Assembly: GCA_003220675.1 (NCBI GenBank)
Contig: QHTD01000063.1
Span: 1-56,340 of the forward strand
Direction: 5' to 3'
Length of the DNA stretch: 56,340 bases
Origin: Candidatus Rokuibacteriota bacterium
GTDB lineage: Bacteria > Methylomirabilota > Methylomirabilia > Rokubacteriales > CSP1-6
The notes below the pieces were generated by a model. It saw only the letters and a list, made by a program, of their open reading frames with translations, was not told the DNA's origin and made no database searches. Shown in pieces: positions 1-56,340 of the stretch; position 1 is the stretch's first letter; the number at the start of each line of letters is the position of its first letter. The position numbers and the translations under genes are program-made.

Positions 1-638
1 TGGCCGCGGAAGAGGTCGTCCACATGACGCAGGCGGTCCAGGTTCACGTCGAGGATCGAGACGTCGGCGCCGAGGCCGACCGCCGCGCGCGCCGCGTTGA
101 GCCCCGCCGTGCCCGCGCCCAGGATGACGACGTTACCGGGCGGGACGCCGGGCACGCCGGAGAGTAAGATGCCGCGCCCGCCGCGGGCGCGGCCGAGGTA
201 GAAGGCGCCCTCCTGCACCGAGAGTCGCCCGGCCACCTCGCTCATCGGTGTGAGGAGCGGCAGGCTCCCATCGGCGCGCTGGACCGTCTCGTAGCCGATC
301 GCGATCGTGCCCGAGTCGCGCAGCGCCCGTGCCAGCTCGGGCGCCGGGGCGAGGTGAAGGTAGGTGAAGAGGATCTGGCCCGGCCGCAGCCGCGGATACT
401 CCGCCGGGAGAGGCTCTTTGACCTTCAGGACGAGGTCGGCGCGCTGCCAGACCTCGTCGGCCGTGGCGAGCGCCGCACCGACGGCGGCGTACTCGTCGTC
501 GCGGATGCCGCTGCCGGCACCGGCGCCGCGCTCGACGACGACCTGGTGGCCGGCTTCGGCGAGCGCGCGGGCGCCGGCCGGCGTCAGCGCGACACGCTGC
601 TCGCCCGGCTTGATCTCGCGCGGAACGCCGACGGTCAC
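1..638 (-). CDS. ald: Alanine dehydrogenase, N-terminal part (cut by window edge)
   Basis: NAD-dependent alanine dehydrogenase, interconverting alanine and pyruvate plus ammonia in the cytosol. The visible N-terminus reads VTVGVPREIKPGEQRVALTP, the family's opening strand with its Lys/Arg substrate residues. It is followed by a region rich in KVKEP and FTYLHL and by the Rossmann entry VVILGAGTAGLNAARAAVGL. About 212 residues are present of the usual ~370, and the gene runs off the left edge. The start is GTG at 638, which overlaps the TGA of the upstream hydrolase by GTGA, so the two are translationally coupled. Identification is firm; regulation is not visible. Confidence 0.93.
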   Translation of the reverse strand, partial: MTVGVPREIKPGEQRVALTPAGARALAEAGHQVVVERGAGAGSGIRDDEYAAVGAALATADEVWQRADLVLKVKEPLPAEYPRLRPGQILFTYLHLAPAPELARALRDSGTIAIGYETVQRADGSLPLLTPMSEVAGRLSVQEGAFYLGRARGGRGILLSGVPGVPPGNVVILGAGTAGLNAARAAVGLGADVSILDVNLDRLRHVDDLFRG

Positions 639-1513
639 CGCGGCGACTCCTTGGCGAGGAACTCTCGGATCAGCCGGTTGACGAGCGCGGGCTGCTCGTG
701 GACGACCCAGTGCGATCCGTCGGGCACGCGCTTGACCGTGAGGTCGGGGACGAAGCGCTCCAGCCCGTCGAGGTTCCCGGTGAGGAGCGCGCGATCGCGC
801 TCGCCCCAGATCACGAGCGTCGGGACGGTCAGCGTGAGCCGCGAGGGCTCGCCGCCGAAGCTTCGCGCGGGGACTCCCTCGGCTCCGGGCGGGCCGACGC
901 CGGCCGCGCGGTAGTAGTTCAGCCCGCCGGTGAGCGCGCCGGGCTGGGACCACGCGGCGACGTACTGGGCGCGGTCCTCGTCCGTGAACCACGCGCCGAC
1001 GCGTGTGAACATCGCGAGCATCCGCGCGTAGTCGTCCGCCGCGAGAATCTGCTCGGCCTGGGCGCTCCGGAACGTCAGCATGTAGCGGCTCGCCTCCTGC
1101 TGGGCGGGATTCTCACGGAGCTCGCGCTCGAAGACCGCGGGGTGCGGGGCGTTCACGATGACGAGCTTCTCGAGACGCTCCGGATGCGTGATCGCGAACG
1201 CCCAGGCGACGACGCCGCCCCAGTCGTGGCCGACGAGGATGAACGTCTTCGCCCCGAGGTGCTCCGCGAGTGCCCGCACGTCGGCGACGAGGTGCTTCAT
1301 CGCGTACGCGGCGAGATCCGTCGGCTTCGACGAGAGGTTGTAGCCGCGCATGTCGGGCGCCACCGCGCGATGGTCGCGCCCGAAGTCGGCGAGCTGCGCC
1401 GTCCACGCGTACCAGAACTCGGGGAACCCGTGGAGGAACATGACGAGGGGCCCGCGGCCCACGGTCACGTAGTGGAGGCGGACGCCGTTCACGTCCGCGT
1501 AGGCGTGGTCCAT
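635..1513 (-). CDS. Alpha/beta hydrolase, soluble epoxide hydrolase-like
   Basis: A 292-residue cytosolic alpha/beta hydrolase. The oxyanion-hole motif HGFPEF is at residues 28-33. The nucleophile elbow GHDWGG at 95-100 carries Asp97 instead of serine, as in epoxide hydrolases and haloalkane dehalogenases. WGERD supplies a late acidic residue and DGSHWVVHE the C-terminal catalytic His. The Asp nucleophile and HGFPE favour an epoxide hydrolase-type reaction, but the substrate cannot be read from sequence. It sits between a membrane-anchored hydrolase (1 nt gap) and alanine dehydrogenase (4-nt overlap) in one minus-strand operon. Confidence 0.88.
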   Translation of the reverse strand: MDHAYADVNGVRLHYVTVGRGPLVMFLHGFPEFWYAWTAQLADFGRDHRAVAPDMRGYNLSSKPTDLAAYAMKHLVADVRALAEHLGAKTFILVGHDWGGVVAWAFAITHPERLEKLVIVNAPHPAVFERELRENPAQQEASRYMLTFRSAQAEQILAADDYARMLAMFTRVGAWFTDEDRAQYVAAWSQPGALTGGLNYYRAAGVGPPGAEGVPARSFGGEPSRLTLTVPTLVIWGERDRALLTGNLDGLERFVPDLTVKRVPDGSHWVVHEQPALVNRLIREFLAKESPR

Positions 1514-1514
1514 G

Positions 1515-2357
1515 TCACTTCACGTATAGCAGGAAAAAGCGCGCGAGGCGCGCCTCGAAATCGGGCGGGAGCGCGCCGTGGCGCCCGTAGGCCAGGAACA
1601 GGAACTCGGCGCGCGGGTTCGCCGCGAGCGCCGCGCGCAACCGCTCGGCGTGGGCGAAGGCGATCTGCTCGTCCTCGCGGCTCGCGATGAGGAGCACCGG
1701 GACGGCGAGCCGCGCGGCCGCCTCGACGGGCGCGGGGCGCGTGATGTCGTGGCCGAGGAAGAGGCGCGCCCAGACGCGCGTCATCCCGACGAGCGGGTAC
1801 TTCAGGAGCCAGAGCCATGCGTAGAGCTCGTGGCCGAGCAGGGTCAGGTCGGCGAACGGCGCGTACGCGGCGGCGGCGCGGATGCGCGGGTCCTCGGCGG
1901 CGGCGAGCAGCGCGACGGCGCCCCCGAGCGAGAAGCCGAAGACTCCCACCGGGCCGAACCCACGCGCCGCCAGGAAATCGACGGCGCGCCCGAGGTCCCG
2001 GCGCTCCCTGAAGCCGAGCGTCGTCAGGCGCCCCTCGCTCCGGCCGAAGTAGCGCTGGTCGAGGAGGAGCACGGTGAAGCGCGGCGCGAGGCCCGCCGCG
2101 ATCGGCAGCATGTCGGCCTTGTCGGCCGGGTAGCCGTGCAGGAGGATGACGGCCGGCGCGCCGGGGCGCGGGACGAGCCACGCCGCGAGCTTCAGGCCGT
2201 CGTCGGTCATGATCGTCACGTCCTCGACGGCGAGCCCGAAGTCTCGGGGCGCCAGCGGAACGGCGAGCCGCGGTGGCCGGACCGCGAGCCAGAAGGCGAG
2301 GAGGCTCGCGACGAGGAAGCCGGCGACGAGCACCGCCGCGTAGAGGGCGAGCCTCAC
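1515..2357 (-). CDS. Membrane-anchored alpha/beta hydrolase (serine type)
   Basis: A 280-residue hydrolase. Residues 1-27 form an uncleaved signal anchor (LALYAAVLVAGFLVASLLAF), so the catalytic domain is probably outside the cytoplasmic membrane. HGYPADK supplies the oxyanion loop. GFSLGG supplies the nucleophilic serine, in contrast to the Asp of the neighbouring hydrolase. SREDEQI and the Gly-Arg-His-Gly stretch near the end supply the acid and histidine. It resembles BAAT/dienelactone-type esterases; the substrate is unknown. It is first in the minus-strand operon and divergent from the cyclase gene at 2421. Confidence 0.85.
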   Translation of the reverse strand: MRLALYAAVLVAGFLVASLLAFWLAVRPPRLAVPLAPRDFGLAVEDVTIMTDDGLKLAAWLVPRPGAPAVILLHGYPADKADMLPIAAGLAPRFTVLLLDQRYFGRSEGRLTTLGFRERRDLGRAVDFLAARGFGPVGVFGFSLGGAVALLAAAEDPRIRAAAAYAPFADLTLLGHELYAWLWLLKYPLVGMTRVWARLFLGHDITRPAPVEAAARLAVPVLLIASREDEQIAFAHAERLRAALAANPRAEFLFLAYGRHGALPPDFEARLARFFLLYVK

Positions 2358-2385
2358 GCGGGGATGCTAGAGTCGGCGCGCGCGC

Positions 2386-2413
2386 GTGTCAACGGCGCCG
2401 CCTGCCGTATAAT
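2386..2413 (+). promoter_or_regulatory. Candidate promoter of the cyclase gene, near-leaderless
   Basis: A consensus TATAAT lies at 2408-2413, 7 nt before the ATG at 2421. A weak -35 (GTGTCA, 2386-2391) sits 16 bp upstream. With normal spacing transcription would begin at or just before the start codon, implying a leaderless or nearly leaderless mRNA. The reverse strand reads TATACG here, so it might also serve the divergent hydrolase operon. No start-site data exist. Confidence 0.5.
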
Positions 2414-2420
2414 TTGTGCG

Positions 2421-5400
2421 ATGCGCTGCTCCGCCTGCCAGGCCGATAACCCTCCGCCGAACCGCTTCTGCGACCACTGCGGGACCGCGCTCGAAGCGAG
2501 CTGCCCGAGCTGCGGCGCGACCCTCCGCCCGGGCGCGCGCTTCTGCGGCGCGTGCGGCCAGCGCCTCGGCGAGACGCCGCCGCAGGCACCGGTCGCGGCC
2601 CCGCCGCCCGAGTCACCTGGCGCGGCCGCGGTCGGGGCGCCGGGGAGCGGATTCCGGCCGTCGCTCGCGTCGTACACGCCCAAGCACCTGGCCGATAAGA
2701 TCCTCAAGTCGCGCTCGGCGCTCGAGGGCGAGCGCCGCCAGGTGACGGTCCTCTTCGCCGACGTCGCCGGGTTCACGACGCTCGCCGAGAAGCTCGACCC
2801 GGAGGACGTCCACGGCATCATCGAGCGCTGCTTCGAGCTGATCACCGCCGAAGTGCATCGGTTCGAGGGCACGGTCAACCAGTACACGGGCGACGGCGTC
2901 ATGGCGCTCTTCGGCGCGCCCATCGCCCACGAGGACGGACCGCGGCGCGCCGTCCACGCGGCGCTCGGAATCCAGCAGGCGCTCCGCGATCACTCGCAAC
3001 AGCTCCAGGCCGAGCGCGGCCTCGGTCTGCAGATGCGGATCGGCATCAACACGGGGCCCGTCGTCGTGGGCAGGATCGGCGACGACCTCCGGATGGACTA
3101 CACCGCGGTCGGGGACACGACGAACCTCGCGGCGCGCATGCAGCAGGCCGCGCGCCCGGGGAGCGTGGTCGTGACCGAGGCGACGCACAAGGCGATCGGC
3201 GGGTACTTCGAGACGCTGGACCTCGGGGAGCGGGAGGTCAAGGGTCACGCGCCGGTCCGCGCGTTCGAGGTGCTCCGGCCACGCGAGCGCCGCTCGCGGC
3301 TCGAAGTCGCCATCGAGCGCGGGCTCACGCCGCTCGTCGGCCGAGAGCGCGAGATCGCGACCTTGCACGACCGCTTCGCGGAGGTGAAGGCCAGTCGCGG
3401 CCAGGTCGTCTTCGTCGCCGGCGATGCGGGCATCGGCAAGTCGCGCCTCCTCCTCGAGTTCCGTCGCGGGCTCGCCGATGCGCACGAGACCGTGACGTGG
3501 CTCGAGGGGCAGTGCGTCTCCTTCGGCCAGGCGGTCCCGTTCCTGCCGCTGATCGACCAGCTCCGCGAGAACTTCCGGATCGAGGAGTTCGACGGCGAGC
3601 CCGAGATCATCGCCAAGGTCGAGCAGGGGATGCGCCGCATGGGCGGGCTCGAGCCGCACATCCCGTACGTGCGCTACATGCTCTCCGTCGATGCCGGAGA
3701 TCCCGAGGTCGTGGCCATGGCCCCGCTCGCGCGCCGCCGGAAGGTCTTCGACGCGATCCGCGCGCTCTCGCTCCGTGGTGCGCGGCTCCGTCCGCTCGTG
3801 CTCGTGTTCGAGGACCTCCACTGGGTGGACTCGAGCACCGAAGAGTACCTCGCCTCCATTATGGACTCGATCGCGAGCGTGCCGCTCCTGCTGGTCCTGA
3901 CCTATCGGGTCGGGTACAACCCGCCGTTCGGCACGCGGAGCTTCCACACGTCCCTCGCGTTGCACACGCTGTCCGAGGCCGAGGCGCTCGCGATGGCGGG
4001 ACGGGTCCTGGGTACCGAGCGGCTGCCCGACGAGCTCAGGGCCGCGCTGATGCAGAAGGCCGAGGGCGTGCCGCTGTTCATCGAAGAGGTGACCAAGACG
4101 CTCCTCGATCTCGGCGTGCTCCGGAAGGAGACGGGGGGGTACCGGATCGTGGGGCACATCGGCGGCGTCAGCGTACCCGACACGATCCAGGACATCATCA
4201 TGGCGCGGCTCGACCGGCTCGGCGACGACGGCAAGCGCATGGTCCAGCTCGCCTCGGTGATCGGGCGGCAGTTCCTCGTGCGTCTGCTCCAGCGTGTCGG
4301 CGGGCTCCAGGACCGACTGGAGGGGCTGCTCCTCGAATTGAAAAAGCTCGAGATCGTCTACGAGCTCGGGCTCCTCGACGAGCCGGCCTACATCTTCAAG
4401 CACGCCGTGATCCAGGACGTCGCCTACAACAGCCTGCTGAAGGAGCGACGCAAGGAGCTCCACCGTGCCGTCGGCTACGCGATCGAGGAGCTCTACGCGG
4501 ACCGTCTCGCCGAGCACTACGAGGAGCTGGCGCACCACTTCTACCAGGGCGAGGACTGGCCGAAGGCGTTCGGGTACCTCGTGAGCTCCGGCGACCGCGC
4601 CAAGGACGCCTACGCCAACCAGGCGGCGCTCGACGTCTACGGCAGGGCGCTCGAGGTCGGAAGCCGCGCCGCCAGTCGCGTGACCTCGCGTCAGCTGATG
4701 GAGATCCACCGTCGCCGGAGCCAGGTGTGGTTGCTGCTGACGTGGTACTCCGAGGCGATCGCGGATCTGGAAGAGATGCTCGCGCTCGCCCGCGCATCGC
4801 GGGATCGGCTCGGCGAGGGAGAGGCGCTCGCCGAGCTCGCCCATAGCCACTGGGCGACGTTTTCCTCCGACCACATGCCCCGGGCACGAGACTGCGCCGA
4901 AGCGGCCCTCACGATCGCGCGGGAGACAGGCGACCAGCGGGTTCTGGCGAAGAGTCTCGGATACCTCGGACTCCTGGACCAGGTCGGCGGCGACCTCGAA
5001 GAGGCGGACCGGAAGCTCGAGGAGTCCCTCCGCCTCGCGGAGGCGGGAGGGTTCAAGGACTCGATCGCCCAGAATCAAACGTGGCTCGGGGCGCACGCGA
5101 ACTGGCGGGGGGACTTCCGCAGAGCCCTCGTTCTCTGCCGTCACGCCGAGCGTGCGTCGGCCGAGATCCACGACGGCTTTCAGGAGCTCCTCGCGCTCGC
5201 GTTCGTCTGCCTCGCCCACATCGGGCTGGGGGAGTATCGCGAGGCGCTCGCCGTCATCAACGACGGTCTGACCAAGGCCCGAGACCGGAACAACCTCTTT
5301 ATCGCGGCGCGCCTGCAGAATACGCTGGGATGGCTGCATCAGGAGCTTGGCGATTTCAGGCGATCCGTCGAGCTCGATCGCGAGAGCGCCGATCTCGGGC

Positions 5401-5999
5401 GGGCGGCGAAGAATCCGAATGTCGAGATCAGTGCACTCATCAACCTCGGGCTCGACCACCTGAACCTCGGCGAGTCCCCGCGGGCCCTGGCGCTTTTCGA
5501 GGAGACCATGGTGCGCGTGGAGAAGCAGGGGTTCGGCGCCCACCGCTGGCGATGGGCGATGCATCTCTCGACGTATCTGGCGGAGGCGTTGCTGACGATC
5601 GGCAGGCCCGAGCAGGCCCTGGGTCAGGTCGAGAACGCGTTGGTCCAGGCGCGCCCCACGGGGTCGACGAAGTACGTCGCCAAGTGTCACGCCCTCCGAG
5701 GACAGATCGCCCTGCAGGGGCGACAGTGGAGTCAGGCCGAAGCGGATCTCGCTGAAGCACTGCGCATCGCCCGGCGGATCCAGTACCCGACGCTCACCTG
5801 GCAGGCCGCCCACATGCTGGCGCGGGCGCAGGCGGAGCAGAAGAAAGTCGAGGAAGCCGTCGCGACGGCGCGCCTCGCCGCCGACACGATCGCGGCGGTC
5901 GCGGCGCGTGCGCCGGACGCCGCGGTCAAGAGCACGTTCCTCGCCTGGCCGCGCGTCCAGGCGGCGATGGAGGATCTGGAGCGGATCCAGCGCGCCTGA
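2421..5999 (+). CDS. Zinc-ribbon / class III adenylate cyclase / AAA ATPase / TPR protein
   Basis: A 1192-residue cytosolic multidomain signalling protein. A double zinc ribbon (Cys 3, 6, 17, 20, 28, 31, 42, 45) comes first. A class III nucleotidyl cyclase domain follows at roughly 105-285, with both metal aspartates (FADVAGF, YTGDGVMALFG) and the VGDTTNLAARM substrate motif intact, so it should be active. At about 305-670 is an AAA/STAND-type ATPase: LVGRERE, Walker A GDAGIGKSR, Walker B-like VFEDLHWVD. The remainder is TPR-like helical repeats. ATG 2421 is chosen because the Cys-rich start fits the family and the frame upstream is uncharacteristic. Its TGA overlaps the next ATG (TGATG). Ligand and output are unknown. 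Confidence 0.9.
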   Translation: MRCSACQADNPPPNRFCDHCGTALEASCPSCGATLRPGARFCGACGQRLGETPPQAPVAAPPPESPGAAAVGAPGSGFRPSLASYTPKHLADKILKSRSALEGERRQVTVLFADVAGFTTLAEKLDPEDVHGIIERCFELITAEVHRFEGTVNQYTGDGVMALFGAPIAHEDGPRRAVHAALGIQQALRDHSQQLQAERGLGLQMRIGINTGPVVVGRIGDDLRMDYTAVGDTTNLAARMQQAARPGSVVVTEATHKAIGGYFETLDLGEREVKGHAPVRAFEVLRPRERRSRLEVAIERGLTPLVGREREIATLHDRFAEVKASRGQVVFVAGDAGIGKSRLLLEFRRGLADAHETVTWLEGQCVSFGQAVPFLPLIDQLRENFRIEEFDGEPEIIAKVEQGMRRMGGLEPHIPYVRYMLSVDAGDPEVVAMAPLARRRKVFDAIRALSLRGARLRPLVLVFEDLHWVDSSTEEYLASIMDSIASVPLLLVLTYRVGYNPPFGTRSFHTSLALHTLSEAEALAMAGRVLGTERLPDELRAALMQKAEGVPLFIEEVTKTLLDLGVLRKETGGYRIVGHIGGVSVPDTIQDIIMARLDRLGDDGKRMVQLASVIGRQFLVRLLQRVGGLQDRLEGLLLELKKLEIVYELGLLDEPAYIFKHAVIQDVAYNSLLKERRKELHRAVGYAIEELYADRLAEHYEELAHHFYQGEDWPKAFGYLVSSGDRAKDAYANQAALDVYGRALEVGSRAASRVTSRQLMEIHRRRSQVWLLLTWYSEAIADLEEMLALARASRDRLGEGEALAELAHSHWATFSSDHMPRARDCAEAALTIARETGDQRVLAKSLGYLGLLDQVGGDLEEADRKLEESLRLAEAGGFKDSIAQNQTWLGAHANWRGDFRRALVLCRHAERASAEIHDGFQELLALAFVCLAHIGLGEYREALAVINDGLTKARDRNNLFIAARLQNTLGWLHQELGDFRRSVELDRESADLGRAAKNPNVEISALINLGLDHLNLGESPRALALFEETMVRVEKQGFGAHRWRWAMHLSTYLAEALLTIGRPEQALGQVENALVQARPTGSTKYVAKCHALRGQIALQGRQWSQAEADLAEALRIARRIQYPTLTWQAAHMLARAQAEQKKVEEAVATARLAADTIAAVAARAPDAAVKSTFLAWPRVQAAMEDLERIQRA

Positions 6000-6877
6000 T
6001 GCCGGAGACGACCCTGGGCGCGCTCGCGGCGCTCGGCTCGGCGCTGACCTGGGCGGTGACGAGCCTCCTCGCGCGCGCGCTGGTGCCCGAGCTGGGCTCG
6101 GTCGCGGTCAACGCCGTGCGCTCGACCGTCGGGAGCGCCCTCCTTGTCGTCTGGGTGCTCGCGACCGCCGGCGCGGGCGCGTTCACCGCGGCGTCCGCGA
6201 GCGCGCTCGTGCTCCTGGCGCTCTCGATCGTGGCCGCGACCGCGATCGGCGACACCGTGTTCTTCGAGAGCACGCGCATGCTCGGTGTCGGTCGCGCGAT
6301 GACGATCTCGATGACCTACCCCGTGGGCGCCGCCGCGCTCGCGGCGGCCTTTCTCGGCGAGCCGGTCACGCTACCGGTCGCCGCGGGAACCCTCCTCACC
6401 CTCGGCGGCATCGTCCTCATCGTGGCGCCGTGGGCCGCGCGCGCGCCGGACGAGCGGTTCTGGTTCGGCGTGGGAGCGGCGACGCTCGCGGCGCTCGCCT
6501 GGGCGGTCTCTGTGGTCCTCCTCAGGGCGCCCCTTCGAGAGATGGAGGCGATGACGGCGCAGGCGATCCGGTTGCCGCTGGCGGCGCTGGTGCTGTGGGC
6601 GACGCCCTGGGCGCGCGCCGCGGCGGGCAGCCTCCGGCGGATCGGCGGCGCGGCCCTCGCCCGGCTGGCCGTGCTGAGCGTCGTGACCGCGCTGAGCTCG
6701 GTGATGTTCGTCGCGGGCGTCAAGTACGCGGGCGTGGCGGTGGCGACGGTGCTGTCGTCCACGGCGCCGATGTTCGCGATCCCGCTCGCGCGGGTCTGCT
6801 TCGGCGAGCGGCTGTCGCGCGGCGCGCTGGTCGGCGCGGGCGTCACCGTCGCCGGGATCGTCGTGCTGCAGCTCTGA
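5999..6877 (+). CDS. EamA/DMT-family transporter
   Basis: A 292-residue inner-membrane protein with about ten hydrophobic segments arranged as two EamA repeats: residues ~5-140, ending in the typical FLGEPVTL, and ~150-290, ending in CFGERLSRGALVGAGVTVAGIV. The paired F(L)GE motif at the end of each repeat is diagnostic of drug/metabolite exporters. The substrate is not predictable. It is translationally coupled to the cyclase/TPR gene through TGATG at 5997-6001. Its 3' end faces typA across a hairpin-rich gap. Confidence 0.9.
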   Translation: MPETTLGALAALGSALTWAVTSLLARALVPELGSVAVNAVRSTVGSALLVVWVLATAGAGAFTAASASALVLLALSIVAATAIGDTVFFESTRMLGVGRAMTISMTYPVGAAALAAAFLGEPVTLPVAAGTLLTLGGIVLIVAPWAARAPDERFWFGVGAATLAALAWAVSVVLLRAPLREMEAMTAQAIRLPLAALVLWATPWARAAAGSLRRIGGAALARLAVLSVVTALSSVMFVAGVKYAGVAVATVLSSTAPMFAIPLARVCFGERLSRGALVGAGVTVAGIVVLQL

Positions 6878-6910
6878 GCGCTCGATACTAGAACCGCGTC
6901 GGAGTAACCG

Positions 6911-6946
6911 CGTTCGAGCGCGGGCTTCGCCCGCGCAACCTCGTTC
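6911..6946. repeat. Intergenic hairpin repeat, copy 1 (8-bp stem, 3-nt loop)
   Basis: A GCGCGGGC stem (6918-6925), TTC loop and GCCCGCGC stem (6929-6936), flanked by GTTCGA and AACC. In the reverse orientation it matches two hairpins at 27246-27300 with the pattern GCGnnGGC-nnn-GCCnnCGC. The variable stem positions change together. Confidence 0.7.
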
Positions 6947-6985
6947 TGGGGGAGGCCTCGGAGGGGGCCGCCGAGGCCCCCTCCG
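6947..6985. terminator. Strong hairpin between convergent genes (repeat family)
   Basis: A perfect 11-bp stem CGGAGGGGGCC (6959-6969) / GGCCCCCTCCG (6975-6985) with a GCCGA loop lies between the ends of the DMT transporter and typA. There is no T-run, so it is either a bidirectional stem terminator or a dispersed repeat. Bases 6947-6969 are identical over 23 nt to the complement of 27212-27234. Confidence 0.65.
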
Positions 6986-6989
6986 AAGA

Positions 6990-8789
<1,800 letters not shown>

Positions 8790-8873
8790 CGTCTCATCGT
8801 ACCACGCGACGGTCGGCGCCCGGCTCGGCGGGGAGCGCCGATGAGAGGGAATAGCCGCTCCGGCCGCCGGGCA

Positions 8874-8879
8874 TAGTAT
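8874..8879 (+). promoter_or_regulatory. Candidate -10 element for the 8890 gene
   Basis: TAGTAT at 8874-8879, 10 nt before the ATG at 8890, in the divergent gap with typA. Spacing again implies a very short or absent leader, and there is no clear Shine-Dalgarno. No convincing -35 is seen. Confidence 0.35.
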
Positions 8880-8889
8880 CCTGAACCGC

Positions 8890-9540
8890 ATGGGCGGGCC
8901 CCGCTGTCCCCGGTGCGACCGAGGGAAGGGTCGGCGCTGCCACCGCGACGGCGCCCTCGAGCAAGCGCTGTCGGGCGTGTACATCTACCCCTTCCGCTGC
9001 TCGCTCTGCGGCCACCGCTTCCGGGCGCTCGCGTGGGGCAGGCGCTACGTCAAACAGGCGGTGGACCGCCGCGAGTGGGATCCCGTCGCCGTCCGCGCGC
9101 CGGTCGTGCTCCGGACCGGCGACGCGAGCGCGGCGGGCGAGGCGACGGCGCTCTCGTTCCAGGGCTTCACGGTGAAGACCGAGGCGCGGCTCGTCGAGGG
9201 CGCCACCGCGAGCGTCAAGCTCGACCTCGTCGCTGGCGAGCCTCCCATCGAGGTGGAGGAGGCCGTCGTCCGGACGATGCGCTCGGACGGCGTGGGCTTC
9301 CAGTTCGTGCGGCTCCGCCCCGAGGAGGAGCGTCGCCTGCGGCGCGTCGTCGTTGGCCTGTTCGCCCGTGGGCGCGACGCGACGGTCCCGCCGCGTCCTA
9401 CCCTGCCGCGCGAGGGGAGGCTCCGGATGCTCTGGTCGGCCGACGTCCAGCTCGTGGTGCTCGTCATCACCGTGATCGTGCTGTCCTGGCTCTGGCTGTC
9501 GCCGTGGTTCGTGCGATGCGTGTACGGCGTGAATTGTTGA
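8890..9540 (+). CDS. Zinc-ribbon / PilZ-like protein with C-terminal membrane helix
   Basis: 216 residues. The N-terminus holds CPRC (6-9) and CSLCGHRF around 38, a split four-Cys zinc site. Residues ~65-155 look like a PilZ beta-barrel: charged strand, then [11 protein letters not shown], a [12 protein letters not shown] strand, and a GVGFQFVRL ending. The c-di-GMP-binding RxxxR and (D/N)xSxxG signatures are not preserved, so nucleotide binding is doubtful. A hydrophobic helix near the end ([16 protein letters not shown]) would anchor it with most of the protein in the cytoplasm. It lies between typA and the cyclophilins; function unknown. Confidence 0.75.
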
Positions 9541-9553
9541 GTATATTGTTGCG

Positions 9554-9559
9554 TATAAT
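9554..9559 (+). promoter_or_regulatory. Candidate -10 element for the exported cyclophilin
   Basis: TATAAT at 9554-9559 in an AT-rich patch after the preceding stop (9540). The ATG is at 9593, with GGAG at 9580-9583 as a plausible ribosome-binding site. No good -35 at normal spacing. Confidence 0.45.
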
Positions 9560-9592
9560 GTCGAGTGCGCTGGCGTCCCGGAGGCTTCCCGT

Positions 9593-10159
9593 ATGACCCA
9601 TCGCCTGCTCGCGCTCGCTGCCGCGATCCTCGCGGGGACCACGCCAGCCCTCGCGCAGGCGCCGAAGCCGGCGCAGCCGGCGCCCGCGGCGCAGGCGAAG
9701 GCGCCGGAGGCGGTGATCACGCTCGAGAAGGGTGGCGAGATCCGGATCGAGTTGTTCCGGACGGACGCACCCGGGCACGTCGACAACTTCACCAAGCTCG
9801 CCGGCCGAGGGTTCTACGACGGCCAGCGGTTCCACCGCGTCGAGCCGGGCTTCGTCGTCCAGATCGGAGATCCCAAGTCCAAGACGCTGCCGCTCGACCA
9901 CCCGGACATGGGCACTGGCGGTCCGGGCTACACGATCAAGGCCGAGTTCAACAAGCGCGAGTTCGTCCGCGGCGTCGTCGGCATGGCGCGCGGCCGGGAC
10001 CCGGACTCCGCGGGGAGCCAGGTCTTCGTCATGCTCGCCGACGACAAGGGCCTGAACGGCCAGTACACCGCCTTCGGCCGGGTCGTGAGCGGCATGGACG
10101 TCGTGGACCGGATCAAGGTCGGCGACCGCGTGAAGTCCGTGACGATCGTCCCCAGATGA
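9593..10159 (+). CDS. Exported cyclophilin-type peptidyl-prolyl isomerase
   Basis: 188 residues. Signal peptide MTHRLLALAAAILAGTTPALA, then an Ala/Pro linker, then a cyclophilin domain from ~residue 40. It catalyses cis-trans isomerisation of prolyl bonds, here probably in the periplasm. Recognisable family blocks are FYDGQRFHRVEPGFVVQIGDP, GMARGRDPDSAGSQVFVML and YTAFGRVVSGMDVVDRI. The domain begins VITLEKGGEIRIELF, almost the same as the cytosolic paralogue 10 nt downstream, indicating a tandem duplication with one copy given an export signal. Confidence 0.93.
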   Translation: MTHRLLALAAAILAGTTPALAQAPKPAQPAPAAQAKAPEAVITLEKGGEIRIELFRTDAPGHVDNFTKLAGRGFYDGQRFHRVEPGFVVQIGDPKSKTLPLDHPDMGTGGPGYTIKAEFNKREFVRGVVGMARGRDPDSAGSQVFVMLADDKGLNGQYTAFGRVVSGMDVVDRIKVGDRVKSVTIVPR

Positions 10160-10169
10160 GGACGAGCGG

Positions 10170-10604
10170 GTGACTCAGACCGCCGTCATCACGCTCGAGA
10201 AAGGGGGCGAGATCCGGATCGAGTTCTTCCCAGAGAACGCGCCAAAGACCGTCGCGAACTTCGTGACGCTCGCCAAGCGGGGGTTCTACAACGGGCTCAC
10301 CTTCCACCGCGTCGTCCCGAACTTCGTCGTCCAGGGCGGCTGCCCCAAAGGCGACGGCACCGGCGGTCCCGGCCACACGATCCCCGCCGAGTTCAACACG
10401 CAGAAGCACGTGCGCGGCAGCGTCGCAATGGCGCGGAGCCAGCACCCCGACTCCGCGGGCAGCCAGTTCTACATCTGCTACGGCCCCACGCCCCATCTCG
10501 ACGGAAACTACACCGTGTTTGGACGCGCCGTCGCCGGCATGGAGCACGTGGACCGCATCCGGCAAGGTGATCGAATGGCGTCGGTGACGATCGTCGAAGC
10601 GTAG
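10170..10604 (+). CDS. Cytoplasmic cyclophilin-type peptidyl-prolyl isomerase
   Basis: 144 residues, a cyclophilin domain with no signal peptide, so it folds cytosolic substrates. Blocks FYNGLTFHRVVPNFVVQGG, SVAMARSQHPDSAGSQFYI and YTVFGRAVAGMEHVDRI contain the usual active-site Arg/Phe/Gln residues. The length matches the short bacterial PpiB type. The GTG start at 10170 is 10 nt after the exported paralogue. The next gene starts 3 nt after its stop, so all are probably cotranscribed. Confidence 0.93.
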   Translation: MTQTAVITLEKGGEIRIEFFPENAPKTVANFVTLAKRGFYNGLTFHRVVPNFVVQGGCPKGDGTGGPGHTIPAEFNTQKHVRGSVAMARSQHPDSAGSQFYICYGPTPHLDGNYTVFGRAVAGMEHVDRIRQGDRMASVTIVEA

Positions 10605-10607
10605 CGG

Positions 10608-12206
10608 ATGACCTGGTCGCTGCTCATCAGGAACGGCTCCCTGATCGACGGCACCGGCGCACCCGCGCGCCGGGCGGACGTCGCCGTGGAGGGCGACCGC
10701 GTCGTCGCCGTCGGCTCCGGGCTCCAGGGCGAAGCGCGCCGAGTGATCGACGCCGGCGGCCACGTCGTGGCGCCCGGCTTCATCGACGCTCACGCGCACT
10801 CGGACCTCTTCTACTTCGACTGCCCCGCGGCGGAGTCGAAGCTCCGGCAAGGGTGCACGACAGAGGTCGTCGGCATGTGCTCGTTCTCCCCGGCGCCGGT
10901 GAGTCCAGCCAGCCGCGACGCGGTCCGCGCATGGGCCGGTGGCATCGGCGCGCGCCTCGATATCCGGTGGGAGACCTTCGGCCAGTATCTCGACCTGCTG
11001 CGCGCCGCGACGCCGTCCGTCAACGTCGTCCACTTCGTGGGCCACGGCGCGCTGCGCCTGGCGACGATCGGCCCCGAGAACCGCCCGGCCGGTCCGGACG
11101 ACCTCAAGGCGATGGAGCGCCTCGTCGCCGAAGCGATGGAGGCGGGAGCGTTCGGCTTGTCGACGGGGCTCGTCTACCCGCCGAGCGCGTACTCGACGAC
11201 GGAGGAGCTGATCGCTCTCGCTCGATCGATGGCTCGGCGCGACGGCCTCTACTTCTCGCACATCCGCGGCGAGGCCGCGATGCTCGAGGACTCGATCGTC
11301 GAGGCGATCCGGATCGGTGTGGAGGGCAAGGTCGGCGTCCAGATCGCCCACGTGAAAGCGGCGGGGCGCGAGAACTGGTCGAAGATCGACCGGGCGCTCG
11401 CGCTCATGGACGAGGCGCGGGCACGCGGCGTGGACGTCTGGGGCGACGCCTACCCCTACCACGCGGGCTCCACCAAGATGGACAACCTGCTGCCCGCGTG
11501 GGTGCACGACGGCGGGGTCGCCAAGCTGCTCGAGCGGATCGGCGACCGCGCGACGCGCCGGCGCATCGTCGAGGAGTGCCTCGTCGACGGCGAGCGCTGG
11601 GGCACCGCCGCGATGGGCGCGGTCGGCTTCGACGAGATCCGGATCGCCACGTGCGCCCGGCGAGACCTTGAAGGCCTCACGCTCGCGGCGCTGGCGCGCC
11701 AGACGGGCACGACGCCCGCCGAGGCGATGCTGAACCTCCTTCTCGCTGAGAAGGCGACCGTCGCGATGGTCGCCTTCTCGCAGAGCCCCGACAACGTCGA
11801 GAAGGTGCTTCGCCACCCGGCGATCATGGTGGGTTCCGACTCGATCGGGCTCTTCGCAGGCGAGGCGCCGAAGCCGGGCAAGCCTCACCCGCGCGCCTAC
11901 GGGACGTTCCCTCGCGTGCTCGGCGTCTACGCGCGCGAGCACAAGCTCTTCTCACTCGAGACGGCCGTCCACAAGATGACCGGCATGCCGGCCGCACGGC
12001 TCAGGCTCCGTGACCGCGGGCGCGTACACGAGGGGTACGCGGCGGACCTCGTGGTCTTCGATCCGGCGACGGTGAAGGACGAGGCGACGTTTGCCGACCC
12101 TCACCGGTACCCCACGGGGATTTCCCACGTCATCGTCAACGGCGACGTGGTGGTCGACTCCGGGCGCTTCCGCGCCGCGGGCAGCGGCCGGGTGCTCACG
12201 CCGTGA
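10608..12206 (+). CDS. N-acyl-D-amino-acid deacylase (D-aminoacylase family)
   Basis: A 532-residue amidohydrolase. Family enzymes release D-amino acids from N-acyl or related substrates using a Zn centre. The metal motif HAHSD places His62 and His64, and Cys91 in VVGMCSFSPAP matches the unusual Cys ligand of D-aminoacylase. Later His residues are in FSHIRGE and QIAHVKAAG, and the catalytic Asp is in MVGSDSIGLF. The C-terminus has the small beta-domain ending GHVVV-like (SHVIVNGDVVVDSGR). The stop overlaps the next start (TGATG). It may act on peptidoglycan-derived or racemised peptides; substrate not determinable. Confidence 0.9.
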   Translation: MTWSLLIRNGSLIDGTGAPARRADVAVEGDRVVAVGSGLQGEARRVIDAGGHVVAPGFIDAHAHSDLFYFDCPAAESKLRQGCTTEVVGMCSFSPAPVSPASRDAVRAWAGGIGARLDIRWETFGQYLDLLRAATPSVNVVHFVGHGALRLATIGPENRPAGPDDLKAMERLVAEAMEAGAFGLSTGLVYPPSAYSTTEELIALARSMARRDGLYFSHIRGEAAMLEDSIVEAIRIGVEGKVGVQIAHVKAAGRENWSKIDRALALMDEARARGVDVWGDAYPYHAGSTKMDNLLPAWVHDGGVAKLLERIGDRATRRRIVEECLVDGERWGTAAMGAVGFDEIRIATCARRDLEGLTLAALARQTGTTPAEAMLNLLLAEKATVAMVAFSQSPDNVEKVLRHPAIMVGSDSIGLFAGEAPKPGKPHPRAYGTFPRVLGVYAREHKLFSLETAVHKMTGMPAARLRLRDRGRVHEGYAADLVVFDPATVKDEATFADPHRYPTGISHVIVNGDVVVDSGRFRAAGSGRVLTP

Positions 12207-13765
12207 TGACCCGGTATCTCGCCCGGCACGCCGTCTGCATCGTCGCGGTCGCGCCGCTCATGGCCGGCCTCGAGCTGGGCCGGCGCATCTATGCGACCAA
12301 CGACGACGCGCGCTTCGCCGTGCTCGCCCAGGATGTCCTCTCGCACGGGTTCCGGCTCTTCCCCGACCTCAACGGCGTCCCGTACTACAACAAGCCCGCG
12401 CTCCTGGCATGGCTCATCGCGCTCGCGTCGTGGCCCGCGGGCGCGGTGAGCCAGCTCACTGCGGCGCTGCCGTCGGCCGTCGCCGGCGTCGGGCTCGCGT
12501 TCGTCGTGTACGCGCTCGGGCGCGGCATGTTCGGCGCCGACGCCGGGCGGTATGCGGCGCTCGTCGCGGTGGCGACACAGGGGTTCTTCCTCCAGGCGCG
12601 CCTGCCGCTGCCCGACATGCTGATGACGCTCTTCATCACGACGGCGCTCTGGCACTTCTGGCGCATGACCCGGAGCGACGCGCACGCCGCGCACTGGGTC
12701 GGCTTCTACGGGTTCACGGCGGCGGCGTTCTGGACGAAGGGGCCGGCGGGCTTCCTGCCGCTGGCGGTGGTACTCGGCTGGGCCCTCGTCAACCGCCGCG
12801 ACGCGGGCTGGCGCCGGCTCCGCGTCCTCCGTGGGCTCGCCCTCCTCGTCGTGCTCGTCGGGCCGTGGTGGCTCTTCGCCCTCCGGGCCGACAGCGCTGC
12901 CGTCCGCGACACCGTCGTCGTCGATCAGCTCCTCTGGTACCTGCCGGTCTCGCTCACGCTGAAGTCGGTCGCGCTCGTGCTGGTGCAGGCGATCCGTTGC
13001 GCCCGCGGCGAGGACGCCGAGCGCCGCGACGTGCGGGCGCTCCTCGTGTGGGTGGCCGTCACGTTCGTCGTCGTCGGCGCGTCGCGCCAGCAGCGGCTGC
13101 GCTACTACCTCCCGCTCGTGCCGCCGGCGGCGCTCCTGATCGGCTGGTGGCTGGCGAGCGCCGTCCCCAAGCGCCGCGAGGCGGCCCGCATGCCCTGGCG
13201 GGTGTACGCCGCGCTCGTCCTGCTCCTCGTCGCAGCCACGGCCGGCACGCTGCTCGCGAACGGGCGGTTGCCCCGGGACGCCGCGGTCTCGCTGCCGGCC
13301 TCGCTCGGCGAGCTCCTCGTGCTCGCGGGAGCGCTCGGCGCGATGCTCCTCGCGCTGGCCTGGGGCGTCCGCTTCGGCCGGATCGGCCGCGCCTTCGCCG
13401 TCGCCTGGGTCGGGAGCGCCATCTTCGTCGCGGGCGCGTACCACTGGGAGGTCGGACGATTCAACGTGGCGAACGATTATCCGCGCGTGTCCGAGCGGAT
13501 GCGGCCGGTGCTCCGCGAGGCGTCGGTGGTGGCGACGTGGGGCCTGCCCGCGCTGGCGTTCTCGTTCTACTTCGACCGGCCGGTCGTGGCGGTGGAAACG
13601 AGCGCCGACCTCGACCGCGTCATGTCCGGAAAGCCCGCCGTCGCCATCATGACGGAGGGCGAGCTGGCCCGCCAGGACCACGACCCGCTCGAGGTCTTGA
13701 TGAGCGACCGGCTCGCGCTCCGCGCGATCTCGCTGGTCAGGAAGGACGTCGCGAAACGTTTGTGA
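12206..13765 (+). CDS. PMT/ArnT-type polytopic glycosyltransferase
   Basis: A 519-residue membrane protein with about ten hydrophobic helices. The first periplasmic loop carries TNDDARFAVLAQDVLSHG, followed by YYNKPALLAWLIAL. These correspond to the acidic catalytic loop and the YxKPP-like motif of GT-C enzymes of the PMT/ArnT group, which transfer sugars from polyprenyl phosphate to lipid A, protein or other acceptors outside the membrane. ATG 12206 overlaps the previous TGA; a GTG one codon upstream is also possible. The C-terminal ~100 residues are soluble. Acceptor unknown. Confidence 0.85.
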   Translation: MTRYLARHAVCIVAVAPLMAGLELGRRIYATNDDARFAVLAQDVLSHGFRLFPDLNGVPYYNKPALLAWLIALASWPAGAVSQLTAALPSAVAGVGLAFVVYALGRGMFGADAGRYAALVAVATQGFFLQARLPLPDMLMTLFITTALWHFWRMTRSDAHAAHWVGFYGFTAAAFWTKGPAGFLPLAVVLGWALVNRRDAGWRRLRVLRGLALLVVLVGPWWLFALRADSAAVRDTVVVDQLLWYLPVSLTLKSVALVLVQAIRCARGEDAERRDVRALLVWVAVTFVVVGASRQQRLRYYLPLVPPAALLIGWWLASAVPKRREAARMPWRVYAALVLLLVAATAGTLLANGRLPRDAAVSLPASLGELLVLAGALGAMLLALAWGVRFGRIGRAFAVAWVGSAIFVAGAYHWEVGRFNVANDYPRVSERMRPVLREASVVATWGLPALAFSFYFDRPVVAVETSADLDRVMSGKPAVAIMTEGELARQDHDPLEVLMSDRLALRAISLVRKDVAKRL

Positions 13766-13796
13766 CGCCGCCCGTCCGGGCGGCGGAGGAGGTTCC

Positions 13797-15242
13797 ATGC
13801 CCACAGGACAGCTCTTCATCGGCGGCGCCTGGCGCCCGTCGGTCTCCGGTGAGACCTATCAGACGATCAACCCCGCGACGGAGGAGCCGAGCGCAACCGT
13901 CGCCCGGGGCGACGAGCGCGACATCGACCTCGCCGTCGCCGCCGCGCGCAAGGCGTTCGACGGCGGTCCCTGGCCGCGGATGACCGCCGCCGAGCGTGGC
14001 CGGATCGTCTGGAAGCTCGGCGACCTCATCACGCAGAACCTCGACGAGATGGCGCGGCTCGAGAGCCTCTGCACCGGCAAGACCCTGTTCGACTCGGGCA
14101 AGGTCGAGATTCCGTTTGCCGCGGAGGTCTTTCGCTACTACGCGGGCTGGGCGACGAAGATCCACGGCGAGACGCTCCTGCTCCGGGAGACCGCCTTCAC
14201 GCTCACACTGCGCCAGCCGGTCGGCGTGGTGGGCGCGATCGTCCCGTGGAACTTCCCGTTCCTCCTCTCGTCGTGGAAAATCGCGCCGGCGCTCGCGGCG
14301 GGCAACACGGTCGTGCTCAAGCCCGCGTCGCTCACGCCGCTGACGGCGCTCAAGTTCGCGGAACTCTGCCACGAGGCCGGTCTCCCCGAGGGGGTCTTCA
14401 ACGTCGTCACCGGGCCCGGCGGCCGCGCGGGGATGGCGCTCGTGCGCGACCCGCGCGTGGACAAGATCGCGTTCACCGGCTCGACCGCGGTGGGCAAGGA
14501 GATCATGCGCGAGGCCGCGGGAACGCTCAAGCGGCTTTCGCTGGAGCTCGGTGGCAAGTCGCCGAACATCGTCTTCGCCGACGCCGACATGGACGCCGCG
14601 GTGAAGGGGGCGATGACCGGCATCTTCTACAACAAGGGCGAGGTCTGCGCTGCCGGCTCGCGGCTCTTCGTCGAGGAGAAGATCCACAACGTGTTCGTCG
14701 CGCAGCTCACCGAGAAGGTCAAGGGCCTCAAGGTGGGCGACCCGATGGATCGCGCCACCCGCATGGGGCCCGTCGTGTCCAAGGCGCAGATGGAGACGGT
14801 GCTCGGCTACATCGAGACCGGCAAGAAAGAGGGCGCGCGCCTGGTGGCGGGCGGCGGCCGGGCGAACGTGGGCGGCGGGAAGGGCTACTTCGTCGAGCCC
14901 ACGATCTTCGACGGCGTCACGAACACGATGAGGATCGCGCGCGAGGAGATCTTCGGCCCCGTGCTCTCCGTCATCCCCTTCAAGTCCGTCGAGGCGGGCA
15001 TCGCGGAGGGCAACGAGACCACGTACGGGCTCGCGGCGGCGGTGTGGACGCGCGACGTCGCCAAGGCCCTCAAGGCCGCGCGCGCGATCCGCGCGGGCAC
15101 GGTGTGGGTGAACGCCTACAACCTCTATGACGCGGCGTTGCCCTTCGGCGGCTTCAGGGAGTCCGGCTTCGGCCGTGAGATGGGCTCGGTCGGGCTCGAT
15201 CACTACACGGAGGTCAAGACCGTCTGGGTCGACCTCTCGTGA
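13797..15242 (+). CDS. NAD(P)-dependent aldehyde dehydrogenase
   Basis: 481 residues, oxidising aldehydes to carboxylates in the cytosol. All hallmarks are present: PWNFP with Asn152, KPASLTPLTAL, the FTGST nucleotide loop at 227-231, LELGGKSP with general base Glu250, catalytic Cys284 in GEVCAAGSR, and EEIFGPV. It resembles betaine-aldehyde or 4-aminobutyraldehyde-type enzymes, but the substrate is not certain. GGAGG followed by a short spacer precedes ATG 13797. It is separated by 31 nt from the glycosyltransferase and faces nagB convergently with only 7 nt between stops. Confidence 0.93.
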   Translation: MPTGQLFIGGAWRPSVSGETYQTINPATEEPSATVARGDERDIDLAVAAARKAFDGGPWPRMTAAERGRIVWKLGDLITQNLDEMARLESLCTGKTLFDSGKVEIPFAAEVFRYYAGWATKIHGETLLLRETAFTLTLRQPVGVVGAIVPWNFPFLLSSWKIAPALAAGNTVVLKPASLTPLTALKFAELCHEAGLPEGVFNVVTGPGGRAGMALVRDPRVDKIAFTGSTAVGKEIMREAAGTLKRLSLELGGKSPNIVFADADMDAAVKGAMTGIFYNKGEVCAAGSRLFVEEKIHNVFVAQLTEKVKGLKVGDPMDRATRMGPVVSKAQMETVLGYIETGKKEGARLVAGGGRANVGGGKGYFVEPTIFDGVTNTMRIAREEIFGPVLSVIPFKSVEAGIAEGNETTYGLAAAVWTRDVAKALKAARAIRAGTVWVNAYNLYDAALPFGGFRESGFGREMGSVGLDHYTEVKTVWVDLS

Positions 15243-15249
15243 TCAACGC

Positions 15250-15966
15250 TCACGGGTGAGCCTCCGCGTCCGCGAGAATCGTGCACCGAGGGTGCAGGCG
15301 GAGCGCTGAGGCCGGCACCGCCGGATCGACGGCGCCGTCGAGGAGCCGTGCGAGCGGCGCGCGCTTGGCGGAGCCGCTGACGAGCACGACGACCTCGCGG
15401 GCGCCACGGATCGTCCCGACGCCGAGCGTCACCGCCCGGTCGCTGACCGGGCCCTGGACGACCTCGTCGGTGAGGATGTAGCTCACGGTCCCAGGGGTGA
15501 GGCGCACGAGGCGCGTCGGCGAATCGAACTCGCTCCCCGGCTCGTTCGAGGCGATGTGCGCGTTCGGCCCGAGCCCCATCATGACGAGGTCGAGGCCGCC
15601 CGCGCGCTTGAGCGCCTCCTCGTACTCGCGGCACATCGCCTCGAGGTCGGGCGCGCCGACGTCGAACGGGTGGCAGCGCTCGGTCGGCACGCCCGCCCAG
15701 GACAGGAATTCGCTCCGCACCTGTCGCCAGAAGTACCCGTCGGCGGGCGCGGGCGGGCAGAGCTCGTCGATAGAGAAGACGTGCATGCGACCGTAGTCGA
15801 CCGGCTCTCGCGCCTGCCAGTCGCGCAAGCGCGCGTACATGCGTCGCGGCGTGCGCCCCGCCGGCACCGCCATGGCAAGGTCGGGCCTGGCGGTGAGGCG
15901 CTCGCGGAACAGTGTCGCCGCCGCTTCGGCGAGCTCCGCCGCATCGCGGAAGACGACGACCTTCAT
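15250..15966 (-). CDS. Glucosamine-6-phosphate deaminase-like protein (NagB/6PGL fold)
   Basis: 238 residues of the NagB/RpiA/6-phosphogluconolactonase fold. The closest signature is NagB: the sugar-phosphate loop VPAGRTPRRMY, FSIDEL, then GLGPNAHIASNEPGSEF-like residues (NagB normally NGH, here NAH), a TRLVRLT stretch, and TLGVGTIRGAREVVVLVSG with the GxGTI loop. NagB converts glucosamine-6-phosphate to fructose-6-phosphate and ammonia. The NGH to NAH change and slightly short length leave the exact substrate open. It starts 1 nt after the TAG that ends the upstream Sec-containing DsrE-like gene, supporting read-through of that gene. Confidence 0.78.
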   Translation of the reverse strand: MKVVVFRDAAELAEAAATLFRERLTARPDLAMAVPAGRTPRRMYARLRDWQAREPVDYGRMHVFSIDELCPPAPADGYFWRQVRSEFLSWAGVPTERCHPFDVGAPDLEAMCREYEEALKRAGGLDLVMMGLGPNAHIASNEPGSEFDSPTRLVRLTPGTVSYILTDEVVQGPVSDRAVTLGVGTIRGAREVVVLVSGSAKRAPLARLLDGAVDPAVPASALRLHPRCTILADAEAHP

Positions 15967-15967
15967 C

Positions 15968-16330
15968 CTAGGTCGAGACGACTTTGTCGGCCGCCGCCAC
16001 CTTCTCGGCGAAGATCTTCGGCGTGACGAACTGCGCGTTCATGGACTTGAGGTCCTGCTCCGTGACCCCACGGGCCACCGAGCAGCGGCCTCAGACCCAG
16101 ACGGGCACTCGGTGCTCGACGACCTTGCGGATCATCTCGGTGAGGGGTGGCATGCCGACCGGTTGCACGGACACCGCGACGGTCTCCTTCACGAGATAGG
16201 CGGCCTCGCCGGCGATGAAGATCTCCGGCTGGTGGCCCGCCTCGACCGCGCCGAGCGCGAAGTTGAAGGGGAAGCCGGCGCGCGTCGGGTCGTCGGTGCC
16301 CGAAGTTCCCACGTACAGGATCCTGGCCAT
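15968..16330 (-). CDS. DsrE-family selenoprotein (in-frame TGA read as selenocysteine)
   Basis: The frame starts at ATG 16330 with a strong GGAAGGAGG upstream and reads 79 residues of a DsrE/DsrF-like small redox or sulfur-relay protein (MARILYVGTSGTDDPTRAGF...). It then meets TGA at 16093-16091 after VPVWV. Reading TGA as Sec continues the same frame with GRCSVARGVTEQDLKSMNAQ and on to TAG at 15970-15968, giving 120 residues with Sec80 in a U-G-R-C motif. DsrE homologues carry Cys at this spot (VxCGxCxxARG style). A hairpin just after the TGA fits a bacterial SECIS, and the next gene begins 1 nt past the TAG. An ordinary annotation would truncate it at residue 79. The substrate is unknown; a peroxiredoxin gene lies immediately upstream. 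Confidence 0.85.
16055..16085 (-). promoter_or_regulatory. Candidate bacterial SECIS hairpin
   Basis: On the minus strand, starting 5 nt after the TGA: CTGCTC, a G, GTGGCCC, loop GTG, GGGTCAC, a G, GAGCAG. The outer 6 bp and inner 7 bp (one G-T wobble) are separated by a single G-G mismatch. The apical loop starts 20 nt after the TGA, within the range known for SelB-recognised bacterial SECIS elements, and contains G and U. The hairpin lies in coding sequence, as is normal in bacteria. Confidence 0.75.
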
Positions 16331-16372
16331 GTCCTGCCTCCTTCCCGCGTGCGTCGCGGCAGCGGCGCGATC

Positions 16373-16903
16373 CTAGCCCGCGGCCGCCTTCGCGGCGGCG
16401 AGCGCCGCGTTGTAGTTCGGCTCGGACCCGATCTCCTTGACGTACTCGACGTGCTTGACCGTGCCGTCCTTGCCGACGACGAACACGGCGCGGGCGTTGA
16501 GGCCGGCGAGCGGCCCGTCCTTGATCGCCACGCCGTAGCGCTGCCCGAAGGCGCGGTCGCGGAAGTCGGACAGGGTCTTCACGCTGCTGACCCCGGCGGC
16601 GCCGCACCAACGCTTCTGGGCGAACGGCAGGTCCATGCTGATCGTCCACACCTCGATCCCGGGCCCGAGCTTGCCCGCCTCCTGGTTGAACCGCCGCGTC
16701 TCGGTGTCGCACACGGGGGTGTCGAGCGACGGCACGGAGCTCAGGAGGAGCACCTTGCCCTTCGCGTCGCTCAGGCGCACGGCCTGGAGGCTCGTGTCCA
16801 CCGCGGTGACATCGGGTGCGGGCTGCCCGGGCTTGATCTCCGGGCCGACGAGGGTGAGGGGGGTGCCCTTGAAGGTGACGACGCCCTTGCGTTCCTCAGC
16901 CAT
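16373..16903 (-). CDS. tpx: Thiol peroxidase (Tpx-type peroxiredoxin)
   Basis: 176 residues of an atypical 2-Cys peroxiredoxin reducing hydrogen and lipid peroxides. VPSLDTPVCDTETRRFN contains the peroxidatic Cys65. Cys100 in KRWCGAAGV is the resolving Cys, 35 residues away, as in E. coli Tpx. N-terminal VTFKGTPLTLVG and SDFRDRAFGQRYGV are also Tpx blocks. GGAGGG lies just upstream of ATG 16903. It heads the minus-strand operon with the Sec-containing DsrE-like protein and NagB-like gene, suggesting a redox theme, and is divergent from tupA. Confidence 0.93.
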   Translation of the reverse strand: MAEERKGVVTFKGTPLTLVGPEIKPGQPAPDVTAVDTSLQAVRLSDAKGKVLLLSSVPSLDTPVCDTETRRFNQEAGKLGPGIEVWTISMDLPFAQKRWCGAAGVSSVKTLSDFRDRAFGQRYGVAIKDGPLAGLNARAVFVVGKDGTVKHVEYVKEIGSEPNYNAALAAAKAAAG

Positions 16904-16957
16904 GGAAGTTCCCTCCTGGTCCCTTGGGGTTCGGCGGGACTGCCGCGATTCCCGCAG

Positions 16958-16979
16958 AGTATATATCGTGCGCTACACT
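16958..16979. promoter_or_regulatory. Divergent tpx/tupA promoter region
   Basis: In the 97-nt divergent gap the AT-rich patch 16958-16966 reads TATACT on the minus strand (16963-16958), suitably placed for tpx. The plus strand has TACACT at 16974-16979, 22 nt before the tupA ATG. Neither has a strong -35. Confidence 0.35.
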
Positions 16980-17000
16980 GCAGCACGGGAGAGAGCCGTG

Positions 17001-17831
17001 ATGCTCGGGTACCTGCTGATCGCCGCCCTCGTGGTGTCGCTCGCCCCGCCGGCGGGCGCGCAGTCGAGCGTCGTCATCCTGTCCACGACGACGTCCACGC
17101 AGGACTCCGGGCTCCTCGACGTGCTGGTGCCGATCTTCGAGCGCCGGACGGGCTACACGGTCAAGACGATCTCGGTCGGCACGGGCCAGGCGCTCGCGCT
17201 GGCCGCGCGTGGTGAGGCGGACGTGACGCTCTGCCACGCGCCGTCGCTGGAGACGCAGTACCTCGCCGACGGCAGGATGACGAACCGCCGGCTCGTCATG
17301 TACAACGACTTTGTGATCGTCGGGCCCGAAGCTGACCCCGCGAGGATCGCCGGCGAGCGGAGCGTGGTCGCGGCGCTCAGGCGGATCGCGGGTGCGGGAG
17401 CTCGGTTCGTCTCGCGCGGCGACAAGTCCGGGACCCACGCGCTCGAGCTCGCGCTCTGGAAGCAGGCGGGTGTCGTGCCCGCCGCGCCCTGGTACATCGA
17501 GTCGGGCCAGGGCATGGGCGCGACGCTCGGCCTCGCCGACGACCGCCGCGCGTACACGTTGACCGACCGCGCGACGCGGCTCGCCTTCGGCAAGCGCGTC
17601 GCGCTCAGGATCATGGTCGAGGGCGACCGGGCGCTGCTCAACATCTACTCGGTGATGGAGGTCAATCCCGCGAACGGGCCCCACGTCAACGCCGCGGGCG
17701 GCAAGGCGTTCGCCGACTTCATGGTCTCGCCCGAGGTCCAGCGGATCATCAGGACCTTCGGTGTCGACCGGTACGGCCAGCCGCTGTTCGTCCCGATCGC
17801 CGGCAAGCGGGAGGGAGACGTGACGTCATGA
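17001..17831 (+). CDS. tupA: Tungstate ABC transporter, periplasmic binding protein
   Basis: 276 residues. Signal peptide MLGYLLIAALVVSLAPPAGAQ, then the TupA hallmark STTTSTQDSGLLDVLVPIFE, followed by VGTGQALALAARGEADV, FVSRGDKSGTHALEL and NPANGPHVNAAGGKAFADFM. TupA binds tungstate with very high affinity for tungsto-enzymes. ATG 17001 is preceded by GGGAGAGAG; a GTG lies one codon upstream. It overlaps tupB by ATGA. The expected ATPase gene does not follow tupB but appears ~5.7 kb away after modC. Confidence 0.92.
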   Translation: MLGYLLIAALVVSLAPPAGAQSSVVILSTTTSTQDSGLLDVLVPIFERRTGYTVKTISVGTGQALALAARGEADVTLCHAPSLETQYLADGRMTNRRLVMYNDFVIVGPEADPARIAGERSVVAALRRIAGAGARFVSRGDKSGTHALELALWKQAGVVPAAPWYIESGQGMGATLGLADDRRAYTLTDRATRLAFGKRVALRIMVEGDRALLNIYSVMEVNPANGPHVNAAGGKAFADFMVSPEVQRIIRTFGVDRYGQPLFVPIAGKREGDVTS

Positions 17832-18523
17832 CCCTGCTGCTCGACGGGGTGCGACAGGCGCTCGGGTTGCTCGTGGAGGGCGACGGCGAGATCTGGTCGA
17901 TCCTCTGGCTCTCGCTCGAGGTCTCGGGGAGCGCGACGCTGATCTCGTTGCTGATCGGCATTCCCGCCGGGACGGCGCTCGCCCTCACGCGCTTCCCGGG
18001 GCGCGGGCTCGTCGTGAGCGCCGTGAACTCGGGGATGGGGCTGCCGCCGGTCGTCGTCGGCCTCTTCGTCACGATCGTGCTCTGGCGGAGCGGGCCGCTG
18101 GGCAGCCTCGAGATTCTCTACACGCCCGCGGCGATCGTCGTGGCGCAGGCCGTCATTGCCTCGCCGATCGTCACCGGGATCACGCTCGCCGCCGTCCAGC
18201 AGGTGCCGCGGGAGTTCCGCCTCCAGCTCCTGGCGCTCGGCGCGTCGCGCGTCCAGATGGTCTGGACGGTGCTCCGCGAGGCGCGGCTACCGATGCTGGC
18301 TGCCGTCATGGCGGGGTTTGGTGGCGTCATCTCCGAGATCGGCGCCTCGATGATGGTGGGCGGCAACATCAAAGGGCAGACGCGCACGCTCACGACCGCG
18401 ATGGTGCTCGAGACCAGCAAGGGGGACTTTGACGTGGCGATCGCGCTCTCGCTCCTCCTGCTGGCCCTCGTCTTCCTCGTCAACTGGGCGCTCACCTCGA
18501 TCCAGCAGCGGCGGGCCGGGTAG
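17828..18523 (+). CDS. tupB: Tungstate ABC transporter permease
   Basis: 231 residues with about five membrane helices and the inner-membrane permease EAA-like loop (LGASRVQMVWTVLREARLPML) that contacts the ATPase. FGGVISEIGASMMVGGNIKGQTRTLTTAMVLETSKGDF is typical of TupB. The start overlaps tupA's stop (ATGA at 17828-17831). The gene is followed by a 48-nt gap and then one copy of a 20-bp direct repeat, not by tupC. Confidence 0.92.
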   Translation: MTLLLDGVRQALGLLVEGDGEIWSILWLSLEVSGSATLISLLIGIPAGTALALTRFPGRGLVVSAVNSGMGLPPVVVGLFVTIVLWRSGPLGSLEILYTPAAIVVAQAVIASPIVTGITLAAVQQVPREFRLQLLALGASRVQMVWTVLREARLPMLAAVMAGFGGVISEIGASMMVGGNIKGQTRTLTTAMVLETSKGDFDVAIALSLLLLALVFLVNWALTSIQQRRAG

Positions 18524-18551
18524 GAACGAGCGTAGGAATTCCCAGAGTCCT

Positions 18552-18571
18552 TTCGCAGCCGCCAACCTCTC
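18552..18571 (+). repeat. 20-bp direct repeat, copy A
   Basis: ttcgcagccgccaacctctc, identical to 21454-21473. It lies between tupB and the HATPase-GNAT gene, immediately before that gene's ATG. Confidence 0.8.
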
Positions 18572-20065
18572 ATGAATGGGGCCGACTTTCGCAGTGAGCT
18601 GACGTTGCCGAGTCATCCCGATGCGATCGTCCTCGCGCGCGCCTATGCGCGAGCGTTGGCGACGCTGGCGGGGCTCCCACCGACCGAGCTCGACGCACTG
18701 GTGGACGCGGTGACGACCGCCTGCGCCGACATCGTGCAGAATGCGCTGGCGCCGGGCGAGGTCGACGCGCTCGCGCTGGGCGGTGTCGTGACGCCCTCGG
18801 CGTTGACGCTGGCGATCCGCGAGCGGGGTGCGCCCTTCGACCCGACGAGCGCCGCGGCGGCGGCCGCCGAGACGATCCTGCCGCCGGTGCGCGGCCGGGA
18901 CTGGGAGCGTATTGGCCAGGCCGTGGACGAAGCGCACTGGTCCAGCCTCGGCAAGGACGGCATGGAGCTGTCGCTCATCAAGCGGCGCCCGCACCCCGAC
19001 GTCACGCGGCAGCTGTCCGCCCCTGAGCTGACGCCCTTCCACGACGAGGAGCCGCTCGCGCCGCCGCAGATGTATGACATCCGCCGCTTGCGGCCCGGCG
19101 ACGCTTTGGCCGTCTCGCAGTGCGTCTACCGCTGCTACGGCTACAGCTACGGGAACGCCGACCTCTACTACCCGCAGCGGATCGTTCACCTCAACGAGAC
19201 GGGCCAGCTCGTGTCCATCGTCGCCGTCGACGAGGCGGACGCGGTCGTCGGACATCTCGCACTGGAACGACCGGACCTCGGTCCGCTCGCCGAGAGCGGC
19301 CAGGCCGTCGTGGCGCCCGCCCACCGCGGCCGTCACCTGCTGGAGCGGCTGCGGACGTTCGCGGAGGAGGAAGCGCGACGGATCGGCCTCGCGGGCATCG
19401 TCGGCTATCCCGTCACCACGCACGTGTTCAGTCAGCGGATGGAGGAGTCCATCGGCGCGCATCTCTGCGGCGTGGCGCTCGGGCAGATGCCACGGTCGAC
19501 CACGTTCAAGGAGATCGCCGCGGAGCCGCTGCCCCAGCGGGTCAGCACGATGCTGTACTTCAAGTACATGACAGCCCCACGGCGGACGCGCGTGCACGCC
19601 CCGCCGCAGCACCGCGCCGTCCTGGAAGGTCTCTACAAGGCGCTCGCGGCGCCCGCCGACTTCGGCGTCCCGGCCGAGCCGACCGGGCAGGGACGCGTCA
19701 CGGCAACCCTCGACCGCTCATGGGGCTACGGGGAGATTCACGTGCAGGTCGCGGGCGCCGACACCGCGGCGGAGATCCGTCGCGCCCGGCGGGATCTCTG
19801 CGAAACCGGCGGCGTCGAGGTCGTCTACCTCTTCCTCCCGCTCGCTCAACCCGGCACGCCCGCGCTCTGCGCGGTGGCCGAGTCGGACGGCTTCTTCTGG
19901 AGCGGCGTGGGTCCCTGCTACGCGACCGACGGCGACATGCTGTGCCTGCAATATCTCGCCACCGAGCTGGATCTCGGCCTCGTCCAGGTAGCGGGACCGG
20001 CCGGACGGGATCTGCTCGCCTACGTCGCCGCCGAGCGCGCGCGCGTGCGGGCGCTCACGAGCTGA
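18572..20065 (+). CDS. RsbW-like HATPase fused to GNAT acetyltransferase domain
   Basis: 497 residues, cytosolic. Residues ~5-140 resemble the anti-sigma/serine kinase HATPase fold (helix TELDALVDAVTTACADIVQNAL, strand SALTLAIRERGAPFDP), but the N-box Glu/Asn and G-boxes are degenerate. Residues ~165-300 form a GNAT domain: MYDIRRLRPGDALAVSQCVY at the start and the acetyl-CoA loop VVAPAHRGRHLLERLR. The rest may be a second, weaker GNAT-like unit. Such fusions occur beside STAS/PP2C partner-switch genes, but none is here. ATG 18572 directly follows the 20-bp repeat and has no visible Shine-Dalgarno. Confidence 0.7.
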   Translation: MNGADFRSELTLPSHPDAIVLARAYARALATLAGLPPTELDALVDAVTTACADIVQNALAPGEVDALALGGVVTPSALTLAIRERGAPFDPTSAAAAAAETILPPVRGRDWERIGQAVDEAHWSSLGKDGMELSLIKRRPHPDVTRQLSAPELTPFHDEEPLAPPQMYDIRRLRPGDALAVSQCVYRCYGYSYGNADLYYPQRIVHLNETGQLVSIVAVDEADAVVGHLALERPDLGPLAESGQAVVAPAHRGRHLLERLRTFAEEEARRIGLAGIVGYPVTTHVFSQRMEESIGAHLCGVALGQMPRSTTFKEIAAEPLPQRVSTMLYFKYMTAPRRTRVHAPPQHRAVLEGLYKALAAPADFGVPAEPTGQGRVTATLDRSWGYGEIHVQVAGADTAAEIRRARRDLCETGGVEVVYLFLPLAQPGTPALCAVAESDGFFWSGVGPCYATDGDMLCLQYLATELDLGLVQVAGPAGRDLLAYVAAERARVRALTS

Positions 20066-20103
20066 GTCAAGCAGAAGAGCGCGAGCCCTGTCCGCTGGGT
20101 GAT

Positions 20104-20514
20104 CTACGGCGCCTTCCAGATAACCTTGCCACTTCGGTCGTGAAGGATGAGTGCTGGAGAGCCGTCAGCGCCGGCGAATAGCTCTGCTCGGAGTGTCCTA
20201 TTGCTATCGACGAGACTCAGTCCCATGTTCCCGCCGGCGTCGGCGCTCAACGAGAGCGACTTCCCATCCACAGAAATAAGGCTGAGGCCCACCGAGCCAT
20301 CTTGAAGCAGGCTTAGAGCGGCACGAGCCTTTCCGCTCGCCGGATCGTTTATGAGAAACCTCTGAGCCTCCACAACCGGGGCGGGGCCACGCTGCTGTCC
20401 CATGAGCGCGAGCGCAGTGGCACCAACGAGTACGAAAGTCCCCAATCGCTTCAGCCACCGGTTCTCCCGCTCCAGCCGGTCGAGGCGGTGCTTAAGGCCC
20501 TCAAGCTCATTCAT
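20104..20514 (-). CDS. Small membrane-anchored protein with coiled coil and beta repeats
   Basis: 136 residues, family not named. Residues 1-22 are a charged coiled coil (MNELEGLKHRLDRLERENRW), followed by one membrane helix (LGTFVLVGATALALMG). After this come degenerate ~20-residue beta repeats (alternating Leu/Ser strands around DGS and SVDGKS). It would be a single-pass protein with an exported repeat domain. The gene is visibly richer in A+T than its neighbours, suggesting recent acquisition. It is 27 nt downstream of the dihaem cytochrome and probably cotranscribed with it. Confidence 0.65.
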   Translation of the reverse strand: MNELEGLKHRLDRLERENRWLKRLGTFVLVGATALALMGQQRGPAPVVEAQRFLINDPASGKARAALSLLQDGSVGLSLISVDGKSLSLSADAGGNMGLSLVDSNRTLRAELFAGADGSPALILHDRSGKVIWKAP

Positions 20515-20541
20515 GGTTCACCCCCCTCTGTCTCCTTCACG

Positions 20542-21468
20542 TCAGTACCGGGCATCCGCGGGCTTGTTGCCCTTCGGCCAGTCCCGGTCCTTGCCGGCAA
20601 AGTCAGGCCGCGGCTCGCGGGTGAAATACGCGGCTACATCGTAAGCCTCTTGATCGGTCAGCGTCTCGCCCTGTCCCAGCGGCATCTTAGCCTTGACGAA
20701 CGCGGCCGCGGTGTCCAGGCGCGCCATCCCCGCCCCGATGTTGAACGAGTGCGGGCCCCAGAGCGGTGGAAAGACGGGCTCGCCGTTCGGGCTCGTGATC
20801 CCCTGCCCGTCGGGGCGGTGGCACGCCGCGCACTTTGCCGCATAGACCTCCTTGCCCTTCGTCCGATCCGGCTCCCGGAGGGGCTTGATGCGGAGGAATC
20901 CACGCCCCGCGACGGCCATGCCCGTCGGCACGCCGCGGGACAGCCACGATATGTACGCCAGCACCGCGCGCATCTCTTCACCGTCCCGCGGCAGAGGCTT
21001 GCCGTTCATGGAGCGCTCGAAGCAGTCGTTGATCCGATCCTCGAGATCCTCGACTCTGGCGCTGCGGCTGGAATACTCGGGGAAGAGCCCCCAGATGCCC
21101 GCCCATGGGGCGGCCCAGGCCTGCCGTCCGCGGTCGAGGTGGCAACTCGTGCAGTGCACGCGGGCGCCGACGTACGCCTTGGCGTACACGGGCGTGTGGG
21201 TCAGGATTCGTTCCCCCTGGCGGATCGCCTCACCGAGCGGACCGTCGGGGATCGACGCCTCGCTCGGTGGCCGGAGCGGCGCCACCGGCGGCGTTTTCGG
21301 ACTCTCGGGACGCCTCGTCTGGCCATGAACGCACTGTGGCGTCGACGACAGCAGGCCGGCGACGACGCACGCGACCATCAATCGCGTGAGAACGTCCACC
21401 CGTCTTGCGTCAGAAGACCCACACGGGGTGATCGACGACGCCGTCATTCGCCCCTTCGCAGCCGCCAA
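20542..21468 (-). CDS. Dihaem cytochrome c, thiosulfate dehydrogenase (TsdA)-like
   Basis: 308 residues as drawn. Two haem sites, CTSCH (106-110) and CAACH (213-217), are separated by RINDCFERSMNG. That motif includes Cys149, matching the conserved Cys that ligates the catalytic haem in TsdA. The C-terminal half has PPLWGPHSFNIGAGMARL and AKMPLGQGETLTDQEAYDVAAYF, also TsdA-like. TsdA oxidises thiosulfate to tetrathionate, or the reverse, in the periplasm. The signal peptide begins near residue 25 (VLTRLMVACVVAGLLSS), so the true start may be the GTG at residue 24 or the ATG at residue 31. It lies inside the segment bounded by the 20-bp repeats. Confidence 0.8.
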   Translation of the reverse strand: MAAAKGRMTASSITPCGSSDARRVDVLTRLMVACVVAGLLSSTPQCVHGQTRRPESPKTPPVAPLRPPSEASIPDGPLGEAIRQGERILTHTPVYAKAYVGARVHCTSCHLDRGRQAWAAPWAGIWGLFPEYSSRSARVEDLEDRINDCFERSMNGKPLPRDGEEMRAVLAYISWLSRGVPTGMAVAGRGFLRIKPLREPDRTKGKEVYAAKCAACHRPDGQGITSPNGEPVFPPLWGPHSFNIGAGMARLDTAAAFVKAKMPLGQGETLTDQEAYDVAAYFTREPRPDFAGKDRDWPKGNKPADARY

Positions 21469-21473
21469 CCTCT
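21454..21473 (+). repeat. 20-bp direct repeat, copy B
   Basis: Identical to 18552-18571. It sits at the 5' end of the cytochrome gene as drawn, upstream of modA. The 229-nt gap 21469-21697 otherwise shows only a possible TAAGAT -10 at 21683-21688 ahead of modA. Confidence 0.8.
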
Positions 21474-21697
21474 CCTCCTTCCCCCTTGTCCCGAGCCAAG
21501 ATCGCGTCCCCCGGAGCCAGAGTCAAGCCGCCAGGAGGAGGAGTGCCCCTCGGCGGCGCTCAGACCGGTGCCGAGCCGTCGGCGACCCTGCCCTCAACGA
21601 CGATTCTTCGCGGTCGTCCATTCCGCTGGTGCAGCCAGCCACGATCTTCCTGCTCGGCCAGCGTGCGGTGACGGTTCGCCTGTAAGATGAGGGCGTG

Positions 21698-22465
21698 ATG
21701 CGGTGCCCGCTGCTCCCGGCAGTCGCGCTCGCGTGGCTCGCCCTCGGGTCCGGCCCCGCGCGCGCCGCGGAGCCTCCGCCCCTGACTGTCTTCGCCGCCG
21801 CTGACCTCGTGTTCGCGCTCAAGGAGATCGTGCCGCGCTTCGAGAAGGCGCTCGGCGTGCGGGTCACGCTGGTGCTCGGCTCGACGGGCCAGCTCGCCCA
21901 GCAGATCGAGCACGGCGGCCCCGCCGACGTCTTCTTCGCCGCCGACCAGGCCTTCGTGGATCGCCTCGTGGCAGAGCGCGTGCTCCTCGGCGAGACGCGG
22001 GCGCTCTACGCTCAGGGCCGGATCGTCCTCGCCACCGCGAGAGCGATCGGCTGGAAGCTCACGGAGCTGCGGGACCTGACCGGTCCGAACGTCCGGCACG
22101 TGGCGATCGCCAATCCGGCCCACGCGCCGTACGGCAAGGCGGCCGAGGAGGCCTTGAGGAAGGCGGGCGTCTGGGACGCGGTCAGGCCCAAGCTCGTCTA
22201 CGGCGAGAACATCCGGCACACGCTCCAGTTCCTCCAGACGGGCGCCGCAGAGGCCGGGATGGTGGCATTGTCGGTCGCGAACGTCCCCGAGATCGACTGG
22301 GTGCCGATCGACCCGCGCCTGCACGCGCCGCTCAATCAGGCGACCGCGGTCATGCGCCGCAGTCCCCGGCCCGAGCTGGGGCTCGCGTTCATCCAGTTCG
22401 TGAACGGGCCGGAGGGGCGCCCGATCATGAAGCGCTACGGGTTCCTCTTGCCCGGCGAGTTCTGA
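21698..22465 (+). CDS. modA: Molybdate ABC transporter, periplasmic binding protein
   Basis: 255 residues. Signal peptide of ~24 residues ending GPARAA, then [23 protein letters not shown] and [26 protein letters not shown], the ModA oxyanion-binding blocks, and later [15 protein letters not shown] and [21 protein letters not shown]. It delivers molybdate to ModBC. ATG 21698 is preferred over the adjacent GTG because GAGGG at 21689-21693 then has a 4-nt spacer. modB begins 7 nt after its stop. Confidence 0.93.
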
Positions 22466-22472
22466 GCGGACG

Positions 22473-23126
22473 ATGGACTGGTTCCCCGTCTGGCTCTCCC
22501 TGCGCGTCGCGCTCACGGCGACGGCGCTCACGCTGCTCGCTGGCGTCCCCACCGCCCTCTTGCTCGCCCGCAAGCGCTTCCCCGGACGGAACGTTCTCGA
22601 GGCCATGGTCGTCCTCCCGCTGGTGCTCCCGCCCACGGTGCTCGGCTACTACCTGCTCGTGGTGATCGGAAGCCGCGGCCCCGTCGGGCGGGCACTGGCC
22701 GCGATCGGCGTCGAGTTCGCCTTCACGTGGGGCGCCGCCGTGCTCGCGGCGTGCGTCGGCTCGATCGCCCTTGTGATCAAGTCGGCGCAGGCGGGCTTCG
22801 AGACCGTGGATCGGCAGCTGGAGCAGGCCGCCCGCACGCTCGGGCGCTCCGAGTGGTCGGTCTTCTGGAGCGTGACGCTGCCGCTGGCCTGGCGGTCCGT
22901 TCTGGCCGGGGCTGTGCTGGCGTTCTGCCGGGCGCTCGGCGAGTTCGGGATCACACTGATGGTGGCGGGGAACATCCCGGGCCGGACGCAAACCCTGCCG
23001 CTGGCGATCTACGACCGCGTGCAGGCCGCGCAGATGGGCGAGGCGAACGCGCTCGCGCTGATCGCCGTCGCCGTCGTCGTGGTGCTGCTCTTCGGCCTGA
23101 GCCGGCTGGCGCGGCTTCGCTACTAG
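22473..23126 (+). CDS. modB: Molybdate ABC transporter permease
   Basis: 217 residues with about five membrane helices. [21 protein letters not shown] is the ModB signature, followed by the ATPase-contact loop [27 protein letters not shown] and [31 protein letters not shown]. It is placed between modA (7 nt) and modC (GTG 2 nt after the stop) in one operon. Confidence 0.94.
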
Positions 23127-23128
23127 CG

Positions 23129-24247
23129 GTGGTCTCCGTCGAGATCGTCAAAAGGTATCCCGGATTCACGCTCGACGTGAGCTGGCGTGCCGAGAAGTCC
23201 GTCGTGGGGCTCTTCGGGCCGTCGGGCGCCGGCAAGACGCTGACCCTCCAGTGCCTCGCGGGGCTGATCCGCCCGGACGCGGGGCGCATCGTGGTGGACG
23301 ATCGTGTGTTCTTCGACGCGGCCGCCTCGATCGACCTCCCGCCCCAGCAGCGGCGGATCGGCTACGTCTTTCAGGGCTACGCGCTCTTCCCGCACCTCAC
23401 CGTCGAGGAGAATGTCGCCTTCGGGCTGCGCGACCGTCCCCGCGCCGAGCGCCTCCGCCGAAGCGCCGAAGTGATCGAGCGCCTCGGGCTCGGCGGCCTG
23501 GAGCTTCGCTACCCGCGCGAGCTCTCGGGCGGCCAGCGCCAGCGGGTTGCGCTCGGGCGGGCGCTCGCGATCGATCCGGCCCTCCTCCTGCTCGACGAGC
23601 CGCTCTCGGCGCTCGACGTGCCGCTCCGGCGGACGCTGCGCGACGAGCTGCGCGAGACGCTGCGAGGGTTTGAAACTGCGGCCGTCGTCGTCACGCACGA
23701 CTTCACCGAGGCGTACCGGCTCGCCGATCGCATCGTGGTGTACGAGTCCGGGCGCGTCATCCAGTCGGCGCCGCGCGCCGAGCTCTTGTGGCAGCCCGCG
23801 TCGGAGGCGGTCGCGCGCATCATGGGCCTCGCCAACGTGCTGCGCGGCACCGTCGTGAAGGCGACGCCGGAGCGCATCCAGATCGGCTGGCGCGGCCAGA
23901 CGCTCGAGGCGGTGAACTCGCCGACGCGCTCCTACCTGCCGCCGCCCGACAGCCCGATCGCGTTCTTCATCCGCCCCGAGTACGTGCGGCTCATCCGGAA
24001 GGATCGCGGCGCGCCCGACCCGCAGCATCACATGAACCTCATGTCGGGCCGGCTCGTCGGCGAGGCGGACTTCGGCACCGTGTGGACCCTCCGGCTCCGC
24101 CTCGACGCGCCGGGCGCGCCCGCGCAGGGCGACTTCGATCTCGAGGTCGAGGTGCCGCACCTCGTGTACGAGATCCTCGAGATCGACCGCGACCGGCACT
24201 GGCAGCTCTCGATCCACCGGGGCTCGATCCACGTACTGCCTGCCTGA
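23129..24247 (+). CDS. modC: Molybdate ABC transporter ATP-binding protein with TOBE-like C-terminus
   Basis: 372 residues. Walker A GPSGAGKTLTLQ near residue 33, Q-loop YVFQGYALFPHLTVEENV, signature LSGGQRQRVALGRAL, Walker B LLLLDEPLSALD, switch VVTHDF. A C-terminal domain (~240-372) resembles a TOBE/MOP oxyanion-sensing region. The GTG start at 23129 gives VVSVEIVKRYPGFTLDVSW, typical of ModC; no clear ribosome-binding site is seen. The stop overlaps the next ATG (TGATG). Confidence 0.92.
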   Translation: MVSVEIVKRYPGFTLDVSWRAEKSVVGLFGPSGAGKTLTLQCLAGLIRPDAGRIVVDDRVFFDAAASIDLPPQQRRIGYVFQGYALFPHLTVEENVAFGLRDRPRAERLRRSAEVIERLGLGGLELRYPRELSGGQRQRVALGRALAIDPALLLLDEPLSALDVPLRRTLRDELRETLRGFETAAVVVTHDFTEAYRLADRIVVYESGRVIQSAPRAELLWQPASEAVARIMGLANVLRGTVVKATPERIQIGWRGQTLEAVNSPTRSYLPPPDSPIAFFIRPEYVRLIRKDRGAPDPQHHMNLMSGRLVGEADFGTVWTLRLRLDAPGAPAQGDFDLEVEVPHLVYEILEIDRDRHWQLSIHRGSIHVLPA

Positions 24248-25368
24248 TGGCGCCCCCCGTCCTGGCGCTCTCGAACGTGCGCGTCAGCTACGGCGGGGCC
24301 GACGTCCTCGACGTCGGGGCTCTCGAGGTCGCCGAGGGCGAGGTGCTCGCGGTGATCGGGCCGAACGGGAGCGGCAAGTCCACGCTCCTGCGCGTGGCCG
24401 GGCTGCTCGAGCGGCCGACCACGGGCCGGGTGAGCTTCCGCCAGCGCGTGGTGGACGCGGCACACGCGCTCGCCGAGCGGCGCAGGATGGCGATGGTGTT
24501 CCAGCAGCCGCTGCTCGCCGACATGACGGTCGCCGAGAACGCGGCGCTCGGCCTGGCCTTCCGCGGCGTGGGTGCCGACCTTTGTGAGGCGCGGGTCGGT
24601 CGCTGGCTCGAGCGGCTCAACATCGCGCCGCTGCGCGACCGACGCGCGCGGACGCTCTCGGGCGGTGAGGCGCAGCGCGTCGCGCTCGCGCGGGCGCTCG
24701 TGGTCGAGCCGGATCTCTTGTTGCTCGACGAGCCCTTCGCGGGGCTCGACGAGCCCTCGCGGGGCACGCTCCTGCCCGACCTCGCCGCGATCCTGCGCGG
24801 CGACCGCGTGACGACGATCCTCGTCTCCCACGACCGCGGCGAGGCCCAGGCCCTCGCCGACCGTGTGGCGGTCCTGATGCGGGGGCGGATCCTCCAGCTC
24901 GACGAGACGGCGCGCGTGTTCCACGCGCCAGCGTCCGAGGAGGTCGCGCGCTTCGTCGGCGTCGAGACGATCGTGACGGGTCGGGTGCTCGCGCGTGACG
25001 GCGGCGTCACGGTGGTGGAGGTGGCGGGGCGCAAGCTCGAGGTCGCCGCCCCGGCGCGGCCCGGCGAGCTGGTGAGGCTCGGCATCCGTCCCGAGGATGT
25101 GACGCTCATGCTTCCCACGGAGCACGCGCCCCTGTCGAGCGCGCGCAACCACCTCACGGGGACGATCGCGCACCTGGTACCGTCCACGCCGGCGACCCGC
25201 ATCGTCGTGGACGTCGGCTTCCCGCTCGTCGCCAGCGTCACGGCGCGCTCCGTCGCCGACCTCGGCCTCGCGGAAGGGCTCCCGATCACCGCGGTCTTCA
25301 AGGCGAGCGCGGCCCATCTGATCGGTCTGGCCGGGAGCCCGGGCGGCCCCGGACACGCCTTTGCTTGA
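24247..25368 (+). CDS. tupC: ABC ATP-binding protein, TupC-like (tungstate)
   Basis: 373 residues. Walker [22 protein letters not shown]-loop [20 protein letters not shown], signature [15 protein letters not shown], Walker [15 protein letters not shown]-terminal TOBE-like domain ([20 protein letters not shown]...) ends the protein. The sequence style and the wording around the Q-loop are those of TupC rather than ModC, and tupAB upstream lacks an ATPase. I infer it powers TupAB, possibly also ModB. It overlaps modC by TGATG. Its stop codon lies inside the -35 element of the moaC promoter. Confidence 0.78.
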
Positions 25369-25394
25369 CACTGCGAGCCTTCCGGAGCTATAAG
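25365..25394 (+). promoter_or_regulatory. Strong sigma-70-type promoter for moaC
   Basis: TTGACA (25365-25370), 18-bp spacer, TATAAG (25389-25394). The -35 overlaps the tupC stop codon. An ideal AAGGAGG at 25433-25439 with a 6-nt spacer precedes ATG 25446. Confidence 0.7.
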
Positions 25395-25445
25395 AAGCGG
25401 GCAGGATCCATGAGTTGCGAACCCTCCCACCCAAGGAGGCCTCGC

Positions 25446-26063
25446 ATGGAGCAGGAGACTCTCATCGAGCGACTGACTGCCGAGAACGAGGAATTCCGGC
25501 GCCTCCGCAGCGAGCACCAGGCCCACGACCAGGAGCTCGAGGCGCTCAAGCGCACCGGCCCGACGAAGTCCCGCGCGGGCGCGTCGCGCGGCCTCTCCCA
25601 CCTTTCCCCGGAGGGCGCCGCGCGCATGGTGGACGTCTCCGACAAGCGTGAGACCGTCCGCGAAGCGGTGGCCCGCGCGGTCCTCAAGATGGCGCCCGCG
25701 ACCCTGCGGGTGATCCGTCGCGGCAACGCGCCCAAGGGCGACGTGCTCGGCGTCGCCCGCACGGCCGGCATCCTGGCGGCCAAGCGCACGCCCCAGCTCA
25801 TCCCGCTCTGTCATCCGCTGCGCATCACCGGCGTGGACGTGACCTTCTCCGACGACCTCCGCCGCGGGGAGCTCGCCGTCGAGGCGCGCGTGAGGACCGT
25901 GGACAAGACGGGCGTGGAGATGGAGGCGCTCACCGCGGTGAGCGTGGCGGCGCTCACCGTGTACGACATGATCAAGGCGGTCGAGAGGGGCGTGACGATC
26001 GCGAAGGTCCAGCTCGTCGAGAAGTCGGGCGGCAAGTCCGGGCCGTGGCGGCGGCGCGCATGA
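25446..26063 (+). CDS. moaC: Cyclic pyranopterin monophosphate synthase MoaC with DUF465-like N-terminal extension
   Basis: 205 residues. From ~49 on it is a full Moa[45 protein letters not shown] (121-125, catalytic His), [19 protein letters not shown] (Lys154) and KSGGKSG. It makes cyclic pyranopterin monophosphate in molybdenum/tungsten cofactor synthesis, fitting the adjacent Mo and W transporters. Residues 1-36, [20 protein letters not shown]..., are not part of MoaC but match the first helix of DUF465/YdcH proteins. The ribosome-binding site and promoter both point to ATG 25446, so the extension looks genuinely translated. The stop overlaps acuC's start (ATGA). Confidence 0.92.
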
Positions 26064-27190
26064 TCAAGACCGCGCTCGTCCACTCGGACGCGTACACGCG
26101 CTTCGACTACGGGCCGGAGCACCCGCTCAGGATGGAGCGACTCGGCCTCACGTGGCGGCTCATGGAGGCGTACGGCCTCACGACGCTGCCGAACGCGAGC
26201 GCGCACGCCCCCGACCCCGCGATCGAGAGCGCGATCGCGCGCTGGCACACGAAGGACTACCTCGACGTGCTCAAGGCGGCGAACGGCGGCGTCCCGCCGC
26301 CGAACGCCGCGCGCTGCGGCCTCGGCCCGGGCGACAATCCGGTGTTCCCCGGGCTCTGGGACGCCGCGCGGCTCTGCGCCGGCGGCTCGCTGCTGGCCGC
26401 CGAGCTGGTCGCGAGCGGCCAGGCGACGCGCGCCTTCCACTTCGCCGGCGGCCTCCACCACGCGCTGCCCGGGCGCGCGTCGGGGTTCTGCTACGTCAAC
26501 GACGCGGTCCTCGCGATCCTCTACCTCAAGGCGCGCGGCCTCCGCGTCCTCTACGTGGACATCGACGCCCACCACGGCGACGGCGTCCAGCACGCCTTCT
26601 ACGCGGACCCGGAGGTCATGACCATCTCGACGCACGAGCGCGGCGACTATCTCTTCCCGGGTACCGGCTTCGTCGAGGAGGCGGGCGGGGGCGAGGCCGT
26701 CGGCTACTCCGTGAATCTCCCGCTCGAGCCGTTCACCGACTCGTCCGTCTATCTCGCGGCGTTCGAGGAGGTCGTGCCACCGCTGCTCGGCGCGTTCAAG
26801 CCCGACGTCGTCGTCGCCCAACTCGGGATCGACTCCCACCGCACCGACCCGCTCACGCACCTCGCGCTGGACGTCCAGGGGTTCACGCGCGCGGTCGCGC
26901 GCATCGTCGAGCAGGCACCCCGGCTCGTGGCGCTCGGCGGTGGAGGCTACGACCTGTCCAACGTCGCGCGCGCGTGGACCGCCGCGTGGGCGGTCATGAA
27001 CGGCGTCGAGCTGCCGGCGGAGCTCCCGGCGTCATTCGCGGAGGACGCCCGACGCTACGGGTTCCGGATGCGAACCGTGTGGGACCCGCCGGAGCCGCCC
27101 GAGGACGTGAAGCGACGCCGCGCCGAGGCGTACGTGCAGCAGCAGATCGAGGCGATCCGCCGCATCATCTTCCCGATCCACCGCCTCTAG
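26060..27190 (+). CDS. AcuC/histone-deacetylase-family lysine deacetylase
   Basis: 376 residues, a class I HDAC-fold Zn amidohydrolase, probably removing acetyl groups from acetyl-CoA synthetase or other proteins, or from polyamines. [20 protein letters not shown] holds the catalytic His pair, [17 protein letters not shown] the Zn Asp/His, [13 protein letters not shown] the second Asp, and LGGGGYD the transition-state Tyr. The start ATG 26060 overlaps moaC's stop. The open frame begins earlier at a GTG, but the family N-terminus [18 protein letters not shown] is best served by 26060. No acuA or acs gene is nearby. Confidence 0.9.
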
Positions 27191-27195
27191 TCAAT

Positions 27196-27222
27196 CGGAG
27201 GGGGCCGTCGAGGCCCCCTCCG
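27196..27222. terminator. Strong hairpin between convergent acuC and sco
   Basis: A perfect 11-bp stem CGGAGGGGGCC (27196-27206) / GGCCCCCTCCG (27212-27222), loop GTCGA, 5 nt after the acuC stop. Same stem as at 6959-6985, here in the opposite orientation within the composite repeat. Confidence 0.65.
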
Positions 27223-27241
27223 AGGCCTCCCCCATAGGATC

Positions 27242-27306
27242 GGTTGCGGCGGCAAAGCCGCCGCTCGAACCCGGGATCGTTGCGCCGGCGGAGCCGGCGC
27301 TCGAAG
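27242..27306. repeat. Two intergenic hairpin repeats, copies 2 and 3
   Basis: GCGGCGGC-AAA-GCCGCCGC (27246-27264) and GCGCCGGC-GGA-GCCGGCGC (27282-27300), each preceded by GTT and followed by TCGAA. Both have 8-bp stems and 3-nt loops, like copy 1 at 6918-6936. Confidence 0.7.
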
Positions 27307-27318
27307 CGCGCTTAACGC

Positions 27319-27963
27319 TCAGGGACCCGGCTGGACGAGCAGGGCTCGGATGTCGAGGAAGGCCTGGCGCTCGTCGAAGAGGGAGAGGCTATAGATCTCG
27401 CGGACGCGGCCCGCTCCATCGATCAGGTAGAGGCGTGCAGGGTGATCGATCTCGCCGGCCGGTAGGGGCTTCGTCCACTCGTCCCACGCCGCGAGCATCG
27501 GTCGCAGGGCGTCGCTCGCGTCCCGAAGGAACTTCCAGCCGCGCGGGTCGGCGCCGAATCCCTTCGCGTAGCGCGCCAGGGTCTCGGTGGTGTCCCGGTC
27601 GGGATCGACCGTGACCGAGACGAAGTTGACGCGCGAGGGAAAGAGCCCCGCCGCGGTCAGCCGCCGCTGCAGCACGGCCATTCGCTGGGTGACGAGGGGA
27701 CACGCGGACGGGCACGAGGTGTAGATGAACGCGAGCAGGACGATGCGTCCCGCGAAGTCCGTGAGGCTCACCGGGCGGCCCTCCGGATCGCCGAGGGTGA
27801 ATCGCGGGGCTCTGCCAATGACGCCGAGGCTCGGGTGGGTCGAGAGGAGGCGCGCTGCGCCGGCGCGCTGGGGAGCGTCGTGAGCGCGCGCAGGACGCGG
27901 CGCCACGGCGAGCAGCAGCGCCGCGACCAGGACGAGGCTGGCGAGCTGGCGCCCGCCGCGCAT
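27319..27963 (-). CDS. SCO1/SenC-family copper chaperone/thioredoxin-like protein
   Basis: 214 residues. Signal peptide of ~27 residues (LASLVLVAALLLAVAPRPARA), then a thioredoxin fold. The copper site CxxxC is in YTSCPSACPLV, and the distal His is probably in GEIDHPARLYLID. Other SCO blocks are VTVDPDRDTTETL and GWKFL. SCO proteins deliver copper to periplasmic enzymes or oxidases. It lies 3 nt downstream of the MtoX/SBP56-like gene, an association known for methanethiol oxidase, so it may load copper into that partner. Confidence 0.88.
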   Translation of the reverse strand: MRGGRQLASLVLVAALLLAVAPRPARAHDAPQRAGAARLLSTHPSLGVIGRAPRFTLGDPEGRPVSLTDFAGRIVLLAFIYTSCPSACPLVTQRMAVLQRRLTAAGLFPSRVNFVSVTVDPDRDTTETLARYAKGFGADPRGWKFLRDASDALRPMLAAWDEWTKPLPAGEIDHPARLYLIDGAGRVREIYSLSLFDERQAFLDIRALLVQPGP

Positions 27964-27966
27964 GCG

Positions 27967-29178
27967 TCAGTAGAGGAGCATGTCGTGCGCCCGCGCCGGC
28001 CCCGTCGGGAGCTTGGTGAAGTCCACGTCGAAGAACGGATCCATCTTGAGCCGACCGTCCGGGCCGATGTGGACGAGCCGAACCCAGAAGTTTCCGGAGT
28101 AGTCCATCGTCGAGAGGAGCGAGTTCGTGACGTACATGCGCTTGCCGTCCATCGTCACGTGCATCATGTTCGGGGACACGCCGGGAACCACGGTGTCGTG
28201 GAGCCGAGGCCGGTCGGGGCGCGACACGTCCCACGCCTGGATCTCGCTCCGCATGAAGCAGGAGACGTAGAGGTAGCGGTCGTCCGGCGACTGGCGGAGA
28301 TCCGCGGGCAGGCACCCCTTGCCGAGGTCCGCCGCCTTCTTCGCCGTGAAGCTCCCTGCCTTCGTCTGCGCGAAGAACCAGATCGAGTCGCCGAGCGCCG
28401 AGTTGGTCCAGCCGTGCGTCGCCCCCGGCTTGAGGCTCCAGCGCACCTCGAGCGGGACCGGGTCGGTGACGAGCGTCTGGATCACCTTGCGCTCCTTGAA
28501 GTCCCAGACGAGCATCGTGTTGCCGCCATCCTTCATGTCCCACTGCGCGAGCGGCTTCATGTAGTTGCGGAGCGGCGTGAAGCTCGAGGTGATCATGCGG
28601 TTGATCTCGGGCTTCACGGCGACGTCGTACGCGTAGGGCGCGTTGTCCGGGTTCTTGAACACCCGGATGAGCTGGCCGTCGTTCGTGAACTCGGCCAGGC
28701 CCCCCGGCGGAGCCCCGTCGGCGGAGGACAGAAACGTGAGGAGCATGCGCCCGGGCAGCGCGTAGTACGTGTGGGGCCCGTGAAACCCGGTCAGCGCGCT
28801 GACGTCGTCGATGGTCTTGACGATCCTCGGCTTGGCGGGATCGGCGGCGACCTCCAGGATGAAGAGCCGTTTGGAGAGCAGGGTCCCCGCCCAGATCTTG
28901 GTCCGGTCGTCGGTGAAGCCCATGTGGTGCGGCTCGTTGCCCGCCGAGCCGAGATCCACCGTGTTGATGACGCGCCCGTAGCCGGGCGAGGCGAGGTTGA
29001 CGTCGATGACGGCGAGGAAATCGTTGTCCTTGGCGTCGGCATCGACCGAGTAGACGTAGAGGTACTTCTCGGGCGCCGCCAGGCGCTTCACGTAGGGGGA
29101 CAGGCACACTTCCGCGACGGCAACGCTCGCGGTGGCGATGACGGCGAGGAGAGCGAGGGAAAGCGTCCGGCGCCTCAT
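27967..29178 (-). CDS. Exported selenium-binding protein/methanethiol oxidase-like protein
   Basis: 403 residues from the ATG at 29178, with GGAGG a few nt upstream; the frame is open further. Signal peptide MRRRTLSLALLAVIATASVAVA, then a beta-propeller of the SBP56/MtoX family. Recognisable stretches are the early Cys (EVCLSPYV), GNEPHHMGFTDDRTKIWAG, GPHTYYALPGRMLLTFLSSADG and SPNMMHVTMDGKRMYVTNSL. Methanethiol oxidase forms formaldehyde, sulfide and peroxide from methanethiol in the periplasm and needs copper. Co-location with SCO supports this role, but family members have other proposed functions. The name does not imply selenocysteine; none is encoded. Confidence 0.82.
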   Translation of the reverse strand: MRRRTLSLALLAVIATASVAVAEVCLSPYVKRLAAPEKYLYVYSVDADAKDNDFLAVIDVNLASPGYGRVINTVDLGSAGNEPHHMGFTDDRTKIWAGTLLSKRLFILEVAADPAKPRIVKTIDDVSALTGFHGPHTYYALPGRMLLTFLSSADGAPPGGLAEFTNDGQLIRVFKNPDNAPYAYDVAVKPEINRMITSSFTPLRNYMKPLAQWDMKDGGNTMLVWDFKERKVIQTLVTDPVPLEVRWSLKPGATHGWTNSALGDSIWFFAQTKAGSFTAKKAADLGKGCLPADLRQSPDDRYLYVSCFMRSEIQAWDVSRPDRPRLHDTVVPGVSPNMMHVTMDGKRMYVTNSLLSTMDYSGNFWVRLVHIGPDGRLKMDPFFDVDFTKLPTGPARAHDMLLY

Positions 29179-29251
29179 GGAAATCCTCCTGGTTGACCGG
29201 ACCCTAGCACACGCGGGTGGTTCCAGCAACGCGGGGCGCCGCGCTGGCCGG

Positions 29252-29279
29252 TTGACAAGCCGGTCGATTCGCCGATAAT
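29252..29279 (+). promoter_or_regulatory. Promoter for the peptide-type binding protein
   Basis: TTGACA (29252-29257), 16-bp spacer, GATAAT (29274-29279). Transcription would start near 29286, with GGGAGGA at 29339-29345 and ATG 29352. Confidence 0.65.
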
Positions 29280-29351
29280 CACACTGCGCTCGGGTCCCCT
29301 TCAGCTTTCCTCTGGCATCGTTCTTCCGTTCGCGACACGGGAGGAATGACC

Positions 29352-30911
29352 ATGGGCCGATCGACGCCGTTCGAGGGCAGGCTGGCTCGCGCCGTCGTCG
29401 TGACGCTGCTCGTGTGCGTGGGGCTCGGCACGCCCACGTCGTCCCGCGCCGCGCCCGAGGGGCAGCTGACGTGGGGCGTCCACATCTCGCTCGCCCCGAC
29501 GTGGTTCGACCCCGCCGAGACCGCGGGGATCATCACGCCCTTCATGGTGCTCTACGCGCTCCACGACGCGCTGGTGAAGCCGATGCCCGGCAACCCGATG
29601 GCGCCCAGTCTCGCCGAGTCGTGGAGCGCCTCGCCCGACGGGCTCGTCTACGAGTTCGTCCTGCGCAAGGGCGTCAGGTTCCACACCGGCGACCCCGTGA
29701 CCGCCGAGGACGTCAAGTTCTCCCTCGAGCGCTACCGCGGCACGGCCGCCTCCTCCTTCAGGGAGCGCATCGCCGCCGTCGAGGTGATCGACCCCCAGCG
29801 CGTGCGCGTCCGTTTCAAGCAGCCGTGGCCCGACTTCATGACCTTCTACGGGACCCCGGCGACCGGGGCCGGCTGGATCGTGCCGAAGAAGTACGTCGAG
29901 AAAGTCGGCGACGACGGCTTCAAGAAGGCCCCGGTGGGAGCTGGCCCGTACCGGTTCGTCTCCTTCACGCCGGGCGTGGAGCTGGTGCTCGAAGCCTACG
30001 AGCAGTACTGGCGCAAGACCCCGAGCGTGAAGCGCCTGGTGTTCAAGGCGGTGCCGGACGAGTCGACGCGCCTGGCGATGCTCAAGCGCGGCGAGGCCGA
30101 CATCGTCTACTCGATCCGCGGCGCCCTGGCCGAGGAGCTCCAGCGGACGCCCGGGCTCACGCTCAAGCCCAACTACCCGCCCGCCACCTTCTGGCTCGTC
30201 TTCGTCGATCAGTGGGATGCGAAGTCGCCGTGGCACGACCGGCGAGTGCGCCTGGCCGTCAACCTGGCGATCGACCGAGCGGCGATCAACCAGGCCGAGA
30301 CCCTGGGCTTCTCGAAGATCAACCACAGCATCATTCCCTCGAGCTTCGACTTCTTCTGGCAGCCGCCCGCGTACGCGTACGATCCGGCCAGGGCCCGGCA
30401 GCTCCTCGCCGAGGCCGGCTACCCGAACGGCTTCGACGCCGGTGACTACTACTGCGACGTGTCCTACGCCAACCTCGCGGAGGCCGTCGTGAATTACCTG
30501 AAGGCGGTCGGCATCCGGGCCCAGCTCCGGCCGCTCGAGCGCGCGGCGTTCTTCGCCCAGTACCGGGAGAAGAAGCTCCGGAACATCATCCAGAGCGGCT
30601 CCGGGGCCTTCGGGAACACGGCGACCCGCCTCAAGGCGTTCGTCGCCGCCGCCGGCGCCTACGTCTACGGCAGCTATGCCGACGTCGACGGGCTCTTCCG
30701 CGAGCAGGCGAGCGAGATGGACCGGAAGAAGCGCGAGGCGACGCTCCAGCGGATCCAGCAGCTCATGCACGAGAAGGCGATGGTCGCGCCGATCTGGGAG
30801 CTCGCCTTCATCAATGGCCACGGGCCACGCGTGGAGGAGTCGGGCCTGACGCTCATCACCAACCACGCCTACTCCGCGCCGTACGAGGACCTGAGGCTCA
30901 AGCCGAGGTGA
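29352..30911 (+). CDS. Family 5 (peptide/dipeptide-type) ABC substrate-binding protein
   Basis: 519 residues. Exported by the N-terminal hydrophobic segment VVVTLLVCVGLGTPTSSRAA. The SBP_bac_5 layout is clear: LAESWSASPDGLVYEFVLRKGVRFHTGDPVTAEDVKFSLERY, later GAGPYRFVSF and DERVRLAVNLAIDRAAI-like text. Such proteins bind peptides, opines, nickel or sugars. The ATG at 29352 is preferred over the one at 29346 because of ribosome-binding-site spacing. No permease or ATPase genes are adjacent, so it is an orphan component. It is 16 nt upstream of the OtsA fusion gene and likely cotranscribed, a possible hint of a shared regulon. Confidence 0.9.
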   Translation: MGRSTPFEGRLARAVVVTLLVCVGLGTPTSSRAAPEGQLTWGVHISLAPTWFDPAETAGIITPFMVLYALHDALVKPMPGNPMAPSLAESWSASPDGLVYEFVLRKGVRFHTGDPVTAEDVKFSLERYRGTAASSFRERIAAVEVIDPQRVRVRFKQPWPDFMTFYGTPATGAGWIVPKKYVEKVGDDGFKKAPVGAGPYRFVSFTPGVELVLEAYEQYWRKTPSVKRLVFKAVPDESTRLAMLKRGEADIVYSIRGALAEELQRTPGLTLKPNYPPATFWLVFVDQWDAKSPWHDRRVRLAVNLAIDRAAINQAETLGFSKINHSIIPSSFDFFWQPPAYAYDPARARQLLAEAGYPNGFDAGDYYCDVSYANLAEAVVNYLKAVGIRAQLRPLERAAFFAQYREKKLRNIIQSGSGAFGNTATRLKAFVAAAGAYVYGSYADVDGLFREQASEMDRKKREATLQRIQQLMHEKAMVAPIWELAFINGHGPRVEESGLTLITNHAYSAPYEDLRLKPR

Positions 30912-30927
30912 GAACGCAACGACCGTC

Positions 30928-33162
30928 ATGAAACTCACGATTCGTCTCGTCGGGGCCATCTGGCTCTCGGTGCTGATCGTCATCGGGGGGTTCGCGTTCC
31001 TGCAGATCCGCGAGGAGCGCGAGCGGCTCGTCGACGACCTGAAGCGCCGCGCGGTCCTCGTGGGCGAGGGGCTCAAGGAGGCGATCGAGCCCCAGGTGGC
31101 GCGCGACTCGACGGCGGGCGTCGAGCGAATATTGAAGAAGTTCGGGACGGCGCGGCGCGGGATCGCGGTGTACGACCGGTTCGCCGGCCTGATGGTCGCG
31201 ACGCCCGACATCGCGCCGTCCCTCCCACCGTCGCTCCCCGAAGTGACCGACGCGGTCGCCAACGACGTCGTGAGCCAGGGCTTTCGCGTCGTGGGTGTCC
31301 GGCGGGCGTACGTGTACGCGACGCCCCTCACGCGGGACGACCGGGCGGTGGGTGCGCTCGTGGTGATCCTCGACGCCGCGCACCTGGAGGGCGCGGCGTG
31401 GAACCTCTGGTGGAGCAACGCGCTCCGGTTCCTCGCTTTGGCGCTCGTCGTCTCGCTCATCGCGCTGGTCGTCGTGCGGAGCAGCGTCACGCAGCCGATG
31501 GCGAAGATGTCGGAGTGGACGAAGAGCCTCCGCGCCGGGCGCTACGTGCCGCCACCCGACGTGCCCGACGCCAACGTCTTCGGCCCGCTGGCGCGCGAGG
31601 TGGCGGGGCTCGCGCGGAGCATGCAGCGGGCCCGGGCGGCGGCGGAGCAGGAGGCCGCGCTGCGCCTGGTGGGCGAGTCCATCTGGACGGAGGAGCGCCT
31701 CAAGCAGTTCGTCAACCTCCGCCTCGCCGGCCGGCCGCTCGTCGTCGTGTCCAACCGCGAACCGGTGAGCCACGTGCGGAAGGGCGGGCGGATCCAGACT
31801 CTGACGCCCGCCAGCGGGCTCGTGACCGCGATGGATCCGATGATGCGCGCGTGCGGCGGCGTGTGGGTCGCTCACGGGAGCGGCGATGCCGACCGGGAGA
31901 CCGCGGACGCGCGCGGGCGGCTCGGCGTGCCGGAGGACGACCCGCGCTACACGCTGCGCCGGGTGTGGCTGACGAAGGAGGAGGAGCACGGCTACTACTA
32001 CGGGTTCGCGAACGAGGGGCTCTGGCCGCTCTGCCACATCGTGCACACGCGGCCCGTGTTCCGGCCCGACGACTGGGCCCACTACCTCGCGGCGAACCGC
32101 ACGTTTGCCGAGACGCTGCTCGACGAGATCCGCGACGCCGAGGAGCCGCTCGTCCTGATCCAGGACTACCACTTCGCGCCGCTGCCCGCGCTCATCAAGG
32201 CGGAGCGGCCCGACGCCCGTGTGGCGATCTTCTGGCACATCCCGTGGCCGAACTCCGAGGCCTTCGCGATCTGCCCCTGGCAGCCGGAGCTGCTCGCCGG
32301 GATGCTGGGCGCCGACCTCGTCGGCTTCCACACGCAGTACTACTGCAACAACTTCCTCGAGACGGTCGACCGCACGCTCGAGACGCGGATTGACTGGGAG
32401 CGCTTCACGGTCACCCGCGGCGAGCGCGTGACCGCCGTCAAGCCCTTTCCGATCAGCGTCGCGCCCGGGTTCGTCGACGATCCGCCCCAGCGCACGCGCG
32501 AGGAGCTCCTGCGCGAGCTCGGGGTCTCGGCCGAGTTCCTCGGCGTCGGCGTCGAGCGGGTGGACTACACGAAGGGGCTCCCCGAGCGCTTCCGCGCGCT
32601 CCGGTGGTTCTTCGAGCGCTACCCGGAGTACCGCGGGCGCGTCGTGTTCGTGCAGCTCGCCGCGCCGAGCCGCTCCACGATCAAGCGCTACGCGGAGCTC
32701 GCGCTGGAGGTCGAGCAGACCGTCCGCGAGGTGAACGAGGCGCTCGGGACCGTGAGCTGGCGGCCGATCCTGTACCTCGCCCGCCACCACGAGCACCGCG
32801 AGATCTGGTCCTACTACCGTCACGCGGACTTCTGCATGGTCACCTCGCTCCACGACGGCATGAACCTCGTCGCCAAGGAGTTCGTCTCTGTTCGCGACGA
32901 CGAGGACGGCGTGCTCATCTTGAGCCGGTTCGCCGGCGCCTCCCAAGAGCTACGGGACGCGCTGATCATCAACCCGTATGACCTCGCTGGCGCCGCCGAG
33001 GCGATCCGCACGGCGCTGGAGATGCCGAAGGAGGAGCGGCACGCGCGGATGACACGGATGCGCTACGTCGTGAGCGAGCACAACATCTACCGCTGGGCCG
33101 GGCTCCTCCTGAGCGAGCTGTCCAGAATCCCGGTCGAGACACCGGGAGTCAAGACGTCCTGA
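30928..33162 (+). CDS. Membrane sensor-HAMP-like region fused to trehalose-6-phosphate synthase (GT20)
   Basis: 744 residues, against ~470 for ordinary OtsA. Membrane helix 1 (~9-26), an extracytoplasmic domain (~27-162) and helix 2 (~163-184), then a HAMP-like segment (185-240, SSVTQPMAKMSEWTKSLRAG) with a coiled coil. The GT20 domain runs from ~268: VVVSNREPV, VLIQDYHFAPLP, FWHIPWPNSEAF, GVERVDYTKGLPERF and SLHDGMNLVAKEF. These hold the glucose-6-phosphate and UDP/GDP-glucose binding residues, so synthase activity is expected. The front half looks like that of a histidine kinase, implying trehalose synthesis gated by an external signal. It is followed 2 nt later by otsB. Confidence 0.92.
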   Translation: MKLTIRLVGAIWLSVLIVIGGFAFLQIREERERLVDDLKRRAVLVGEGLKEAIEPQVARDSTAGVERILKKFGTARRGIAVYDRFAGLMVATPDIAPSLPPSLPEVTDAVANDVVSQGFRVVGVRRAYVYATPLTRDDRAVGALVVILDAAHLEGAAWNLWWSNALRFLALALVVSLIALVVVRSSVTQPMAKMSEWTKSLRAGRYVPPPDVPDANVFGPLAREVAGLARSMQRARAAAEQEAALRLVGESIWTEERLKQFVNLRLAGRPLVVVSNREPVSHVRKGGRIQTLTPASGLVTAMDPMMRACGGVWVAHGSGDADRETADARGRLGVPEDDPRYTLRRVWLTKEEEHGYYYGFANEGLWPLCHIVHTRPVFRPDDWAHYLAANRTFAETLLDEIRDAEEPLVLIQDYHFAPLPALIKAERPDARVAIFWHIPWPNSEAFAICPWQPELLAGMLGADLVGFHTQYYCNNFLETVDRTLETRIDWERFTVTRGERVTAVKPFPISVAPGFVDDPPQRTREELLRELGVSAEFLGVGVERVDYTKGLPERFRALRWFFERYPEYRGRVVFVQLAAPSRSTIKRYAELALEVEQTVREVNEALGTVSWRPILYLARHHEHREIWSYYRHADFCMVTSLHDGMNLVAKEFVSVRDDEDGVLILSRFAGASQELRDALIINPYDLAGAAEAIRTALEMPKEERHARMTRMRYVVSEHNIYRWAGLLLSELSRIPVETPGVKTS

Positions 33163-33164
33163 CC

Positions 33165-33938
33165 GTGCCGCCTCGTCTCCTCGCGCGTCTCGAGCGTGAG
33201 CTCGCGCGCGGCGCCGGTCTCGTGGCGATCCTCGACTACGACGGGACGTTGACCCCGATCGTCCCGTCGCCGCGGGCGGCGGTCCTCGCGCCGTCGGTGA
33301 GGACCACCCTCCTGCGTCTGGCAGCGAGCGACCGCGCCCGCCTGGCGATCCTCTCGGGGCGCGCGCTGGCAGATGTCCGAGCCAGGGTCGCGATCGACAA
33401 CGTCATCTACGGTGGCTGTCACGGCCTCGAGATCCAGGGCAGGGGCCTCGCCTTCCGCCATCCGCGGGTCCGCGCGGCGCGGATCGTCGCGGCGCGGCGC
33501 ACGCTCGCCGCCGGGGCCGAGGCGATCCCGGGCTCGCGCGTCGAGTTCAAGGGGCTCGCGGTGAGCCTCCACTACCGGCGCGTGGCGCTCTCACGGCGCC
33601 GCGCGGTGCGGGACCTCGCGACGCGTGTGCTGCGCCGCGTGCCGGATCTGGCGCTCATCTCCGGGCGTGAGGTCTTCGACTTCGTGCCGCGGGTCCGCTG
33701 GAGCAAGGGCGAGGCCGCCCGCTGGATCGCCCGCCGCGCGGGACGGACGCTGCGACGCGGCAGGCCGGTCGTCGTCTACGCGGGCGACGACGCCACCGAC
33801 GAGGCGGCGTTCGCCGCGCTGAAGGGGCGCGCGCTGACCGTCCGGGTCGGCGACGGACCGAGCGTCGCGGAGTACCGTGTCCGTGATGTCCGGGCGATGC
33901 AGGCGGTGCTCCGGCGCCTCGCCGTCGCCCTCGGCTGA
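33165..33938 (+). CDS. otsB: Trehalose-6-phosphate phosphatase
   Basis: 257 residues, a HAD-superfamily enzyme releasing trehalose from trehalose-6-phosphate in the cytosol. ILDYDGTLTPI carries the two catalytic aspartates, ILSGRALADV motif II, a cap domain follows, and GDDATDEAAFAAL is motif IV. The start is GTG 33165, two nt after the OtsA stop, so synthase and phosphatase are made together. Nothing is unusual in the active site. Confidence 0.95.
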   Translation: MPPRLLARLERELARGAGLVAILDYDGTLTPIVPSPRAAVLAPSVRTTLLRLAASDRARLAILSGRALADVRARVAIDNVIYGGCHGLEIQGRGLAFRHPRVRAARIVAARRTLAAGAEAIPGSRVEFKGLAVSLHYRRVALSRRRAVRDLATRVLRRVPDLALISGREVFDFVPRVRWSKGEAARWIARRAGRTLRRGRPVVVYAGDDATDEAAFAALKGRALTVRVGDGPSVAEYRVRDVRAMQAVLRRLAVALG

Positions 33939-33963
33939 CACGGTCCCGTCGACAGGGTACGAT
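33935..33963 (+). promoter_or_regulatory. Candidate internal promoter of the trehalose cluster
   Basis: CTGACA (33935-33940), 17-bp spacer, TACGAT (33958-33963), ending 9 nt before ATG 33973. The -35 overlaps the otsB stop. Initiation would be close to the start codon, and no Shine-Dalgarno is visible. Confidence 0.45.
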
Positions 33964-33972
33964 CTCCCCACG

Positions 33973-34638
33973 ATGCGTACGGCCGCGCGCCCGTTCCTCT
34001 TCGTGGGTTGCGTCGAGCTGCGACAAACGCTCGACTCGCACGCGCGCGACGCACGCGAGCTGATGCACCGACTGGCGGAAGTGCCGGCCGACTCCGTGTT
34101 TTTCCACACCTTCGGCTACTTCCTCCGCCACCGGCCGTTCACGACGGCGTACGGCAACGACTTCGCCCGGTGGGCTGCGGTCGAGATCGGCGACCGCACG
34201 CTCGCCGAGCGCCTGGCCGTCGTGGATCCGTTCGCGTTCGCGACCGTCGAGGCGCTGCGCGAGCACCTCGTGACGATTCTCCAGGACCACCTGCGGCTGC
34301 ACGGCGGCGACCCCCGCGTCGAGTTCGACCGGGCGTTCCATTTCCAGCGCTCGCACATCGTCGAGGTGGGGCTCGGGCTCGCCGCGACGACGCTCGCGGA
34401 GTTCCGCGCGGGGCTCGCGGCCGCCGACGCGAGCGCCATCTATCTGCACACGGTCGAGGCGCGGGCTCGAGGCGGCCGCCGCGCCGGCGACTTCGCCGAG
34501 TGGCTCCGGGCGGCGCTCGAGCTGCCGACGCTCGCGGAGCGGTTCCAGCGCGTCGACCCGTACCTGACGACGCTGGAGCGGGTCCGCGGGCGGCTCTTGA
34601 GCCTCGTCGATCGGGCGCTGGAGGAGGAGCCGGCGTGA
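33973..34638 (+). CDS. DUF5752-family protein
   Basis: 221 residues, cytosolic. Two similar halves: LFVGCVELRQTLDSHARDARELMHRL ... VFFHTFGYFLRHRPFT ... NDFARWAAVEIGDRTLAERLA, and then SHIVEVGLGLAATTLAEFRAGL ... IYLHTVEARARGGRRAGDFAEWLRAAL. Each has a His-Thr-containing motif followed by (N/G)DFAxW. This matches DUF5752, a family seen beside trehalose or glycan glycosyltransferases; its biochemical role is not known to me. It overlaps treT by GTGA, so a role with TreT is likely. Confidence 0.75.
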   Translation: MRTAARPFLFVGCVELRQTLDSHARDARELMHRLAEVPADSVFFHTFGYFLRHRPFTTAYGNDFARWAAVEIGDRTLAERLAVVDPFAFATVEALREHLVTILQDHLRLHGGDPRVEFDRAFHFQRSHIVEVGLGLAATTLAEFRAGLAAADASAIYLHTVEARARGGRRAGDFAEWLRAALELPTLAERFQRVDPYLTTLERVRGRLLSLVDRALEEEPA

Positions 34639-35825
34639 GCCGGATCGACGACTACCGTCAGGTGGCTCCGCAGGGCGCGGTGGACATGATACTGAAATTG
34701 GCCGACCGCGTGCGGGGGCGACGGTTCCTCAACGTCACCGGCGGGCGGCTGGGCGGCGGCGCGGCCGAGATCCTCCGCGAGGCTGTCCCGATCCTCAGCG
34801 ACCTGGGTGTCGACACGAGCTGGGAGATTACGGGGGGCGATTCCCCCTACTATGCGACCGCGCGCGCGCTTCAGGCGACGCTCGAGGGCGCGGAGCGTGT
34901 GCTCAGCGACGAAGGCCTCGCCCGCTGGGTCGAGGTGAACCGGGTCAATGCCAAGAAGCTCATGCTCGACGCCGACCTCGTCCTCGTCCACGACGTCCAG
35001 CCCGCGAGCCTGGTGACCCACCGCACCGACGGCCGGTGGGTCTGGCGGTGCCACTTCGACTGCTCGGCCGCCCGCCCGGCCGCCTGGTCCTTCTTCCGGC
35101 GGTTCGCCGATCAGTATGATGCGGCAGTTTTCTCGCTGCCGGGGTTCGAGTGCCGGCTGGGCATCCCGATGTACGTCATCCAGCCGTCCATCGACCCGCT
35201 GTCCGAGAAGAACCGGGAGCTGTCGCCGCGCGAAGTCGCGGACATCCTGGCTGCGCTCCGCGTGGTTCCGGACAAGCCGCTGCTGGTCCAGATCGGGCCG
35301 TTCACGCCGGGGTACGATCCGATAGGCGTCGTGAACGCTTACCGGTTGGTGGAGAAGCACCACGACGTGAGGCTCGTCCTGGCGGGCATGGCCGACGACG
35401 AGCCCGAGCGGGTCGAGATCCGGGACGAGCTCCTGCAGGCCGCCCGCGAGGACCCCGACGTCGTCGTGCTCGAGCTGCCGGCGGACGCGCACCGTCAGAT
35501 CAACGCGCTTCAGCGGGCGGCCACGATAGTCTTGCAGAAGTCGGTGCGCGCGGGGTTCGAACTCGGCCCCGCCGAGGCGATGTGGAAGGGCAAGCCCGTG
35601 ATCGGTGGCTACGCGGGCGGCCTCGCGCAGCAGATCATTCCCGACGTGACCGGCTACATGGTCCACTCCGTGGACGGCGCCGCGTTCCGGATCCGCCACC
35701 TCCTCAACAATCCAGAGCTGATCCCCCGGATGGGCGCTGCCGGCCGGGAGCACGTGCGGCGCTCGCTCCTCATCACGCGCCACCTGATGGACTTTCTGGC
35801 GCTCATGATCCACCTCGCGCAATGA
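34635..35825 (+). CDS. treT: Trehalose glycosyltransferring synthase (TreT, GT4)
   Basis: 396 residues. TreT makes trehalose, reversibly, from NDP-glucose and glucose. The beginning ISRIDDYR-like text, FLNVTGGRLGGGAAEILREAVPIL, VHDVQPASLV and WVWRCHFD follow archaeal and bacterial TreT closely. PSIDPLSEKN and the GT4 nucleotide-sugar loop GFELGPAEAMWKGKPVI are intact. GTG 34635 overlaps the DUF5752 stop, and ATGA links its end to the next glycosyltransferase. Confidence 0.9.
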   Translation: MSRIDDYRQVAPQGAVDMILKLADRVRGRRFLNVTGGRLGGGAAEILREAVPILSDLGVDTSWEITGGDSPYYATARALQATLEGAERVLSDEGLARWVEVNRVNAKKLMLDADLVLVHDVQPASLVTHRTDGRWVWRCHFDCSAARPAAWSFFRRFADQYDAAVFSLPGFECRLGIPMYVIQPSIDPLSEKNRELSPREVADILAALRVVPDKPLLVQIGPFTPGYDPIGVVNAYRLVEKHHDVRLVLAGMADDEPERVEIRDELLQAAREDPDVVVLELPADAHRQINALQRAATIVLQKSVRAGFELGPAEAMWKGKPVIGGYAGGLAQQIIPDVTGYMVHSVDGAAFRIRHLLNNPELIPRMGAAGREHVRRSLLITRHLMDFLALMIHLAQ

Positions 35826-37081
35826 CGGACCGCCTCCAGGCCCCCGCGTTCCCGGCCGAGGTCGAGCGTCAGCTCGAGGGCGCCTCACCGTGCGAGATCG
35901 CCCTCGGCGTGCTCACCTACAACAACGCGACGACCGTGCCGACAGTCGTGGAGGTCGTCCGCACAGGCCTCGAGCGTCACTTCGCCGGCATTCCCGCCGT
36001 GCTGATCAACGCCGACGCCGGCTCGTCGGACGCGACGCCGGATCTTCTCGCGGCGGCCGGGCTCCCCCTCGTCCGGGCGCGTCACGAGACACCGCTCGCC
36101 CAGCGCATCGCCGTGCCCTTCCACGGCGTGCCCGGGCGTGGCGCCGCGCTCCGTCTGACCTTCGCCGTCGCGCGGCGGCTCGGCGCGCGCGCACTCGTGC
36201 TGCTGGAGGCCGACGTGACCTCCGCGGGCGCCGAGTGGCTCAGGCACCTGCTCCGTCCCGTGCTCGAGCAGAAAGCGGACCTCGTGGTCCCGGTGTACGC
36301 GCGCCACCGTTACGACGGCACGCTCACGAACCTCGTCCTGGCGCCGCTGGTCCGTGCGCTCTTCGGGCGCCGGCTGCATCAGCCGCTGGCGGGGGCCGCG
36401 GCGCTCTCCGCCCGGCTGCTCGATCGTCTGCTCGACGACCCGCGATGGCCGGCGCCCGGACAGAACCAGACGGACCTCTGGATCGAGGCGACCGCGATCG
36501 TCGACGGCTTCGCCGTCTGGGAGGCGTGGCTCGGCCGACGGCGCGCGGAATCGCGGACCCGCACGGCGGACCTGCCGACGATGGTGGCCCAGGCGGTCGG
36601 CGGACTCTTCGCCGTGATGGGCCGGTACGACGACCTGTGGCTCGAGATCCGCGGCAGCGAGCCCGTCCCCGCCACGGATGCGCCGGTCATCCCGTCGGTG
36701 GAGCCCGTGGCCCTCGACGTCGACCGCATGGTGGACGCGTTCCGGCGAGGGCTCCGGGATCTCGGCGCGATCTGGGAGCACATCCTGGCGCCCGAAACGC
36801 TCGGCGACGTCCTGAGCCTCGACACGGCCAGCCCGGCGCGGCTCGCCTTCCCGGACGAGTTGTGGGCGCGCGTGGTCTACGACTTCGCGCTCGGCTACCA
36901 CTACAACGTCGTGTACCGCGACCACCTGCTGCGCTCGCTCGTCCCGCTCTACCTCGGCCGCACCGCCGCGTTCGTCGTGGCGACGCGCGACCGCGACGCC
37001 GGGGCCGCCGAGGCCCACCTGGACGCGGTTGGCGCGGCCTTCGAGCGGCACAAACGCTACCTCGTCGAGCGGTGGCGATGA
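35822..37081 (+). CDS. Family-2-like glycosyltransferase (glucosyl/mannosylglycerate synthase-type?)
   Basis: 419 residues. N-terminal GT-A fold: [62 protein letters not shown] (DxD-equivalent is E-A-D). A C-terminal helical domain ends with [30 protein letters not shown]. The layout resembles glucosylglycerate or mannosylglycerate synthases that make compatible solutes, which would suit its place between TreT and TreS. That assignment is inference. Starts by ATGA overlap with treT. Confidence 0.75.
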
Positions 37082-37112
37082 CGATCATCGAAGGGGCGCG
37101 GGCCTCGCGACC

Positions 37113-38801
<1,689 letters not shown>

Positions 38802-38808
38802 ATCATCG

Positions 38809-38830
38809 ACGGGGGCCTCGACGGCCCCGT
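38809..38830 (+). terminator. Hairpin after treS
   Basis: ACGGGG(G)CC (38809-38817), loop TCGAC, GGCCCCGT (38823-38830): 8 bp with one bulged G, 7 nt after the treS stop. Its core resembles the stems at 6959 and 27196. No T-run. Confidence 0.55.
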
Positions 38831-38891
38831 AAACACAGGAGGCCAGCGTACTCGAAGCTGAAGCAGAAACCGACGGAAACCAGGAGGGATC

Positions 38892-39551
38892 ATGATGAAC
38901 CAACGGATCTGTGCATTCGCCGTCTCGATGCTGGTGCCCGCGGCGATCGTCGCCGCGTGTGCGAAGCGTACCGTCACGGTGGACGTCTCCGCTCCGCCAC
39001 GGGCCGCCGCGCCCGCACCACCGCGCTCGGGTGGAGCCGCGGCGACGGAGTCGCCAGTCACGCCGCTCACGGAGGTCACGACGCGGCCGGGCACGGCGTC
39101 GCCCGGCACGACGTCGCCCGGCACGTCGTCGCCCGGCGCGGCGTCGCCCGGCACGTCGGAGCCGCGCGCGCCGCTCGGGTCGGCGCGTCCGGCCCCCGCC
39201 GAGTTCGCCGCGCGGGCCGAGCTCGAGGACATCCACTTCGACTTCGACCGCCACGACATCCGCCCGGGCGACGCGAGGATCCTCGACGTCAGCGCGGCCT
39301 GGCTTCAGGAGAACCCGGGCACGCTCGTCCTCATCGAGGGCCACTGCGACGAGCGTGGCACGGACGCCTACAACCTGGCCCTCGGCGACCGTCGCGCGAA
39401 GGCCGCGATGGACTACCTCGTCTCGCGCGGCATCCAGGCCGAGCGGATGAACACGCTGAGTTACGGAAAGGAGAAGCCCGTGTGCCAGGAGCACACCGAG
39501 GCGTGCTGGGCCAAGAACCGGCACGCCCACTTCCTCGTGAAGGCGCGCTGA
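38892..39551 (+). CDS. pal: Peptidoglycan-associated lipoprotein (Pal/OmpA-like)
   Basis: 219 residues. Lipoprotein signal with lipobox VAAC (Cys23), a Pro/Gly/Thr/Ser-rich spacer, and an OmpA domain from ~110. IHFDFDRHDIRPGD, LIEGHCDERGTDAYNLALGDRRA and LSYGKEKPVCQEHTEACWAKNR are the Pal peptidoglycan-binding motifs. It anchors the outer membrane to peptidoglycan, implying a diderm envelope. A second ATG 3 nt downstream is as good (AGGAGGG at 38882-38888). No tol genes adjoin it. Confidence 0.93.
   Translation: MMNQRICAFAVSMLVPAAIVAACAKRTVTVDVSAPPRAAAPAPPRSGGAAATESPVTPLTEVTTRPGTASPGTTSPGTSSPGAASPGTSEPRAPLGSARPAPAEFAARAELEDIHFDFDRHDIRPGDARILDVSAAWLQENPGTLVLIEGHCDERGTDAYNLALGDRRAKAAMDYLVSRGIQAERMNTLSYGKEKPVCQEHTEACWAKNRHAHFLVKAR
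39087..39161 (+). repeat. Five 15-bp tandem repeats encoding PG(T/A)xS in pal
   Basis: Residues 66-90 read PGTAS, PGTTS, PGTSS, PGAAS, PGTSE. The 15-nt units differ at a few positions. The number of copies could vary by slippage and change the length of the lipoprotein's spacer. Confidence 0.85.
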
Positions 39552-39566
39552 CTCTAGGTCCGGGCG

Positions 39567-40832
39567 GTGCGCCGCGTCCTCCTCGTGCTCTGGGTCGCCG
39601 CCCTGACCGGCTGTGCCGGGAGCGCGCCCGAGCGCGGCGCCATCACGCTGGTGTTCAAGTACGCGCGCATCCTCGGGCCGGCGGATCCTCTGCCGGGGCT
39701 CTTGCGCGAGTTCGAGGCGGCGCATCCGAACGTCCGCGTCAAGGGCGAGTCGCTGCCGTGGACGTCAGACGAGCAGCACCAGTTCTACGTCATCAACCTC
39801 GAGGGGAGGAGCCCCGGCTTCGACGTGATGATGCTCGACCTCATCTGGGTGCCCGAGTTCGCGCGCGCCGGCTGGCTGCTCGACCTCACGCCGCGTCTCG
39901 GCCCGGGCGAGCTCCGGCCGTACTTCCCGAGCACGGTCGAGGCGGCGACGTACGACGGCCGCGTCTTCGCGCTGCCCTGGATCATGAACGTCGGGCTCCT
40001 CTACTACCGCGCGGACCTCCTCCGGAAGTACGGGCTCGAGCCGCCGGAGACCTTCGAAGCGCTCGTGCGGCAGGTGCGCCGGATCCGGGAGGGCGAGCGC
40101 GACCCCGCGCTCGACGGCTACCTGTGGCAGGCGAAGCAGTACGAGGGGCTCGTGGTGAACGTTCTCGAATCGTTCTGGGCGAACGGGACGCGGCTGCTCG
40201 CGGCCGACGACACGGTGTTCCCCGAGCCCGAGCGGGCCGCCGAGGCGCTCGCGTTCCTCCGCGGGCTCATCGCGTCGGGCGTGAGCCCGGCCTGGACGAC
40301 GGCGGCGGACGAGGAGCTCTCGCGGCGCGCCTTCGGCGACGGCCACGCGATCTTCCTCCGGAACTGGCCGTACGCAATGGACCTGTTCCAGGCGCGGGAC
40401 TCCAGGGTGCGCGGCCGCGTCGGGATCGCGCCGCTGCCGCGGCTCGCGCGCGGCCCGCGGGGCGCGGGCTCGACCGGCGGCGCGCACCTCGGCGTGTCCC
40501 GGCGGAGCCGCCACCCGGACCTCGCGGTCGGGCTGGTGCGCTTCCTCACGAGCGAGCGCGCCCAGAAAGCGCTCGCGCGCGGCGCGGCGCTCTCCCCAAC
40601 GCGCGAGGCGCTCTACGACGACCCCGAGCTCGTGCGGAGCCGCCCCGACCTCCCGGCGCTCCGCGCGCTCATGCGCGCGGGCCGCCCGCGTCCCGTCACG
40701 CCCTACTACCTCTTGCTCTCCGCGACGGTCCAGCCCGAGTTCTCGGCGGTCCTGGTCGGCGTCAAGCCGCCAGGGCGCGCGATCGGCGACGCGCGTCTCA
40801 GGCTCACCCACTTCTTCGGGGCGCTCCGGTGA
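39567..40832 (+). CDS. Carbohydrate ABC transporter binding lipoprotein (LpqY/MalE-like)
   Basis: 421 residues. Lipobox LTGC (Cys16). Family 1 solute-binding protein: PLPGLLREFEAAHPNVRVKGESLPW, VMMLDLIWVPEFARAGWLLDLTP, DGRVFALPWIMNVGLLYYRADLL, GHAIFLRNWPYAMDLF and GGAHLGVSRRS. The layout of binding lipoprotein plus two permeases directly after a trehalose cluster suggests uptake of trehalose or a related disaccharide, as in LpqY-SugABC; this is inference. GTG start 39567; the stop overlaps the next gene (GTGA). Confidence 0.88.
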   Translation: MRRVLLVLWVAALTGCAGSAPERGAITLVFKYARILGPADPLPGLLREFEAAHPNVRVKGESLPWTSDEQHQFYVINLEGRSPGFDVMMLDLIWVPEFARAGWLLDLTPRLGPGELRPYFPSTVEAATYDGRVFALPWIMNVGLLYYRADLLRKYGLEPPETFEALVRQVRRIREGERDPALDGYLWQAKQYEGLVVNVLESFWANGTRLLAADDTVFPEPERAAEALAFLRGLIASGVSPAWTTAADEELSRRAFGDGHAIFLRNWPYAMDLFQARDSRVRGRVGIAPLPRLARGPRGAGSTGGAHLGVSRRSRHPDLAVGLVRFLTSERAQKALARGAALSPTREALYDDPELVRSRPDLPALRALMRAGRPRPVTPYYLLLSATVQPEFSAVLVGVKPPGRAIGDARLRLTHFFGALR

Positions 40833-41701
40833 CCGGGCGCGAGCGCGCAGACCGGCGACAGGCGCTTCGCTTGCTGGCGCCGACGCTCCTGGCGCTCGGC
40901 GCGCTCACGGTCTACCCGGGATTCTGGGTGGTGTGGCTCTCGCTCCAGCATCGGGTCCCGATCTTCCACGTGGCGCGCTTCGCCGGACTCGACAACTACG
41001 TGTTCCTCGCGAGCGACCCGCGCTTCTGGAACGCCGCGCGCACGACGGTGGTCTTCACCGCCCTGTCGGTGGCGCTCGAGCTCGCGCTGGGCGTCACGGT
41101 CGCGCTCGCGCTCCACCGCCAGCGGCGCGGCCGGCGGCTCGGGCTCTCGCTCCTTCTCCTGGCGTGGGCGATGCCGTCGGTGGTGACCGCGAAGCTCTAC
41201 GAGTGGCTCTACCATCCCGCAGCCGGGCTCGTCAGCGTGCTGCTCGGCGGTCACGCGTTGAACTGGCTTGGCGACCCGTACCTGGCGCTCCCGGCGGTCA
41301 TCCTCGCCGACGTGTGGCGCACCATGCCCTTCGTCGCGATCCTCTGCTACGCGCGCCTGGTGACGATTCCCGCGGAGGTCTACGAGGCGGCTCAGGTGGA
41401 CGGCGCCGGCCGGCTGGCGACGCTCGGCCGCATCACGCTGCCGCTGCTGGGCCGCATCGTCATGTTAGCGCTCCTCCTGCGGATGCTCGACGCGCTGCGC
41501 GCGTTCGATATCATGTTTGTGCTCACGGGCGGTGGTCCGGCGGGTACCACCGAGACACTCACGGTCTACGCCTACCGGAGCCTCTTCCAGATGCTCCAGC
41601 TCGGCTTCGGCTCGGCGGTCAGCGTGGTCGTCTTTGCGCTCGTGATGGGCGTCGCGTGGGCGTACCTCCGGCTGCTCCGCGCACGCGCGGTCGTGGCGTG
41701 A
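40829..41701 (+). CDS. Sugar ABC transporter permease (MalF/SugA-like)
   Basis: 290 residues, six membrane helices (first LLAPTLLALGALTVYPGFWVVWLS). The EAA loop IPAEVYEAAQVDGAGRLATLGRITLPLL docks the ATPase; FVLTGGGPAGTTETLTVYAY is typical of MalF-like subunits. GTG 40829 overlaps the preceding stop, and its own stop overlaps the next GTG. Confidence 0.92.
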   Translation: MTGRERADRRQALRLLAPTLLALGALTVYPGFWVVWLSLQHRVPIFHVARFAGLDNYVFLASDPRFWNAARTTVVFTALSVALELALGVTVALALHRQRRGRRLGLSLLLLAWAMPSVVTAKLYEWLYHPAAGLVSVLLGGHALNWLGDPYLALPAVILADVWRTMPFVAILCYARLVTIPAEVYEAAQVDGAGRLATLGRITLPLLGRIVMLALLLRMLDALRAFDIMFVLTGGGPAGTTETLTVYAYRSLFQMLQLGFGSAVSVVVFALVMGVAWAYLRLLRARAVVA

Positions 41702-42519
41702 GACGCCCGGAACAGACCCTTGTCGACGTGCTGGTCCTGCTGGCGCTCGGCGCGTATGCGGTGCCGTTCTTCTGGCAGCTCCTGACGTCGTTCAAGCCCG
41801 AGACCGAGCTGCTGCGCGTCCCGCCGCTCCTGCCGAGCCGGCTGACGCTCGCGCATTATAGCGTCGTGCTCGAGCAGAGCCTGATCCCCCGTGCGCTCGT
41901 GAACAGCGTGGGGATCGCGACGCTGACGACCCTCCTGGCGCTCGCGGTGGGGGTGCCCGGCGCGTACGCGATCGCGAGGCTCCCGCTGCCCGGCAAGGGC
42001 GCCCTCCTCCTCGCGATCGTCGCGAGCACGGCGTTTCCGCAGATCGCGACCGTGAGCCCGCTCTACCTCCTGATGCGCACGATCGGCCTCCGAGACACCT
42101 GGGCGGGCCTCGTCCTCGTCCACTCCTCGTTCGCGCTGCCGCTGACGATCTGGCTCCTCGTCGGGTTCATCCGCGAGATTCCCCGCGAGGCCGAGGAGGC
42201 TGCGTCCGTCGACGGCGCCGGCACGCTCGCGACGCTCCGCTGGGTCGTGGCGCCCCGGCTCGCGCCCGGGATCGCCTCGACCGCGCTCCTGACGTTCCTG
42301 TTCAGCTGGAACGAGTTCCTCTTCGCGTACACGTTCACGGCCTCGGAGGCGAGCCGGACGATTCCGGTCGCGCTCGCGCTCTTCCCCGGCGTCTACGAGG
42401 TGCCCTGGGGCGACATCGCCGCCGCGTCCATGCTGGCGAGCCTGCCGCCCGTGCTCATCGTGATCGGGCTCCAGCGGTTCCTGGTCCGCGGGCTCGTCGC
42501 CGGCGCACTCAAAGAGTAG
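41698..42519 (+). CDS. Sugar ABC transporter permease (MalG/SugB-like)
   Basis: 273 residues, six membrane helices. EAA loop IPREAEEAASVDGAGTLATLRWVVAP, then TFLFSWNEFLFAYTFT and VPWGDIAAASMLASLPPV, the MalG-type C-terminus. The ATPase subunit (MsmX/SugC type) is absent, so a shared ATPase encoded elsewhere must serve this importer. The GTG start at 41698 overlaps the MalF-like stop. Confidence 0.92.
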   Translation: MRRPEQTLVDVLVLLALGAYAVPFFWQLLTSFKPETELLRVPPLLPSRLTLAHYSVVLEQSLIPRALVNSVGIATLTTLLALAVGVPGAYAIARLPLPGKGALLLAIVASTAFPQIATVSPLYLLMRTIGLRDTWAGLVLVHSSFALPLTIWLLVGFIREIPREAEEAASVDGAGTLATLRWVVAPRLAPGIASTALLTFLFSWNEFLFAYTFTASEASRTIPVALALFPGVYEVPWGDIAAASMLASLPPVLIVIGLQRFLVRGLVAGALKE

Positions 42520-42535
42520 AAAAGGGGGATCGAGC

Positions 42536-42844
42536 ATGGAAGGACAACAGCGCTGGGGCTTCGGCGGCCGTCTTGACCCCCTGCTGAAGCGCGCGCGGCG
42601 GATCGCGATCGCGGTGATCGGTGGCACGGTGCTCCTGGTCGGTGGAGCGATGATCATCCTGCCCGGGCCGGCACTGATCGTCATTCCGGTCGGCCTGGCC
42701 ATTCTCGCGACCGAGTTCGTTTGGGCGCGCCGCCTCCTGGAGCGCGTCCGGGCCCGGGTGCGGCGGGCTACGGCGCCGGACGCGCCCGACGCGAGCAAGC
42801 CCGACTCGGGGGAGCGGCGAAGCCGCACGATTTTCGAGAAATAG
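42536..42844 (+). CDS. PGPGW-family small membrane protein
   Basis: 102 residues. A hydrophobic hairpin spans ~22-60: RRIAIAVIGGTVLLVGGAMI, ILPGPALIVIPVGLAILATEF, WARRLL. This is the signature of the putative transmembrane PGPGW family. The tail is charged and cytoplasmic. Function unknown. GGGGG lies 8 nt upstream of the ATG; 16 nt after the permease gene. Confidence 0.85.
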   Translation: MEGQQRWGFGGRLDPLLKRARRIAIAVIGGTVLLVGGAMIILPGPALIVIPVGLAILATEFVWARRLLERVRARVRRATAPDAPDASKPDSGERRSRTIFEK

Positions 42845-42911
42845 GCCGTGCGCGGCTCACTGAGAGAGGCGGGCGCTTCCCGGCGGAACCGCGTACACTC
42901 TCCAGGGGTTT

Positions 42912-42934
42912 GGGGGGCCATGTCGGGGCCTCCC
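42912..42934 (+). other. Intergenic hairpin upstream of the LapA-domain gene
   Basis: GGGGGGCC (42912-42919) pairs with GGCCTCCC (42927-42934), loop 7 nt, one G-T pair. A TACACT at 42893-42898 might be a -10 just upstream, putting this stem in a 5' leader. Could equally be a weak terminator. Confidence 0.35.
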
Positions 42935-42958
42935 ATTCCCTAGATCACGAGGTGCGCC

Positions 42959-43255
42959 ATGGGGCTCAAGTACATTGTTGTCGCCGTCGTCGCCATTGCC
43001 ATCACCGCCTTTGCGCTCCAGAACAACACGCCGACCGCCGTCCGCTTCCTGTTCTGGAACCTCCCCGGGGTCCCGCTGGCGACGATCATCCTCGTGTCGG
43101 TCACCCTGGGCGTCGTGCTCGTCGGCGTGCCGCTCCTGATCGGGCGCTGGCGGCTGCGCTTGCGCCTACGCTCGCTCGAGGCGCGGGTCGGCACGACCGA
43201 GACGCGAGACGGCGAGCGCGACCGCGCCTCGGGGTCCTCGCAGTCCTGGCCGTGA
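42959..43255 (+). CDS. LapA/DUF1049-domain membrane protein
   Basis: 98 residues. Two membrane helices (YIVVAVVAIAITAFALQNN and LATIILVSVTLGVVLVGVPLL) joined by NNTPTAVRFLFWNLPGVP, the LapA_dom pattern. A basic helix follows (GRWRLRLRLRSLEARV). LapA/YciS-type proteins are linked to lipopolysaccharide assembly in E. coli; the role here is not established. Confidence 0.88.
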   Translation: MGLKYIVVAVVAIAITAFALQNNTPTAVRFLFWNLPGVPLATIILVSVTLGVVLVGVPLLIGRWRLRLRLRSLEARVGTTETRDGERDRASGSSQSWP

Positions 43256-43296
43256 GCGCGCGAACGGGAGCTTCCCGCCTGGACCGGAGGGAGAGA

Positions 43297-43818
43297 ATGA
43301 TGGAGGTCAGTCGATCACGAGCGCTGCCGGTGGTGCTGCTCGGTACGCTGATCGTCGGCGGGTGTGTCCTAGCGCCGCCGGCGGGAACGCTCGACCCGCC
43401 GCGCGTCGAGGTCCTCGCGACCGACGCGCGCGCGGTCCGCTACGGCGCGGAGGCGGCCCAGGTTTTCGAGCACCCGGAGATTCGGGACAAGGTGCGCGCG
43501 CTCTTCGGCCGCGACTGGAGCGCGGACGGCGCGCGCTGGGTCTCGGCGCCGGTGCCCGCGTTCTTCTCGAAGTCGTCGCCGCCGCAGGTGCTCCGAATCG
43601 GGGAGACCGACTACATCGCCCTGGTCGGATGCATGGCGGCGGCGTGCGCGACCCGTCGAGCGCTCGTGCTCGTGAGCGCCGACGGCGAGCGTCTGCTCGC
43701 CCGCGTGGACGACGGCGGCTTGACGCACCTCTACGCCTTCGGGCCCGGGATGATCACGCTGACGCCGGAAGATCGGCTGGTCGTCGAGGCGGCGTGGCGC
43801 GCGCTCCAGCCGCACTGA
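43297..43818 (+). CDS. Ivy-like lipoprotein (lysozyme inhibitor family?)
   Basis: 173 residues. Lipobox VGGC (Cys23). The region 60-150, with VLRIGETDYIALVGCMAAACATR (Cys112, Cys117), then LVLVSADGERLLARV, resembles Ivy-type inhibitors of C-type lysozyme. In those, a loop between two nearby cysteines plugs the enzyme. The inhibitory CKPHDC sequence is not conserved (here CMAAAC), so inhibition is uncertain. GGAGGG at 43286-43291 serves the first of two adjacent ATGs. Confidence 0.6.
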   Translation: MMEVSRSRALPVVLLGTLIVGGCVLAPPAGTLDPPRVEVLATDARAVRYGAEAAQVFEHPEIRDKVRALFGRDWSADGARWVSAPVPAFFSKSSPPQVLRIGETDYIALVGCMAAACATRRALVLVSADGERLLARVDDGGLTHLYAFGPGMITLTPEDRLVVEAAWRALQPH

Positions 43819-43911
43819 CGCGTGGCGCGGACCTGATGCTTGGTCTCGTGGTGTCGCCGCGGTGGCGACGCAAGCGGCGCGGCTCGGCGCGCGCCCGGGG
43901 AGGGCCGGTCG

Positions 43912-44619
43912 ATGGCTGATTTCTGGCGCGATCTCATCTGGACCGCCGTCCGCGACACGACGAACACGCTGAGCGTGGTGATGCCTGGTGTCCTCGCGAT
44001 GCTCGCGCTCGTGGTGCTGGGCGCCGTGCTCGGCTGGATCGGCGGCGCACTCGTCAGGCGTCTCGCCCACGCCGGGGACCTCGACCGGCGGAGCCGAGAG
44101 TGGGGCCTGACGCACGCGCTCGCGCGTGCGGGCGTCTACAGGACGCCGTCGGAGCTTCTGCGGCTCGTCGTGTTCTGGGGCGTCTTCGTGATCTTCGCGA
44201 CCATGGGGATCGACGCCCTCGCGATTCCCGGCGCGCCGGGCGCCACGGGGATGCTGATGTACCTGCTTCCACGCGCGCTCTCCGCGCTGCTGATCCTCGT
44301 GGTCGGCTGGCTTGCGGCGAACTTCCTCGGGCAAGCGGTGCTGATCGCCGCGGTCAACGCGAGCCTGCCCGAGGCGCGGCTCCTGGCCCGCGCGGCCCGA
44401 TGGCTCGTGCTGCTGTTCGCGTTCGCGACAGCGCTCACCGAGATCGGGATCGGCCGCGACATGGTTCTGGTCGCCTTCGGCATCCTCTTCGGCGGGCTCG
44501 TGCTCGCCCTGGCGCTCGCCTTCGGCCTCGGCGGTCGTCACCTCGCCCGCCACATCCTGGAGCGCGGGCGGCTGCGCGAGCGGGTGCCCTCGGACCGCGA
44601 GACCATCAACCACATCTGA
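43912..44619 (+). CDS. TM-helix/MscS-like integral membrane protein
   Basis: 235 residues, about four hydrophobic helices: TLSVVMPGVLAMLALVVLGAVLG, LRLVVFWGVFVIFATMGIDAL, LLPRALSALLILVVGWLAANFLG, and MVLVAFGILFGGLVLALALAFGLGG. The pattern of 'conserved TM helix' repeats, each with a G-x-A-L/LG motif, is that of CmpX/MscS-related proteins without the soluble MscS beta domain. It may be a channel or scaffold. ATG 43912 follows GGGGAGGG. The 93-nt gap before it holds a small inverted repeat (GTCGCC/GGCGAC). Confidence 0.75.
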   Translation: MADFWRDLIWTAVRDTTNTLSVVMPGVLAMLALVVLGAVLGWIGGALVRRLAHAGDLDRRSREWGLTHALARAGVYRTPSELLRLVVFWGVFVIFATMGIDALAIPGAPGATGMLMYLLPRALSALLILVVGWLAANFLGQAVLIAAVNASLPEARLLARAARWLVLLFAFATALTEIGIGRDMVLVAFGILFGGLVLALALAFGLGGRHLARHILERGRLRERVPSDRETINHI

Positions 44620-44738
44620 ACGGCCGGCCGATCGCGGGATGCTCGCGCGGGACGAGCCCGGTCATCGCAGAGCGCCACACCGTAGGCGGCGGGGCGCCGT
44701 GCTAGAGTGGCGTATCGCCGTACGCGGAGGATCTGGAC

Positions 44739-45359
44739 GTGAGTGGAGTGCTCATCACGTTCGAGGGCGTCGAGGGGTCGGGCAAGACGACCCAGATGCG
44801 GCGCCTCGGACGTTGGCTCCGCGCCAAAGGGCGCAGAGTCGAGTGGACCCGTGAGCCCGACGGGACGCGCCTCGGGGTCGCCGTGCGCCGCCTGTTCGAG
44901 CATCCCGGCGTCCGGCCCGAACCGCTCGTCGAGGTCTTCCTGTTCATGGCCGCGCGCCACCAGCACGTCGCCGAGAAGGTCCGCCCGTGGCTCGAGCGCG
45001 GCCGCGTCGTGCTCTGCGACCGCTACGCCGACGCGACCGTGGCGTACCAGGGCTACGGGCGCGGCGTCGACCCCAACCTGATCCGCGAGCTGAACGTCCG
45101 GGCGACCGGCGGCGTCCTGCCCGACCTCACGCTGCTCTTCGACCTCGATCCCGTCGAGGGGCTCCGGCGGATCCGCGGCCGGCGGCGCGACCGCTTCGAG
45201 CGTGAGGCGCTCGCCTTCCACCGGCGCGTGCGGCGGGGCTACCTGGAGATCCGGCGCGCGGAGCCCAAGCGCGTGCGCCTCGTGCGCGCGGCCGCGCCCC
45301 CGGACGTGGTCGCCGCGGAGGTGCGCGCGATCGTCGAGGAGTTCCTGCGTGGCGCTTGA
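44739..45359 (+). CDS. tmk: Thymidylate kinase
   Basis: 206 residues. P-loop FEGVEGSGKTTQMRRL, DR(Y) motif CDRYADATVAYQGYGRG, the Arg-rich LID RGRRRDRFERE. Converts dTMP to dTDP. GTG start at 44739 with GGAGGA ~8 nt upstream. It overlaps holB by 11 nt and opens the tmk-holB-ricT-metG group known from many bacteria. A TAGAGT at 44704-44709 may be its -10. Confidence 0.95.
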   Translation: MSGVLITFEGVEGSGKTTQMRRLGRWLRAKGRRVEWTREPDGTRLGVAVRRLFEHPGVRPEPLVEVFLFMAARHQHVAEKVRPWLERGRVVLCDRYADATVAYQGYGRGVDPNLIRELNVRATGGVLPDLTLLFDLDPVEGLRRIRGRRRDRFEREALAFHRRVRRGYLEIRRAEPKRVRLVRAAAPPDVVAAEVRAIVEEFLRGA

Positions 45360-46230
45360 CGCGATCCGCGACCAGCCGCGCGCCGTGGCACTGCTCCGGC
45401 GGGCGCTCGAGACCGACCGCGTCGCGCACGCGTACGCGTTCGTCGGGCCCGCCGGCGCGGGACGGATGACGACGGCGCTCGCGTTCGCCCACGCGCTGCT
45501 CTGCCCGCGCGCCGGGTGCGGCGCGTGCCGCGCCTGCCGGCTCGCCACCCTGCGCCAGCACCCCGATCTTCACGTGCTGGTACCGACGCCGCCCGAGACG
45601 AACCCGAAGGGCGCGCGCGCGATCCGCATCGACGCGATCCGCGAGCTGGAGCGCCAGGCGGCGCTCCGGCCCGCGATGGCCCGCCGGAAGCTGTTCGTCC
45701 TCGACGAGGCCGAGCGTATGACGGGCGAGGCGCCCCAGGCCTTTCTGAAGACCCTCGAGGAGCCGCCCGTCGGAACGGTGATGATCCTCGTCCTGCCGCG
45801 GGCGCGTGCGCTGCCCGCCACCGTGGTCTCGCGCTGCCAGGTCGTGCGCTTCGAGCCGCGCAGCGACCAGGCCGAAGCGGCGCTGCGCGCCCAGGCGCAG
45901 GCACTCCTGGCCGAGGTGCGAGCCGAGGGCGCCGAGGTGATGTTCAGGCGAACCGAGCGCCTCGACCGCGAGACGGCGGAGGGGCTCGTGGACGCCTACT
46001 GGCTCTTCTGCCGCGATCTGGTACTGGCGAAGGCCGGCGCTCCCGCCTCGCTGCTGGCCGACGCCGGGCGTGTCGCCGAGCTCGCCCGCGAGGCCGAGAC
46101 GTGGACGCTCGACGACCTGCTCGGGGCGATCGAGCTCTGCCGGCAGGCGCGCGAGGCGCTGTTGCGCAACGTGGCGCCCCGGCTCACTATCGAGGTGATA
46201 CTGAGCCGCCTCGCCCTGCGGGCGGCATGA
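45349..46230 (+). CDS. holB: DNA polymerase III delta-prime subunit
   Basis: 293 residues, AAA+ clamp-loader subunit. DQPRAVALLRRALETDRVAHAYAFVGPAGAGRMTTAL shows a P-loop in which the Lys is replaced (GAGR), as expected for a delta-prime that does not bind ATP. The four-Cys zinc module CPRAGCGACRAC is present, then KLFVLDEAERMTGEAPQAFLKTLEEPP and the sensor-1 SRC motif VVSRCQVVRF. GTG 45349 lies within tmk's end (11-nt overlap). Confidence 0.92.
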   Translation: MALDAIRDQPRAVALLRRALETDRVAHAYAFVGPAGAGRMTTALAFAHALLCPRAGCGACRACRLATLRQHPDLHVLVPTPPETNPKGARAIRIDAIRELERQAALRPAMARRKLFVLDEAERMTGEAPQAFLKTLEEPPVGTVMILVLPRARALPATVVSRCQVVRFEPRSDQAEAALRAQAQALLAEVRAEGAEVMFRRTERLDRETAEGLVDAYWLFCRDLVLAKAGAPASLLADAGRVAELAREAETWTLDDLLGAIELCRQAREALLRNVAPRLTIEVILSRLALRAA

Positions 46231-46240
46231 GGATACATCC

Positions 46241-47101
46241 ATGGAACCTCCGACTGAATACCTGATCGGTGTCCGGCTCCACGAGAGCGCGCAGGCCGAC
46301 GACTGCAAGCTGGTGGATCTGGACGCCCACGTGGGCGACCTTGTGATGGTCGAGACCGCGAACGGCACCGCGATCGGTGAGGTGCGGCGGCCCAGGCGCG
46401 AGCTCCCGGAGTCGAAACGCGAGCGCTTGTACCGGCGAGTCGTGCGGATGGCCAGCGAGACGGAGGTGCGCGAGTACCGCGAGCGCCGCGAGCGCGAGAC
46501 GCGCGCGGTCGGCACCTGCCAGCAGATGGCGCGCGGGCGCGGGCTCCAGCTCAAGGTCGTGGACGTCGAGATGCAGCCCGCGGCGCGCCGCGTGACCGTC
46601 TATTTCAACGCCGACGAGCGCGTCGACTTCCGCGAGCTGGTCCGCGACCTCGCGCGCCAGTTCCACTCGCGGATCGAGATGCGCCAGGTCGGCGCGCGCG
46701 ACACGACCAAGCTCATGGACGGCATCGGGCCGTGCGGGCGCCAGCTCTGCTGCTCGTCGTACCTCCGGCGCTTCGAGCCGATCTCGGTGAGGATGGCGAA
46801 GGCCCAGGACATGCCGCTCACCGACAACCGGCTGCTCGGCAACTGCGGACGGCTGAAGTGCTGTCTCCTCTATGAGTTCTCGACGTACCAGGAGCTCCGC
46901 TCGCGGCTGCCGCGCGTCAACACGCCGTGCCAGGCCTCGTGCGGCGGCGGGGGCTGCATGGCCGGCAAGGTGAAGTCGATCCGGGTCCTCAAGCAGTCGG
47001 TGGTGGTCGGGTTCCCGGACGGGACCGAGGCGGAAGTGCCGCTCGACCTGCTCACCTGGGAGGGGCGGCCCCACATCCAGGCCCAGCTCGAGGGATCGTG
47101 A
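46241..47101 (+). CDS. ricT: PSP1-domain protein RicT (YaaT)
   Basis: 286 residues. YLIGVRLHESAQADDCKLVDL, VGDLVMVETANGTAIGEVRRP, then a Cys-rich core: GIGPCGRQLCCSSYL, GNCGRLKCCLLYE and CQASCGGGGC. These cysteines bind Fe-S clusters in the B. subtilis Ric (Y-) complex that helps RNase Y mature operon mRNAs. Partners RicA/RicF are not present here. The stop overlaps the metG GTG. Confidence 0.92.
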   Translation: MEPPTEYLIGVRLHESAQADDCKLVDLDAHVGDLVMVETANGTAIGEVRRPRRELPESKRERLYRRVVRMASETEVREYRERRERETRAVGTCQQMARGRGLQLKVVDVEMQPAARRVTVYFNADERVDFRELVRDLARQFHSRIEMRQVGARDTTKLMDGIGPCGRQLCCSSYLRRFEPISVRMAKAQDMPLTDNRLLGNCGRLKCCLLYEFSTYQELRSRLPRVNTPCQASCGGGGCMAGKVKSIRVLKQSVVVGFPDGTEAEVPLDLLTWEGRPHIQAQLEGS

Positions 47102-49044
47102 CCGACCGCGCCCGCACCTTCTACCTCACCACGCCGATCTACTACGTCAACGACCGCCCCCACCTCGGGCACGCGTACACGACGATCCTCGCCGACACGA
47201 TGGCCCGCTACCGGCGCCTCGCGGGCGACGACGTCTGGTTCTTGACCGGGACCGACGAGCACGGCGACAAGATCGCGCAGGCCGCCGCCAAGGCCGGCAT
47301 CACCCCGCAGCAGCTTGCCGATCGCAACTCGGCAGCGTTCCGGGACGCGTGGCGCCAGCTCGGGATCGAGTACTCCGACTACATCCGGACGACCGAGGCG
47401 CGCCACACGACGGTTGTCCAGGCGATCCTCCAGAAGCTCTGGGACGCGGGCGAGATCTACCTCGGCAAGTACGGCGGCCACTACTGCTTCGGCTGCGAGC
47501 GCTTCTACACCGAGAAGGAGATCGTCGACGGCAAGTGCCCGGACCACCAGACGCCGCTCACCTGGATCGAGGAGGAGAACTACTTCTTCAAGATGTCGAA
47601 GTACCAGGCGTGGCTGATCGAAACCGTCGAGCGCCAGCCCGACTTGATCCGCCCCGAGCGCTACCGGAATGAGATCCTCGGCTTCCTGCGGGAGCCGCTC
47701 CAGGACCTCTCGATCAGCCGGCCGAAAAGCCGATTGACCTGGGGGATCCCGCTGCCCTTCGACGACACCTACGTCACGTACGTCTGGTTCGATGCCCTGA
47801 TCAACTACGTCTCGGCGCTCGGCGGCCCCGGCGCGCCGCGCTTCGAGAGATACTGGCCGCACGCCCAGCACGTGATCGCGAAGGACATCGTCAAGCCCCA
47901 CGCGATCTACTGGCCGTGCATGCTCAAGGCCGCCGGCATCGACCTGTACCGTCACCTCAACGTGCACGGGTACTGGACCCTCGGCGGCCGCAAGATCTCC
48001 AAGTCGGTCGGCAACCTCGTCGAGGCGCTCGCGCTCAAGGACAAGTACGGCAACGACGCCTTCCGCTACTTCGTGCTGCGCGAGATGGTCTTCGGCCTCG
48101 ATGCCGACTTCTCCGAGGAGGCGCTCGTCAGCCGTCTCAACGCCGACCTCGCCAACGACCTCGGCAACCTCGTCGCGCGCGTGACCACGCTGATCGCGAA
48201 TGTCGGAGGCGGTAGCGTGCCTGCGACCGAAGGGCGGTTTGCGCGTGGAGGCGAGGCCGCATTTGGTGGGGACCTCAAGGGTGACTTTGAGAAGTCGCGC
48301 GGTAACGTCGACGCGGCGATGGAGGAGTTTGCGTTCCATCGTGCGCTCGCGGCGATCTGGGATTTCATCGGTGCGGTGAACCGCTACGTCGACACGACGC
48401 AACCGTGGGCCCGCCCGTCGAACGACATGGCACGGGGCCAGAGGGACCACGCTCTCTACCACCTGGGCCAATCCTTGTGGTGTCTCGGGCTCGTGCTGGA
48501 GCCATTCCTTCCCGAGGCTGCCCGCAAGATTCGTCACGCCCTGGGCCACACCGGAGACCCGAAGCTTGGTGACGCCGAGTGGGGACGCCTCGCTCCTGGT
48601 ACCCGCGTCCAGAAGCTCTCTGGGCTCTTCCCGCGCATCGAAGCAAAAGATCAATCGGACTTGACGTACGGTGCCACGCGCACCTCTCGCAGGCCACCTG
48701 CGGGACAATCCGGCCCCGCGGTCCTCGCTACAATAGACGACTTCTCGAAGGTCGACCTGCGCGTCGCGGAGGTGCTGACCGCGGAGCCCGTGCCCAAGTC
48801 GAAGAAGCTCCTCAAGCTCACCGTGTCGCTCGGCAGCGAGCAGCGGACGCTCGTCGCGGGGATCGCCGAGCACTACGCGCCGGCCGATCTCGTGGGCAAG
48901 AAGGTGGTCGTCGTGGCGAACCTCGAGCCGGCGCAGCTGATGGGGATCGAGTCCAACGGCATGGTCCTGGCCGGCTCGACCGAAGGGAAGCTGGCCGTGC
49001 TCACGCTCGACCGGGACCTTCCGCCGGGGACGAAGATCACATGA
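47098..49044 (+). CDS. metG: Methionyl-tRNA synthetase with C-terminal tRNA-binding domain
   Basis: 648 residues. Class I HIGH variant PHLGHAYTT, zinc knuckle CFGCERFYTEKEIVDGKCPDH, WFDALINYVSALGG, and KISKS in GGRKISKSVGNLV. The anticodon domain follows (~350-520). Residues ~545-648 are an EMAPII/Trbp111-like tRNA-binding domain (VDLRVAEVLTAEPVPKSKKLLKL, GSEQRTLVAGI). From ~48200 to 48720 third-codon bases are less GC-biased than on either side, a possible recombined segment. The GTG start overlaps ricT. Confidence 0.96.
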   Translation: MTDRARTFYLTTPIYYVNDRPHLGHAYTTILADTMARYRRLAGDDVWFLTGTDEHGDKIAQAAAKAGITPQQLADRNSAAFRDAWRQLGIEYSDYIRTTEARHTTVVQAILQKLWDAGEIYLGKYGGHYCFGCERFYTEKEIVDGKCPDHQTPLTWIEEENYFFKMSKYQAWLIETVERQPDLIRPERYRNEILGFLREPLQDLSISRPKSRLTWGIPLPFDDTYVTYVWFDALINYVSALGGPGAPRFERYWPHAQHVIAKDIVKPHAIYWPCMLKAAGIDLYRHLNVHGYWTLGGRKISKSVGNLVEALALKDKYGNDAFRYFVLREMVFGLDADFSEEALVSRLNADLANDLGNLVARVTTLIANVGGGSVPATEGRFARGGEAAFGGDLKGDFEKSRGNVDAAMEEFAFHRALAAIWDFIGAVNRYVDTTQPWARPSNDMARGQRDHALYHLGQSLWCLGLVLEPFLPEAARKIRHALGHTGDPKLGDAEWGRLAPGTRVQKLSGLFPRIEAKDQSDLTYGATRTSRRPPAGQSGPAVLATIDDFSKVDLRVAEVLTAEPVPKSKKLLKLTVSLGSEQRTLVAGIAEHYAPADLVGKKVVVVANLEPAQLMGIESNGMVLAGSTEGKLAVLTLDRDLPPGTKIT

Positions 49045-49295
49045 CGCCGCTGCCGCGGCTCGGTCAGGACGAGCTCGTCGACGCGGTCCTGGCGATCGCC
49101 GAGCGCGACCCGTCCATCGCGCGCGTGCTGCGCGAGATCTGCGGCCTCGACGGCGCGGTCCGCGCGAGCGCGCTCGACCTCGTCGGCGCCCACCTCCGTA
49201 TCCACTCCGCAGCCGGCGACGTCCTCGACTGCGTCGCGGTGCTCAAGGGCGACGAGGTCGCGCGGCGGATCGCCGAGCGGCTCGGTCCGGCCTAG
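49041..49295 (+). CDS. Small hypothetical protein
   Basis: 84 residues, no family recognised. Mostly helical: DELVDAVLAIAERDPSIARVLREICGLDGAVRASALDLV, then HLRIHSAAGDVLDCVAVLKGDEVARRIAERL. No membrane segment or metal motif. It overlaps metG by ATGA and ends 24 nt before the next gene, so it is likely translated in the operon. Confidence 0.65.
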   Translation: MTPLPRLGQDELVDAVLAIAERDPSIARVLREICGLDGAVRASALDLVGAHLRIHSAAGDVLDCVAVLKGDEVARRIAERLGPA

Positions 49296-49319
49296 CGCCG
49301 GACCCGTCGATCCTGCCGG

Positions 49320-50309
49320 ATGGAGCAGGCGCTGGCATGGCTCTCCCGCTGGGGCGTTTCGCTCGCCTCGCTCGGCGGCGGCCTCCTCACGCTGCTCGTC
49401 TTCCGCCGCGGTCTGCCAAACGTCGGGTGGATCGTCGGTTACCTGCTGCTCCTGTGGCTGCTCTTCGCCGTCTTCATCGAGATGCGGCAGGCCCTCGCGG
49501 GCTCGGCGCAGAAGTCCCGGCGGCTCATCGTCTCGGCGGTGGACTACACGATCCAGACCCTCTACCACGGCCTGCTCCTCTTCGTGCTGCCGGCGTATTA
49601 CGCCGCCGCCACACTCACCTCGCTGAACGGCGTGTTCCTCGCGCTGCTCGTGGCGCTGGCGCTCCTGACGACCATCGACCCGTGGTACCGGGCCATCGTC
49701 CAGCCGCGGCCGTGGCTCAGCTACCTCTTCTTCGTCATGTCGATCTTCGCGCCGCTCAACGTGGCGCTGCCACTCGTGGGGGTGCCGCCGTTCCCGTCGC
49801 TCGTCATGAGCGCGTTCCTGGCGTGGGTCTCGCTGACCCCCGCCCTGCGCCGCGGGCAGCGCGCGACGTGGCCGATGGCCTTCCGCACGGCGGTCGCGGT
49901 GGGCGTCGTCGCCGCCACGTTCGTCGCGCTCGGCCGGGCCCTGATCCCGCCGGCGCCGCTCTTCCTCGCGCGCGCCGCGATCGCCTGGGACGTCGTGAAC
50001 ATGGACTCGCTCGAGCCCGCGCCCGACACCATCGGCGCGGACGAGCTCAGGCTGCGCGGTCTGATAGCGTACACTGCGATCTACGCGCCGGCCGGGCTCT
50101 TCCAGCCCATCAACCACGTGTGGCGGCGCGAGGGGCAGGTGGTGAACGTGGTGAGCCTCTCCCCCGTCAAGGGCGGGCGGCAGGAGGGGTTCAGGACCTA
50201 TTCGCGTAAGACGTCGTTTCCGGCCGATCCGACGGGTCGCTGGACGGTGGACGTCGAGACGAGCTCGGGTCAGCTCATCGGCCGGCTGCGCTTTCGCGTG
50301 ACCCCATAG
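49320..50309 (+). CDS. Polytopic membrane protein with soluble C-terminal domain
   Basis: 329 residues. About seven hydrophobic segments cover ~12-225 (VSLASLGGGLLTLLVF, WIVGYLLLLWLLFAVF, TLYHGLLLFVLPAYYAAATLTSLNGVF and more). A ~100-residue tail that appears exported follows: DVVNMDSLEPAPDTIGADELRLRGLIAYTAIYAPAGLFQPINHVWRREGQVVNVVSLSP..., ending in a beta-rich stretch with VDVETSSGQLIGRLRFRV. The family is not recognised. Lies in the metG-tatD run. Confidence 0.7.
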   Translation: MEQALAWLSRWGVSLASLGGGLLTLLVFRRGLPNVGWIVGYLLLLWLLFAVFIEMRQALAGSAQKSRRLIVSAVDYTIQTLYHGLLLFVLPAYYAAATLTSLNGVFLALLVALALLTTIDPWYRAIVQPRPWLSYLFFVMSIFAPLNVALPLVGVPPFPSLVMSAFLAWVSLTPALRRGQRATWPMAFRTAVAVGVVAATFVALGRALIPPAPLFLARAAIAWDVVNMDSLEPAPDTIGADELRLRGLIAYTAIYAPAGLFQPINHVWRREGQVVNVVSLSPVKGGRQEGFRTYSRKTSFPADPTGRWTVDVETSSGQLIGRLRFRVTP

Positions 50310-50336
50310 AACTCCGATTCGCTGAAGGAGGTCGCC

Positions 50337-50750
50337 ATGGCTGAGACAGTGCGAGCCGTCGATTACTTCTACATGCTGGTGCCCGACAAGCCGGGCGAGG
50401 GGGCGCGGATCCTGGGTGCGCTCAAGAAGGCGGGCGTGAACCTGCTCGCCTACTCGGGCTTCCCGAGCGGGCGGGGCGCCCAGCTCGACTTCGTCCCGGC
50501 TGATCCCGCCGCCTTCCAGGCCGTCGCCAGGCAGAACAAGTGGAAGGTGAAGGGCCCGAAGCGTGCGTTCGTGATCGACGGGGACGACCGGGTCGGCGCC
50601 TGCTGGGAGATCCTCGACAAGCTGGCCGCGGCGAAGATCAACGTGACCGCGATGGACGCCGTCGCGACCGGTGTCGGGCGCTGGGGCGCGATCCTCTGGG
50701 TGAAGTCGGGGGCCGTCAAGAAGGCGGCCGGGGTCCTGGGAGCGATGTGA
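50337..50750 (+). CDS. ACT-like small-molecule-binding protein
   Basis: 137 residues, apparently two ACT-type beta-alpha-beta units: VRAVDYFYMLVPDKPGEGARILGALKKAGVNLLAYSGFP, and RAFVIDGDDRVGACWEILDKLAAAKINVTAMDAV. The DKPGEGARIL and (I/V)N(L/V) patterns are ACT-like; the effector is unknown. An excellent AAGGAGGT at 50325-50332 and 4-nt spacer fix the ATG and suggest high expression. The end overlaps tatD by GTGA. Confidence 0.72.
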   Translation: MAETVRAVDYFYMLVPDKPGEGARILGALKKAGVNLLAYSGFPSGRGAQLDFVPADPAAFQAVARQNKWKVKGPKRAFVIDGDDRVGACWEILDKLAAAKINVTAMDAVATGVGRWGAILWVKSGAVKKAAGVLGAM

Positions 50751-51523
50751 TCCTGGACCTCGTCGACACGCACGCGCACCTGCACTTCCCGGAGTTCGCG
50801 GGCGACCTCGAGGCGGTCCTCGAGCGGGCGCGCGCCGCCGGGGTGCGGTGCATGGTCACGATCGGCACCGACGTGGAGAGCTCGCGCGCGGCCGTGGCGC
50901 TTGCCGGGCGCGAGCCCGACGTCTGGGCTGCGGTCGGCATCCATCCCCACGCGGCGGGCCTAGCCGACGAGGCTCGACTCGCCGAGATCGAGCGGCTCGC
51001 CGCGGCGCCGCGCGTCGTCGCGATCGGCGAGACGGGGCTGGATTTTTTTCGTCTCCTCTCTCCCCGCGACGCCCAGGAGCGTGCGTTCCGGGCCCAGCTC
51101 GCCCTCGCGCGCCGCCTGCGCAAGCCCGTGCTCGTCCACTGTCGGGATGCCCACGAGGAGACGCTCGCGATCCTCGCCGAGGTGCCTGTGGGCGAGGCGG
51201 GCGGCATCATGCACTGCTTCTCGGGTGACACGGCGATCGCCCGGCGCTGCCTCGATCTGGGGCTGCTCATCTCGCTCGCCGGCCCGGTGACCTACCCGAA
51301 GGCCCGCGCGCTCCCCGAGGTCGCGAAGGTGGTGCCCGCCGACCGCCTCGTCGTCGAGACCGACTGCCCGTTCCTCCCGCCCCAGCCCTACCGGGGCAAG
51401 CGCAACGAGCCGGCCTATCTCGCGGTCACCGCCGCGCGCGTGGCCGAGCTACGCGCGGAGCCGCTCGAAGAGCTCGCGTCGCGCATGTCGGAGAACGCCC
51501 GCACGCTCCTCCGCCTTCGGTGA
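50747..51523 (+). CDS. tatD: TatD-family metal-dependent deoxyribonuclease
   Basis: 258 residues, TIM-barrel hydrolase. Metal and active-site blocks: DTHAHLHFPEF, GIHPHAA, IGETGLDFF, VHCRDAHEE, MHCFSGD, ETDCPFLPPQPYRGKRNEP. TatD/YcfH proteins act as 3'-5' exonucleases in DNA repair, and some as D-aminoacyl-tRNA deacylases. The placement downstream of metG is conserved in many bacteria. GTG start overlaps the ACT-like gene; stop overlaps the next GTG. Confidence 0.93.
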   Translation: MILDLVDTHAHLHFPEFAGDLEAVLERARAAGVRCMVTIGTDVESSRAAVALAGREPDVWAAVGIHPHAAGLADEARLAEIERLAAAPRVVAIGETGLDFFRLLSPRDAQERAFRAQLALARRLRKPVLVHCRDAHEETLAILAEVPVGEAGGIMHCFSGDTAIARRCLDLGLLISLAGPVTYPKARALPEVAKVVPADRLVVETDCPFLPPQPYRGKRNEPAYLAVTAARVAELRAEPLEELASRMSENARTLLRLR

Positions 51524-52314
51524 CGCGCGCGCTCGCGCTGGCCGGCCTGCTGGAGGGCCGGTCGAACGCGGAGCGCGGGGCGGCGGTGGCGCGCCACCTG
51601 GCGTCGTGCGGCGTTCCGTTCGTCCGCCACGCGTTCACGGCGCCCGAGGGCCGCGGCGAGAGCTTCGCCGTTGACCTGGGCTCGGGCGATCGGGTCTTCG
51701 TTCTCTGCGCCCACCATGACGCGGTTCCCGGCAGCCCCGGCGCCAACGACAACGCCGCCGCCGTCGGGATCCTCCTCACGCTCACCGAGCGCGTCGCGAT
51801 CCCAGCGGGACTCCGCGTGCGGCTCCTCTTCACGGCGGCGGAGGAGCTCGACTACCTCGGCGCGCGCGCCTACGTGCGCGACGTCGGCGTGGCGGGAATC
51901 GTCGGTGTGCTGAGCCTCGAGCTGTGCGGCATCGGCGACAGCCTGGTCGTGTGGGATGCGACCGAGGACACCGGGGTCACGCGGACAATCCGCCGCGCGC
52001 TCGAGTCGAGCGGACTCAAGCACGACGAGGGCTACCACGTCGTCGGCCGCATCCCGCGCTTCGGGAGCGACCACCGCGCGTTCACGGCCGCGGGCGTGCC
52101 CGCCTACGGGCTCACCGTGGTCCCGTCGGCGAACGCCGACGCGCTCCGCCAGTTCATCTTCCACCCGATGTGGGGGGCACTCAGGTTCCTGGTCCGCCGC
52201 CCCGCGCCCTTCGACACCTACCACACGCCGCGCGACGCGCTCGCCACGCTCGAGCCACGCGCGCTCGATCTCGTCGGCACGGCGCTCGCGGCAGTGATCG
52301 CCGAGTTGGGGTGA
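51520..52314 (+). CDS. M28-family zinc metallopeptidase
   Basis: 264 residues, no signal peptide seen. FVLCAHHDAVPGSPGANDNAAAVGILLTL supplies the first Zn His and the bridging Asp; LLFTAAEELDYLGARAYV the catalytic Glu pair; RFGSDHRAFTAAGVPAYGL another Asp/His; and DTYHTPRDAL the last His. Aminopeptidase or related co-catalytic zinc hydrolase; substrate unknown. GTG start overlaps tatD by GTGA. Confidence 0.88.
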   Translation: MTRALALAGLLEGRSNAERGAAVARHLASCGVPFVRHAFTAPEGRGESFAVDLGSGDRVFVLCAHHDAVPGSPGANDNAAAVGILLTLTERVAIPAGLRVRLLFTAAEELDYLGARAYVRDVGVAGIVGVLSLELCGIGDSLVVWDATEDTGVTRTIRRALESSGLKHDEGYHVVGRIPRFGSDHRAFTAAGVPAYGLTVVPSANADALRQFIFHPMWGALRFLVRRPAPFDTYHTPRDALATLEPRALDLVGTALAAVIAELG

Positions 52315-52320
52315 GCAGAC

Positions 52321-52605
52321 CTAGGAAAGACGCGGGCCGGACCCGATGCGGGCGAGGAGCCGAGAGGCCCGCTGAGCCTCGGCCGCCGGCACGAGGATGA
52401 TGACCTCGCCCTGGTCGCCGACCGTGAACGGGTGCACGGAGTGCGCGAGACGCGAGGAGAGAAGCGTCGGGATGCCCTCGCTCTCGAAGAGGCTCTTCAC
52501 CACGACCGCCTCGGCCCGATCGCAGCGGCGGACCTCGGCGAGGCCGCCGTCCGCGCGGGGCTCGCGCGGCAGCGTCGGAAACCGGATCACCTTCCCGCGG
52601 CGGGT
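52321..52605 (-). CDS. DUF2007-family putative signal-transducing protein
   Basis: 94 residues from ATG 52605 (a GTG at 52638 would add 11). The core VRRCDRAEAVVVKSLFESEGIPTLLSS followed by GDQGEVIILVPAAEAQRASRLLARI matches DUF2007 (PII-like ferredoxin fold), function unknown. The promoter found here would make an almost leaderless mRNA beginning near 52609, favouring 52605. It is convergent with the M28 peptidase and divergent from the cupin gene. Confidence 0.78.
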   Translation of the reverse strand, partial: TRRGKVIRFPTLPREPRADGGLAEVRRCDRAEAVVVKSLFESEGIPTLLSSRLAHSVHPFTVGDQGEVIILVPAAEAQRASRLLARIGSGPRLS

Positions 52606-52615
52606 CATCGGTCCG

Positions 52616-52623
52616 AGTATAAT
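52616..52623. promoter_or_regulatory. Overlapping divergent -10 elements
   Basis: The 8-mer AGTATAAT gives TATAAT on the plus strand (52618-52623), 35 nt before ATG 52659. Its complement gives TATACT on the minus strand (52621-52616), 10 nt before ATG 52605. One site could fire in both directions. Confidence 0.55.
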
Positions 52624-52658
52624 CCCTTTGCTCGCCACCCAGCCGGCGGGAGGGACCG

Positions 52659-53957
52659 ATGGAAAAGTTCGAGTACTTCGGCGGAATTCCCGAGATCGGA
52701 ATCGTTCCCCGGGCGCCCCACGCGGGTCCCCTCGTCCGCCACGTCTACGAGCAGGAGCACGGGCGGGGCGGCTTCGCGGGCAAGGTCACCCACACCTACC
52801 ATCTCTACCCGCCGAACAACTGGCTGCCGGACGAGACGCGCGTGCTCGACCGCCGCACCTGGGCGCCCGACTGGGAATCGCCGCTCGGGCCCCTCGGCGG
52901 CGTGCTCCATGCGCTCGACGTGATGTCGCCCGACGCCCCGCGCGACGTCTACCGGGGCATGGCGCGGCTCGTGGCAAACGCGACGGTGGCGATGAACGTG
53001 ACGGCCCCGCGGGCGCCGATGGACTACGTCTTCGAGCACCACTCGGCCACGCTCGTCTTCTTCATCCATCAGGGCGGCGGGACGCTCGAGACGATGTTCG
53101 GCCCGATCGAGTTCCGGAAGGGGGACTTCCTGATCGTGCCCAAGGGAATCGCGCACCGGTTCGAGCTCCAGCCCGGGCCCCAGTCCTACTGGGTGTACGA
53201 GTCCTTCGCGGGTGACCCCGAGAAGTCCGAGGCGCCGACGACCGGGCAGTTCATCACGCACAGCCGGAGCGACTACAAGTTCCCGCGTACGCTCGACACG
53301 CGCAACGAGGCGGGTCGCTTCGAGATCGTCTCGAAGGTGGCCGAGGTCTACACGCGCCGGGTGCATCCGACGCACCCGTTCGACGTCGTCGGCTGGCGGG
53401 GCGACTATCTCCCGTACAAGTTCGCCGTCGAGGACGTGCGCCCGCTCGTCGCCGACCGCTCGCACGTGCCGCCCTCGGGCCACACGATCTTCAAGCTCCC
53501 GGGCTGCTACATCTGCGTCTTCACCGTGCGCTCGGTCGAGAAGGAAGGGATGTGGCTGCCGTTCTTCCACCGAAACCTCGACTACCTCGAGACGATCGGC
53601 TACCACTTCGGCGATTTCTTCAGCGGGGGCGGCGTGGTCACGGCGGGGATGGTGACGCTCCATCCGGTCGGCCTGCCGCACGGCCCGAAGCCGGCCGCCC
53701 TGAGGGCGTTCCTGGACAGCCGGAACCCCCGCGTCCATCACGAGGTCGCCATCATGGCGGACCTCGCGAACCCGACCCAGATCTCGGAGTTCGCCCTCTC
53801 CCTCTCCAAGCCGGACTACATGCGGAGCTGGGTGGACTACACGACCGACCCGCGCTTCACGCACCGGCCCGACCGGCTCGCCGAGGTCCGCGCGCTCGCC
53901 GAGCGGTACGCGGACGCGCGCGACGAGCTGCGGCCCCAGGATCCGGCGCCCGAGTGA
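52659..53957 (+). CDS. Homogentisate 1,2-dioxygenase-like cupin
   Basis: 432 residues, two-cupin fold like HmgA. The metal-ligand region is present: LPFFHRNLDYLETIGYH (His and the position of the Glu ligand) and TLHPVGLPHGPK (second His). Ring-cleaving HmgA opens homogentisate in tyrosine catabolism, but this subgroup differs from classical HmgA (~440 residues) in several blocks, and no hmgB or hpd is nearby. The substrate could therefore be another aromatic. GGGAGGGA precedes ATG 52659. Overlaps the P450 by GTGA. Confidence 0.8.
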   Translation: MEKFEYFGGIPEIGIVPRAPHAGPLVRHVYEQEHGRGGFAGKVTHTYHLYPPNNWLPDETRVLDRRTWAPDWESPLGPLGGVLHALDVMSPDAPRDVYRGMARLVANATVAMNVTAPRAPMDYVFEHHSATLVFFIHQGGGTLETMFGPIEFRKGDFLIVPKGIAHRFELQPGPQSYWVYESFAGDPEKSEAPTTGQFITHSRSDYKFPRTLDTRNEAGRFEIVSKVAEVYTRRVHPTHPFDVVGWRGDYLPYKFAVEDVRPLVADRSHVPPSGHTIFKLPGCYICVFTVRSVEKEGMWLPFFHRNLDYLETIGYHFGDFFSGGGVVTAGMVTLHPVGLPHGPKPAALRAFLDSRNPRVHHEVAIMADLANPTQISEFALSLSKPDYMRSWVDYTTDPRFTHRPDRLAEVRALAERYADARDELRPQDPAPE

Positions 53958-55195
53958 CGGCGGCCGGCGTCCTCTCCGAGGAGGCGGAGCGCGCGGCGGC
54001 GCTCGCCCTCGACCTGCGCGCGCTGCCCGACGACTTCTACGACGACCCGTTCCCCTACTACCACCGGCTGCGGCGCTGGGACCCGGTGCACCGCGGCCCG
54101 GACGGCTCGTACTTCCTCACGCGCTACGATGACGTCGTCGCCGTCTACCAGGACCACCACACGTGGAGCTCCGACAAGCGTGTGGAGTTCGCGCCGAAGT
54201 TCGGCGCGAGCCCGCTCTACGAGCACCACACGACGAGCGTCGTCTTCCGCGATCCGCCCGACCACACGCGCATCCGGAAGCTCTTCGCCCCGGCGTTCAC
54301 GCCGAGGGCGCTCGCCGCGCTCGAGCCGCGCGTCGCCCGGTTCGTCGATGGGCTCCTCGACCGCGCCGCCGCCCGGGGTGGGATGGACGTGGTGGAGGAC
54401 TTCGCCGCCGCGCTGCCCGTCCAGCTCATCGGCGACATGCTCGGCGTGCCGCGGGAGGAGCGCGGGCCGCTGCGCGGCTGGTCGCTCGCGATTCTCGGCG
54501 CGCTCGAGCCGGAGCCCGGCCCCCGGCGCCTCGAGGCGGGCAGCCGCGCCGTCGACGAGTTCAAGGGCTACCTCCGCCGGCTGATCGCCGACCGGCGGCG
54601 GCGCCCGAGCACGGATCCCGGCGAGATCCTGTCCGCGCTGCTCGCGGCCGAGGACGCCGGCGACCGGCTCACCGAGCTGGAGCTCCTGCACCAGTGCATC
54701 TTCCTCCTCAACGCGGGCCACGAGACCACGACGAACCTGATCGCCAACGCCGTCGTGAGCCTGCTCGAGCACCCGAGGGAGCACCTGCGGCTCCGCGCCG
54801 AGCCCGGCTTGATCACGACCGCCGTCGAGGAGTTCCTCCGCTTCCAGAGCCCGAACCAGCTCGGCAATCGGCGCGCCGTGCGCGAGGCGGTGCTCGGGGG
54901 CGTCGCGATGGACGCGGGAACGCTCGTCACGCTCGGGATCGGAGCCGCCAACCGCGACCCTGCGCAGTTCCCGGACCCTGACCGTCTCGACATCGGGCGC
55001 ACGCCGAACCGCCACCTGGCGTTCATCACGGGTATCCACGCCTGCGCCGGGATGTGGCTCGCGCGGATGGAGGGCCGCGCGGCGATCGGCCGGCTCGTCG
55101 CCCGGTTTCCGAACCTCCGCGCGGCGGGACCGCCGGTCCGTGCGCATCGCGCGCGCTTCCGCGTGGTCAGCTCGTTCCCGATCACCGTCGGCTGA
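53954..55195 (+). CDS. Cytochrome P450
   Basis: 413 residues, soluble bacterial P450. I-helix LNAGHETTTN with the acid-alcohol pair, ExxR in VEEFLRF, heme loop FITGIHACAGMWLARMEGR with proximal Cys. The N-terminal YDDPFPYYHRLRRWDPVH is typical of CYP107/CYP123-like groups. It is coupled to the cupin dioxygenase (GTGA at 53954), suggesting successive oxidations of one substrate. No ferredoxin or reductase gene is adjacent. Confidence 0.94.
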   Translation: MTAAGVLSEEAERAAALALDLRALPDDFYDDPFPYYHRLRRWDPVHRGPDGSYFLTRYDDVVAVYQDHHTWSSDKRVEFAPKFGASPLYEHHTTSVVFRDPPDHTRIRKLFAPAFTPRALAALEPRVARFVDGLLDRAAARGGMDVVEDFAAALPVQLIGDMLGVPREERGPLRGWSLAILGALEPEPGPRRLEAGSRAVDEFKGYLRRLIADRRRRPSTDPGEILSALLAAEDAGDRLTELELLHQCIFLLNAGHETTTNLIANAVVSLLEHPREHLRLRAEPGLITTAVEEFLRFQSPNQLGNRRAVREAVLGGVAMDAGTLVTLGIGAANRDPAQFPDPDRLDIGRTPNRHLAFITGIHACAGMWLARMEGRAAIGRLVARFPNLRAAGPPVRAHRARFRVVSSFPITVG

Positions 55196-55263
55196 GCGAT
55201 CGATGCGCGCCGCGATCGCGTTCGGCCTGCTGAGCAACGCTCCTGACCTCCGCCGGCGAGCGC

Positions 55264-55797
55264 GTGGTCGCGGGAGAGTACTGGCGCCTGATGAGCGCCA
55301 CGCTTCTTCACGGCAGCCTGGATCACCTCGACGGCAACGCGATCGCGCTCTTTATCCTCGGCATGGTCTGCGAGCACGCGTTCGGGCGCGGCCAGCTCGT
55401 CGTTCTCTACGTGGCGAGCGGGCTGACCGGCTCGCTGGCGAGCCTCATGACGAGCCCGGGACCTTCGGTGGGCGCGTCGGGGGCGATCTTTGGCCTGCAG
55501 GGCGCCGCAATCGTCCTCTTCCGGACGCAGCGTGACCGCCTGCTGCTCCGCGACCGGCGCGTCGGCTTCGTGCTCCTGATCTGGGCGATCTACACGATCG
55601 CCGGCGGGCTCCTGACGCCGCTGATCGACAACGGCGTCCACGTCGGCGGCGCGCTCGCGGGCGGGCTAATCGCGCGCCGGCTCCGTCCCGTCGTCCTGGC
55701 CCCGCTCTCGGCCGAGCAGGCGGCCCGCGTGCAGCGCCGGCTCTGGCTCGTCGCCGCGGTGCTCGCCTACACGGTCTGGGGGTGGATAGGCAGTTAG
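55264..55797 (+). pseudogene. Rhomboid-family intramembrane protease lacking its first segment
   Basis: 177 residues from GTG 55264. The rhomboid core is clear: GEYWRLMSATLLHGSLDHLDGNAIAL, then SVGASGAIFGLQGAA with the catalytic Ser, and GVHVGGALAGGLIA with the catalytic His. The usual first membrane helix before GEYWRL is missing. Only 68 nt separate it from the P450 stop, and this frame is stopped at 55231. A candidate N-terminus (MRAAIAFGLLSNAPD, from 55203) lies in another frame. It may be a 5'-truncated remnant or a minimal form; the catalytic dyad is intact. Confidence 0.65.
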
Positions 55798-55947
55798 CTA
55801 CTGTTCCGTCCTCGGGCCACGTACGACAGGGGTCGCGTTGACCACGCGGCACGCGTCCGGTGCCCCGTTGCGGCTGGGCTCCAACCGGGCGCGCCCAGTC
55901 CGCCACCCCCGGCGACATTCCTCAACACTGATTTCAGGGACGGGACC
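55798..55947. other. Intergenic region, nothing identified
   Basis: 150 nt between the convergent rhomboid and P1 peptidase genes. Slightly lower GC. No tRNA, terminator with T-run or known motif recognised. Confidence 0.5.
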
Positions 55948-56340
55948 CTAGAGGTCACGGGCGGCCGGGAGCTGCGGCAGCGAGGCGGCGGCGCGCGCGC
56001 CGCGACAGATCGCGCGCGCGACCGCGTCGGCGGCGGCCAATCCCAGGCGGGTGAGATCGGCGGGGCGGTCGCCGACGGAGAGCGCGAAGAGCGTGTCGCC
56101 GTCGAACGCCGTATGGGGTGGAGAGAGCGCGCGGTCGAAGCCGAGCATCCCGAGCGCCGCGAGCGCAGCGGCTTCGGCGCGGTCGAGGCGCGCGTTGGTC
56201 GCGATGACGCCGATCGTCGTGTGCTCCGGCGCGGCGAAGCGGCCGAGCGCGGCGCCGGCGAGGAGCGCGCGGGCCGAATCCACGAGGCGCCGACCCTCGG
56301 CGGCATCGCGCGTGCCGGCGACGAGGGCGCCGGTATCGGG
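55948..56340 (-). CDS. P1-family (DmpA/S58) peptidase, C-terminal part (cut by window edge)
   Basis: 131 residues of the end of the gene. TTIGVIATNARLDRAEAAALAALG and PPHTAFDGDTLFALSVGD are the typical C-terminal blocks of P1/S58 N-terminal-nucleophile aminopeptidases (DmpA, BapA). The self-cleavage site and most of the enzyme lie beyond 56340. The frame is open to the window edge (PDTGALVAGTRDAAEG...). In these enzymes the mature beta chain N-terminal Ser acts as nucleophile; not visible here. Confidence 0.85.
   Translation of the reverse strand, partial: PDTGALVAGTRDAAEGRRLVDSARALLAGAALGRFAAPEHTTIGVIATNARLDRAEAAALAALGMLGFDRALSPPHTAFDGDTLFALSVGDRPADLTRLGLAAADAVARAICRGARAAASLPQLPAARDL

Follow-up and report, generated by a model that had tools for sequence, protein, structure and literature searches.

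A predicted DsrE-like selenoprotein encoded across an in-frame TGA in a Candidatus Rokubacteria genome

Results

A gene on the minus strand of the window (the whole 56,340-nt stretch of DNA analysed here) very probably codes for a DsrE/YchN-superfamily selenoprotein, in which the TGA at codon 80 would be decoded as selenocysteine (Sec), as judged from comparative sequence evidence. The reading frame starts at ATG 16330–16328 and is open to this TGA, yielding a standard open reading frame of 79 amino acids. Past the TGA, the same frame remains open to TAG 15970–15968, giving a read-through product of 120 amino acids with a UxxC motif (U80-G-R-C83) inside its DsrE domain. The ATG of the downstream gene follows at 15966, leaving a gap of 1 nt (Table 1). 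An earlier note on this DNA had placed the start codon, the in-frame TGA, the final stop, the gap and the gene span correctly, and its expectations of a 79-residue truncated call by standard gene callers and of the TGA falling at residue 80 of 120 in a UxxC motif were likewise borne out. All TGA triplets in the six frames of the 56-kb window were screened for a redox-type motif (UxxC/CxxU type) and for coding-like codon-position GC on both sides; the TGA at 16093 was the only one to pass.

Table 1. Coordinates of the dsrE-like gene, its elements and its neighbours in the window.
Feature	Position	Strand	Basis
Thiol peroxidase (Tpx) gene, Cys type, upstream	16373..16903	-	annotation, neighbourhood comparison
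Shine-Dalgarno sequence AAGGAGG (strong), ahead of ATG 16330	16337..16343	-	sequence
dsrE-like gene, 120 codons + TAG, codon 80 TGA predicted to be read as Sec	15968..16330	-	Pfam, orthologues, dN/dS, fold
In-frame TGA, predicted Sec80 codon of the UGRC motif	16091..16093	-	codon 80 is TGA in 16/16 orthologues
SECIS-type hairpin immediately past the TGA, CTC-G-GTGGCCC (GTG loop) GGGTCAC-G-GAG	16058..16082	-	folding, covariation
Glucosamine-6-phosphate isomerase/6-phosphogluconolactonase-type (NagB-like) gene, downstream	15250..15966	-	starts 1 nt after dsrE stop

The read-through product was matched over the whole domain by the Pfam profile PF02635 (DsrE), which covers residues 3–118 with 59 bits (E 6e-16; curated cut-off 22.7 bits), compared with 28.2 bits for the 79-residue fragment. 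The DsrE-like identity proposed in the earlier note thus extends beyond the TGA. The AlphaFold model of the read-through product has a pLDDT of 96.3, and its closest folds in the PDB are YchN, TusD and DsrE. In this model, U80 forms the end of strand 77–80, ahead of helix 81–87, and the predicted fold requires two strands of the tail (99–102 and 116–119), both of which lie past the TGA. The junction between strand 4 and the helix is the site of the reactive Cys in proteins of the DsrE/TusD/YchN type. In a profile search, U80 was aligned with a Cys in 3mc3, 3pnx and E. coli YchN (1jx7), and C83 with the second Cys of YchN; the likeness to TusD is a fold match with no residue alignment behind it. 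The residue-80 column is also occupied by Cys in CxxC and CxxS relatives from the same phylum. The proposal that Sec replaces the redox Cys of the family therefore holds for the alignment column, whereas its redox role stands as a prediction. The window protein gave no NCBIfam TusD equivalog match, and NCBIfam contains no equivalog for its subfamily.

Genes for DsrF/DsrH or TusC/TusB partners were not found adjoining dsrE, whose neighbours are the Tpx gene and the NagB-like gene. The gene neighbours of dsrE vary between genera. The NagB-like gene follows dsrE in three genera, with its GTG start and the stop of dsrE sharing four bases (GTGA) in L006 and L009. This kept coupling fits with translation reaching the far stop and leaves the function unfixed. 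An apparent dsrE-nagB fusion in L008 (a 495-aa open frame) was rejected, because NagB is matched in a different frame. Genes for TupA/TupB-like tungstate and ModA-like molybdate uptake are located near dsrE in the window (16998–18523 and 21695–22465), and a similar-looking set is found beside dsrE in genome G048 (L037:5-3068). In a sister dsrE subfamily of the UGAC type, a TusA/YedF-like gene lies directly upstream (L017:1160-1414; also L016 and L068), a hint of a sulfur or selenium relay in that subfamily.

The most likely work of the window protein, to which we give roughly even credence, would be thiol/selenol chemistry in intracellular sulfur handling. DsrE and TusD are known to carry sulfur on the Cys equivalent to U80 in the DsrEFH/TusBCD relay, and the fold search itself does not separate a sulfur relay from a thiol reductase. 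A somewhat less probable function, also compatible with a selenoprotein, is that of a thiol reductant in peroxide defence that serves the adjacent Tpx instead of a sulfur relay. In the window and in L006, the Tpx gene immediately precedes dsrE, and UxxC is a redox motif in many selenoproteins (PMC1088965). However, this arrangement was seen only in the window and that one other genus, Tpx not being found beside dsrE in three relatives of the same genus and in most other orthologues, and sulfur-relay proteins are among the best fold matches.

Close orthologues with 73–92% identity to the window protein were identified in 16 Methylomirabilota (Rokubacteria) genomes, and codon 80 is TGA in every one of them; the nearest public records to the window genome are Rokubacteria MAGs. 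The matching codon is TGA in all other Sec paralogues as well. The sequence 3' of the TGA is conserved: for 14 of the 16 close orthologues, dN/dS was 0.20 for codons 1–79 and 0.19 for codons 81–119, or 0.12 past the TGA when the hairpin region was left out. The tail that the earlier note had called plausibly conserved thus aligns and is under purifying selection equal to that on the part before the TGA. A tree of 54 relatives comprised 28 UxxC, 17 UxxU, seven CxxC and two CxxS sequences; the clade of the window protein is UxxC throughout, and no Cys orthologue was seen within it. Second dsrE copies with broken reading frames were observed at L058:1122-1480 (G012:C94) and L062 (G018:C128), with the match split across two frames or the tail altered; these are either decayed copies or assembly errors.

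Folding of the 45 bases from the TGA onwards yielded a hairpin with a GTGGCCC/GGGTCAC stem, a GTG loop and a flanking CTC/GAG extension. The loop starts at nucleotide 23, counting from the T of the TGA. Among 26 distinct sequences, pair 17:31 is UA in 14, AU in five, GC in five and CG in two, and unpaired in none. The covariation score of the hairpin was 0.274, as against 0.117 (sd 0.017) for shuffled alignments, a comparison that is not a strict test because the sequences are related to each other, and 0.115 or less when the hairpin was slid. Four types of pair at 17:31 are nonetheless hard to obtain without a stem. G23 in the apical loop is invariant in all 26 sequences. Numbered from the U of the UGA, the loop bases G23/U24 and U17 coincide with those of E. 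coli fdhF, in which they are key SECIS bases; unlike in the fdhF hairpin, U17 is paired here and not bulged. The case for the hairpin rests on covariation, since the folding energy was only modestly low relative to synonymous recodings (mean z -1.5, window z -1.9, with some paralogues not low). No Rfam family reached its gathering score anywhere in the window, and only chance-level matches were obtained over the dsrE gene. The hairpin is, on this evidence, the putative SECIS element expected in bacteria just past the TGA.

The presence of selA, selB, selC and selD, proposed in the earlier note as a check, was examined in the genome to which the window belongs. The selA and selB genes adjoin each other on contig C392, and selD is located on contig C120 (L074; G000:C120:28738-29679, minus strand), where it contains an in-frame TGA with a hairpin 3' of it; the SelD of this genome is itself a predicted selenoprotein. 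Only the 3' half of selC is present, at a contig edge. A scan for tRNA-Sec in this genome gave a best score of 42.9 bits, under the cut-off, and ARAGORN detected no tRNA-Sec on C392. The apparent lack of selC was overturned by alignment with sister genomes: C392 begins within the gene, with the last 43 bases of tRNA-Sec, which are identical to those of three sister species in which selC sits at the same place, ahead of selA-selB. Across the family, selC exceeded the Rfam cut-off in 46 of 57 genomes. In G020, G025 and G041, a Sec-type dsrE is present, and selB and selC were not found in the assemblies. This gap is most simply explained by a sel locus missing from incomplete or mixed MAGs; as the sel genes lie together, a single assembly gap may remove them all.

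Three alternatives to Sec were weighed. It is very unlikely that the TGA acts as a true stop, leaving either a pseudogene or a working DsrE fragment of 79 aa ahead of a left-over tail. Standard gene calling does give 79 residues, but dN/dS is the same in tail and body, the TGA is kept at codon 80 across 16 genomes, the predicted fold needs both tail strands, the hairpin is conserved and sel genes are present. Less probable still is decoding of the TGA as an ordinary amino acid, through a code change or Trp/near-cognate read-through. Nothing specific speaks for it, and column 80 matches Cys, not Trp, in a genome with Sec machinery and a covarying SECIS-type hairpin; furthermore, TGA is the final stop of the same gene in L002, L006, L009 and L011, so TGA still serves as a stop in these genomes and the overall code is unchanged. 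A TGC or TGT turned into TGA by sequencing or assembly error, conceivable in a fragmented MAG of 437 contigs, is refuted by the identical TGA in paralogues and in independent assemblies of many species. Of the three findings that the earlier note had named as counting against its reading, none was observed.

In addition, two in-frame TGAs spaced nine bases apart (UGGU or UTGU) were found at 17 loci of the DsrE family, namely L094:2350-2712 (minus strand; closed genome G084) and 16 more, such as L021, L023, L065, L091, L106 and L100. In the tree of 54 relatives, 15 of the 17 UxxU sequences form one group (SH-aLRT 100). The occurrence of this group in the closed genome makes an assembly error unlikely. 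Members with UGGU share one clear hairpin, which starts just past the second TGA.

Discussion

The window gene belongs to a kind of protein that has been catalogued since 2005, and it adds another member to that kind without being unprecedented. DsrE-like selenoproteins with a UxxC motif were reported from the Sargasso Sea in 2005 (PMC1088965), from Desulfovibrio vulgaris in 2006 (PMC1794560) and, as DsrE 1/2, from the GOS data (PMC2398784); the earlier note was right that metagenomic surveys contain such proteins. With the catalogued DsrE-like selenoproteins (PF02635), to which it is likened by description, the window protein has in common the DsrE domain, one Sec in UxxC, a SECIS just downstream and a bacterial host with selABCD. 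It differs in the host phylum, and Methylomirabilota/Rokubacteria are not named as a host in the literature found on this family.

Comparison with characterized proteins is limited to about 14–20% identity for YchN, DsrE and TusD. E. coli YchN (1jx7) has the same fold, with its CxxC aligned to the UxxC of the window protein and Cys in place of Sec. The sulfur-relay subunits DsrE and TusD (2hy5, 2d1p) also share the fold and have Cys for Sec, but act in DsrEFH/TusBCD complexes, whereas the window gene lacks such adjoining partner genes. YedF, which combines TusA and DsrE domains with a CGxC motif (PMC5322559), has in common the DsrE domain, a CGxC-type motif and a link to selenium use; the window protein lacks the TusA domain and has Sec, and a YedF/TusA-like gene adjoins dsrE in the L016/L017 subfamily.

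In the proposed mechanism, SelB carrying Sec-tRNA would bind the hairpin just past the UGA, and Sec would be inserted at residue 80 in place of the end of translation. Sec80 would then be a reactive selenolate that makes up the UGRC pair with Cys83 and could accept sulfane sulfur or attack a disulfide or persulfide, with Cys83 acting as the resolving thiol via a selenenylsulfide. Computation supports the fold, the motif, the conservation and the decoding signal; the chemistry and the partners of Sec80 and Cys83 are inferred.

It appears somewhat probable that the Methylomirabilota hold an expanded superfamily of DsrE selenoproteins varying in Sec number, including a conserved two-Sec (UGGU) branch that would be decoded beside a single hairpin and whose active site could form a diselenide and serve sulfur or selenium chemistry. 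In an inventory from 2026, DsrE-like proteins are listed solely as UxxC with one Sec (PMC13188914), and the two-Sec form is not in its table. Gene callers truncate proteins of this kind at the active site, and the catalytic part is consequently missing from databases. For the soil bacterium Candidatus Rokubacteria, the gene adds a small protein of the sulfur-handling type to the picture of selenoprotein-rich Methylomirabilota, for which that inventory cites a MAG with 63 predicted selenoproteins (PMC13188914). With one-Sec, two-Sec and Cys relatives in a single phylum, the contribution of Sec to DsrE chemistry becomes testable, as does the decoding of two UGAs nine bases apart beside one hairpin.
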